DNA of 40,189 nt. It comes from Anaerolineae bacterium (GTDB taxonomy: Bacteria; Chloroflexota; Anaerolineae; 4572-78; J111). The stretch spans positions 1-40,189 of the forward strand of contig JAFGDY010000145.1 of the NCBI GenBank assembly GCA_016931895.1, given 5' to 3'. Within the stretch, counting starts at the first letter, position 1, and each line of letters opens with the position of its first letter. Position numbers and translations under genes: made by a program. The notes under the pieces were generated by a model. The model was not told the DNA's origin and ran no database searches. It worked only from the letters and a program-made list of their open reading frames with translations. Below are positions 1 to 40,189 of this stretch, one piece after another.

Positions 1-92
1 GATCTTGAAGGCTATGCCCTTTTTACCTAATTGTTCCGTGACGCCCCTACTATATCTGGGGGCTCTCACGGATATTCTGAAAGAGCCTAAAG

Positions 93-1178
93 TTGAGACA
101 AAAACTTATCCCCATTTTTTTCCTCGCCGTCTGGTTGGCCGCCTGTGGCGGCGCCAGGCCCAACCCCGCCGCCACGCCGGAAGCGGCGGCTCCAACAACA
201 ACGCCTACCGTCACGCCCAGGCCTCCCACCGCGACCCCCTTGCCCTCGGCAACCGCGCTTCCCACCGCTACTTTTACGTCTGAACCAACGGCCACTTCCA
301 CCTCAACCCCCAAACCAACCGCTACCCCCCCCGCCACCGCCACCCCCACCGTAACACCCTCGCCCACCCTGCCGCCTAATCCGTTGGGCAGCGTATTGGT
401 GTTGGAATATCACATGATTAAAGAGCCGGAGGATCGTTGGCAGCGCACGCCGGATAATTTCCGGGCCGATCTGGAACGGCTGCATAACGAAGGTTATACC
501 CCGGCCAATATTACCGATCTGGTGCAGGGTTTCCCCGACCTGCCGGCCGGGCGCAAACCCATTGTGTTCACTTTTGACGATTCAGACATTAGCCAGTTTC
601 GTTATTTGGAAGATGTCGCCCTTGACCCCAACTCGGCGGTGGGTATTTTATCTGAATTTCATCAAAAATATCCCCACGATTGGCCGCTCAAAGGCACTTT
701 TTACGTGTTGCAGGATGTCAACGTGCCGGAGCGGGTGCTGTTTGGGCAAAAAGAGCTTCAGGATAAAAAGTTGCAATGGCTGGTTGCCAACGGCTTTGAA
801 GTGGCCAGCCACACCATTTCTCATTTTAACCTGACCGAAGGCTCCGACGACCAGGTGCAGTGGCAACTGGCCGTGAGCCAGCGCCAATTGGAACAGCGTT
901 TGCCGGGCTACGATGTGCAGGCGCTGTCCGTCCCCTTTGGCAATTATCCCCTCAACCAGGCCCTGCTGGCGCAAGGGATGTGGGAGAATGAGCCTTACAC
1001 CTATTCCAGCGTGGTGATGGTTTCCGGCGGGGCCGGTCCCTCGCCGCACAGCCCCCAATTTGACCCGTATCATATTCCCCGGGTGCAGGCTTTGCAAACA
1101 GAACTTGATTATTGGCTGGGCTACTTTGCCGAAAATCCCCAGTTTTATTACGTGTCAGCCGGGACGGGGGCAGAATAA
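93..1178 (+). CDS. Polysaccharide deacetylase (NodB-type) lipoprotein
   Basis: Probably an exported, lipid-anchored carbohydrate esterase 4 enzyme that removes acetyl groups from a cell-wall or extracellular polysaccharide. The first 18 residues form a lipoprotein signal peptide ending in the lipobox LAAC. A spacer of about 75 residues, almost all Thr, Pro, Ala and Ser, follows. The catalytic domain starts near residue 100. It shows the NodB metal and base motif TFDDSD (around residue 160) and the second metal motif SHTISH (around 242). The start is TTG at 93: an in-frame stop lies at 78-80, this is the only start that keeps the signal peptide, and a GAAAGAG ribosome site lies about 8 bases upstream. 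It converges on the response regulator at 1183. The substrate cannot be told from sequence. Confidence 0.85.
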   Translation: MRQKLIPIFFLAVWLAACGGARPNPAATPEAAAPTTTPTVTPRPPTATPLPSATALPTATFTSEPTATSTSTPKPTATPPATATPTVTPSPTLPPNPLGSVLVLEYHMIKEPEDRWQRTPDNFRADLERLHNEGYTPANITDLVQGFPDLPAGRKPIVFTFDDSDISQFRYLEDVALDPNSAVGILSEFHQKYPHDWPLKGTFYVLQDVNVPERVLFGQKELQDKKLQWLVANGFEVASHTISHFNLTEGSDDQVQWQLAVSQRQLEQRLPGYDVQALSVPFGNYPLNQALLAQGMWENEPYTYSSVVMVSGGAGPSPHSPQFDPYHIPRVQALQTELDYWLGYFAENPQFYYVSAGTGAE

Positions 1179-1182
1179 ACCG

Positions 1183-1890
1183 TCAGGTGCTCATCAAGTA
1201 TCTGCCCCCGGCGACGGTGGTAACGTATTGGGGATTGGCCGGGTCAATTTCCAATTTGTGCCGCAAACGATGCACGTGCACCCTGGCAATGGCCCTGGCG
1301 TCGGCTTCGGTGGCTTCGTAGCCGCGCACCTGTTTGATCAGGGTGATGGAGTCAATGGCCCGGTTGGGGTTGGCCATCAGCGTGGCTAAAATGTCAAATT
1401 CGGTGGGGGTCAAATTAATAATTTCATTGTTGCGGCTGACTTGATGATTGGTCAGGTTGAGTTGGAGGTCCTTTATTTCTAAAATCGTTTTATCGTCGGC
1501 CTGGGTTAAGGTGGGGGGCACGGCGGATTGACGAGCAATGCCGTCGGCCACGCTGGCCAGGAGTTCGGCGGTTTCACAGGGTTTGATCAGATAATCGTGC
1601 GCCCCCTGGCGCAGGGCCTCAATGGATGAATCCAGCGTGGCGTAGGCCGTTAAAATGATGACGCTGGTTTTGGGAGCTACCTGGCGCAGGTAACGCACAA
1701 TTTCCAGGCCGTCCATGTCGGTTAAGCGCAAATCTACCAGGGCTACGTCAAAACTCATGGCGTCAATCAGGCGAAGCGCGGTTTCGCCGTCGGCGGCTTC
1801 GGTGACCCGGTAGCCCTGGTCCTGCAAATTGAGCCGTAAAAAGTGGCGGAGGGTGTCTTCGTCGTCTACAACCAAAATGTGATGGCTCAC
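1183..1890 (-). CDS. Response regulator, REC plus OmpR-type winged helix
   Basis: A 235-residue DNA-binding response regulator. The receiver domain covers residues 4-118, with acidic pocket D9/D10, phospho-acceptor D53, T81 and K103. A winged-helix domain (about 133-234) has the OmpR/PhoB pattern LTPTEFDIL, then RVHVHRLRHKLE, then the terminal hairpin TVAGGRYL. The GTG start at 1890 overlaps the stop of the upstream kinase by four bases (GTGA), so the two are translationally coupled and are very likely cognate partners. It is the last gene of a three-gene minus-strand signalling operon. Target genes are not evident; the divergent or convergent neighbours show no obvious operator. Confidence 0.9.
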   Translation of the reverse strand: MSHHILVVDDEDTLRHFLRLNLQDQGYRVTEAADGETALRLIDAMSFDVALVDLRLTDMDGLEIVRYLRQVAPKTSVIILTAYATLDSSIEALRQGAHDYLIKPCETAELLASVADGIARQSAVPPTLTQADDKTILEIKDLQLNLTNHQVSRNNEIINLTPTEFDILATLMANPNRAIDSITLIKQVRGYEATEADARAIARVHVHRLRHKLEIDPANPQYVTTVAGGRYLMST

Positions 1891-3920
1891 GGTGCTGCCT
1901 CTCTTTGAATGGGTAGGGTGATGATAAAGCTTGTGCCTTGTTGGGCCGTGCTTTCTATTTTGATGGCGCCTTTATGTTCCTCAACAATGCGCCGGGCGAC
2001 GGTCAGCCCCAGGCCGGTGCCTCTGGCTTTGGTGGTAAAGAACGGCTCAAAGATTTTTGAGCGGGCTTCAGCCGGGATGCCCGGCCCGTTATCGGTAATA
2101 ACAATGATTACGGCCTGGGATGGCTGGCCGGAGGCGCGGGCGGCGTCCTTGGCTGGGCTGGATAGTTTGGTTTGTAATTGTATTTTCCGCTCTGCGGGTT
2201 TTGGGCCGCTGCTCTGCATGGCCTGGGTGGCGTTGACGATGAGATTGGTAAAAACCTGTTCCAGGCGTTGGCGGTCAAGTTTGAGCAGGGGCACGTTTGG
2301 GGCGTAGGTGGTGGTAATGGTTACCTGGCTTTCCTCTATTTGTGGCTGGCAGCGTTGGATAACTTTCTCAATGATGTCCGCCAGGTTTTCGTAGGAAAGG
2401 CTGAGTTGCAGGGGACGCGCTACAAACAAAATATCTTCTAAAATCCGGTTGACCCGCTGAATCTCGCTCTGGATCATGGCCGCTCCTTCGGCTTCCGGGG
2501 AACCTTTACCCGTTTTTAAGGCCAGGTAATCTACTCCGGCGGCAATACTGGCCATGGGGTTGCGTATCTCGTGGGCCACCACCGCCGACATTTCACCCAG
2601 GGCGGCCAATCTGTCTAAGCGCCGCCGTTCCGCTTCCAGGGCTTTGCGTTCGGTTAAATCCGCCAACACCCCCACCACGCCGGCTGTTTGCTCATTTTCG
2701 TTACCGGCCAGTAGCGGCGCGGTGTTGACCGAAATAGACAATTGGCCACCGTTGGGCCGGTGCAGGGTTAGCTCCTGATGCTCGCAAGCCTGGCCGGTGG
2801 CCAACGTTTGCTGAAATATTTTGACCAATTCTGGGGCGTCGTTGATGGCTCCCGGCATAAGTTGGTAGAGCACCTGCTCCGGTTGCCGGTCCAGCATAGC
2901 CGCCGCTGCCGGGTTAAAGGCCGTGATGCGGCCGTCCCGGTCAATGGCAATGAGGCCGTTGGTCATATTTTGGATAATGTCTTCGTTAAAGGCGTGCAGG
3001 GTTTTGGTTTGGTTGAAGAGCTGCACGTTTTCAATTATCATGGCCAATTGCCCGGCCAGCACCGACAACAAATCCAGGCTGATCTGGTCAAAGGGGCTGG
3101 CCCGTCCCTGGTCGCCCGTTTCAGCCGCCAGCACCCCCACTACTTCCCCTTTGATGAGCATGGGCAATACGGCTCCCACAATGGTGGGCTGGCCGTCAAT
3201 GTTGCCGGTCAGCGCGCCGTCGCCCAACATCCACACCGGCCTGGCCTGGCTCAAAACGGACTCAATAGCCTGGGCGGGTAAGTGGGAGGCGGGCGGTTGC
3301 TTTGGCGGAACAACGGCCATTTCAACTAAATCGTTTGAAACTGGCCGTAGCCCGCTCCTGGTTTCCCCCAAGAGCAGAGAGGTGACGGGGTGTTGATAAC
3401 TGAGCCAGGCCAAACGGGCCGCGCCGGTTTCGCGTTGGGCTATTTCCAGCACCCGGCGGGCCAACGAGGTTTCACCGCCGGTCCCTTGCAAAATTTGATT
3501 GACTTCCAATAGAGGCAGCAGGGTTTGCAGCCGCAGGCTGTCGCGCAACAGAGCGCGCCGGGCCAGGCTATCCTGGATGGTGGCAATCAGGTCTTCAGGC
3601 TCAAAGGGTTTCATCAAAAAACCCTGCGCGCCCAAGTGGATGGCTTTGATGGCGTCTTCCATGGTGCCGTAGCCGGTAATCAGGATGACGGTCAGGTGGG
3701 GGTCAATTTCTTTGGCCAACTGCAGCAGTTTTAGCCCATCTATTTTGGGCATGCGAATATCGGTCAAAAGTAGGTCAAAGGTTTCTTTTTTAAGCAGCTT
3801 GGGCACAGAGGTGCTATCGGTTTTGCCCAATACGGTGAAGCCCTGTCGCTGCAAAATTCGGCCGCAGGAGTCAACTACGCCCTTTTCGTCATCAACCACT
3901 AAAATTCTTTCGTTTGCCAC
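1887..3920 (-). CDS. Hybrid histidine kinase: REC-GAF-PAS-HisKA-HATPase
   Basis: A soluble 677-residue sensor kinase with no membrane segment. An intact receiver domain is at the N-terminus (D10/D11 pocket, acceptor D54, T82, K104). A GAF domain follows (about 145-305), then a PAS domain (about 308-425, with FNPAAAAML and VLADLTERKALE). The HisKA helix carries phospho-acceptor H450 in AHEIRNP. The ATPase domain has N563, DNGPGIP (610-616), FEPFFTTK and GTGLGL (634-639). The N-terminal receiver suggests it takes phosphate or a signal from another kinase, probably the 927-residue kinase encoded just upstream, and passes it to the regulator at 1183-1890. Start GTG at 3920, 13 bases after the upstream gene, with an AAAGG-like ribosome site. 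An insertion of about 25 residues rich in K, P, S and A (573-600) interrupts the ATP domain. Confidence 0.9.
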   Translation of the reverse strand: MANERILVVDDEKGVVDSCGRILQRQGFTVLGKTDSTSVPKLLKKETFDLLLTDIRMPKIDGLKLLQLAKEIDPHLTVILITGYGTMEDAIKAIHLGAQGFLMKPFEPEDLIATIQDSLARRALLRDSLRLQTLLPLLEVNQILQGTGGETSLARRVLEIAQRETGAARLAWLSYQHPVTSLLLGETRSGLRPVSNDLVEMAVVPPKQPPASHLPAQAIESVLSQARPVWMLGDGALTGNIDGQPTIVGAVLPMLIKGEVVGVLAAETGDQGRASPFDQISLDLLSVLAGQLAMIIENVQLFNQTKTLHAFNEDIIQNMTNGLIAIDRDGRITAFNPAAAAMLDRQPEQVLYQLMPGAINDAPELVKIFQQTLATGQACEHQELTLHRPNGGQLSISVNTAPLLAGNENEQTAGVVGVLADLTERKALEAERRRLDRLAALGEMSAVVAHEIRNPMASIAAGVDYLALKTGKGSPEAEGAAMIQSEIQRVNRILEDILFVARPLQLSLSYENLADIIEKVIQRCQPQIEESQVTITTTYAPNVPLLKLDRQRLEQVFTNLIVNATQAMQSSGPKPAERKIQLQTKLSSPAKDAARASGQPSQAVIIVITDNGPGIPAEARSKIFEPFFTTKARGTGLGLTVARRIVEEHKGAIKIESTAQQGTSFIITLPIQREAAP

Positions 3921-3933
3921 AGGTTAGCCTTTC

Positions 3934-6717
3934 TCATGCCTCGTCCGGCGGCTGCACGCCGGAGAGGGTTAATGTAAAAGTGGTGCCCTGGCCAGGGGTG
4001 CTGTCAACGTCAATGTCCCCGCCGTGTTTTTTGACAATGCCATAGCTGATAGATAAACCCAAGCCTGTGCCCTGGCCCACTTCTTTGGTGGTGAAGAAGG
4101 GATCAAAAATCTTATCTAAATGTTCCGGCTGAATGCCATGCCCGGTGTCGCTGATTTCGCAGATGATAACGGGTTTGGGGCCGGCCTCTTGACCGTTTTT
4201 GCTGCCGGGGGAGATTCGTTTGACGGTTGCGGCCGCAGAGTCTTGCTCCGCCACCCTGGTGGTGATGGTCAGGATGGCCGGGCGGTTTTGGGTATCTTGC
4301 ATGGCCTGGATGGCGTTATATAGCAGGTTAACGATGACCTGTTTTATCTGGTTTAGGTCCAGGAAGATTTGAGGCAGGGTGCCCAGTTGTTTGCGCAGCT
4401 CAATTTTTTGGCGGACGCCCTTGGTATAAACCAGCAGTAAGGCTTCCTCGATCAGTTGGTTCAGGTCAACCAGTTGCCCTTTGGGGGCGTCGGCCCGGGC
4501 AAAATCCAGCAGATTGCGGACGATGTTGCGGGTGCGCCGGGCTTCGGCGTGGATCATTTCTAAATCGTCCCGCCGCTCTTCAGCCGTGGTGGGGGCGGTG
4601 GTGTCTAAAAGGAGGTTGGTCAGGTTGATAATGGTGGTTAAGGGGTTGTTGATCTCGTGGGCGGCCCCGGCGGCCAGTTCGCCCACGGCGGCCAATTTGG
4701 CGCTTTGGATGAGCTGGCTTTGGGTTTCGGCCAGGCGTTTGATGGTTCTGGCCTGTTCTTCGTAAAGCTGGGCGTTTTCAATGGCGGTTGCGGCTGAAAG
4801 GGCCAGGGCTTGCAGCAGGGCCTGATCTTCATGGTTAAAGGTGCCCCGTTTTTTGTTCATCACTTCAATAGCCCCAATAGTGCGCCCTTTGGTTTGGAGA
4901 GGCACGCATAAAATGGATTGGGTGGTAAAGCCGCTGGTCTTATCAACTTCGGCAAAAAAACGGGTGTCGGCGTAAACGTCGGGCACAATCACGGCTTCGC
5001 CCTGGTCGGCCACCCACCCGGCCAGCCCCTGGCCCAAGGGCATGCGCAAGCCGATGACGGCTTGCGAGCCTTCCCCGGAAGCGGCGGCAAACCAAACCTC
5101 CTGGTTTTCATCGTCGCGCAGGGCCACCGACGCGGCGGCCACGTCCAGCAGGCGGGTGGTATGGTCCGTAATCAGTTTGAGCGTTTTTTCCAATTCAAGC
5201 GTAGAGGTGATGGCCTGGCCAATTTCATTGAGGAATTTCAATTCGGTGATGTGTTGGTTAATTTCATCGTACAGCCGGGCATTTTCAATGGCAATGGCCA
5301 GTTGGTCGGCCAGGGTTTCCAGGGCCGAAACGTGATATTTGTCAAAAGCGTCCAATTGAATACTTTGCAAATCCAGCACGCCAATGGTTTTGACCCCCAA
5401 CTTGATGGGCACGCACAACTCGGCCCGGATCTCACGATGATGGTCGTCGGGAATGTAGCGCGGGTCCAGGGTCACGTCGTTGGCCAAAATAGTTTTATTG
5501 GTGGCCGCCGACCAGCCAATCAGCCCCTGCCGTAGTTTATGCGTGACCGGCGCTTCCTGAGACATCGGCGGTCTGAAGCTTTGCCGGTCGGAGCTGACTT
5601 TGGCCCGCAGCCGCACCAATTGGGTGGCCGGCTGGTAGAGGTGAATGGAGACGCTATAAAAGGCAAAACTGCGCCAGATGGCCTGAACCACGGTGCGCAG
5701 CATCACGTCCAGGTTGAGAATGGAGGTGGCGGCCTGGCTGACCTCGTTGATCAAGGACAACTGGATGGAGCGTTCCGATTGATTTTTGAAGAGCATAGCA
5801 TTTTCAATAGCCATGCAAATTTGCGTCACGGCAGCCCTTAAGAGGGGAACGTCGTTTTCGGTAAAATAGCCCGGCTGTTTGTGCCCCACCAGGTAAACGC
5901 CCCTGGCCTCCACTCGTTCCAGGGTAATGGGCAGCGCCACCACGCAATATTCCTGCTCCGGCTGATACGAAGCCCGGAACCAGCGCGAGTCTTTAAGGGT
6001 ATTGGGCAGCAACGCCACCTGATTATGGCGCAGCACCCACCCTTCCAGGCCATCTTTGAGCAGCCGCAGGGCAAAATGCAACCCGGTTGACCCCATCAGC
6101 TCTTCCCGGCCCGGTTCGGTGGAGCGGTAATAGATGGTTTCATCACCCTCTTGCATCAATAAAGCCGAGAAGTGGGCGTTTAATTGCGGGGCCAGGGTTA
6201 AAATGCGCTCAAATAGATCATTAATGTCCAGGTGGCCGCTCAACATTTGGGTGATGCCAAACAAAAGGGCCAGGTGTTCGGCGTTGGTGGGATCAATGCC
6301 AAAATTGGGCGGGCGGGGGGTGATGTATTCCGGCAAATGGTCAATCAGGTGATGCGGTTCTGGAGGATAGGGCACCAATGAAACGTGGCGAGCGTCGAGC
6401 CAGGGAGGTAATGTCCTGGCCTGATTGTCGGTGAGCACCAGGATGGTGGGCGCTTTGACCAGCTTGCTGGATTTGGGCTGCTCGGCCACTACATCGGCCA
6501 TTAATAACACGTCGGTTCTGGATAGATAGAGCCGGGCTTCATCCGGGTTATGAAAAAATCGAGTTTCATAGCCGGCGGCCCGCAGCGCCTCGTCCAGCGG
6601 CTGCAATTTTTGTTCTTCCCCGTCAATGAGCATAATCTGTAACGATTTGGGCGTTGGCCCCAACCTGGGTTGCTCTTGCGGGGGCAAATTAAGGTGTAAA
6701 ACCTTTGTGCTTGACAT
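3934..6717 (-). CDS. Triple-GAF soluble histidine kinase
   Basis: A 927-residue cytosolic sensor kinase. Residues 25-130 resemble a receiver fold but lack the usual acidic pair and acceptor, so this is a pseudo-receiver at best. Three GAF domains follow (about 145-310, 320-482 and 492-652), each ending in the helix pattern AIENAxLY/F, then a coiled linker (655-675). The HisKA box has H687 in AAHEINNP. The ATPase domain has N801, DTGHG (857-861), FDPFFTTK and GTGLGL (883-888). No membrane segment is visible, so the signals are intracellular ligands. It is the first gene of the operon. The ATG at 6717 has no clear Shine-Dalgarno sequence, although a good promoter lies about 55 bases further upstream. 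A Lys/Ser/Gly-rich insertion (830-848) sits inside the ATP domain at a place comparable to the insertion in the next kinase. Confidence 0.9.
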   Translation of the reverse strand: MSSTKVLHLNLPPQEQPRLGPTPKSLQIMLIDGEEQKLQPLDEALRAAGYETRFFHNPDEARLYLSRTDVLLMADVVAEQPKSSKLVKAPTILVLTDNQARTLPPWLDARHVSLVPYPPEPHHLIDHLPEYITPRPPNFGIDPTNAEHLALLFGITQMLSGHLDINDLFERILTLAPQLNAHFSALLMQEGDETIYYRSTEPGREELMGSTGLHFALRLLKDGLEGWVLRHNQVALLPNTLKDSRWFRASYQPEQEYCVVALPITLERVEARGVYLVGHKQPGYFTENDVPLLRAAVTQICMAIENAMLFKNQSERSIQLSLINEVSQAATSILNLDVMLRTVVQAIWRSFAFYSVSIHLYQPATQLVRLRAKVSSDRQSFRPPMSQEAPVTHKLRQGLIGWSAATNKTILANDVTLDPRYIPDDHHREIRAELCVPIKLGVKTIGVLDLQSIQLDAFDKYHVSALETLADQLAIAIENARLYDEINQHITELKFLNEIGQAITSTLELEKTLKLITDHTTRLLDVAAASVALRDDENQEVWFAAASGEGSQAVIGLRMPLGQGLAGWVADQGEAVIVPDVYADTRFFAEVDKTSGFTTQSILCVPLQTKGRTIGAIEVMNKKRGTFNHEDQALLQALALSAATAIENAQLYEEQARTIKRLAETQSQLIQSAKLAAVGELAAGAAHEINNPLTTIINLTNLLLDTTAPTTAEERRDDLEMIHAEARRTRNIVRNLLDFARADAPKGQLVDLNQLIEEALLLVYTKGVRQKIELRKQLGTLPQIFLDLNQIKQVIVNLLYNAIQAMQDTQNRPAILTITTRVAEQDSAAATVKRISPGSKNGQEAGPKPVIICEISDTGHGIQPEHLDKIFDPFFTTKEVGQGTGLGLSISYGIVKKHGGDIDVDSTPGQGTTFTLTLSGVQPPDEA

Positions 6718-6777
6718 CAGGTAGAAAGATTTTGGCGCAACATTGTTGCTATGCTAAACTTAACACTATTTTATGTA

Positions 6778-6806
6778 AGTATAACACGCCCTGGCAAGAG
6801 AGGCAA
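6778..6806 (-). promoter_or_regulatory. Sigma-70-like promoter of the signalling operon
   Basis: On the minus strand TTGCCT (6801-6806) and TATACT (6778-6783) are separated by exactly 17 bases. Transcription would start near 6771, giving a leader of about 54 bases before the 927-residue kinase. Identified by eye only. Confidence 0.6.
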
Positions 6807-6840
6807 CAGGATTTTTAGACCATGTTCTTTTTGTTTTGGT

Positions 6841-6966
6841 TGACCCGTTTTTGAGTCTTGGTACATTAAGGTGGCGCATATTAAGGGGGCGGGGCATAGT
6901 ATTCGGCGCGAGCAGTTTGAGGCGTATGTGGCGGCAGTGAGGATGTTCTTGAGCGCAGTTTTTTAA
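6841..6966 (+). pseudogene. C-terminal relic of an alpha/beta hydrolase
   Basis: After an in-frame TGA (6841-6843) the plus strand encodes about 40 codons ending at TAA (6964-6966). The end reads HIKGAGHSIRREQFEAYVAA and then VRMFLSAVF. This is the typical C-terminus of alpha/beta-hydrolase-fold enzymes: the GAGH histidine of the catalytic triad, then a REQFE helix and a final amphipathic helix. The rest of the gene is missing; upstream lies the promoter region of the kinase operon. There is no start codon or ribosome site, so this is a decayed fragment. The assignment rests on motif memory of the family. Confidence 0.55.
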
Positions 6967-6973
6967 GCTGGGA

Positions 6974-7552
6974 TTATAGTTGTTTGACCACCAACAAGGT
7001 CAAATCGTCAAACACTTTTTGCCGGCCAATAAACCGGCGGACATCTGCCACCACGGCCTGTTTGATTTCGGTTGCACTTTTGGCCCAATGCCGGCTGACC
7101 ACCGCGCATAACCGTTCTAGTCCATAGAATTGCCCGGCCTCGTTCTCGGCTTCGGTAATGCCGTCGGAATACAATACGATGCCATCACCGGGAACCAAGT
7201 CTATGGATATTTCCTGCACAAATTGGGCAATTCCTGAATTTATGGCTAAGGGAAACCCCAGGTCTATGGTGTCTTTCAGTTCTACCTGGCCATCCTGGCG
7301 GACGACAATCACTTGCTCGTGCTGGCCGCTCAGCCGCATCTGCCCATTCGGGTGATCCGGTGAGGGGGCATAGTTAAGTAGCGCCAGGGTCAGGCTCTTA
7401 TCCACGTTCATTCGCCGCAGGTTTTGATAAAGGGTCCGGTTAAGGACATCCATAAACCGGATCGGGTCTTTCTCCTCGCTGGTCAACAAGGTGCGCACGG
7501 CTGTTTGCAGCATCAGCATTAGCACGCCGCTTTCCAGGCCGTGGCCGGTCAC
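6974..7552 (-). pseudogene. SpoIIE-type PP2C phosphatase domain, 3' part of a broken gene
   Basis: This frame encodes most of a SpoIIE/RsbU-type serine phosphatase, which acts on phosphorylated anti-sigma-factor antagonists. Motifs are DVTGHGLESGVLM at the start, VLYSDGITEAEN and the terminal DDLTLLVV with its metal aspartates. The first part of the domain (GGDYYDVL...) lies in this same frame but joins the preceding frame through a run of seven G (7606-7614 region, minus strand). Eight G would give the expected EEVGGDYYDVLQHNGHLKIG with no interruption. The GTG at 7552 has no ribosome site and lies inside the conserved domain, so this is not an independent gene. The cause is either a real one-base deletion, slippage-based phase variation, or a sequencing error in the homopolymer. 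Confidence 0.8.
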
Positions 7553-8055
7553 ATCGCCAATGCCAATTTTGAGGTGGCCGTTGTGTTGCAGTACGTCGTA
7601 ATAATCCCCCCCACCTCTTCAGCAGGTTCCATAAACCCGGCAATATCAATTCCCTCAATCTGACGAAGCTCCTCCACCGTGGGCAACAACATCTGTTGTA
7701 GTTGGCGGGAGACATCGAGTTCCGCGCTCATGCGCAGGTTTTCAGTTTTGAGTTTTTCGTTGAGGGTTTGAATTTCGGCGTTGGCCAGGGCCACCTGTTC
7801 AAACAGCTTGGCGTTTTGCAGGGCGGCGGCTATCTGCCCGGCCAGAGTGCTTTGAATGCGCAGGTCGTCTGCGGTGAAGCGGTTGGCTTCTGCCGCTTGC
7901 ACGTCTAACACGCCCAACACTATATCGCCCGCAATAAGCGGCACGGCCAACTCTGCGTGGGTATCCGGCAGCAGGGGATTGGGCAACCAGTTTGGGTCTG
8001 CCCGCACATTGTTAACAATCTTTCCCTGCCGGGTGCGGGCTGCCTGAGTCACCAA
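7549..8055 (-). pseudogene. GAF second half plus coiled linker, middle part of the broken SpoIIE gene
   Basis: This frame encodes the second half of a GAF domain (LVTQAARTRQGKIVNNVRAD, then HAELAVPLIAGDIVLGVLDV). A helical linker follows (about 80-130), then the start of the SpoIIE domain (QLQQMLLP, GFMEPAEEVGG), where the frame is lost at the G run. The TTG at 8055 is not a true start. The same frame stays open upstream and continues the GAF domain (VKYRSWHIPLDAGQS, 8056-8100). The first half of the GAF is absent, so sequence has been lost between this part and the PBP-like part upstream (8070-9128), where the frame also changes. Confidence 0.75.
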
Positions 8056-8069
8056 TGATTGTCCGGCAT

Positions 8070-9128
8070 CTAGGGGGATGTGCCAGCTCCGGTATTTGAC
8101 TCCTCCGGCCCCACCGCTTGCGCCATCTCGGCCACTATATCTGCCCGATGAGCAACCAGAACAGCGTTGAGGGATTTTTGGCCGGCTTCGGTTTGAACGG
8201 TTCGGTCGAATTTCATCTCAACCGGAAGCTGTATCTCAGCTCTGGCTGCCTGGATAGGCATACAACCACACGATTGGCGGACGGTCAGCTTGCAAGGTAA
8301 AATCACCTGATCCGGCACCGCCTCACCCGCCAGCAGCGCCAACAACATTTCCACTGCCCTATACCCCATTTCATGAAAGGGAGGGCTGACCGTGGTGAGA
8401 GGAGGCGTGACCGTCCAACTCTCGGCAACATCATCAAAGCCGGTAACTGCTACTTGCTCAGGCACGCGGACCCCATGCGCTTGTAGCGCTCGCAGAACGC
8501 CAAGGGCAAAATCATCATCTGAGGTGGCCACGGCTTCAAAGTCAATTCCCGATTGCAGCCCACCTCCGGTTAAATCGGGCAGATCAAGGTAGGCGGAAAA
8601 GACAAGGTCTGGATTGTAGGGAATGTTGTATTTGGCCAGGGTATCTTTGTAGGCCTGATACCGTTCCCGGTGTGGCCCTGCCCCCAGCCGGTTAATATAA
8701 GCAATGCGGCGATAACCGTGGACTTCAATCAGGTGAGCCATGGCCTCACACATTGGTTCGTACTCGCTTTTGAGAACAGTAGGAATACCCGGCAGCGACC
8801 GCTCCAGGCCGACGATGGGCCGGGGCTGAAAACGTTTATAAAAGTCCTTTACATCTTCGTCGTCAGGAAGCGATCCGGTGATGGTGCTGGTTGAAACAAT
8901 GAGGCCATCGAGTTTTCCATCGCTGGCCAGGTCGTAGACAATATCGTCTTGCGCTTCAAAGCCATCAGGGTGGAAAATGATGCCTCCGGGGAAACAAATC
9001 AGGTTAACGTCTCGCTCCCGGCAGGCGTCAACCATCCCCTGCACCTGTGACAAAGCCCACGTGTAAGTAAGTTTTCTGGTTAGCAAACCGATAGTGGGGC
9101 GTTTTTTTTGCGGCTGGCCGCCGGTCAA
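8070..9128 (-). pseudogene. LacI/PBP1-type ligand-binding sensor domain, 5' part of the broken gene
   Basis: About 350 residues with the fold of LacI-type effector domains (RPTIGLLTRKLTYTW..., VYDLASDGKLDGLIVS, then EQVAVTGFDDVAESW and the conserved LTVRQSCGCMP). There is no N-terminal DNA-binding helix-turn-helix, no signal peptide and no membrane segment. Such domains in this group usually serve as cytosolic sensors in front of GAF, kinase or phosphatase modules. The open frame begins at a TTG without a ribosome site. A much better start is the ATG at 9154 (AGGAG eight bases upstream), which reads MSNKPINLP and hits TGA one base out of frame with the domain. The reading frame therefore appears shifted at the C run near 9130, lost again near 8085-8110, and once more at 7610. 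Confidence 0.7.
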
Positions 9129-9208
9129 GGGAGGTTTATGGGTTTATTGCTCATATCATTTACTCCTGGGGCATTTTGATTAACCCGTTACAAACAACTC
9201 TTTTTACT

Positions 9209-9214
9209 ATTATA
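9209..9214 (-). promoter_or_regulatory. Candidate -10 box (TATAAT) for the PBP-GAF-SpoIIE gene
   Basis: A perfect minus-strand TATAAT lies about 55 bases upstream of the ATG at 9154. No good -35 box is seen at 17 bases, so promoter strength or activator dependence is open. Confidence 0.4.
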
Positions 9215-9263
9215 ACAAATATTCACCGGGAGTAGTAGGGCCAAAAGTACCTCGTTGGCAAAA

Positions 9264-9292
9264 TTGACGGGTATAAGTTTATTGGTTATGAT
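9264..9292 (+). promoter_or_regulatory. Sigma-70-like promoter of the Nif3/nucleoside hydrolase operon
   Basis: TTGACG (9264-9269), a 17-base spacer, and TATGAT (9287-9292). The expected start is near 9299, leaving a leader of about 105 bases to the Nif3-like ATG at 9406. The 250-base divergent region (9155-9405) holds this and the opposing -10 box; nothing else is evident in it. Confidence 0.65.
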
Positions 9293-9405
9293 TGAGAAAG
9301 TTGGGGGAATGGTATATCCCGGCGTCAGGTACAATATTTTCTGTAAATGTATTGGCAGCTGCTTGCCCAAGAACATTTCATGTTATTCAATCCCCAGGAG
9401 GAGAT

Positions 9406-10230
9406 ATGCTTTTAGCAAGACAAGTTATTGAGCGAATCCAGAAAAATGTGGGCGTCCCCTGGCGCGCTGAAACAGTGGACACGGTGATTGCGGGTAAGCC
9501 TGAAACGCCAGTAACAGGAATAACGACCACCATTATGGCTACCCTTGATGTGCTCCAACGCTCGGCTGTGGCCGGGAATAATTTGGTGATTACCCACGAA
9601 CCAACTTTCTACTTGCACCAGGATAAAACTGAAACCCTGACGGAAGATGAAGTCTATCAACTCAAAGTTGACTTCATCCAAAAGCGCCAGCTGGTCATCT
9701 TCCACTTTCACGACCACTGGCATGCGCGACGGCCTGATGGTATTGCCACGGGGATGGTCAAAGAACTGGGCTGGGAAAAGCACGCTGATGGCCTGAACCC
9801 TCACCTTTTTGTCTTTCCGGGTATCCCCCTTGCCCGCTTCGTCAAAGAAATCCAGTCTCAACTGAACATTCGCACTATGCGGGTGGTGGGTGATCCCAAG
9901 CTACAGGTCAATCGAGTGATTGCAAGTTGGGGCTTCTTGGACCGGGATCGCGGCATTAAATTACTCGCTCAACCCGGAGTTGAGGTGGTTATAGCGGGCG
10001 AAACGCGCGAATGGGAAGTGGTGGAATACGCGCAAGACATTATCACCGCCGGAAAGAAAAAAGCCCTGATCCTGCTTGGCCACATGGTGTCTGAGCAAGC
10101 GGGCATGCAGTACTGCGCCGAATGGTTGAAATCATTCATTACAGAAGTGCCCATCGAGTTTCTCCCCATGCCCGAACCGTTCTGGAATCCTGACCATCCT
10201 ACCTATGACCTGACTAACGGTTCATCCTGA
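9406..10230 (+). CDS. Nif3-like dinuclear-metal protein
   Basis: A 274-residue protein of the Nif3 (YbgI) family, whose members form rings and bind two metal ions; the family's biochemical role is unsettled. Candidate metal ligands are the His residues in [18 protein letters not shown] and [12 protein letters not shown], together with Glu in AGETREWE. The ATG at 9406 is chosen because AGGAGGAG lies four bases upstream and the family N-terminus ([15 protein letters not shown]) follows at once; the 38 codons upstream in frame look non-coding. It leads a plus-strand gene set with the ribokinase remnant and the nucleoside hydrolase, which hints at a role in sugar or nucleoside use, but that is inference. 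Confidence 0.8.
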
Positions 10231-10257
10231 AGCGTGTTGAGCCAAAAGAGCTAACTT

Positions 10258-10470
10258 ATGAACGCAAAGATTGTCGTTGTCGGCTGCCGGCGACGCCTTT
10301 GTCGGCGGTTTTGGCGCTGCCCTGGCTGCCGGAAAACCGCTGGCCGAAGCCATTCGTTGGGGTAATGCCGCCGGCGCCCTGGCCGCCACTGCCTTGGGGG
10401 CGCAATCTTCTCTGCCCACACGCCGCGCAGTAGAAACGTTGTTGGCTGAAGGAACAAACCGTTCAGAATA
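10258..10470 (+). pseudogene. Ribokinase-family (PfkB) gene collapsed to its two ends
   Basis: The ATG at 10258, 27 bases after the Nif3 stop, begins MNAKIVVVG, a normal ribokinase N-terminus. After nine codons the sequence jumps, in another frame, to the C-terminal PfkB signature region (AAGDAFVGGFGAALAAGKP, then LAEAIRWGNAAGALAATALG and a tail ending at TAA 10468-10470). The C-terminal frame is open from 10271. About 230 central residues, including most of the substrate pocket, are gone; the catalytic Asp of the GAGD motif remains as AAGD. The join lies near 10275-10285, inside GTCGTTGTCGG, so a short shared word may have guided the deletion. No functional kinase can be made. Confidence 0.8.
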
Positions 10471-10482
10471 AGGACAGATTTG

Positions 10483-11403
10483 ATGAAATTTCCTACACTT
10501 TCCGCAGCAAGGCGTCTGGAACGTCTCCAACCACTCACCGGCAAAGTGCGGCTGGTGCTGGATACCGACACCTACAACGAGATTGACGACCAGTTTGCCG
10601 TGGTCCATGCTTTGCTCTCGCCGGAGCGACTCCAGGTTGAAGCCATTTATGCGGCCCCTTTTTTTAATGACCGTTCCACCGGCCCCGGCGATGGCATGGA
10701 AAAAAGTTACGCCGAAATTTTGCGGCTGCTAGAGCGGCTTGACGTGTCGCCGGAAGGTTTTGTCTTTCGCGGTTCCACTGCCTATTTGCCTGGCCCTGAC
10801 ACCCCTGTTCCATCAGCCGCCGCGGCCGATCTGGCCCAACGAGCCATGGCCGCCACTGATGAACCCCTGTATGTGGTCGCCATTGGGGCCATTACCAACG
10901 TGGCCTCGGCCATTTTGCTTGAACCTGCCCTCATCGAGCGGGTGGTTGTGGTGTGGTTGGGAGGACACGCTCTGTTTTGGCCGCATACCAAAGAGTTCAA
11001 TCTAAAACAAGATGTTTTTGCCTCTCGCCTCATTTTTGATTGCGGCGTGCCGTTGGCGCGCCTTCCCTGTATGGGCGTCACCTCGCACCTCCAAACCACC
11101 GTGCCCGAAATAGAGCGTTACGTGCAAGGCCGGGGCCGGATTGGCGATTACCTGGCCGGCATTTTCAAAGCTTATCAGCACGACCATTTTGCCTGGTCGA
11201 AAGTGCTCTGGGATATAGCCGCCACCGCCTACCTGGTCAATCCGGCCTGGGTCTCCACTAACCTGGTGCATAGCCCCCTGCTAACCGATCAAATGACCTG
11301 GAGTTTTGATCACTCGCGCCACTTCATCCGGTCCGCCACCTTTATTCAGCGCGACCCCATCTTCCGCGATCTTTTCACTAAAATAGCTGCTTGTGGGAGA
11401 TAA
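10483..11403 (+). CDS. Inosine-uridine-type nucleoside hydrolase
   Basis: A 306-residue enzyme of the IUNH family, which cleaves the N-glycosidic bond of ribonucleosides to free base and ribose using a calcium ion. The N-terminal aspartate cluster is present as VLDTDTYNEIDDQFA (residues 26-40). Also visible are the central AIGAITNVASAIL strand-helix and, near the C-terminus, the WDIAATAYL segment that normally supplies the last metal Asp. ATG 10483 is preferred over the adjacent TTG at 10480 because AAGGA lies nine bases upstream. Next to a ribokinase relic and a ribose-type transporter, it suggests nucleoside salvage feeding ribose into the cell. The exact nucleoside is unknown. Confidence 0.85.
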   Translation: MKFPTLSAARRLERLQPLTGKVRLVLDTDTYNEIDDQFAVVHALLSPERLQVEAIYAAPFFNDRSTGPGDGMEKSYAEILRLLERLDVSPEGFVFRGSTAYLPGPDTPVPSAAAADLAQRAMAATDEPLYVVAIGAITNVASAILLEPALIERVVVVWLGGHALFWPHTKEFNLKQDVFASRLIFDCGVPLARLPCMGVTSHLQTTVPEIERYVQGRGRIGDYLAGIFKAYQHDHFAWSKVLWDIAATAYLVNPAWVSTNLVHSPLLTDQMTWSFDHSRHFIRSATFIQRDPIFRDLFTKIAACGR

Positions 11404-11462
11404 GTAATTGAACTATAATTTAGGCTCAGCCCGTTGTTTTTGCGGGTTGCGTGCATAAGGCT

Positions 11463-11505
11463 AAGGGCGAGATAGCCTGGCTATCTTGTTAAAGAGCCGG
11501 CCCTT
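11463..11505. promoter_or_regulatory. Nested inverted repeats upstream of the AraC-hybrid regulator
   Basis: A perfect palindrome AGATAGC-CTG-GCTATCT (11470-11486) lies inside a wider pair AAGGGC (11463-11468) and GCCCTT (11500-11505), just before the ribosome site GGAGG of the gene at 11521. There is no U run, so a terminator is unlikely. It could be an operator for the regulator itself or a hairpin in its leader. Confidence 0.4.
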
Positions 11506-11520
11506 GGCCTGGAGGTTTCC

Positions 11521-14500
11521 ATGTCTCACACCCTGCGCATAGGTTCAGCCATTGATCCGGTTGATCCTTATTGGGTTCAGGTTAGAGAAGCCGCCTATGA
11601 ACGGGCCGAGCAACTTCCCCTTGATCTTATCTCCATCACCCTGGTCAGCTACCCGGAAACTTTGTCCGAAGAAAGACAGATGGCGCTGGTGGAAGAGTTG
11701 CTGGGCCTGGAATTGGACGCGCTCATTGCCTGGTCGTTGCCTACAGATTTGGTTTACAATATTCCCCAATTTGGGATACCCCTGATTCTGTTGAACGAAA
11801 CAGAAATCCGCCACCCCCTTTTGGTTTCGCCGCTGGGTTTATACGACATTGCCCGGATAGGCAGCACCTATCTGGCCGAACAACTGGCCGGGCAGGGAAC
11901 CGTTCTGGCCCTGGGCGGCCTGGCCCGCGCGCCCTGGCCGGATGATAGCACCAGTTGGCTTGCCGCTAGCCGCGACGTATTTCGGGGCCATCCCCAGATA
12001 ACGTTCAAACACGTGCCTATTCCCTGGGGTTACGAACAGGTTTATCCAGAAATTTATAAAGCCATGCAGCAGCTTACCGGCCCGCTGGATGCTATCTTTG
12101 GCCTGTCTGACACCGTGGCTTTAACCGGCCGGATGGCCGGTTTGGAACTTGGCCTCATTGAACAACCCACGCCGGTAGTAGGCATTGGCGGCAACCCCGA
12201 CACCCTGGCCGCCATCACCGAAGGCGCGTTGGCGGCCACGGTTGAAATCCTGACCGACGAATTGGGCAAACAGGCGGTTGACCTGGCCTATCAGTCTGCG
12301 CAGGGACAATCCCTCCCGGCTCATTTCGCCTACAAATCCAGGCTGGTCACCGCCCAAAATGTGGCCGAAGTGGCCGCGCGGAAATTGGTGGCTATTGCCA
12401 ATTTACCCAACCGTCTGGTGGGGGTTCGGCGCCGGCAGCAACAAGAGCGGCTCAAACAACTGGAAACCAGCCTGGAAATCAGTCGCCGGGTTGGTTCCAT
12501 TTTGGACCACGGCCAACTCTCGCACGAGATTGCCAACTTGATTCGCGCTAACTATGGTTACGACCGGGTGCAGATTTTTCAGTGGCTAGCAGCGGAACAA
12601 TTGCTGATTTTGGAACAGCCCGACCAGATTCAGCCGGAGCAGGCGGCCATCCCGCTCCCCGGCTCCGGGGTGCTGGGGCAGGCTTTAATGCGCAACGAAC
12701 CCATTTTTATTCCCGATACGCACCGCAGCCCCCGCTTTCCCCCCGATCCCCGTTGGCCCGATACCCGCACCCGCGTTGTTCTGCCCATCCGTTTGGGCGA
12801 TAAAATATTGGGGCTGTTAGACCTGCACAGCAACCAGTCGGTGCTGCGCACCCGGCAAGAGTTGGTTGGCCTGCAATCGCTGGCCGACCAATTGGGCGTG
12901 GCTATGCAAAATGCCCGGCTTTACGGTGAAGCCTTACAGGCCCGCGCCGTGGCCGAACAGGCCGACCAGTTAAAAACACGGCTGTTGGCCAACGTTAGCC
13001 ACGAACTCCGCACGCCCCTGAATGTGATCTTGGGTTATATTCAAACAGCGCTCAAATCATCCCGGCCCTACAGCCCGGACTTGTCGCCTGATTTACGCAA
13101 AGATTTACAACAGATTGGGCGTAATGCCGACCATCTGCTGCACGTGATCAATGATTTGCTGGATTTGTCTCGGGCGGAAATCAACGAACTGGCTTTGCTG
13201 CCGGAAATCATCGAGCCGCGCCCGTTTTTGCTGGATGTTTTTGACGGCGTTGCCGCTGGTGTTGATGACCATGCAGTGCAGTGGCAGTTACAATTGCCCC
13301 CCCGCCTGCCTGCAATCCAGGCCGACCCGGTGCGCCTGCGCCAGATTTTACTCAACTTGCTCAGTAATGCCCGCAAATTTACCAAACAGGGTCGGATAGT
13401 GTTGGGTGCAGAAGTTATGCCGTCACATCTGCATATCTGGGTCCAGGATACCGGCGTGGGCATTCCCGCTGGCCAGCAGGAACGCATCTTTGAGCCTTTC
13501 ATCACCGCCGAGTATGCCGGTTTTCAAAAAGGCGGGATCGGCCTGGGCCTGTCTATTACAAGGCGGTTGGTGGCCCTCCATCGCGGCTCACTGACCCTGG
13601 AAAGCCAACCTGGCCAGGGCAGCACGTTTCACCTCTACCTCCCTTGGCCCAGTTTGAGCGAGCAGACGGTAACAGCGCCCGCGCTGGCGGTTCAGCCTGT
13701 GTTATTGTTGATTTCAACCCAGGACCAACCGGCCAGTGAACTGGTTGAACTCAGCCAGCGCCAGGGCCTGGAGATACGCTGCCTGAAGACCGGGGCTAAC
13801 ATGGAAGCAGGGCTGGCCGGAATCCAACCCGCCCTCCTGGCCTGGGACTTGGCCAACGCCACGTCTGACGATTGGCTGGTAGTGCAGCGGCTGCGCCACC
13901 AGCCCCATTTGAGCCAGACCCCCTTTATTTTGTATAGGCAAGAGCAGGACAACCCGCCCGCCCTGGCCTTGGGCATGACCAACTTGGTTGCCAAACCCGT
14001 CAACGGCCAAACGTTGACCGAAGCCATCAATACTTTGTGCCCGTCCAAGTCGGTTGGCTCTATTCTCATTGTAGATGACGACCCGCAAGCGCTTGCACTC
14101 TACCGGGACATGGTGGCCAAAGGACTCCCCGGCTATTCCATCTCCGTTGCCTCCGGGGGGATGCAGGCCCTGGCCCTGATGAAACAAAGCCCCCCGGCCC
14201 TGGTTGTGTTAGATTTGATGATGCCGGAGATGGATGGATTTGCCGTGTTAGATTGGATGCGGGCCAATGCCCAAACCCGGACGGTGCCGGTGCTCATTCT
14301 CAGCGGCCGGATGTTGACCTTTGAGGACATCAAACGCCTTGAGCAACACGCCCGCACTACCTTCCAGAGTAAAGATATTCTGACTGAAGCAGAGACGACC
14401 GTTGCGTTACAACGTCTCTTATTTGATGACGATACCTTACCTCTGCCCACCAGCGCCTTGGTCAAACGCACCCTCGCTTACTTACACCAGAACTATCAAC

Positions 14501-14769
14501 ATCCCCTTTCCCGCCAGGAAATTGCCGACGCTATTGGTGTCAGCAAAAATTATCTCAGCCACATCTTTCGTCAGGAGTTGGGTCTTTCGCCCTGGGAATA
14601 CCTGAATCGCTATCGCATCAAACAGGCCAAAGAGCTTTTGAGTTGTACCAGCCAGAGCGTGACCGAAGTGGCTTTCCAGGTTGGTTTTAATAATCCCCCC
14701 TATTTCAGCCGGGTTTTCCGCGATCAAACCGGCCTGTCACCCAGCGAGTATCGCCGAAGCCCTCAATAG
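11521..14769 (+). CDS. Cytosolic one-chain signalling protein: PBP1-GAF-HisKA-HATPase-pseudoREC-REC-AraC
   Basis: A 1082-residue hybrid regulator with no signal peptide or membrane helix. Order: a LacI/ribose-binding-like ligand domain (1-285), a coiled linker, a GAF domain (320-470), HisKA with H494 in NVSHELRTP, and an ATPase domain with N616, DTGVGIP (643-649) and GIGLGL (672-677). A degenerate receiver follows (725-838), keeping a possible acceptor D776 and K825 but lacking the acidic pair. A full receiver is next (D852/D853, acceptor D898, S928, K951), then a complete two-helix AraC domain (980-1080). Phosphorelay inside one chain would switch DNA binding. GGAGG precedes the ATG by six bases. 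The ABC transporter genes begin 255 bases downstream, and its binding protein has the same type-1 fold as the sensor, so this protein probably controls them in response to the imported ligand (inference). Confidence 0.9.
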   Translation: MSHTLRIGSAIDPVDPYWVQVREAAYERAEQLPLDLISITLVSYPETLSEERQMALVEELLGLELDALIAWSLPTDLVYNIPQFGIPLILLNETEIRHPLLVSPLGLYDIARIGSTYLAEQLAGQGTVLALGGLARAPWPDDSTSWLAASRDVFRGHPQITFKHVPIPWGYEQVYPEIYKAMQQLTGPLDAIFGLSDTVALTGRMAGLELGLIEQPTPVVGIGGNPDTLAAITEGALAATVEILTDELGKQAVDLAYQSAQGQSLPAHFAYKSRLVTAQNVAEVAARKLVAIANLPNRLVGVRRRQQQERLKQLETSLEISRRVGSILDHGQLSHEIANLIRANYGYDRVQIFQWLAAEQLLILEQPDQIQPEQAAIPLPGSGVLGQALMRNEPIFIPDTHRSPRFPPDPRWPDTRTRVVLPIRLGDKILGLLDLHSNQSVLRTRQELVGLQSLADQLGVAMQNARLYGEALQARAVAEQADQLKTRLLANVSHELRTPLNVILGYIQTALKSSRPYSPDLSPDLRKDLQQIGRNADHLLHVINDLLDLSRAEINELALLPEIIEPRPFLLDVFDGVAAGVDDHAVQWQLQLPPRLPAIQADPVRLRQILLNLLSNARKFTKQGRIVLGAEVMPSHLHIWVQDTGVGIPAGQQERIFEPFITAEYAGFQKGGIGLGLSITRRLVALHRGSLTLESQPGQGSTFHLYLPWPSLSEQTVTAPALAVQPVLLLISTQDQPASELVELSQRQGLEIRCLKTGANMEAGLAGIQPALLAWDLANATSDDWLVVQRLRHQPHLSQTPFILYRQEQDNPPALALGMTNLVAKPVNGQTLTEAINTLCPSKSVGSILIVDDDPQALALYRDMVAKGLPGYSISVASGGMQALALMKQSPPALVVLDLMMPEMDGFAVLDWMRANAQTRTVPVLILSGRMLTFEDIKRLEQHARTTFQSKDILTEAETTVALQRLLFDDDTLPLPTSALVKRTLAYLHQNYQHPLSRQEIADAIGVSKNYLSHIFRQELGLSPWEYLNRYRIKQAKELLSCTSQSVTEVAFQVGFNNPPYFSRVFRDQTGLSPSEYRRSPQ

Positions 14770-15024
14770 AAACCATCGGCAGAAACCATCATCGTTCTTT
14801 TTTACAAGAGAACAGTACTATTTTGCATGCGCCGGCCTCCTTTTTCAACTACAATCAAAAATGGCGCTGCTTTAATCCACCATTGCCTATCGGGGTGAGA
14901 TTTGGAGTTATTTTGAAGGGAGGTGGTCGCTGCTGATAATGATTTTTTGAGATGGTCTAGGGAAGTGTGTTTGTCGGTTCAATCAAAATAAAAACTAAGA
15001 TAGTGTTAAGAGAAGGAGAAAAAA

Positions 15025-16179
15025 ATGAATCGCAAGAAATTTGTGTTGATTTTTAGCCTGATGATGGTTTTGTTGCTGGTTGCGGCCTGTGCGCAAACCC
15101 CGGCGGCCCCTGCGCCGGAACAGCCGCAGGAAGAAGAAGCGCAGGTTGAAGCGCAGCCGCAGGAAGTTCAAGAAGAGCAAGCCACCGCCAAGCCTGAAGA
15201 ACAGCCGGCTGAGAAACCGGTAGAAGAACCTACCGCCAAAAAAGAAGCGCCCCAGCAAGCCGAAGGTAAATGGTGCAGCAATACCAAGATAGTGTTTTTC
15301 CCTGGCGGTTCCCCTGGTGGGCCTTTTGCCACCGTTGTTTATAACGGGGCTGTAGCTGCCGCCGCCGACTTGGGCGCTGATGTGGAATATGTGTGGTCTG
15401 ATTGGAACCCGGAGAAAATGGTCACCCAATTTGCCGAAGCCGCCGCCACCAAGCCCGACGGCATTGCCATTATGGGCCACCCCGGCGACGATGCTTTCCA
15501 ATCCGTGGTTGATGATGCGGAAGCTCAAGGCATTATTGTGACCAGCCAGAACACCACCCTGCCCGTTCTTGAAGCCAAATATAGCTCTCAGGGCTTTGGT
15601 TATGTTGGCGCAGAGCTGTATAGCGCGGGATATGCGCTTGGCTCCGAAGCTGTTCAGCGCTTTGGCTTGCAGGCAGGCGATCGAGCTATGGTTTGGGGTC
15701 TGTTGGCCCAGGCGGGTCGGGGCGAGCGCACCAAAGGCGTGATTGATGCGCTGGAAGAAGCAGGGTTGGTAGTGGACTACCTTGAGATTGACGACTCCAC
15801 CAACGCCGATGCCACTGCCGGTACGCCCACCTTTGTGGGTTACGTGTCTGCCAACCCCGATGTTAAGCTGGTGGTTACCGACCACGGCGCGTTGACCGCG
15901 ACCCTGGAAACTTATCTCACCACTGCGGGCCTGGGGCCGGATGATGTGTACGCCGCCGGTTTCGACCTGTCCAGCGCCACCGTTGAGGCTATTCGCGGCG
16001 GCTGGACCGACCTGGTGATTGACCAGCAGCAGTGGCTGCAAGGCTATTTGCCTATTTTGCAGATTTGCCTGACCCACAACTATGCTTTCACCGGCCTGCA
16101 CATTGATACCGGAGCCGGTTTTGCCCACAAAGACAACGTTGACCTGCTGGCCGACCTGGTTGAACAACAGATTCGGTAA
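15025..16179 (+). CDS. Ribose-type sugar ABC transporter substrate-binding lipoprotein
   Basis: A 384-residue extracytoplasmic solute receptor. The signal peptide (1-21) ends in lipobox VAAC (Cys22). A spacer rich in Glu, Pro and Gln (25-85) tethers the domain. The mature part is a type-1 periplasmic-binding fold: first strand TKIVFFPGGSPGGPFATVV, a repeat-domain start DGIAIMGHPGDDAFQSVVDD, hinge region YVSANPDVKLVVTDHG, then DDVYAAGFDLSS and VIDQQQWLQGYLPIL, as in ribose, xylose and autoinducer-2 receptors. The ribosome site AGAAGGAG lies nine bases before the ATG. It leads the transporter operon with the ATPase and permease. The ligand is not identifiable; neighbours suggest a pentose or nucleoside-derived compound. 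Confidence 0.88.
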   Translation: MNRKKFVLIFSLMMVLLLVAACAQTPAAPAPEQPQEEEAQVEAQPQEVQEEQATAKPEEQPAEKPVEEPTAKKEAPQQAEGKWCSNTKIVFFPGGSPGGPFATVVYNGAVAAAADLGADVEYVWSDWNPEKMVTQFAEAAATKPDGIAIMGHPGDDAFQSVVDDAEAQGIIVTSQNTTLPVLEAKYSSQGFGYVGAELYSAGYALGSEAVQRFGLQAGDRAMVWGLLAQAGRGERTKGVIDALEEAGLVVDYLEIDDSTNADATAGTPTFVGYVSANPDVKLVVTDHGALTATLETYLTTAGLGPDDVYAAGFDLSSATVEAIRGGWTDLVIDQQQWLQGYLPILQICLTHNYAFTGLHIDTGAGFAHKDNVDLLADLVEQQIR

Positions 16180-16229
16180 AATTTGTGAATTTCAGGATCA
16201 AGACATAAAATTTGTTTCAGTCTTAGTAG

Positions 16230-16250
16230 GGGCAGGTCCAAAACCTGCCC
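16230..16250. repeat. Short intercistronic palindrome (GGGCAGGT/ACCTGCCC)
   Basis: Eight-base arms with a five-base loop lie between the binding-protein stop and the ATPase start. There is no U run. Such a hairpin could protect the 3' end of the abundant binding-protein message, or be one copy of a dispersed extragenic repeat. Confidence 0.55.
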
Positions 16251-16284
16251 TTACTTGGCAAAATTTCTGATTGAGGTAAAGTAT

Positions 16285-17046
16285 ATGGCTGAAGAGTATA
16301 GGCTTGAGTTAAAAAACGTCTCCAAATCTTTTGGAGAGGTTAAATCACTGCGGGATGTTGAATTTAAGTTGGGGCGTAATGAAGTAGTGGGCTTGTTGGG
16401 CGATAACGGCGCGGGTAAATCCACGCTGATTAAAGTGGTTACCGGTTATCATCAGCCCGATGAGGGTGAGATTTATTTCAACGGCCAAAAGGTTGAGCAT
16501 TTATCTGTGCCCAAAGCCCGCGAACTGGGCGTGGAAACGGTGTACCAGGAGCGCGCCCTGGCCGAACTGCAAACCCTGTGGCGCAATATCTTTATTGGCC
16601 GGGAGATGAGTAATACGCTTGGTTTTCTGAAAGTGAAAGAGATGAAGGAAGAGACGCATCGGTTAATGGTGGAATCAATGGGCTTTACCTCATCTGCCGT
16701 TTCTCCAGAATCAATTATCCGCACCTTTTCCGGTGGGGAGAAGCAGGGGGTGGCCATTACCCGGGCTTTGTATTTTGATGCCGAAATCATTATTCTTGAC
16801 GAGCCGACCATGGGGCTGTCTTTAAAAGAAACCCGTAAATTGCTTAATTTTGTGCGGGGTATCAAAGAGGCCGGTAAGTCGGCCATTTTTATTGACCACA
16901 ATATTTTCCACGTTTATTCTGTGGCAGATAGAGTGGTGGTGTTGGACCGGGGCCGGGTGGCCGGAGAGTTTATGACCGCAGATATAACCCTGGAAGATCT
17001 GATGGACAAAATGTATCGGATTGCTGAAACAGGCAGCTTTGAGTGA
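16285..17046 (+). CDS. Sugar ABC transporter ATP-binding protein (single domain)
   Basis: A 253-residue ATPase that would power the sugar importer. It shows Walker A GDNGAGKST (39-47), Q88 in VYQERAL, signature FSGGEKQG (148-155), Walker B AEIIILDEP (166-174) and the switch His205 in IFIDHNIFH. It has only one ABC domain, as in FrcA-like importers, whereas RbsA/XylG proteins carry two fused copies; two copies would therefore assemble with the permease dimer. The ATG at 16285 has GAGGTAAAG upstream and fits the family N-terminus; a TTG 30 bases upstream is less likely. The signature starts with FSGG rather than LSGG, a common variant. The permease start is 17 bases beyond the stop. Confidence 0.9.
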   Translation: MAEEYRLELKNVSKSFGEVKSLRDVEFKLGRNEVVGLLGDNGAGKSTLIKVVTGYHQPDEGEIYFNGQKVEHLSVPKARELGVETVYQERALAELQTLWRNIFIGREMSNTLGFLKVKEMKEETHRLMVESMGFTSSAVSPESIIRTFSGGEKQGVAITRALYFDAEIIILDEPTMGLSLKETRKLLNFVRGIKEAGKSAIFIDHNIFHVYSVADRVVVLDRGRVAGEFMTADITLEDLMDKMYRIAETGSFE

Positions 17047-17062
17047 GATAAGGATAACAAAG

Positions 17063-18082
17063 ATGAGTTCTATCATTGAAAATCCAGAGGTCAAGCAAGA
17101 TTTGCCCACGCCTCCAGCAGCATTTAATTTGGCTAAATTTTTGAGTACCTATGGCCCCCAGTTGGGCATTATTGGGGTGTTTGTGTTGGGCTGGTTGTTT
17201 TTTATTGTGGCGGCCCCGGAAACGTTTCTTTCTCCCCAAATTTATTTGGCGTTTATGTCAACCATCCCCTTTTTTGCTATTGTGGCCCTGCCTTTGACCA
17301 TGGCCGTTATTGCCGGGGAGATGGATTTGTCGTTTCCTTCAATTATGGCTATTGGCATGGTGGCCTTTATTGGGGTGTTTAAGGCCACGGGGAGCGTTCT
17401 TTTGGCCTTGTTGGCCGGTTTGGTCACCGGATTTTTGGCCGGTACTTTGAATGGGGTGATTGTGGTGGGGATTGGCATTCCCTCGTTAGTGGTTACCATT
17501 GGCACTCAGTTTTTCTGGCGCGGGGCAGTTTTGGTGCTTTTGGGCGGTAAAGGTAATACGTTGGTTGAGGCCAAAGATAGCTTGCTGCGTGAAGTGCTGG
17601 TGGGCAAAATTGGCATTATCCCGGTGCAAATGATTTGGCTGATCATCATTGCCGTCTGCACCTGGTTCCTGTTGAATCGGCATAAATTTGGGGCGCAGAT
17701 TTATGTGATCGGCGATAATAAAAATACGGCAGAACTGATGGGCATAAACACTAAAGTGACCCGCATGCTGGTGTTTGCCCTGGTGGGAATGGCCGCGGCC
17801 TTTGCCGGTATTCTGGCCAGTTTGCACGTTTCCTTTTTTTGGCCTTCTTTGGGTGATGGTTATTTGTTAAAAACCCTGGCGGCGGTTTTTTTGGGCGGCA
17901 CGTCGGTGTTTGGTGGGGTTGGCACCATTTTGGGCACGTTCATTGGCAGTTTTATCATTGGCGCTATTGAGGCCGCCATTGTAGCCGTTGGCCTAACCGG
18001 CTTTTGGACCCAACTAATTTACGGCCTCATTATTATTCTGTCGGTTTCTATGCACGCCATCTTACGTAGAAGGTTGGGTTAA
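17063..18082 (+). CDS. Sugar ABC transporter permease (RbsC/XylH-type)
   Basis: A 339-residue integral membrane protein of the branched-chain/ribose permease family. About eight to ten hydrophobic segments are visible, starting with LGIIGVFVLGWLFFIVAA after a polar N-terminus of about 40 residues. Family motifs include the loop GEMDLSFPSIMAIG (the usual GGIDLSVGS region), GVIVVGIGIPSLVVTIGT, NTAELMGINTKVTRMLVF and AAVFLGGTSVFGGVGTILGTFIG. The ATG at 17063 has AAGGA eight bases upstream, and the 14 codons upstream overlap the ATPase end. It forms the channel with the neighbouring ATPase and receives ligand from the lipoprotein at 15025. Confidence 0.9.
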   Translation: MSSIIENPEVKQDLPTPPAAFNLAKFLSTYGPQLGIIGVFVLGWLFFIVAAPETFLSPQIYLAFMSTIPFFAIVALPLTMAVIAGEMDLSFPSIMAIGMVAFIGVFKATGSVLLALLAGLVTGFLAGTLNGVIVVGIGIPSLVVTIGTQFFWRGAVLVLLGGKGNTLVEAKDSLLREVLVGKIGIIPVQMIWLIIIAVCTWFLLNRHKFGAQIYVIGDNKNTAELMGINTKVTRMLVFALVGMAAAFAGILASLHVSFFWPSLGDGYLLKTLAAVFLGGTSVFGGVGTILGTFIGSFIIGAIEAAIVAVGLTGFWTQLIYGLIIILSVSMHAILRRRLG

Positions 18083-18099
18083 AAACAAAAGGGAAAGTC

Positions 18100-18195
18100 A
18101 TGAAACACCGCCAGCGAGTCCTCATGGCTCTCAACCATGAACCGCCCGATAGATGACCCTTGCAAATCAGCTTCACTCTGAAAAAGTGGCATTGA
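18100..18195 (+). pseudogene. Relic of a UroD-family (MtaA-like) methyltransferase gene
   Basis: An ATG at 18100 with a good GGGAAAG ribosome site encodes MKHRQRVLMALNHEPPDR, the conserved N-terminus of uroporphyrinogen-decarboxylase-like corrinoid methyltransferases. A TGA follows (18154-18156). Beyond it the same frame continues with PLQISFTLKKWH and stops at 18193-18195. In relatives the segment reads roughly DRCPLQISFTPEF, so the TGA sits where a Cys codon is expected, and the other roughly 320 codons are missing. The gene is thus truncated by deletion and also carries a nonsense change. Its place between the permease and the methyltransferase at 18226 shows it was once part of the operon. 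Confidence 0.65.
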
Positions 18196-18225
18196 TCAAT
18201 TCTCCAGGGGGCAAAACGAGCAACC

Positions 18226-19104
18226 ATGGAAACGGTTCTCAAGGGAACAAAAAGCGTTGTTCATATCGCGCCCAATAAACCAACCGTGGTCATCGGCCAG
18301 CGCGTCAGCCCTAACCGGCGCAAACGGCCTGTAGACGGCTCCGGCGCGGATCATATTGATATTGCCAAAAATGAAATACTGGCCCAGGTTTCGGCCGGCG
18401 CCGACGTGGTTGATGTAGACGTGGATGTTCCCTTTGCGGAACAGGTGGACCTGCTGCCCCGGCTGGTAGAGACGGCGCAGCAAGCGGTAGAAGTGCCCCT
18501 TAGCATTAATACCCCCCACCCCGCGGCGCTGGCTGCCGCGCTCAAGGTTTATCAGGGCAAACCATTGGTCAATGGGGTCAGCGGCGCCAAGAAGTCGTTG
18601 AGCCAAATTTTACCCCTGGTCGCCCGGTACGGTGCGGCAGTGATTGGCTTGTGCCGGGATGAAAACGGCCTGCCTGACGACCCCTACCAACGGCTGGAGA
18701 TTGCCGGCAATATTGTGGAGCAAGCCGAGGGTTTGGGTATTCCCCGGGAGGATGTTTTGATCAACTGCCTCACCTCGCCGGTGGAAACTAATCCACAGGC
18801 TGCCTTGCTTACGCTGGAAACCATTCGGTTGGTCAGAACCGAACTGGGCGTCAATCTAACCCTCAATATCGGCGACATTTCCGCCGAATTGCCCAAACCC
18901 GGCACGCTGCACCAGGCGTTTTTGACGGCGGCTATTTTGGAGGGGGTCAACGCGCCTGTGGTTGAAGTATCTCCCGCCAGGCAAAACATTCTGGCCGTTG
19001 ATGTGCTGCTGGGCCAGGATGAACGCATGCTGCGGTACATCCAGTATTATCACTTCCGCCGGAGTGGCATGAGAAGTTTGGTGGATTGGGAGTTGGTAGG
19101 TTAG
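18226..19104 (+). CDS. Methyltetrahydrofolate:corrinoid-type methyltransferase (pterin-binding, MeTr/MtgA-like)
   Basis: A 292-residue single-domain TIM-barrel protein of the DHPS/MeTr family. Relatives move a methyl group between a corrinoid protein and tetrahydrofolate. Family signs are the N-terminal VVIGQRVSPNRRKR loop, NEILAQVSAGADVVDVDVDV (the usual GAD-ID strand), LSINTPHPAAL, VNGVSG and LTLNIGDISAELP. An AGGGGG-like ribosome site lies about 13 bases upstream of the ATG. The expected partners, a UroD-like methyltransferase and a corrinoid protein, are absent here; only a UroD relic remains directly upstream (18100). It may therefore act with partners elsewhere, or be a survivor of a decayed methyl-transfer pathway. 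The methyl donor cannot be deduced. Confidence 0.8.
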   Translation: METVLKGTKSVVHIAPNKPTVVIGQRVSPNRRKRPVDGSGADHIDIAKNEILAQVSAGADVVDVDVDVPFAEQVDLLPRLVETAQQAVEVPLSINTPHPAALAAALKVYQGKPLVNGVSGAKKSLSQILPLVARYGAAVIGLCRDENGLPDDPYQRLEIAGNIVEQAEGLGIPREDVLINCLTSPVETNPQAALLTLETIRLVRTELGVNLTLNIGDISAELPKPGTLHQAFLTAAILEGVNAPVVEVSPARQNILAVDVLLGQDERMLRYIQYYHFRRSGMRSLVDWELVG

Positions 19105-19119
19105 CTTCCCCTGACCCCC

Positions 19120-19719
19120 CTATTTCCCCAAATCCCGACTGGCTTTTTGAATAGCCTTAATCATAAGCCGGTGTTCGGTGGCGTGGACTCTGGCGGCGTA
19201 GGTTTCCAGGGTATCATCCGGCAGAATGGACACCGGCGCCTGGCTGATTACTGCCCCCCGATCCACTGCGGGGATGACGTAATGTACCATGCAGCCGCCG
19301 CGTTCAATTTCTCCCTTTTGATAGGCGGCAAAAGCCCATTCAATGCCCCCTACCCCCACAAACGTGTTGGGAAGAGCAGGGTGCAGATTAATGACCCGGT
19401 TGGGAAAATGGTCTAAAAAAGCCGGGCTGAAAATGTGCATCCACCCGGCCAGCACAATCAAATCGGGGTGGTAGGAGCTGACCAACCTGGCCAGATCGGC
19501 GTCGTACTCTGCTCTACTTTTTCCGGCCTCACGATAGGGTTTGAAGGGAAAGTAGAGCGTGGGCATGCCCGCTTTTTGGGCGCGGGTCAGGCCGTAAGCG
19601 TTTTTGCGGTTTGACACTACTAATACCACTTTGGCCTTTAACTTGCCTTCAACCGAGGCGTCTAAAATAGCCTGTAAATTGGAACCGGAGCCGGAGATAA
19701 AAACGGCAAGTTTTTTCAC
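19120..19719 (-). CDS. purN: Phosphoribosylglycinamide formyltransferase
   Basis: A 199-residue enzyme that transfers the formyl group of 10-formyl-tetrahydrofolate to GAR, step three of purine synthesis. It shows the phosphate loop SGSGSNLQAI near the N-terminus, the catalytic segment NLHPALPNTF (Asn and His), GCMVHYVIPAVDRGAVI with the conserved Asp, and normal family length. Start GTG at 19719 with AAAGGA ten bases upstream. It is the last gene of the minus-strand purine operon and converges on the methyltransferase gene across about 15 bases; no clear terminator is seen between them. Confidence 0.93.
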   Translation of the reverse strand: MKKLAVFISGSGSNLQAILDASVEGKLKAKVVLVVSNRKNAYGLTRAQKAGMPTLYFPFKPYREAGKSRAEYDADLARLVSSYHPDLIVLAGWMHIFSPAFLDHFPNRVINLHPALPNTFVGVGGIEWAFAAYQKGEIERGGCMVHYVIPAVDRGAVISQAPVSILPDDTLETYAARVHATEHRLMIKAIQKASRDLGK

Positions 19720-19734
19720 TACTGCTTTGTCCTT

Positions 19735-20493
19735 TCATTTTTTTCTATCGTCCATACCATTACAAAGAAGCCATAAACTGCCGAATTTATTCTGTTGTTC
19801 TTGTCTTGTTTTCAAAAGGCCTAACAAAAGGGGAAGTTGGCCCACGTTTTCGAGAAATTCATAAACCGCGTATCCCCTGAAAGCATCTTTTGGCGTTACG
19901 CCGGACAAAACAGCCACAAACGGAATCGCGGCTCGCGCGGCGGTTTCCGCATCCGTAATACTGTCGCCAACGTAAAGCGAGTCTGCCGGAGCACAGCCCA
20001 GCTTATCCAACGCCATTTGCAGACCTTCAGGGTTGGGCTTGTGGTTGGCTACGTCTTCACCGCCAATGATTACATCAAATGAATCGGCCAAACCTTCACG
20101 CGCCAAAACAGTTTTGATGCGACGCCGGAACTTGGTAGAAACAATGCTTAATTTGAGGCCGCGTTTTTTGAGGGCAGTAACGGTAGGGGGCACTGTCGAA
20201 AAAAGAGCTGTCAAATCCGCCATTACTTCATCGGCTTGTTGCAAAAATAAACGCACAAAGGTGTTGCTTTGGGCAACGTCGTTTTGGCCGGTCAATATTT
20301 GAAACGTATCCGGCAAAGATAAGCCGATGGTCCGGCAGGCCCGCTCCTCAGAAACTTCCGGTAATCCCAGGTTAGTGAGGGCGAAGTTAATACATTCCAC
20401 CACTCCCTGGCTGGAGTCCGCCAGGGTGTAGTCAAAATCAAAAAGAATGGCTTCAGGTAATTGTTTTATAAAAAACTCAAGGTTTTCACTCAT
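19735..20493 (-). CDS. HAD-superfamily phosphatase (Gph-like) in the purine operon
   Basis: A 252-residue HAD hydrolase. Motif I is DFDYTLADS (nucleophile Asp 19), motif II is SIVSTKFRRRI, motif III Lys in ANHKPNPEG and motif IV VGDSITDAETA. A four-helix cap domain lies between motifs I and II, as in phosphoglycolate and nucleotide phosphatases. Its ATG overlaps the purM stop (ATGA), so it is translationally coupled to purM and followed by purN. This suggests a role linked to purine metabolism, for example removing a toxic or surplus phosphorylated intermediate or a nucleotide, but the substrate is unknown. The 30 residues after motif IV (LLKTRQEQQNKFGSLWLLCN) are unusual for the family. Confidence 0.85.
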   Translation of the reverse strand: MSENLEFFIKQLPEAILFDFDYTLADSSQGVVECINFALTNLGLPEVSEERACRTIGLSLPDTFQILTGQNDVAQSNTFVRLFLQQADEVMADLTALFSTVPPTVTALKKRGLKLSIVSTKFRRRIKTVLAREGLADSFDVIIGGEDVANHKPNPEGLQMALDKLGCAPADSLYVGDSITDAETAARAAIPFVAVLSGVTPKDAFRGYAVYEFLENVGQLPLLLGLLKTRQEQQNKFGSLWLLCNGMDDRKK

Positions 20494-21506
20494 TGGATGA
20501 TGATTTCTGTTTTGCCTCCAACAATTTTACCGACGACGTACAATTCGGGCAGCGCCGCTTGCGCCGCTGCCACTTCCTCTGGCGACACCACTACCAGCAT
20601 GCCCAGACCCATATTGAAAACGTGAAACATCTCCTCCGGGAGAATGTTGCCTTCATTTTGAATTAAGCCAAAGATGGGTGGTTCCGGCCAAACGCCGCGC
20701 TTAATAACCGCGCCCACGCCCTTAGGCAGAATGCGAGGCAGGTTATCCACAATACCCCCGCCGGTGATGTGAGCCAATCCTCGGATTTCCACGCCGACCC
20801 TCCACAACTGTTGTATTGGCGGCAAGTAGGAGCGATGTACCTCTAACAGCGCTTCTCCAATTGAACACCCTAATGCTGGATGCCTGGTTTGCCAATCAAA
20901 CTTGGCTAAAACCTGGCGGGCCAGGGAATAGCCGTTGGTGTGTAGGCCGGTTGACGGGAGACCCAAAATCACATCGCCCGCTTCAATTTTTGCCCCATCA
21001 ATGATTTTTTCCCGTTCCACCACGCCAATCACCGTGCCCACCAGGTCAAACTCGCCTGGCCGGTAAACGCCGGGCATTTCGGCGGTTTCGCCGCCCAAGA
21101 GCGCGCAGCCCGCTTGTTGGCAGGCCATGGCCACGCCATGCACCAGCATGGCCGTTTCGGCCGGGTCCAATTGGGCCGAAGCTACGTAGTCAAGAAAAAA
21201 CAGCGGCTGCGCGCCCTGCACCAAAATGTCGTTAACACAGTGATTGACAATGTCCTGCCCCACCGTGTCCCAGCGTTTCAACCGCGAGGCCACTTTGGTT
21301 TTGGTTCCCACCCCGTCGGTGGATGCCACCAGCACCGGCGACTGCATCCCCTGCAACCGGCTCGCCGCGTACAGGCCGCCAAACGCGCCCAGCCCGGCCA
21401 GCACTTCCGGCCCGTAGGTAGCCCGCACCGATTCCTTCATCAATTCCATGGCCCGCTGCCCGGCTTTAATATCCACCCCGGCTTGAGCGTAAGCGCTTTT
21501 TTTCAT
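20490..21506 (-). CDS. purM: Phosphoribosylformylglycinamidine cyclo-ligase (AIR synthetase)
   Basis: A 338-residue ATP-dependent cyclase converting FGAM to AIR, step five of purine synthesis. It has the typical N-terminus (YAQAGVDIKAGQRAMELMK), the ATP loop VASTDGVGTKTKVA, DIVNHCVNDILVQGAQPLFFLDY, GGETAEMPG, and HITGGGIVDNLPR near the C-domain start; normal length for the family. ATG at 21506 with an AGGGG-type ribosome site. Between this gene and purD lies a 60-base tract of degenerate GACCAACGAC repeats, so the operon is not tightly spaced here. Confidence 0.95.
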   Translation of the reverse strand: MKKSAYAQAGVDIKAGQRAMELMKESVRATYGPEVLAGLGAFGGLYAASRLQGMQSPVLVASTDGVGTKTKVASRLKRWDTVGQDIVNHCVNDILVQGAQPLFFLDYVASAQLDPAETAMLVHGVAMACQQAGCALLGGETAEMPGVYRPGEFDLVGTVIGVVEREKIIDGAKIEAGDVILGLPSTGLHTNGYSLARQVLAKFDWQTRHPALGCSIGEALLEVHRSYLPPIQQLWRVGVEIRGLAHITGGGIVDNLPRILPKGVGAVIKRGVWPEPPIFGLIQNEGNILPEEMFHVFNMGLGMLVVVSPEEVAAAQAALPELYVVGKIVGGKTEIIIQ

Positions 21507-21545
21507 CGTCTAACTATCCCCTGTTTCGTTTGACCAACAACCGAT

Positions 21546-21598
21546 GACCAACGACGAACGACCAATGACCAAATTTCGTCGTTGGTCGTTGGTCGTTT
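21546..21598. repeat. GACCAACGAC-type inverted/tandem repeat between purD and purM
   Basis: The word GACCAACGAC (21546-21555) and degenerate copies are followed by the complementary words GTCGTTGGTC (21578-21587) and a second overlapping copy. The tract can fold into a hairpin in the purD-purM message. It looks like a dispersed extragenic repeat, not coding sequence. Confidence 0.7.
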
Positions 21599-21603
21599 AT
21601 TGA

Positions 21604-22920
21604 TCATTGCCGGTGATTGAGGCCAATGTCCCGCCGAAAGTGAGCGCCCTCAAAATCAATCCGGGCGATGCCGGCGTAGGCCCGGTTCAGGGCCGTTGTT
21701 AAATTGTCCCCCACCGCGCTGACCGCCAGCACCCGCCCGCCGGACGTCACAACGCCGTCTGAGGTTTGGACCGTGCCCGCGTGAAACACTACTGTGTTTT
21801 CCAGGGCGGCGGCCCAATCTAACCCCCTGATCGGCAGATTCCGGGGATAACTACCCGGATACCCCGGCGAGGCCATCACCAGCGTGGCGCACGCGCCGGG
21901 CCGCCAGCGGACTTCAACCTGGTCCAGGCGTCCCTCAATGCACGCTTGCGAGATTTCAAACAGGTCGGTTTCCAGGAGAGGCAAAACGGCCTGGGTTTCG
22001 GGATCGCCGTAGCGGCAGTTGAATTCTAAAACTTTGGGGCCGTCGTCGGTTAACATTAGCCCGGCGTACAGCACGCCCATGTAGGGGCAGCCACGCTCGG
22101 CCATGCCGGTGACGGTTGGCTGCAAGATGGTTTGGCACACCGTCTCAATAAATTGGGGCGTTATGTCTGGAGCGGGCGCATAAGTCCCCATCCCGCCGGT
22201 GTTAGGCCCCTGGTCGTTGTCAAAAACCCGTTTGTGGTCGCGGGCGGGGATGAGGGGGACAATGGTATAACCATCGCTCCAGGCCAGAATAGAGATTTCC
22301 GGCCCATTGAGCCGTTCTTCAATGACCACTTTGTCGCCGGATTTACCAAAGGCTCGCTCAACCATTACTTTGTGCAGGGCGGCTTGCGCCTCGGCGATGG
22401 TGTCGCAAATCAGCACTCCTTTGCCGGCGGCCAGGCCATTGGCTTTAACCACCACCTGATACTCCACCTGCTGCAAATAGTCGCGGGCGGCCTGATAATT
22501 GTCAAAAATGGCGTAGTCGCCGGTGGGGATGTGGCGCTGGCGCATAAAGTCTTTGGCAAACGCCTTAAAGGCTTCCAGTTGAGCCGCCTCGTGGGTTGGC
22601 CCAAAAATGGCCAGGCCCGAGGCATGGAAGATGTCCACAATACCCGCGGCCAGCGCCGCTTCCGGCCCCACTACGGTCAGGTCAATTTCTTTGCGCCGGG
22701 CAAAGGCCACCAGAGCCGGCAGGTCGCCCACCTCAATGGGAACGTTTTCCGCGGCAGCGCGGGGTTGCAGGCCGGTAGCTGATGGATTAGCGGGCCAGGT
22801 TGTGCCGGCGTTGCCGGGGGCCACGTAAACCTGCTTCACCTGAGGGGATCGGGCCAAAGCCCAGGCCAGCGTGTGTTCTCGACCGCCTGAGCCAACGACC
22901 AGCACAGTTTTTTGGGCCAT
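21604..22920 (-). CDS. purD: Phosphoribosylamine-glycine ligase (GAR synthetase)
   Basis: A 438-residue ATP-grasp ligase joining phosphoribosylamine and glycine, step two of purine synthesis. Motifs are VVGSGGREHTLAWAL, VVGPEAALAAGI, an ATP-grasp lid KANGLAAGKGVLIC, PNTGGMGTYAP and the metal-binding EFNCRYGDPETQAV. The ATG at 22920 is preferred over GTG 22926 because the AGGAG ribosome site overlaps the latter. Length and motifs are normal. It follows purE at 19 bases. Confidence 0.95.
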   Translation of the reverse strand: MAQKTVLVVGSGGREHTLAWALARSPQVKQVYVAPGNAGTTWPANPSATGLQPRAAAENVPIEVGDLPALVAFARRKEIDLTVVGPEAALAAGIVDIFHASGLAIFGPTHEAAQLEAFKAFAKDFMRQRHIPTGDYAIFDNYQAARDYLQQVEYQVVVKANGLAAGKGVLICDTIAEAQAALHKVMVERAFGKSGDKVVIEERLNGPEISILAWSDGYTIVPLIPARDHKRVFDNDQGPNTGGMGTYAPAPDITPQFIETVCQTILQPTVTGMAERGCPYMGVLYAGLMLTDDGPKVLEFNCRYGDPETQAVLPLLETDLFEISQACIEGRLDQVEVRWRPGACATLVMASPGYPGSYPRNLPIRGLDWAAALENTVVFHAGTVQTSDGVVTSGGRVLAVSAVGDNLTTALNRAYAGIARIDFEGAHFRRDIGLNHRQ

Positions 22921-22939
22921 ACTCACTCCTTTCTTTGCC

Positions 22940-23428
22940 TTACAAATTTAAATTTGCCGCTTTAACCTTATCGGCCATGGTTTGGGCGTAGGCGACAAGT
23001 CGCCCTGTTAAATCTGGATGTTTTATGGCCAAAATTCGGGCCGCCAGTAATCCGGCGTTTTTGGCCCCGTCAATACCAACGGTGGCCACGGGGATGCCGC
23101 TGGGCATTTGCACAATAGAGAGCAGGGAGTCCAACCCCTGTAAGACCGGAGACCTGACCGGCACGCCAATCACCGGCAGCGTGGTCAGGCTGGCCATCAC
23201 TCCGGGCAGGTGGGCGGCTCCGCCCGCGCCGCCAATGAGCACTTCAATGCCCCGCTGGGGGGCGGAGCCGACATACGCCTGCACCAGGTCCGGCGTGCGG
23301 TGCGCCGAAGCGATTTTCATCTCATTGGCCACCCCCAGCGAGTCCAAAATTTCCGCAGCCCCTCTCATTACCTCCAAATCCGAGGCGCTGCCCATCACAA
23401 TGCCTACCAGCGGTTTATCAACCATCAT
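22940..23428 (-). CDS. purE: 5-(carboxyamino)imidazole ribonucleotide mutase
   Basis: A 162-residue class-I-like PurE that moves the carboxyl group from N5-CAIR to CAIR. It has [19 protein letters not shown] (catalytic His) and the glycine-rich [15 protein letters not shown], as in octameric bacterial enzymes. PurK, which supplies N5-CAIR, is not encoded in this window; it may lie elsewhere. The start is a double ATG (23428 or 23425). It lies between purF and purD; a repeat tract of about 50 bases separates it from purF. Confidence 0.93.
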
Positions 23429-23520
23429 TTGTTATTATCCTTGTCAGCTAGAGCGTGTTGATATTTCGGGTTCGGAATGACACATTTGAACAAATATCAA
23501 CAGCACCAATTGTTGCCAAA

Positions 23521-23570
23521 ATCAATCATTCACAATTAATCATTCACCATTCACCATTCACAATTAATCA
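23521..23570. repeat. ATTCACAATTAATC-type short tandem repeat at the purF stop
   Basis: Heptamer-like words CATTCAC, ACAATTAATC and CATTCACC are repeated over 50 bases between purF and purE. The last bases (TCA, 23568-23570) supply the purF stop codon. The same words occur inside the purL coding region (27331-27380), in the opposite orientation relative to the operon. Confidence 0.7.
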
Positions 23571-25055
23571 GCCCCACATCTCCTCAAACATCAACTTCTC
23601 CCGGTTTTCGTCAAACAGCCATTCGGGAATGGGCAGGGGATAATCGCCGGAGAAGCAGGCGGCGCAGTGGCCGGTTTGTGCGGCGGGTAAGGCTTCTCGG
23701 ACGGCGGCGGTCATGCCGGCCAGGCTTAGATAAGCCAGGGAGTCGGCCCCAATCCGCTGCCGGATACCTTCAATATCCAGCTTGTGGCCGATGAGTTGGG
23801 AGTAGGTGGCCATGTCCACCCCCATAAAGCAGGGATGGCGCACCGGCGGCGACGAGACCCGCACGTGCACTTCTGCCGCCCCACCTTCGCGCATAAGCTG
23901 GACCATTGGCCCGGCCGTGTTGCCCCGCACAATCGAGTCGTCAACCAGCACCACCCGTTTGCCCTTTAAGTTGCCGGTTAATGGATTGTACTTGAGATGA
24001 ACGCCGATTTGCCGCAGCGTATCATCCGGCTCAATAAAGGTGCGGCCAATGTAGCGATTTTTGGTGAGACCCTCGGTGTAGGGCAAGCCGGACTCCAGGC
24101 TGTAGCCAATGGCCGCGGGTGTGGCCGAGTCGGGCACGCCCACCACAATGTCGGCTTCGGCGGGCGCTTCGCGGGCCAGTTGCGCGCCCAAACGCTGGCG
24201 GACCGTGTGAATGACCTGGCCTTCCAGAATGGAGTCGGGCCGGGCAAAGTAGACGTATTCAAAAATGCACAGGGCGCGTTTGGCCGGCTCGCGGCCTGTA
24301 AAAGAAGTGGCGCCCCGGCTGTCCAGGCGTAAAATCTCGCCCGGTTTGACTTCGCGCAAGTATTTTGCGCCAATGGTCAGTAGAGCGCAAGATTCCGAGG
24401 CGACGACGTGACCGCCGCCGGGCAGTTGGCCCAGGCACAGGGGCCGCAAGCCGTAAGGGTCGCGGATGGCATAAACAGCGTCCCGGGTTAAAATGACCAG
24501 CGAATAGGCGCCTTCGGCCACTTCCAGCAAAACTTGCAGCCGGGCTACCCACTGGTCGGCGTCGGTTGAAGTTTTGCCGTTTTCCCCGGTCCAGGCTTGC
24601 ACGGGGGCGGCCAGCGTTTGGGTGATCACTTCGCTATCGGTGGTGGACGACAGCCCTACGCCCCGCGCCAGTAGCGACCGCCGGAGTTGCCGGGCGTTGG
24701 TCAGGTTGCCGTTATGGGCCACCCCCAACGGCCCGTGAATGGTCTCGATCAGGTAAGGCTGGACATTCCGCAGGTGCGAGGCGCCGGTGGTGGAGTAGCG
24801 GGTGTGGCCGATGGCCAGGTGCCCTTGCAGAGGCCGCAGGTTGTCTTCATTGAATACCTGGGCCACCAGGCCCATGCCTTTGTGGCTGTAGGCCGCCCGT
24901 CCGTCGGTGGTGGCGATGCCGGCGCTTTCTTGCCCCCGGTGTTGCAGGGCGTAGAGGCCAAAAAAAGTCAGGCGGGCCACATCGCGGCCGGGAGCGTAGA
25001 GGCCAAACACGCCGCACGCTTCGCGGGGACCTTCTTGAAGCCAGTTTTCACACAT
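23568..25055 (-). CDS. purF: Amidophosphoribosyltransferase (Fe-S, Bacillus type)
   Basis: A 495-residue enzyme making phosphoribosylamine from PRPP and glutamine, the committed step. The catalytic Cys14 lies in EACGVFG after a 13-residue propeptide that would be cleaved. The glutaminase domain has ALQHRGQESAG, GHTRYSTTG and GVAHNGNL. The PRPP loop is VVLVDDSIVRGNTAG. Cysteines expected to hold a 4Fe-4S cluster are present in LCIFEYVYFARPDS, HPCFMGVDM and HCAACFSGDYP. The ATG at 25055 is preferred over GTG 25058 because AGAAGG lies at a suitable distance. The stop codon is built by a repeat tract. Confidence 0.95.
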   Translation of the reverse strand: MCENWLQEGPREACGVFGLYAPGRDVARLTFFGLYALQHRGQESAGIATTDGRAAYSHKGMGLVAQVFNEDNLRPLQGHLAIGHTRYSTTGASHLRNVQPYLIETIHGPLGVAHNGNLTNARQLRRSLLARGVGLSSTTDSEVITQTLAAPVQAWTGENGKTSTDADQWVARLQVLLEVAEGAYSLVILTRDAVYAIRDPYGLRPLCLGQLPGGGHVVASESCALLTIGAKYLREVKPGEILRLDSRGATSFTGREPAKRALCIFEYVYFARPDSILEGQVIHTVRQRLGAQLAREAPAEADIVVGVPDSATPAAIGYSLESGLPYTEGLTKNRYIGRTFIEPDDTLRQIGVHLKYNPLTGNLKGKRVVLVDDSIVRGNTAGPMVQLMREGGAAEVHVRVSSPPVRHPCFMGVDMATYSQLIGHKLDIEGIRQRIGADSLAYLSLAGMTAAVREALPAAQTGHCAACFSGDYPLPIPEWLFDENREKLMFEEMWG

Positions 25056-25080
25056 CACAACCTTCTTTCTGTTTTTTCAA

Positions 25081-26037
25081 TCAACGAGAACGCAGCGTTT
25101 TAAGGTTACGGGCAATGCGTTCTACCGCAGGCTCTTCACCGGGGATAAATTCCTGGCCGGTGAGTTGCTCAAAGGCATTGAGGTACAGTGTGGCCATGTG
25201 GGCGATAAAATCGTTGGGCATGGTGGGCGCTTCGCTCTCGCCCCGGTAGCCTTGATCAACAAACCATTGCCGCAGCACTTCTTTGTCAAACTTTTCCGGT
25301 TCCTGGCCGGGTTGGTAGGAGTCCAATACCCAAAAACGGCTGGAGTCGGGCGTGTGAAATTCGTCAATCAGGGTCAGTTTGCCGTTAACCAGGCCAAACT
25401 CGTATTTGGTGTCAACCAGGATCAAGCCGGCTTTTTCGGCCACTTGTTGGCCCCGGTCAAACAGGGCCAGGGCCACTTCTTCTACTTTTTCCCAGAGCGG
25501 CGGGGCCACCAGGCCCTGGCCGATGATCTCGTCGCGGGTCAGCTGCTCATCGTGGCCGCCGTATTCGGCTTTGGTGGTGGGCGTGATGATGGGGTGGGGC
25601 AATTGATCGTTTTTTTGGAGACCATTGGGCAGGGGGATGCCGTAGGGCCGGCGGTCGCCTTGGGCGTACAGCGTCCACAGGGAAGTTTTGCTAACGCCGG
25701 TAATGTAGCCCCGCACCACCACTTCCACCGGCAACGGCGCGGCGTTTTGGGCAATCGTGACGTTGGGGTCGGGCACGTCCAGCACGTGGTTGTTGACAAT
25801 GTCCCGGGTTTGGGCAAACCACCAGGCGCTAAGTTGATTGAGCACCTGCCCCTTGAAAGGGATAAAACCCAGCACCCGGTCAAAGGCCGAAACCCGGTCG
25901 GTGGTGATGAGGATGCGTTTGCCCTGGTAAGCGTAACTATCGCGCACTTTGCCCGGCTGTTTGGGTCCAAAAGCGGGCAGGTCAACGGTTTTAATTACGT
26001 TTGGAATAGCTTGAATTAAATCTTGATGCGTGAACAT
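25081..26037 (-). CDS. purC: SAICAR synthetase
   Basis: A 318-residue ligase adding aspartate to CAIR. It shows GKVRDSYAYQGKRILITTDRVSAFD (split over residues 29-53), VVRGYITGVS, TPTTKAEYGGHDEQL, and LVDTKYEFGLVNGKLTLIDEFHTPDSSRFW. It is the long form (about 300 residues), resembling yeast Ade1, rather than the 237-residue Escherichia coli form. AAAGG lies upstream of the ATG. It sits between purL (46 bases) and purF (25 bases) in the operon. Confidence 0.95.
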   Translation of the reverse strand: MFTHQDLIQAIPNVIKTVDLPAFGPKQPGKVRDSYAYQGKRILITTDRVSAFDRVLGFIPFKGQVLNQLSAWWFAQTRDIVNNHVLDVPDPNVTIAQNAAPLPVEVVVRGYITGVSKTSLWTLYAQGDRRPYGIPLPNGLQKNDQLPHPIITPTTKAEYGGHDEQLTRDEIIGQGLVAPPLWEKVEEVALALFDRGQQVAEKAGLILVDTKYEFGLVNGKLTLIDEFHTPDSSRFWVLDSYQPGQEPEKFDKEVLRQWFVDQGYRGESEAPTMPNDFIAHMATLYLNAFEQLTGQEFIPGEEPAVERIARNLKTLRSR

Positions 26038-26083
26038 ATAGCCTACCTTTACAGAATTTGTTAGTTCTTTTGGGTTTCTATGG

Positions 26084-29000
26084 TTACGCCCGTTTGATTC
26101 CGTTCTGAAACAAACGCAAACCGTTCCACCCGCTTTCGCCGCGCCGCCAGCGCGGATGCTGCCAGGGGAAAACGTGATCTTCGGGATGCGGCATCAGGCC
26201 CAGCACATTGCCGGCCGGATTGCACAGGCCCGCAATGCCTGCCGTCGAGCCGTTGGGGTTCAAGGGATAATCAGCGGGCGAACCGTCGGCGTTGACGTAG
26301 GTTAAGGCGTTCAGGTTGTTGGCCCGGAGGGTTTGTAAAACCTCGTCGCCGGCTACGGCCAGGCGACCTTCGCCGTGCGCTACCGGGCAGTAGATCGGCT
26401 CGGTGAGGCCCTGGGTAAAAAGACAGGGGCTGTGGGGGTTAGGTTGCAGGTAAACCCAGCAACACTCGAAGCGGGCCGAATGGTTAGGGGCCAGGGTGAC
26501 GGTTCGCTCGTGGTTGCTGACCGTTTCTATTCCCGGCAGCAGACCCGCTTTGACCAAGACCTGGAAACCGTTACAAATGCCCAACACCGGGCGGCCGCTG
26601 TCTACAAAACGAGACACTTGATCTCCCAGCCGGCGCCGCAAATCCAGCGCCCACAACACTCCCGCCCCCAGGTCGTCGCCATAGGAGAAGCCGCCGGGAA
26701 TGACCAGCATGTGGTAGTCGAGCAGGTGGCGCTCCCCGGCCAAAAGTTGATTGACGTGGACAATTTCGGGCGCGGCGCCGGCCAATTGGCAGGCCAGGGC
26801 GGCTTCTCGATCCCGGTTGGTGCCGTTAGCGTGGAGGATGAAGACTTTAGGAGGTTGGGGTGGGGGAAGGATTGAGGCAGGCTTTTCCGGGACTGAGGTT
26901 TTAGAAGGGGCAACCGGCCCCACGTGGCCGCGCCAGGCTTTTTCTAGGCCGGCCACCGGCACAGCAATGACCGGCTGCTTGTTCAGGCCATTGATCTGTA
27001 ATTCATCGCCCCCTACGCGGCCAAAACGAGCGTGAGGCGTGTCGCCAAGCAGCTTCTCAAATGCGGCGGCGTCGGCGGGCCGGACCTCCACCACAAAACG
27101 ACAGGAGGTCTCGGCAAAAAGGATTTGGTCGTCGGTGGCCATGTTGGCCGCGCCGGGAACTTGAGACAGTTCTATCTTCGCCCCCAACCGTCCGGCCAAA
27201 CACATCTCGGCCAGGGCCACGGCCAAACCTCCCTCAGAACAGTCGTGGCACGATTGCGCCAACCCTTTGACCATAACTTGGTGCAGTGCGCGTAAATAAT
27301 TCAGCGCATTTGGCACAGGCTGGGGCGGAGAAGAATGAGTAATTGTGAATTGTGAATTGTGAATGATTAATTGATAATGGCTGCCCCCCAGTTCGGCGCG
27401 GGTTTCACCAACCAGATACAGGTAATTATCGGGCTGCTTTAAGTCCATGGTGACGGTTTGGGTGACATCAGGCACAATGCCCAAAGCCGAAATCAAAAGC
27501 GTGCCGGGAATGGCGTGTTTTTGGCCGTCTGCGCCGGTATATTCATTGTTCAGGCTGTCTTTGCCGGAGATGAAGGGCGTGTTATAGGCTACTGCGGCAT
27601 CGTAACAGCCCTGCGCGCAGCGAACCAGACTGCCCAGCCGATCCGGCAAATTGGGATTGCCCCAGCAAAAATTGTCGAGCAAGGCCACCTGGTCGGGGTC
27701 GGCGCCTACGGCCACCAGATTGCGCATTGCCTCGTCAATGGCGGCCCAGGCCATGGCATAGGGGTCAAGATCGCTGTAGGCGGGGCAGATACCAACCGAC
27801 AAGGCCAGAGCGCGTTGAGCCGGGGAAACTGGGCGGATGACTGGTTGGGTATCAAAAGGAATCAGCACGGTGGCGTCGCCAGGCCCGTGATTATCCACGC
27901 CCACCAGCGGTTTGATAGCCGTGCCGCCTTGCACTTCGTGGTCGTACCGGCGGATGACGGATTCTTTGCTGCGGATGTTGGGATGAGCCAACAGTTTCAA
28001 TAAAACGTTGGCAAGATTAATGTCTGTTTTTTCAACCTTGTTCGCTGCTGGCTGGCTGGTGGCGGGCGGTTTCCATGCGGCAACCAGTTGTCCCAACGGA
28101 AGGCCATTGTGCAGAAAATCCAGGTCAAGATCGCCGACCAAACGTTGGCCATAGTGCAACCGCACCCGGCCCGTAGCCTCAAATTTACCAATGCAAATCA
28201 CGGCAACGTCCTGCCCGGCGCAAATTTCCTGGAGGCGGGGCCAGTTAGTCGCAGGCACGGCCAGCACCATGCGTTCCTGGGCCTCGCTGAGCCAGATTTC
28301 CCAGGGACGCAGGCCGGGATATTTGAGGGGCACGGTTTGCAATTGCACGTCTGCGCCCAGTTCTTCCGCCATCTCGCCTACAGCAGAGGAAAGACCCCCC
28401 GCGCCGCAGTCGGTGATGGCGTGGTAAAGCTTTTTCTCACGAGCGCGCAGCACCACTTCCTGCACCTTTTTTTCGTTGATGGGATGGCCAATTTGCACGG
28501 CGCTGCCTGCAATCTGGCCCGTGGTCTGGTCCATCTCCATACTGGAAAAGGTGGCCCCGCGCAAGCCGTCCCGGCCCGTGCGCCCCCCGATGATCACAAT
28601 CAGGTCGCCCGGTTGGGCCTGGGTGGGGTGACTGCCGTGCGGCAACAGGCCCAGGCAGCCGCAAAACACCAGGGGATTGGCGGTATAGCCGGGGTGGTAG
28701 AGGATCGCGCCGTTGACCGTGGGGATACCCATTTTATTGCCATAATCTTCAATGCCATGCACCACGCCATCGGCAATGCGGCGGGGGTGGAGCATGCCGC
28801 CGGGCAGTTGGTTTTCGGGCAGGTTGGGTGGGCCAAAACAAAGCACGTTAGTATTGGCAATGGGCCGGGCGCTGACGCCCAAGACATCGCGCACAACCCC
28901 GCCCACGCCGGTGTTGGCCCCGCCAAACGGCTCCAACGCCGAGGGGTGATTGTGGGTTTCCAATTTAAAGGCTAAATCCCAGGTATCATCAAATTTGATA

Positions 29001-29965
29001 ATGCCGGCATTGTCTACAAAGGCCGAGCGCACCCAGGGCTTATTGACCTTTTCCGTGGCGGCCTGCAGATAGGTTTTGAGCAGGCCGTTGATGGTTTGTT
29101 TGACCGGCGTGCTGTCGGGCGCTGCGCCGGGGGCGGGGCCGGTATAGCAGATGGTGGCCCTGAAGCTTTTGTGCACACAATGTTCGCTCCAGGTTTGGGC
29201 CAGCATTTCCAGTTCCACATCGGTAGGGTCGCGGCCTTCAAGGCGATAGTAAGTTTGGAGGGCCCGCATTTCAGCCGGATTCAGGGCTAGCCGGCGTTCG
29301 GCGCTGAGGGCGGCCAGTTCGTCCTCATTGGCTTCGCGTAGAGAAATAATTTCTACCGTATCATCAATTTGCTGATAAGGCACAAGAGGCGGCGTGATCG
29401 TGTGGTTGATGGCGACTTGCTGAATGACGGGATTAGAGAAAACTTCAACCGACAGGCGCTGTAAATCTTTTTTAGTTAGCGAGCCGGTCAAGGTATAGCG
29501 GTACCCGGTGGCAGCTTGAGTCAGTCCGGTTAATCCCAGCAAATGGGCGGCGCGAACCAGGTTTTCGGCGGCGGGGTCGGTGACGCCAGGGAGCAGGGTG
29601 ACTTCGATGGTAGGTGAAACAGGGTAGCAGGGTAGCAGGGTAGCAACTGGTCCATCTGCTACCCTGCTACCTGCTACCTTGTTACCTGTTACCTCAAAAC
29701 TTTCCGTTACCGGGTCGGCCAGTAATTCGGCGGCCAGCCGGTTGGCATCAGCCAAACTAAGTTGGCCCCGTAAAAAGAAGAGGCGGCCAACCTGGCAGGT
29801 ATCGAGTGAGTTGATACCTAGCTGATGGGCCGCCTTGACCAATGCGCTGCCGTGCGCCTGTGTTTCCGTGGGGCGGTGAGACACCTGAACCCGGAATACC
29901 TGTTCCTCCATTGGTTTAGGGAGGGGGGCAGGAAGGGATGTGTCTCCCGGCGAAATAGTACCCAT
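26084..29965 (-). CDS. purL: FGAM synthase, fused PurS-like/PurL/PurQ chain with in-frame repeats
   Basis: A 1293-residue fusion that converts FGAR to FGAM with glutamine. Residues 22-90 and 118-190 are two PurS-like halves. The PurL part spans about 200-1020 (EMLAQTWSEHCVHKSF, KLETHNHPSA, GGVVRDVLGV, DCGAGGLSSAVGE, CSEGGLAVALAEM). The C-terminal PurQ glutaminase has nucleophile C1131 in GICNGFQVL and H1260/E1262 in PHPEDH. The ATG at 29965 is preceded by GAAGGA. Two stretches are odd: residues 91-118 come from a GGTAGCAG hairpin repeat, and residues 862-879 from an ATTCAC repeat of the kind also found between genes. Both keep the frame and lie in linkers. It is the first gene of the purine operon after the leader. 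Confidence 0.93.
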   Translation of the reverse strand: MGTISPGDTSLPAPLPKPMEEQVFRVQVSHRPTETQAHGSALVKAAHQLGINSLDTCQVGRLFFLRGQLSLADANRLAAELLADPVTESFEVTGNKVAGSRVADGPVATLLPCYPVSPTIEVTLLPGVTDPAAENLVRAAHLLGLTGLTQAATGYRYTLTGSLTKKDLQRLSVEVFSNPVIQQVAINHTITPPLVPYQQIDDTVEIISLREANEDELAALSAERRLALNPAEMRALQTYYRLEGRDPTDVELEMLAQTWSEHCVHKSFRATICYTGPAPGAAPDSTPVKQTINGLLKTYLQAATEKVNKPWVRSAFVDNAGIIKFDDTWDLAFKLETHNHPSALEPFGGANTGVGGVVRDVLGVSARPIANTNVLCFGPPNLPENQLPGGMLHPRRIADGVVHGIEDYGNKMGIPTVNGAILYHPGYTANPLVFCGCLGLLPHGSHPTQAQPGDLIVIIGGRTGRDGLRGATFSSMEMDQTTGQIAGSAVQIGHPINEKKVQEVVLRAREKKLYHAITDCGAGGLSSAVGEMAEELGADVQLQTVPLKYPGLRPWEIWLSEAQERMVLAVPATNWPRLQEICAGQDVAVICIGKFEATGRVRLHYGQRLVGDLDLDFLHNGLPLGQLVAAWKPPATSQPAANKVEKTDINLANVLLKLLAHPNIRSKESVIRRYDHEVQGGTAIKPLVGVDNHGPGDATVLIPFDTQPVIRPVSPAQRALALSVGICPAYSDLDPYAMAWAAIDEAMRNLVAVGADPDQVALLDNFCWGNPNLPDRLGSLVRCAQGCYDAAVAYNTPFISGKDSLNNEYTGADGQKHAIPGTLLISALGIVPDVTQTVTMDLKQPDNYLYLVGETRAELGGSHYQLIIHNSQFTITHSSPPQPVPNALNYLRALHQVMVKGLAQSCHDCSEGGLAVALAEMCLAGRLGAKIELSQVPGAANMATDDQILFAETSCRFVVEVRPADAAAFEKLLGDTPHARFGRVGGDELQINGLNKQPVIAVPVAGLEKAWRGHVGPVAPSKTSVPEKPASILPPPQPPKVFILHANGTNRDREAALACQLAGAAPEIVHVNQLLAGERHLLDYHMLVIPGGFSYGDDLGAGVLWALDLRRRLGDQVSRFVDSGRPVLGICNGFQVLVKAGLLPGIETVSNHERTVTLAPNHSARFECCWVYLQPNPHSPCLFTQGLTEPIYCPVAHGEGRLAVAGDEVLQTLRANNLNALTYVNADGSPADYPLNPNGSTAGIAGLCNPAGNVLGLMPHPEDHVFPWQHPRWRRGESGWNGLRLFQNGIKRA
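27331..27380. repeat. GTGAATT tandem repeat inside purL
   Basis: Three GTGAATT-type heptamers plus flanking GATTAATTGATAATGG lie inside purL. On the coding strand they give HYQLIIHNSQFTITHSS. The words match the intergenic tract at 23521-23570, so a normally non-coding repeat is translated here. Confidence 0.75.
29621..29692. repeat. GGTAGCAG palindromic repeat inside purL
   Basis: GGTAGCAGGGTAGCA (29631-29645) pairs perfectly with 29657-29671 across an 11-base loop. The stem extends by seven more pairs (29623-29629 with 29672-29678) after one bulged base. It encodes residues 91-118 of PurL between its two PurS-like halves. Related words occur between oppB and oppA. Confidence 0.8.
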
Positions 29966-30192
29966 TTTTTCTTTCCTTCAATGATGCGGCAATATTTTTC
30001 CTCAATCCAAAAGCAAACTCCCGCCATCGCGTGGTAGCGGGAGTTTCACCCGGCAGCAGATATGCCGGTATCAGTCTCTCAGTTTTGAGTGTGGCAACAG
30101 TGCTAATGCCTCTATTGGTTTGGGAAGGCATTGAGAACTTCTTAGGCATAAGTTCAAGTTTTTTGGTTAAGCTGCTGAAATCTAACGCCCTC
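29966..30192 (-). promoter_or_regulatory. Structured 5' leader of the purine operon with terminator-like hairpin
   Basis: About 220 transcribed bases precede purL. In order on the minus strand: GAACTT/AAGTTC, then AATGCCT/AGGCATT (with a competing ATGCCT copy just upstream), CTCA/TGAG, CCGGCA/TGCCGG, and AAACTCCCGC (30037-30046) paired with GCGGGAGTTT (30015-30024), followed by GCTTTT. The last hairpin looks like an intrinsic terminator about 50 bases before the purL ATG. The competing pairings suggest attenuation or a riboswitch controlling purine genes. No known riboswitch consensus was recognised. No protein gene is seen in it. Confidence 0.55.
30015..30046 (-). terminator. Intrinsic terminator-like hairpin in the purL leader
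   Basis: Ten-base perfect arms AAACTCCCGC and GCGGGAGTTT with a 12-base loop, followed on the minus strand by GCTTTT. It lies downstream of the purL promoter, so it would act as an attenuator; it may also stop read-through from guaB. Confidence 0.6.
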
Positions 30193-30221
30193 ATTCTATG
30201 CAAAAGCAAGCGGAATGTCAA
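30193..30221 (-). promoter_or_regulatory. Consensus sigma-70 promoter of the purine operon
   Basis: Minus-strand TTGACA (30216-30221), a 17-base spacer, and TAGAAT (30193-30198). The -35 box lies 17 bases beyond the guaB stop. The expected start is near 30186. A perfect -35 and optimal spacing make this the strongest promoter seen in the window. Confidence 0.75.
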
Positions 30222-30238
30222 TTATGGTTTGGGGGTTT

Positions 30239-31717
30239 TTATTTGCGAGGGCTATAATTTGGCGCTTCTTTGGTCAGCACCACACTGTGCGGATGACTTT
30301 CCAACAGGCCGGCATTGCTGATAGGCACAAACTTGGCCTTGGCCTGCAATTTGTCCAGAGAGGCCGCGCCCACGTAACCCATGCCGGAGCGAATCCCGCC
30401 GACAAATTGAAACACAAAGTCAGCCAGTTTGCCTTTGTAGGGCACGCGCCCTTCCACGCCTTCGGGCACGGTTTTGCCGCTATCCGACGTTTGGCCGCTG
30501 CCGTAGCGGTCTTTGCTGAATTGACTCATGGCGCCCAAACTGCCCATCCCCCGATAGTCTTTATAGGGCCGGCCTTCGGAGACAATGATCTCGCCGGGCG
30601 ACTCCTCCACCCCGGCCAACATGCTGCCCAGCATCACCGCGGCTGCGCCTCCGGCCAGGGCTTTCACCGCGTCGCCGGAGTATTTGATGCCGCCGTCGGC
30701 GATGATGGGAATATTGTATTCTCGCGCCGTTTTGGCGCACTCCATAATCGCCGTCAGTTGCGGCATGCCTACCCCGGCCACCACGCGAGTGGTGCAGATT
30801 GACCCGGCTCCCACCCCAACTTTGACGGCTTCAGCCCCGGCCTCAATCAGGGCGCGAGTGCCTGCGGCGGTGGCCACGTTGCCGCCAATCACCGGCAGGT
30901 GAGGGTAGCTGGAGCGGATCCAGTCAATGGCGGCCAGCACTTTTTTGGAGTGGCCGTGGGCCGTGTCTACGGCAATCACATCTACCTGGGCCTCAACCAA
31001 GGCTGCCAGGCGCTCCTGGTAATCGTGGCCTACACCAAGCCCGGCCCCCACCCGCAACCGGCCCTGCTCGTCAACGGCGGCCAGGGGATAGTCGCGTTTT
31101 TTGCTGATGTCCTTTACCGTGATCAGCCCTTTGAGATAACCGTTTTTATCAACCAGGGGCAGCTTTTCAATTTTGTGCTGTTGCAAAATGCGTTTGGCTT
31201 CTTCCAGGGTGGTGCCGATGGACGCCGTAACCAGGCTTTGGCTGGTCATATATTTTTCAATGGGGTCGTCCCAATTTTCGGTAAAACGAATGTCCCGGTT
31301 GGTCAAAATACCCACCAACAAGCCTTCTTTTTCGGGCGAGGTGATGGGGATGCCGGAGATATGGTAACGGGCCATCAACGCTTCGGCTTCGGCCAGGGTA
31401 TTGTGGGGATGCAGGGTGATGGGGTTGGTGATCATGCCGGCCTCGGAGCGTTTCACCCGGTCCACGTGGGCGGACTGGTCGGCAATGGGCATGTTGCGGT
31501 GAATGATGCCCAGCCCTCCCTCGCGGGCCAGGGCAATGGCCAGCCGGGCCTCGCTAACCGTGTCCATGGCCGCCGACACCAGGGGAATGTTGAGCCGGAT
31601 GTCCCGCACCAGGCGGGTTTGCAGGTTGACTTCTCCCGGCAGCACTTCGGAATAGCCGGGCAGCAACAGCACGTCGTCAAAGGTATAGGCCTGGGCTTGA
31701 AAAGAGTTCTCGGTCAT
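30239..31717 (-). CDS. guaB: IMP dehydrogenase
   Basis: A 492-residue enzyme oxidising IMP to XMP with NAD, the first committed step to GMP. It has [15 protein letters not shown] near the N-terminus, two CBS domains (about 95-205, bearing [10 protein letters not shown] and [10 protein letters not shown]), the active-site loop [15 protein letters not shown] with C308, [10 protein letters not shown], and the flap [10 protein letters not shown] with RYGSG. The ATG at 31717 is chosen because AGGAG precedes it closely and the family N-terminus follows; the in-frame TTG at 31762 has no support. It lies upstream of the purine operon on the same strand, and a separate promoter follows its stop. Confidence 0.95.
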
Positions 31718-31761
31718 TTTCTTCTCCTGTTTGTCAAGTGTTTCTGTGGAAATTTTGGGCA

Positions 31762-31790
31762 ATTTTACATTGCTTGGGTTTTTGAGTCGA
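31762..31790 (-). promoter_or_regulatory. Candidate guaB promoter
   Basis: Minus-strand TCGACT (31785-31790), a 17-base spacer and TAAAAT (31762-31767), about 45 bases upstream of the guaB ATG. Four of six -35 bases match the consensus. Confidence 0.45.
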
Positions 31791-31849
31791 TTCGGGAGTA
31801 AAGAATAGAAAGGTTAGGAAAAATTTGTTTATTTTTGGCGATGCAAGAA

Positions 31850-31873
31850 AAAAGCCCTCGTTTGAGGGCTTTT
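31850..31873 (-). terminator. Intrinsic terminator of the oligopeptide transporter operon
   Basis: Minus strand: AAAAGCCCTC, loop AAAC, GAGGGCTTTT, followed by a T run (TTTTTTC overall). The left arm overlaps the stop codon of the last permease gene (31872-31874). A strong, typical Rho-independent terminator. Confidence 0.88.
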
Positions 31874-32951
31874 ATTCATTTTTGACCCATGGATCCAGCG
31901 CGTCACGCAAACCATCGCCAATAAGATAGATGGAGAGCGTAGTCAAGAAGATGAACAGGCCGGGGGTCAGCACCAGCCAGGGGGCGTCGGTGAAGTTGCC
32001 CAGCGACCCCTGCATCATATTGCCCCAACTGGGGTTAGGCGGCCCAATGCCGACGCCCAGGTAACTGAGGCCCGCTTCAGCAATGATGGCTCCGGCAATG
32101 TCAAAGATGGCGATGACGATGATGATGGAGGTCACGTTGGGCAGCATATGGCGGAACATGATCCGCCAGATTGACGAGCCAATGGCCCGGCTGGCGGCAA
32201 TGTATTCTCGCTCGCGGATAGAGAAGATTTGGCCCCGAATCAGGCGCGATACGCCCATCCAGCCGAAAATACCCAGCAAAAACGCCAATCCTTCGGGGCT
32301 GCGAAAAATGGGGAAGGTGCCGGCCAAAATGATCAGCAGGAACAGTAGGGGGATACTGCCCAGGGTCATAATCACGGCATTGACAATATCGTCAACAAAG
32401 GTGGCGGCGTAATAGCCACTGATGAGGCCCACGGTGACGCCCAAAATAATGGAGATGGAGGCCACGTAAGCGCCAATGCGCAATGAAATCCGCCCGCCGT
32501 AGACGGCGCGGGTCAAGACGTCCCGGCCGGCCATATCGGTGCCCAGCCAATGACATTCGCCCGGGCCGGCCTCCAGGCAGTCGCCAAAGCCGGAGACGGC
32601 GTCGGACACCATTGCGGGGACGATGGCCGGTAACATGGGCCAGGCGCAGCCGCTGCTACCCTGGCAGGTGCGGCTGAAATCTTGAAATTTGGCCCAGCCC
32701 TCTGCAAACCAGGTGGGTGGAGCTTTGCGGTTGCGTAAATTGGTATCGGTAGGGTCAAAGCCCAGGAGGTGGTGGCCAATCCAGGGCGCGGCCAGGGTGA
32801 TAGCCACCATAAAAAGACCCAAGAAGAGCGCCGCCATAGTTATTTTGTCGTGCAGGAGTTTGGCCCCCACCGCGCCCCAGTAAGTTTGCACTTTTATGCC
32901 TGCGGTTGATTCTGTTGTCTGTGGTCGGGGTAAGGGTAAGGAATTGGCCAT
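31872..32951 (-). CDS. Oligopeptide/dipeptide ABC transporter permease (OppC/DppC-type)
   Basis: A 359-residue inner-membrane permease. The first membrane helix is near 38-60. A large external loop of about 90 residues carries four Cys (CQGSSGC, GDCLEAGPGEC) and the family signature WLGTDMAGRDVLTRAVYGGRISL. Five more helices follow. The EAA loop that docks the ATPase reads EYIAASRAIGSSIWRIMFRHMLPN. The ATG at 32951 lies five bases after the OppB-type gene stop. The Cys-rich external loop, possibly two disulfides, is longer than in typical OppC. No ATPase gene (OppD/OppF) follows; the operon ends at a terminator. Confidence 0.92.
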   Translation of the reverse strand: MANSLPLPRPQTTESTAGIKVQTYWGAVGAKLLHDKITMAALFLGLFMVAITLAAPWIGHHLLGFDPTDTNLRNRKAPPTWFAEGWAKFQDFSRTCQGSSGCAWPMLPAIVPAMVSDAVSGFGDCLEAGPGECHWLGTDMAGRDVLTRAVYGGRISLRIGAYVASISIILGVTVGLISGYYAATFVDDIVNAVIMTLGSIPLLFLLIILAGTFPIFRSPEGLAFLLGIFGWMGVSRLIRGQIFSIREREYIAASRAIGSSIWRIMFRHMLPNVTSIIIVIAIFDIAGAIIAEAGLSYLGVGIGPPNPSWGNMMQGSLGNFTDAPWLVLTPGLFIFLTTLSIYLIGDGLRDALDPWVKNE

Positions 32952-32956
32952 TTTTG

Positions 32957-33994
32957 TTATTTGGTAATGTCGTATTTAACGCGCGGGTCAACAAAACTGT
33001 ACAGAATGTCAACCATTAGAATGCCCAAAATACCCAGGAAGGAACCGATGACAAACAAGGCCATCATCACCGGGTAATCGCGGGCGTTGACCGCGGCAAT
33101 AAAGAGGCGGCCCATCCCCGGCCAGGAAAAGACCATTTCAAATAATACCGAGCCGGACAAAATGAGCAGGAAAATGCCGCTGAGACCGGTGACAAAGGGC
33201 ATCAAGGCGTTGCGCAGCACGTGGCGCCAGAGCACCAACCGTTCGGATAGCCCTTTGGCCCGGGCGGTGCGCACGTAATCCTGGTTCAATACTTCCAACA
33301 TTTCAAAGCGCAGGATCCGCGAATAGCCAATCCAGCCGCCAATGGCCGCTACTGTGGCCGGTAAAATCAGGTGATGCAGGCGATCCAACAGCGAACCATC
33401 GCCGATGGTCTGCATCCCCCCCAGGGGCACCAGGCGGAGATAACCGCCCAGGAAAATAAGCAACAGCAGGCCCAACCACCAATGGGGCACAGCGTTGAGC
33501 AGCACCGTGAAAACGCGGATAACATGGTCGGGCAGTTTGCCGCGTCTCAGCGCGGCGTAAATGCCCAACGGCACGCCTCCCACCACGCCCACAATCAGGC
33601 TGGCCAGTCCCAGGGCGAAACTGGCCGGAATCCGTTCGGCAATCACCTCGATGGTTGACCGCCCTTTGTAGGAGAAGGACCGGCCAAAATCCAGGCGAAT
33701 AATGCCCCGGCTACACCGGTCGGCATCGTTGAGGCAGCGGCCGCTGCGCCAGGTTGGGCTGCGGGGCAACCAATCTTCACCCGTCAGCCAGGCGATATAT
33801 TGCATCGGGATGGAGCGATCCAGGCCATAGAGTCGGGCCAGGCGATTGTAATCGGCGCTGGTGACCCTGGGGTCGTCATCCAAAAATTGGATGGGACCGC
33901 CGGGAGCCATTTGATAGATAGTAAAGCCAATCAGAGTGGCTAACAGCATTAAAAAGAAAGATTGGATGCTGCGCCGGACGATGTAACGAGTCAT
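32957..33994 (-). CDS. Oligopeptide/dipeptide ABC transporter permease (OppB/DppB-type)
   Basis: A 345-residue permease with the N-terminal helix FFLMLLATLIGFTIYQMAPGGP typical of OppB/DppB. An external domain includes LYGLDRSIPMQYIAWL and RLDFGRSFSYKGR, followed by further helices. The EAA loop reads DYVRTARAKGLSERLVLWRHVLRNAL. The conserved C-terminal YSFVDPRVKYD is present. An insertion with two Cys (RSGRCLNDADRCSRG) lies in the external domain, parallel to the Cys-rich loop of the partner permease. The ATG at 33994 has no obvious ribosome site. A repeat-filled gap of 185 bases separates it from the binding-protein gene. Confidence 0.92.
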   Translation of the reverse strand: MTRYIVRRSIQSFFLMLLATLIGFTIYQMAPGGPIQFLDDDPRVTSADYNRLARLYGLDRSIPMQYIAWLTGEDWLPRSPTWRSGRCLNDADRCSRGIIRLDFGRSFSYKGRSTIEVIAERIPASFALGLASLIVGVVGGVPLGIYAALRRGKLPDHVIRVFTVLLNAVPHWWLGLLLLIFLGGYLRLVPLGGMQTIGDGSLLDRLHHLILPATVAAIGGWIGYSRILRFEMLEVLNQDYVRTARAKGLSERLVLWRHVLRNALMPFVTGLSGIFLLILSGSVLFEMVFSWPGMGRLFIAAVNARDYPVMMALFVIGSFLGILGILMVDILYSFVDPRVKYDITK

Positions 33995-34018
33995 AGGTTT
34001 TGAATGTTACCCAAAATC

Positions 34019-34172
34019 GAGTAGCAGAGTAGCAAGGGTATAGATAAAAAAGACTTTGAATTTTTGCCGGGTAGAGACAGGACATTGTCCTGTCTCTACG
34101 CAAAAACTTTATCTGAACAACTATAGCCGCAACATAGCCAATTTGTTACCTTGCTACCCTGCTACTTTGTTC
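34019..34172. repeat. Palindromic element between binding-protein and permease genes
   Basis: A perfect 29-base palindrome (34071-34099; 14-base arms GTAGAGACAGGACA / TGTCCTGTCTCTAC around one T) is flanked by inverted GTAGCAGAGTAGCAAGGGTA (34019-34040) and TTGCTACCCTGCTAC (34150-34165 region). The roughly 150-base unit resembles a small non-coding repeat or MITE-like element. It fills the gap in the transporter operon. No coding potential. Confidence 0.65.
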
Positions 34173-34179
34173 CTTAATT

Positions 34180-36057
34180 TTAATCTATTTTCTCTTCTTC
34201 AATGTACCAATCTTCGGAGTTCCAGGCAATGCCCAAAGGAGAAGAATTATCAATACCCTTGATGCGGTTATTCTGACCGCTCCAGACCTTGTTGTAGAAA
34301 AGGAAAACATAGGGGGATTCGTCGGCGATGATGCGCTGGATTTCCTGGTATTTCTCTTTGCGGAACTCGGTATCGTAAGTTTTGCCGGCCTCTTCAAACA
34401 GAGCCTCTACATCCTTGTTGATATAGGCCACAGCATTGAGTTGGGGAATGCTCTCTTCGGCCCAGATGGTGTACATGATGTGCGGCTCAATAGTGGCCCG
34501 CCAGGCCCCAATATACATATCCCAGTCGGGTTCGGCGGAGTCGGTGGCTTCCAAGAAGCTGGCCCATTCCATTGGCTGAATTTCCACTTCCACGCCAATA
34601 TCAGACAAATAATCCTGCACGGCCACAGAAATTAACTCGAGCGTTTGGCTGGTGTTGGGGCCGTAAATCATTTTGAGTTTTAGCGGCTCGCCATTTTCGT
34701 CTACCATCACCCCATCTTGCAAGGTGTAACCGGCTTCGGCAAAGAGGGCAATGGCTTTATCTTGATCATATTCATAACATTCAACATCAGGATTGTAGGC
34801 CCAGGAGGTTTCAGGGTAAACCGAGCAGAGTCTTTTGGCCTGGCCCAACATAACTTCATCGGTCAGGAGTTGTTTGTCAATGGCGTAATTGAGGGCGTGC
34901 CGCACGTTAAGATCGTGGGTGGGAAAGCCCTCGCGCATATTCAGGCCCAGGTAAACCCACCGGGCGGCGGCCGGCCACCACTCGTACACGGTGATGTTTT
35001 CAAGCTGGCGGGCTTCCTCCAGATTTTCCGGCGTGATCGGGCCGGTGTCGGTTTCCCCATTTTTCATCTTCTGGTAGGCTATGTCCTGGTCGGGCACAAT
35101 TTCCTGCACCTGGCGCTCAATGTTGGGCCGGCCCTTGTACCAATAATTCTCGTTGGCCTCAAAGATAATGTATTGGTCCCGTTTCCATTCAACCAGTTTG
35201 TAAGGGCCGGAGACCACGCTGGGGTTATTGATTTCGGGATTTTTTTCCGGATCGCTCCAGTCCAGGTTTTCCCAAATGTGTTTGGGCAGGGGCGTGATCA
35301 GGCCCGACATTTGTCCCAGGGCGGGGGCATAAATTTCGTCAATTTTTATTTCCAGGGTATAGTCATCCAAGGCTTCGTAGGAGGTGATGAATTCAAGTTG
35401 GGAGAGATAGGGAAACTCGTTGGCGGGATCGGTCACCTGATCAAAGGTCCATTTGTAGTCATTGGCCGTAATCGGTTCGCCGTCGCTCCATTTCATGTTT
35501 TGCCGCAGGTTAAAGGTAAAGGTCAGGCCGTCTTCGGAAATGGAGTAACTTTCGGCCATACTGGGAATGTATTCCAGGGTTTTTTCGTCTAACCGGAGCA
35601 AGCCGCCGGTATAGACCATGGCCTGGTAGCCGCTGGAGGTGGTGTCGGTGGTTTGATAGGGATGGAAACTGACCGCGTCGGAGGTGGAGACGTCGCGGTA
35701 TTCGCCGCCGTATTTGTCGCGCAAGGTGGTCACGTCCTCATCACTAACCACGGTCATGCCTTTTTCCAATTCTGTGGCCTTGGCGGCTTGCGACTCTTCA
35801 ACCACTTCCTTGACCACTTCCTGGTCGTCGGCCGCTTCCTCCGTGGCCATTTCGACAACTTCTTCAGGAGCTTCCGGTTGGGTTGCTTCTTCGGTAGCGG
35901 CTGGTTCTTCAGTGGCGGCCGGTTCCTGGGCGGGCGCTTCTTCCTGAACCGCCGGGGCCGGTTCCGCGGTGGACACGGCCCCGCATTGGGCCGCAACCAG
36001 GGCTGCGGCTACAGGCAATAAGACCAACAGTAGTGTTTTGGCATAATTATGGGGCAT
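34180..36057 (-). CDS. Oligopeptide ABC transporter substrate-binding lipoprotein (family 5)
   Basis: A 625-residue extracytoplasmic peptide (or other solute) receptor. The signal peptide ends at VAAQC, a lipobox with Gln at -1, which is unusual. A spacer rich in Glu, Pro, Ala and Thr (30-95) follows. The SBP_bac_5 domain has AVSFHPYQTTDTTSSGYQAM, LRQNMKWSDGEPITANDYKW, YWYKGRPNIERQV and LNVRHALNYAIDKQLL. AAAGGAG precedes the ATG. It is the first transporter gene of the operon, directly after the GATase-like gene (24 bases). The spacer is much longer than in Gram-negative OppA and fits a lipid-anchored receptor. Confidence 0.92.
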   Translation of the reverse strand: MPHNYAKTLLLVLLPVAAALVAAQCGAVSTAEPAPAVQEEAPAQEPAATEEPAATEEATQPEAPEEVVEMATEEAADDQEVVKEVVEESQAAKATELEKGMTVVSDEDVTTLRDKYGGEYRDVSTSDAVSFHPYQTTDTTSSGYQAMVYTGGLLRLDEKTLEYIPSMAESYSISEDGLTFTFNLRQNMKWSDGEPITANDYKWTFDQVTDPANEFPYLSQLEFITSYEALDDYTLEIKIDEIYAPALGQMSGLITPLPKHIWENLDWSDPEKNPEINNPSVVSGPYKLVEWKRDQYIIFEANENYWYKGRPNIERQVQEIVPDQDIAYQKMKNGETDTGPITPENLEEARQLENITVYEWWPAAARWVYLGLNMREGFPTHDLNVRHALNYAIDKQLLTDEVMLGQAKRLCSVYPETSWAYNPDVECYEYDQDKAIALFAEAGYTLQDGVMVDENGEPLKLKMIYGPNTSQTLELISVAVQDYLSDIGVEVEIQPMEWASFLEATDSAEPDWDMYIGAWRATIEPHIMYTIWAEESIPQLNAVAYINKDVEALFEEAGKTYDTEFRKEKYQEIQRIIADESPYVFLFYNKVWSGQNNRIKGIDNSSPLGIAWNSEDWYIEEEKID

Positions 36058-36081
36058 GGTTCTTCTCCTTTTTGATTATAT

Positions 36082-38436
36082 CTAACTATTTTCATCTTGG
36101 TTGTTGTTGCCGTTGCCGTCCCCTTCACCATTCTCTCCACCATTTTCTTGTCCATTCTCTTCTTCACCTGTTTCCTCTTCCTCTTCTGGCGGTTGTTGCT
36201 CTTCCTCTGAATCAAATGGTTTGTAGTCTTTGTCATCAGGTACCGGGAGGGCTTTTTTGGTGAACCATTTGAGCGTGTTATTTAGGAGTAAATCTTGCCG
36301 CTCTGCCGGCAGCAGGTAGAAGGGGAAGGCCAGGTAGGCAATCTTGGCCCGATTGTCTTCATAAGCAATAACCGAAGCAGCGCCGGCCTCGTCGCTTTGG
36401 GGGCCGCGGGCAAAGATGACCCGCGCCTCAGGGGTGTGACTGACGATGTCTATCTCCAGCGGCTCACCGGAGGGGGTGTCAACAAAGGTGATGGTTTCGC
36501 CCTCATTAAAATCTTTGGCAATGGGATGGTCGGCCAGGGCCACTTGCAGGTCAAATTGTTCGGCCACGCCCTGGTATTTGGCATGGGCTACGGCGCTCAT
36601 AAAATCGCTGTGTTCCCAGTCAAAGGCGATAGACGCCCCCGACATAATCAAGTTACCGCCCACTTCCACGTATTCGGCCAGCAGGGCTGCGCCTTCCTCG
36701 CCAATGCTGTCGTCCCAATAGTCGCCGGTGGTCCAGATGATGGCGTCGTATTCCAATAGTTGGCCAATGCCGGGGTAGCCATCCGACGAGGTGGTCCAGG
36801 TGTCTACCTTGTAAGTGCTGCTGAGCACGTTGTAATAATCCAGCGCGCCGGTTTGGGCATCCTCGCGGGCGCGGCCACTGTCGTCGGCCACAATCAGAAT
36901 GGTGTCAATTCTGTAGCTGCGCAGGCTGGGGGGCAATTCCCCGCCGGGTTCTTGAGTTTGGCAAACGGCAATGGTGGGGCTGGCCTGGCAGTCGGTAAAT
37001 TCATGGTCAAGCAGCAGTTCAAAAGCATCGGCATTGGTGTCTAGGTTGTCGGAGAGGATGATCAAAACATTGCGCTCCGGCTCCTGGTGGAGATAAAAGA
37101 GGGTTGAGCCGCCCCGTTCCAATTCGCCCATGCCCTCAACCTGGATCCGGCCGTCAATAAAGCGTTCTTCAACGTCGGGAGATTCGTCGTTGACCTGGGC
37201 GACTTTATTTTGATCCGCTTCTTTTTCGGCGTTGGCCAATGCTTCTTCAGCCTCAGTTTTTTCATCAGGGGCCAGGATGGTGATATGGCCTGCTTTTAGA
37301 TAATCCGAGATCACGGCGGTTTCGTCAAAGCGGCCGATAAAAATCATGTCATTTTCCTGGCCGATGTTATCGGCAAAGCTAACCGTGCGGTCAACCTTTT
37401 CCAGAGCCTCTTTCAATTTGACCGAGTCGTCAAATTGACTGTTGAAAACCAGCGTATTGTCAAAAACAATATCAACAGTAGGGTTGAAAAAGAAGGGGAA
37501 GTCGCTTAGCTCATAGTCTCGTTCCCCGCCGCTCAGAAAAGCAGCGATGTTGTTGATCAGCAGGCCGTTGTTTTCAGCCGCGCTATAGGGTTCGACAAAA
37601 AAGGTCAGGTCGCCCAGGGCCAGCACTTGGTCGTTGGTGGTCAGCGCGGCAGCCGCCAGATTCCGCCCGCCCTCACTGGTCGAGGAATGAGTGGTTTCGT
37701 CGCCCAGGATGATTTCATAGCCGGGCGCGTAAACCGAGTTGCCGGAGTAAAAGATGATTTTGCTCTCGCCGTCAGTCAGCCCGGCAGTAAGGGGACTTTT
37801 TTTGAAATGGGTGTAGACGACGTTGCGGTAGTTGTTATCGTTGTTTTCCAGGCTGTAGAGATAGTCGTTGGCATAAATAATGCCAAATGCGCCGGCAATG
37901 CTATTGAGGGCTTCTACCACCACGGTCCGGGTCGGGTCGCCAATAATTAATACCCGCCCGCCTTTTTCAACAAAGCGTTCGATGGCGACAATTTCCGCGG
38001 GCGAGTATTCGTCACGCGGCAGGGGCAGAATGAGGCTGGAGGCGTAGGCTAATTTATCGGCCAGCGCTTCGGCATCATTATTGTTCTTTTTGCCATTCTC
38101 CTCTTCCTCGTCATTGTTGTTTGCGCCCAGCACAAGCTCGTAATCAAACCCCCGGGCCACCAGTTTAGAGAGAAGCACATTCAACTCTTCAATGAACAGG
38201 GCGTTACTGTGGGCGTAATCAACAACCACCACCCCGCGAGTGACGGTGGGTTTGTCCACCGCTTCTAAGCGGGCCGATTTGGCCGAAGCCTCGAGTTCAA
38301 CCGTTGCGCGCGTGCGTTCTGGCGGGGTATAGGCGTTGGCCTTAGCGCCGTAGTAGAAGAAGCGTCCCGCTACAAAAGCCAGAATGGCCACTACAAAAAT
38401 AACTACCAACGGAATCCAGATTGATTTACGCATCAT
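36082..38436 (-). CDS. Membrane-anchored protein with two GATase-like domains (DUF4350-like)
   Basis: A 784-residue protein of unknown function. One N-terminal membrane helix (8-27) is followed by a large part predicted outside. Residues 65-190 resemble DUF4350/GATase-like folds (RGVVVVDYAHSNALFIEEL, YSPAEIVAIERFVEKGGRVLIIGDPTR). Residues 320-470 contain another alpha/beta part. Residues 510-725 form a second GATase1-like domain (DTILIVADDSG, YDAIIWTTGDYW, LLAEYVEVGGNLIMSG), with no clear nucleophile Cys-His-Glu triad, so it may bind rather than catalyse. The tail (740-784) is almost all Glu, Gly, Asn and Gln. A low-complexity Asn/Glu stretch also lies at 105-121. It starts three bases after the protease stop, with GGAG inside the protease gene, so the two are coupled. 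Confidence 0.8.
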   Translation of the reverse strand: MMRKSIWIPLVVIFVVAILAFVAGRFFYYGAKANAYTPPERTRATVELEASAKSARLEAVDKPTVTRGVVVVDYAHSNALFIEELNVLLSKLVARGFDYELVLGANNNDEEEENGKKNNNDAEALADKLAYASSLILPLPRDEYSPAEIVAIERFVEKGGRVLIIGDPTRTVVVEALNSIAGAFGIIYANDYLYSLENNDNNYRNVVYTHFKKSPLTAGLTDGESKIIFYSGNSVYAPGYEIILGDETTHSSTSEGGRNLAAAALTTNDQVLALGDLTFFVEPYSAAENNGLLINNIAAFLSGGERDYELSDFPFFFNPTVDIVFDNTLVFNSQFDDSVKLKEALEKVDRTVSFADNIGQENDMIFIGRFDETAVISDYLKAGHITILAPDEKTEAEEALANAEKEADQNKVAQVNDESPDVEERFIDGRIQVEGMGELERGGSTLFYLHQEPERNVLIILSDNLDTNADAFELLLDHEFTDCQASPTIAVCQTQEPGGELPPSLRSYRIDTILIVADDSGRAREDAQTGALDYYNVLSSTYKVDTWTTSSDGYPGIGQLLEYDAIIWTTGDYWDDSIGEEGAALLAEYVEVGGNLIMSGASIAFDWEHSDFMSAVAHAKYQGVAEQFDLQVALADHPIAKDFNEGETITFVDTPSGEPLEIDIVSHTPEARVIFARGPQSDEAGAASVIAYEDNRAKIAYLAFPFYLLPAERQDLLLNNTLKWFTKKALPVPDDKDYKPFDSEEEQQPPEEEEETGEEENGQENGGENGEGDGNGNNNQDENS

Positions 38437-38439
38437 GGG

Positions 38440-39342
38440 TTACTCCAGGGGAATGTAGATTTGGTAAAAGCTTGGATATTCGAGTTGCTGGCCGGTCAGG
38501 TCAAATTCGGGCTGGTTGTCCAAGTCTTCAAACAGTTCCATTGCCGCGGTCAGGGCGGGGTCGTCCAGGGAGGCCAGGTATTCCTCGCGCAGGTCAACCA
38601 GTTTGTAATTTTTTAGACCGGCCAGGCGAGCGGCGGCATCGGCGGCGTCCAGTTTGGAGCCGAGGGCGTCAATCAGGCCATACTCCATAGCCTCGATGCC
38701 CACCCAAATTTCACCCGTAGATAATTCATCGGGCGCCATTTTGAGGGGGTTGGGGGCCACAGAGCGCTCGGCGATGACGCTGTCTCTAAAATCGTCAAAA
38801 ATCAAATTTTGCTTTTGCAAAACGCCGGTGGCGCTGCCGCCGGTTGTTTTATAGGGGCCGGTGGTAATAAATTGCTCGCTCAATACTTCTGGTTGGGGTT
38901 GCCCCATGATGACGCCCACGTTGCCCACAAAAGAAGCCGGCTTGGCGTAAATCTCGTTGGCGGCTACCGCAATCTGGAAGGCTGCGCTAAAAGCGCCAAT
39001 ATCTACGCTGGCCACAACCGGTTTTTCTTCTCTGAGTTTGCGGATTTGAAAATAAATGTCGTGTCCGGCCGAAGCGCCGCCGCCGGGGCTGTTGACGACC
39101 AGCACCACGCCTTTGATGTCGTCGGCCTTGAGGGCGTAGTCAACCTGCCGAGACATCAGCTCCGATAACAGGTTGGTCACCTGGGTGTCCAAATTAAGCG
39201 CAGCAATTTTAGGGGTGGGAATGAGGGCCAGGGCCAGGTAATAACCTGCTACCAGGGCCAGGGCAATGACCACAAAATAGATCGCCACCGTCCATAGCAA
39301 CGGCTTGACCGACCGGCTACTCTCTTGATGAGTTTGACTCAT
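38440..39342 (-). CDS. Signal-peptide-peptidase-like (SppA/S49) membrane protease
   Basis: A 300-residue S49-family protease with one N-terminal membrane helix (15-40). VVLVVNSPGGGASAGHDIY is the oxyanion-side motif. The nucleophile is most likely S119 in GAFSAAFQIAVAAN, where relatives have AASGGYYIA; GNVGVIMG follows. The general base is likely K165 in GPYKTTGG. The 46-residue spacing is close to the roughly 50 in Bacillus SppA. The nucleophile surroundings are atypical (FSAAFQ for ASGGYY), so substrate choice may differ. AAGGAG precedes the ATG. It is the first gene of an operon with the GATase-like protein and the peptide transporter. It may cut membrane-embedded peptides whose products are then captured by the transporter (inference). 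Confidence 0.85.
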   Translation of the reverse strand: MSQTHQESSRSVKPLLWTVAIYFVVIALALVAGYYLALALIPTPKIAALNLDTQVTNLLSELMSRQVDYALKADDIKGVVLVVNSPGGGASAGHDIYFQIRKLREEKPVVASVDIGAFSAAFQIAVAANEIYAKPASFVGNVGVIMGQPQPEVLSEQFITTGPYKTTGGSATGVLQKQNLIFDDFRDSVIAERSVAPNPLKMAPDELSTGEIWVGIEAMEYGLIDALGSKLDAADAAARLAGLKNYKLVDLREEYLASLDDPALTAAMELFEDLDNQPEFDLTGQQLEYPSFYQIYIPLE

Positions 39343-39470
39343 AGCATCTCCTTATACCTAGCCTTGTTCCAGGCAATCTAAAATATTTTATTAGCGATAG
39401 ATTAAATCAGGATGAACCTTGCCACGATGATGTGGTTGCAGTGGAAAAGTAAAACGCGTGATGTGATTTA

Positions 39471-39499
39471 ATTATACGTGGGAATGTTGGGTAAGACAA
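39471..39499 (-). promoter_or_regulatory. Sigma-70-like promoter of the protease/transporter operon
   Basis: Minus-strand TTGTCT (39494-39499), a 17-base spacer and TATAAT (39471-39476). The expected start is near 39464, leaving a leader of about 120 bases before the protease ATG. It lies between the response regulator and the protease, so the latter has its own promoter. Confidence 0.7.
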
Positions 39500-39514
39500 C
39501 CTGCCCCAATATTA

Positions 39515-40099
39515 TCATCCCCCCCAGTTAGCAAAAAAATAGCCTACACAAAAAGCAACGCTCATCAGCGAGACAATGGCCACAATGAGGATAAGGCTGC
39601 GACCCTGTAAGGGTTTATCAGGATTCCAGGTGAATTGAGCGGCAATGGCCCGGCGTTGTTCTATGCGTTTTAACTTGCCCCGAATGGCAGCCAGTAAATC
39701 TTCAGTTTCACTCGTTTTGGGCAGATAATCATCGCTGCCCAGCTCTTTGCCATAGCGAATATCTTCCAGGCTATCCTTGGCCGTCAGGAAGATAAAGGGA
39801 ATATGGTTCAGATAGGGATTGTTGCGGACGTGACCATAAAAGGCATAACCGTCCATCTCTGGCATCATAATATCGGCCAGAATCAAATCTGGTAGATGGC
39901 GGTCCGGGTTTAGGTTTTTGATTTTGGCCTGAAAAACGGCAAATAGCTCGTCCAGGGCCTGCTGGCCGCTGGTGACCGTCCAAACCTCAAAGCCTTCCAT
40001 TTGTAAAATCAATTGAATGCCGTCAAGAAATTCAGGGTTGTCGTCAACAACCATAATCAGGGGTTTGACTGTCTGGTTGTTTTGCGTGGGGGTATCCAT
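39515..40099 (-). CDS. Response regulator receiver with C-terminal membrane anchor
   Basis: A 194-residue protein. The receiver domain (13-140) is intact: D19/D20 pocket, acceptor D76 in LILADIMMPEMDG, T106 and K128. A polar linker rich in Arg and Gln follows (141-166), then one hydrophobic helix (168-190, LILIVAIVSLMSVAFCVGYF) and a short tail NWGG. There is no DNA-binding or enzymatic output domain. It would be held at the membrane with the receiver inside. An insertion (55-68) lengthens helix 2 or its loop. GAGGAGG lies upstream of the ATG. No kinase is encoded nearby in the window. It precedes the protease operon but is separated by a promoter. Confidence 0.85.
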   Translation of the reverse strand: MDTPTQNNQTVKPLIMVVDDNPEFLDGIQLILQMEGFEVWTVTSGQQALDELFAVFQAKIKNLNPDRHLPDLILADIMMPEMDGYAFYGHVRNNPYLNHIPFIFLTAKDSLEDIRYGKELGSDDYLPKTSETEDLLAAIRGKLKRIEQRRAIAAQFTWNPDKPLQGRSLILIVAIVSLMSVAFCVGYFFANWGG

Positions 40100-40189
40100 T
40101 GGTCCTCCTCGTATAATAAGTTAGCCAGGAAGTGGTATCCCAGAGATAATGACCGTGCATTCAGGGCGGTCAGGTGGGCAGTTCTACGC

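Follow-up and report, generated by a model that had tools for sequence, protein, structure and literature searches.

The window, by which we mean the whole 40,189-nucleotide stretch of Anaerolineae DNA analysed here, carries on its minus strand a purine synthesis operon, purL-C-F-E-D-M-(HAD)-N, of which purL is the first gene and which lies downstream of guaB (Table 1). The purL ATG codon is preceded at 9 nt by an AAGGA motif. Between two PurS-like parts of the fused protein, the purL frame includes a repeat of the GTAGCAGG/CCTGCTACC type (29680-29620), and in G004, a genome of the same family, the matching position of purL is occupied by another repeat, GGGGAGCA; this linker seems to take up repeat elements.

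Table 1. Features of the purL leader and of the surrounding operon (positions in the window).
Feature	Position	Strand	Basis
guaB (IMP dehydrogenase), upstream neighbor of the purL leader	30239..31762	-	
Sigma-70-type promoter, TTGACA-N17-TAGAAT	30193..30221	-	consensus and conservation
Untranslated leader; contains an A6 tract and, directly 5' of the leader ATG, the conserved TTGAACT	30150..30186	-	sequence and alignment
Leader ORF, 77 codons (MPKKFSMPSQTNRGISTVATLKTERLIPAYLLPGETPATTRWREFAFGL...), crossing the terminator, with its end 50 nt into purL	29916..30149	-	open frame in three genomes
AATGCC.../...GGCATT stem-loop (alternative pairing region of the initial annotation)	30104..30132	-	folding; not conserved
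CCGGCA/TGCCGG stem-loop directly 5' of the terminator	30050..30068	-	folding; not conserved
Intrinsic terminator (attenuator) hairpin, AAACTCCCGCTACCACGCGATGGCGGGAGTTT	30015..30046	-	consensus, folding, three-genome alignment
Downstream part of the interrupted U-tract, GCTTTTGGAT, after the TTT of the stem	30005..30014	-	consensus; conservation
purL, fused PurS-like/PurL/PurQ formylglycinamidine ribonucleotide synthase, 1293 aa	26084..29965	-	gene annotation
Rest of the purine operon, downstream of purL	19120..26037	-	
purC	25081-26037	-	
purF	23568-25058	-	
purE	22940-23428	-	
purD	21604-22926	-	
purM	20490-21506	-	
HAD hydrolase	19735-20493	-	
Formyltransferase (purN-like)	19120-19719	-	

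The promoter is followed by a leader of 140-180 nt with the terminator hairpin, and then by purL. An initial annotation of this DNA had described a TTGACA/TAGAAT promoter with perfect spacing, and a strong hairpin with a T tail some 50 bases before purL. Both are present. The promoter, whose -35 hexamer lies 18 nt from the end of guaB, matches the consensus at 11 of 12 positions, and the transcription start is predicted near 30186. The hairpin is made of the stem arms AAACTCCCGC and GCGGGAGTTT separated by TACCACGCGATG, and its 3' end is 49 nt from the purL ATG (29965). As bare matches, neither the promoter consensus (1 seen, 0.9 expected) nor the terminator pattern (2 seen, 2.5 expected) occurs above chance in the counts, and it is their conservation in two relatives of the window's genome, G001 (same genus) and G004 (same family), that lifts them above it. 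In both, a promoter, an ATG and a near-identical hairpin with its tail are found at the same site before purL. The promoter is identical to that of the window at 26 of 29 positions in G001 and at 18 of 29 in G004. Within it, TTTGCATASAATGAGG is conserved in the three genomes; ACTCCCGC and TGGCGGGAGTTTGCTTTT of the hairpin are invariant, and the TTTGCTTTT tail is kept in all of them. The leader ATG is located 39-47 nt downstream of the -10 hexamer in each, and the A6 tract is common to the leaders of the window and G001. The leader in the version seen in the window was found in these three genomes only. Each of them has a single copy of the strict hairpin pattern, which is missing from the 58 other genomes of the class that were searched. 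Control of purL by termination is well supported.

The initial annotation saw the layout of an attenuator, which is supported, and missed a reading frame that runs open through the terminator. The matching frame is open through the hairpin and beyond the purL start in both relatives, with 83 aa in G001 and 72 aa in G004, so that as in pyrBI a leader ORF, here a predicted one, crosses the terminator hairpin in all three genomes. Dinucleotide shuffling leaves the frame open about 5% of the time for each genome, which would amount to 1.6e-4 for three independent genomes, and these are not independent. The amino acid change score between the window and G001 was +0.47 in the leader frame versus -1.11 and -0.51 in the other frames, and between the window and G004 it was +0.03 versus -1.07 and -1.10. 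The leader frame contains no stop codon, compared with 3 to 7 in the other frames, and its indels between the window and G001 are of 9 and 3 nt. The differences between these two leaders are spread over all three codon positions (22/24/30). No Shine-Dalgarno sequence was found upstream of the leader ATG at 30149, and the hexamer coding score of the ORF is negative, which indicates that it is not an ordinary gene. The most conserved block of the peptide, TPA...WREFAF, is encoded by the hairpin sequence, which dictates it, so that it cannot count as separate support for coding. The peptide is under weak selection; the frame looks to be maintained, and the peptide itself looks unimportant.

Terminators upstream of purL are a recurrent feature of the class. 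They were detected on the sense strand at 29 of 71 loci and on the antisense strand at 6 of 71, and in a second set of 37 loci, partly overlapping the first, the numbers were 23 and 8; some of those on the sense strand may in fact terminate the preceding gene. Other families have purL genes with attenuators of their own, of the type AACTCYC...GRGAGTTTTTT, and in one of them (f37) several genera harbor AACTCCC or AACTCTC purL attenuators with the layout seen in the window. There, the leader ORFs often begin 5-8 nt after a -10-like hexamer, which is the expected transcription start, and encode peptides such as MMKSINR... and MMKTINR... (G404-G406), MMDG[ST]TRKCLKT... (G387 and G357), MGS[IN]ILIP..., MDRRNKLF... 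and MAKRHNC.... Every first-ATG ORF of the f37 purL leaders ends between 18 nt upstream of the hairpin and beyond it. In a blind count, ORFs qualified as leaderless leader ORFs if they started 4-8 nt downstream of a -10-like hexamer and extended to the hairpin. They were found at 9 of 38 purL terminators and at 6 of 131 background terminators (p = 0.001), a value that is indicative only, given that the background is a sample of one genome, that of the window, from a family other than f37, and that some of the purL loci are close relatives. In the whole-genome survey, 1.29 Mb were covered for the window's genome and 0.4 Mb for G406. For one leader taken alone an ORF that extends to the hairpin is not rare, as shuffled single leaders reach the hairpin in 16-70% of cases. 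The attenuators of the window's family and of f37 may not be homologous, the ORF of the window not being leaderless and those of f37 being so. At another purL locus (L123), the region about 240-40 nt before the purL match holds a promoter, a terminator and what is left of guaB, a truncated start of about 40 codons and then a stop. The leader ORF of this locus crosses the terminator and shares its frame with the remnant of guaB.

In Escherichia coli, pyrBI has its own promoter, a leader of about 150 nt and an intrinsic terminator inside the pyrL ORF shortly before the first gene, and the coupling of transcription and translation is set by UTP-dependent pausing of the polymerase. The window likewise has a nucleotide synthesis operon with a promoter, a leader and a terminator within a leader ORF. 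It differs from pyrBI in that the operon is for purines, that there is no U-rich pause tract or recognizable NTP-specific pause site, that the ORF overlaps the purL start by 50 nt, and by its phylum. No pyrB attenuator was seen in the window's genome, where pyrB directly follows a phosphoribosyltransferase-like gene. In Salmonella, the mgtCBR leader contains the short mgtM ORF, whose peptide is not conserved, and an A-rich stretch, and the polymerase was proposed to pause at low ATP (PMC3641672). A short ORF with an unconserved, seemingly unimportant peptide and an A-rich stretch are also present in the window. Unlike mgtM, which has alternative stem-loops and responds to high ATP, the window has no conserved alternative stem-loop, and a role of its A tract is hypothetical.

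We propose, with a probability of about one half, that the purL leader is a transcription attenuator controlled through the coupling of transcription with translation of the leader ORF, in the manner of E. coli pyrBI or Salmonella mgtM. We infer that the leader frame is translated and that its translation prevents termination. RNA polymerase would start near 30186, a ribosome would initiate at the ATG about 38 nt downstream, and the polymerase would reach the terminator about 140 nt into the transcript. With a ribosome close behind the polymerase, the hairpin sequence inside the ORF would be covered, no hairpin would form and purL-C-F-E-D-M-N would be transcribed. If translation is late or has not started, the hairpin would form and the transcript would end ahead of purL. 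Control would thus lie in how closely translation keeps up with transcription, which could be set for instance by polymerase pausing at scarce purine nucleotides. In E. coli, an intrinsic terminator is repressed when a ribosome occupies a stop codon no more than about 27 nt away (PMC4824070), and the observed leader ORFs end within this range or beyond.

The explanation that comes closest, which we nonetheless regard as unlikely, is that a protein or a general elongation factor, such as an RNA-binding repressor or antiterminator or a factor of the NusG/LoaP type, acts on the conserved hairpin and that the open frame is incidental. What is kept in the three genomes is the sequence of the hairpin and not merely its stability. 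The ACTCYC/GRGAGT stem is found in 16 of 38 purL terminators and in none of the 131 terminators of the genome sample, and some related leaders offer no ATG leader ORF: none precedes the hairpin at L251 and L249, and only a GTG start does at L250. However, the same stem is present elsewhere in the class in ordinary and T-box-like terminators (77 of 396 genomes) and is thus not necessarily a binding site. In addition, all three close leaders have the frame open, and in the other family the hairpin is reached by leaderless ORFs. We had considered the ACTCYC/GRGAGT hairpin as an element specific to purL and rejected it, since this stem belongs to many other terminators, including the T-box-like AACTCTCGTCCC...GGGATGAGAG. 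As it is also found in unrelated terminators across the class, we make no claim of hairpin homology between families. AACTCTCGTCCC...GGATGAGAGTTTTTT hairpins with the look of T-box terminators were seen in many genomes (e.g., G017:C296:1982-2013 and G013:C105:14492-14523), and in G406 (C2, near 35811) the thrS leader shows GGGTGGAATCGCG before its terminator.

The hairpin might also be a plain terminator between guaB and purL, with a separate promoter and no regulation. Neighbors on one strand often have a terminator between them, as seen in 36 of the 367 long gaps of this kind in the genome sample, and read-through of a terminator can be constitutive. Against this, the promoter lies upstream of the terminator, so that its purL transcripts must cross it, and the two are conserved jointly, remaining together even in G004, where the gap between guaB and purL is longer. 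This makes an unregulated terminator improbable.

The initial annotation had left the choice between a riboswitch and an attenuator. The attenuator is favored by the conserved promoter and terminator and by the recurrence in the class, and the checks made with Rfam and on leader structure went against the riboswitch. A riboswitch of an unknown class, with an upstream aptamer that binds a purine-related ligand and switches the hairpin, would be compatible with the leader length, the terminator, the gene context and the stability of the predicted fold (-52.9 kcal/mol versus -41.2 for dinucleotide shuffles, z = -2.87). However, an Rfam search of the window and 15 related loci gave no match at the gathering score; the initial annotation had recognized no known purine, PRPP, T-box or folate riboswitch consensus. 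At E values up to 10, the best match was rnk_leader, with 23.4 bits for a cut-off of 50 (E = 0.09). A DNA similarity search of phage records gave no match. The alternative ATGCCT/AGGCAT pairings described in the initial annotation are possible in the window (ATGCCT at 30149 and 30131, AGGCAT at 30111) but absent from both G001 and G004. Consensus folding of the three-species alignment returned the terminator as the only conserved helix and thus no aptamer, and the stretch from the ATG to the hairpin, where an aptamer would lie, is 52% identical to the window in G001 and 41% in G004. In related leaders the distance from the -10 hexamer to the hairpin ranges from 51 to 167 nt, which argues against a common aptamer and leaves a room of about 45-160 nt. 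The lack of an Rfam match and of conservation of the ATGCCT/AGGCAT pairing leaves the riboswitch unsupported, and we consider it highly improbable. The purine, PRPP (ykkC) and T-box leaders share with the window a control by premature termination of purine or tRNA-related genes, and differ from it in that the window has no Rfam match and no T-box sequence, GGGUGGNACC, before its hairpin. Premature termination is thus favored over a riboswitch by the conservation of the promoter, the ATG and the hairpin with its tail, by the terminator being the sole consensus helix, and by the absence of an Rfam match.

Attenuation specific for an amino acid, as in the trp, leu and his operons, would also combine a leader ORF with a terminator, the ribosome stalling at particular codons. 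LLLLRT leader ORFs are present in three genomes of another genus, and a Met-rich leader ORF precedes metG in the window's genome. Yet no amino acid is enriched across the purL leaders, the ORF of the window has no codon run for a single amino acid and crosses the terminator instead of stopping before the hairpin, and consensus folding revealed no conserved antiterminator pairing, all of which leaves this explanation a very slight chance. The metG case itself (methionyl-tRNA synthetase gene, L183:11493-13088, minus strand, contig C38 of G000) comprises a promoter, a Met-rich leader ORF, MLNVLSVIFLMSMGMRMRGLPRFILPMLAAARKS (C38:13171-13272), and a strong terminator upstream of the gene. The peptide is 68% identical in G001, and no Rfam match was found at this leader, which looks like a leader-peptide attenuator for MetRS. 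The Met-rich ORF, its terminator and its conservation in G001 indicate that the window's genome probably uses leader ORF attenuation. By eye only, we also saw in this genome an FMN riboswitch look-alike before a transporter gene (L167:10879-11721, minus strand) and a TPP riboswitch look-alike before the thiamine pyrophosphokinase gene (L156:4180-4839, minus strand). Finally, the promoter and terminator could serve a separate small RNA or small protein unrelated to purL, as between them they would yield a transcript of about 180 nt. This is equally hard to credit, since the element is single copy and always directly upstream of purL in three genomes and its sequence is little conserved outside the promoter and hairpin.

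As to what an attenuator run by leader translation would sense, the purL leaders are A-rich and G-poor (0.31 and 0.19, compared with 0.23 and 0.28 locally), with no specific tract common to all, and we recognized no NTP-specific pause site in the leader. We considered this purine content as a sign of ATP or GTP sensing and set it aside, as it may merely reflect non-coding DNA. That the A-rich leader and its A6 tract would allow ATP sensing is a weak suggestion. It is doubtful, if conceivable, that the Anaerolineae have in the purL operon a purine counterpart of pyrBI attenuation. Polymerase speed would then report on purine nucleotides, and a ribosome that covers the terminator would read it out on a leader ORF, leaderless in one family and internally initiated here. 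Our literature search found no account of leader ORF attenuation of a purine operon, and the regulation of purine synthesis in Chloroflexota appears undescribed in the literature searched. Should leader translation indeed control the terminator, the coupling of transcription and translation would serve as a sensor in purine as well as in pyrimidine synthesis, and leaderless leader ORFs would be an unusual trait of one family.
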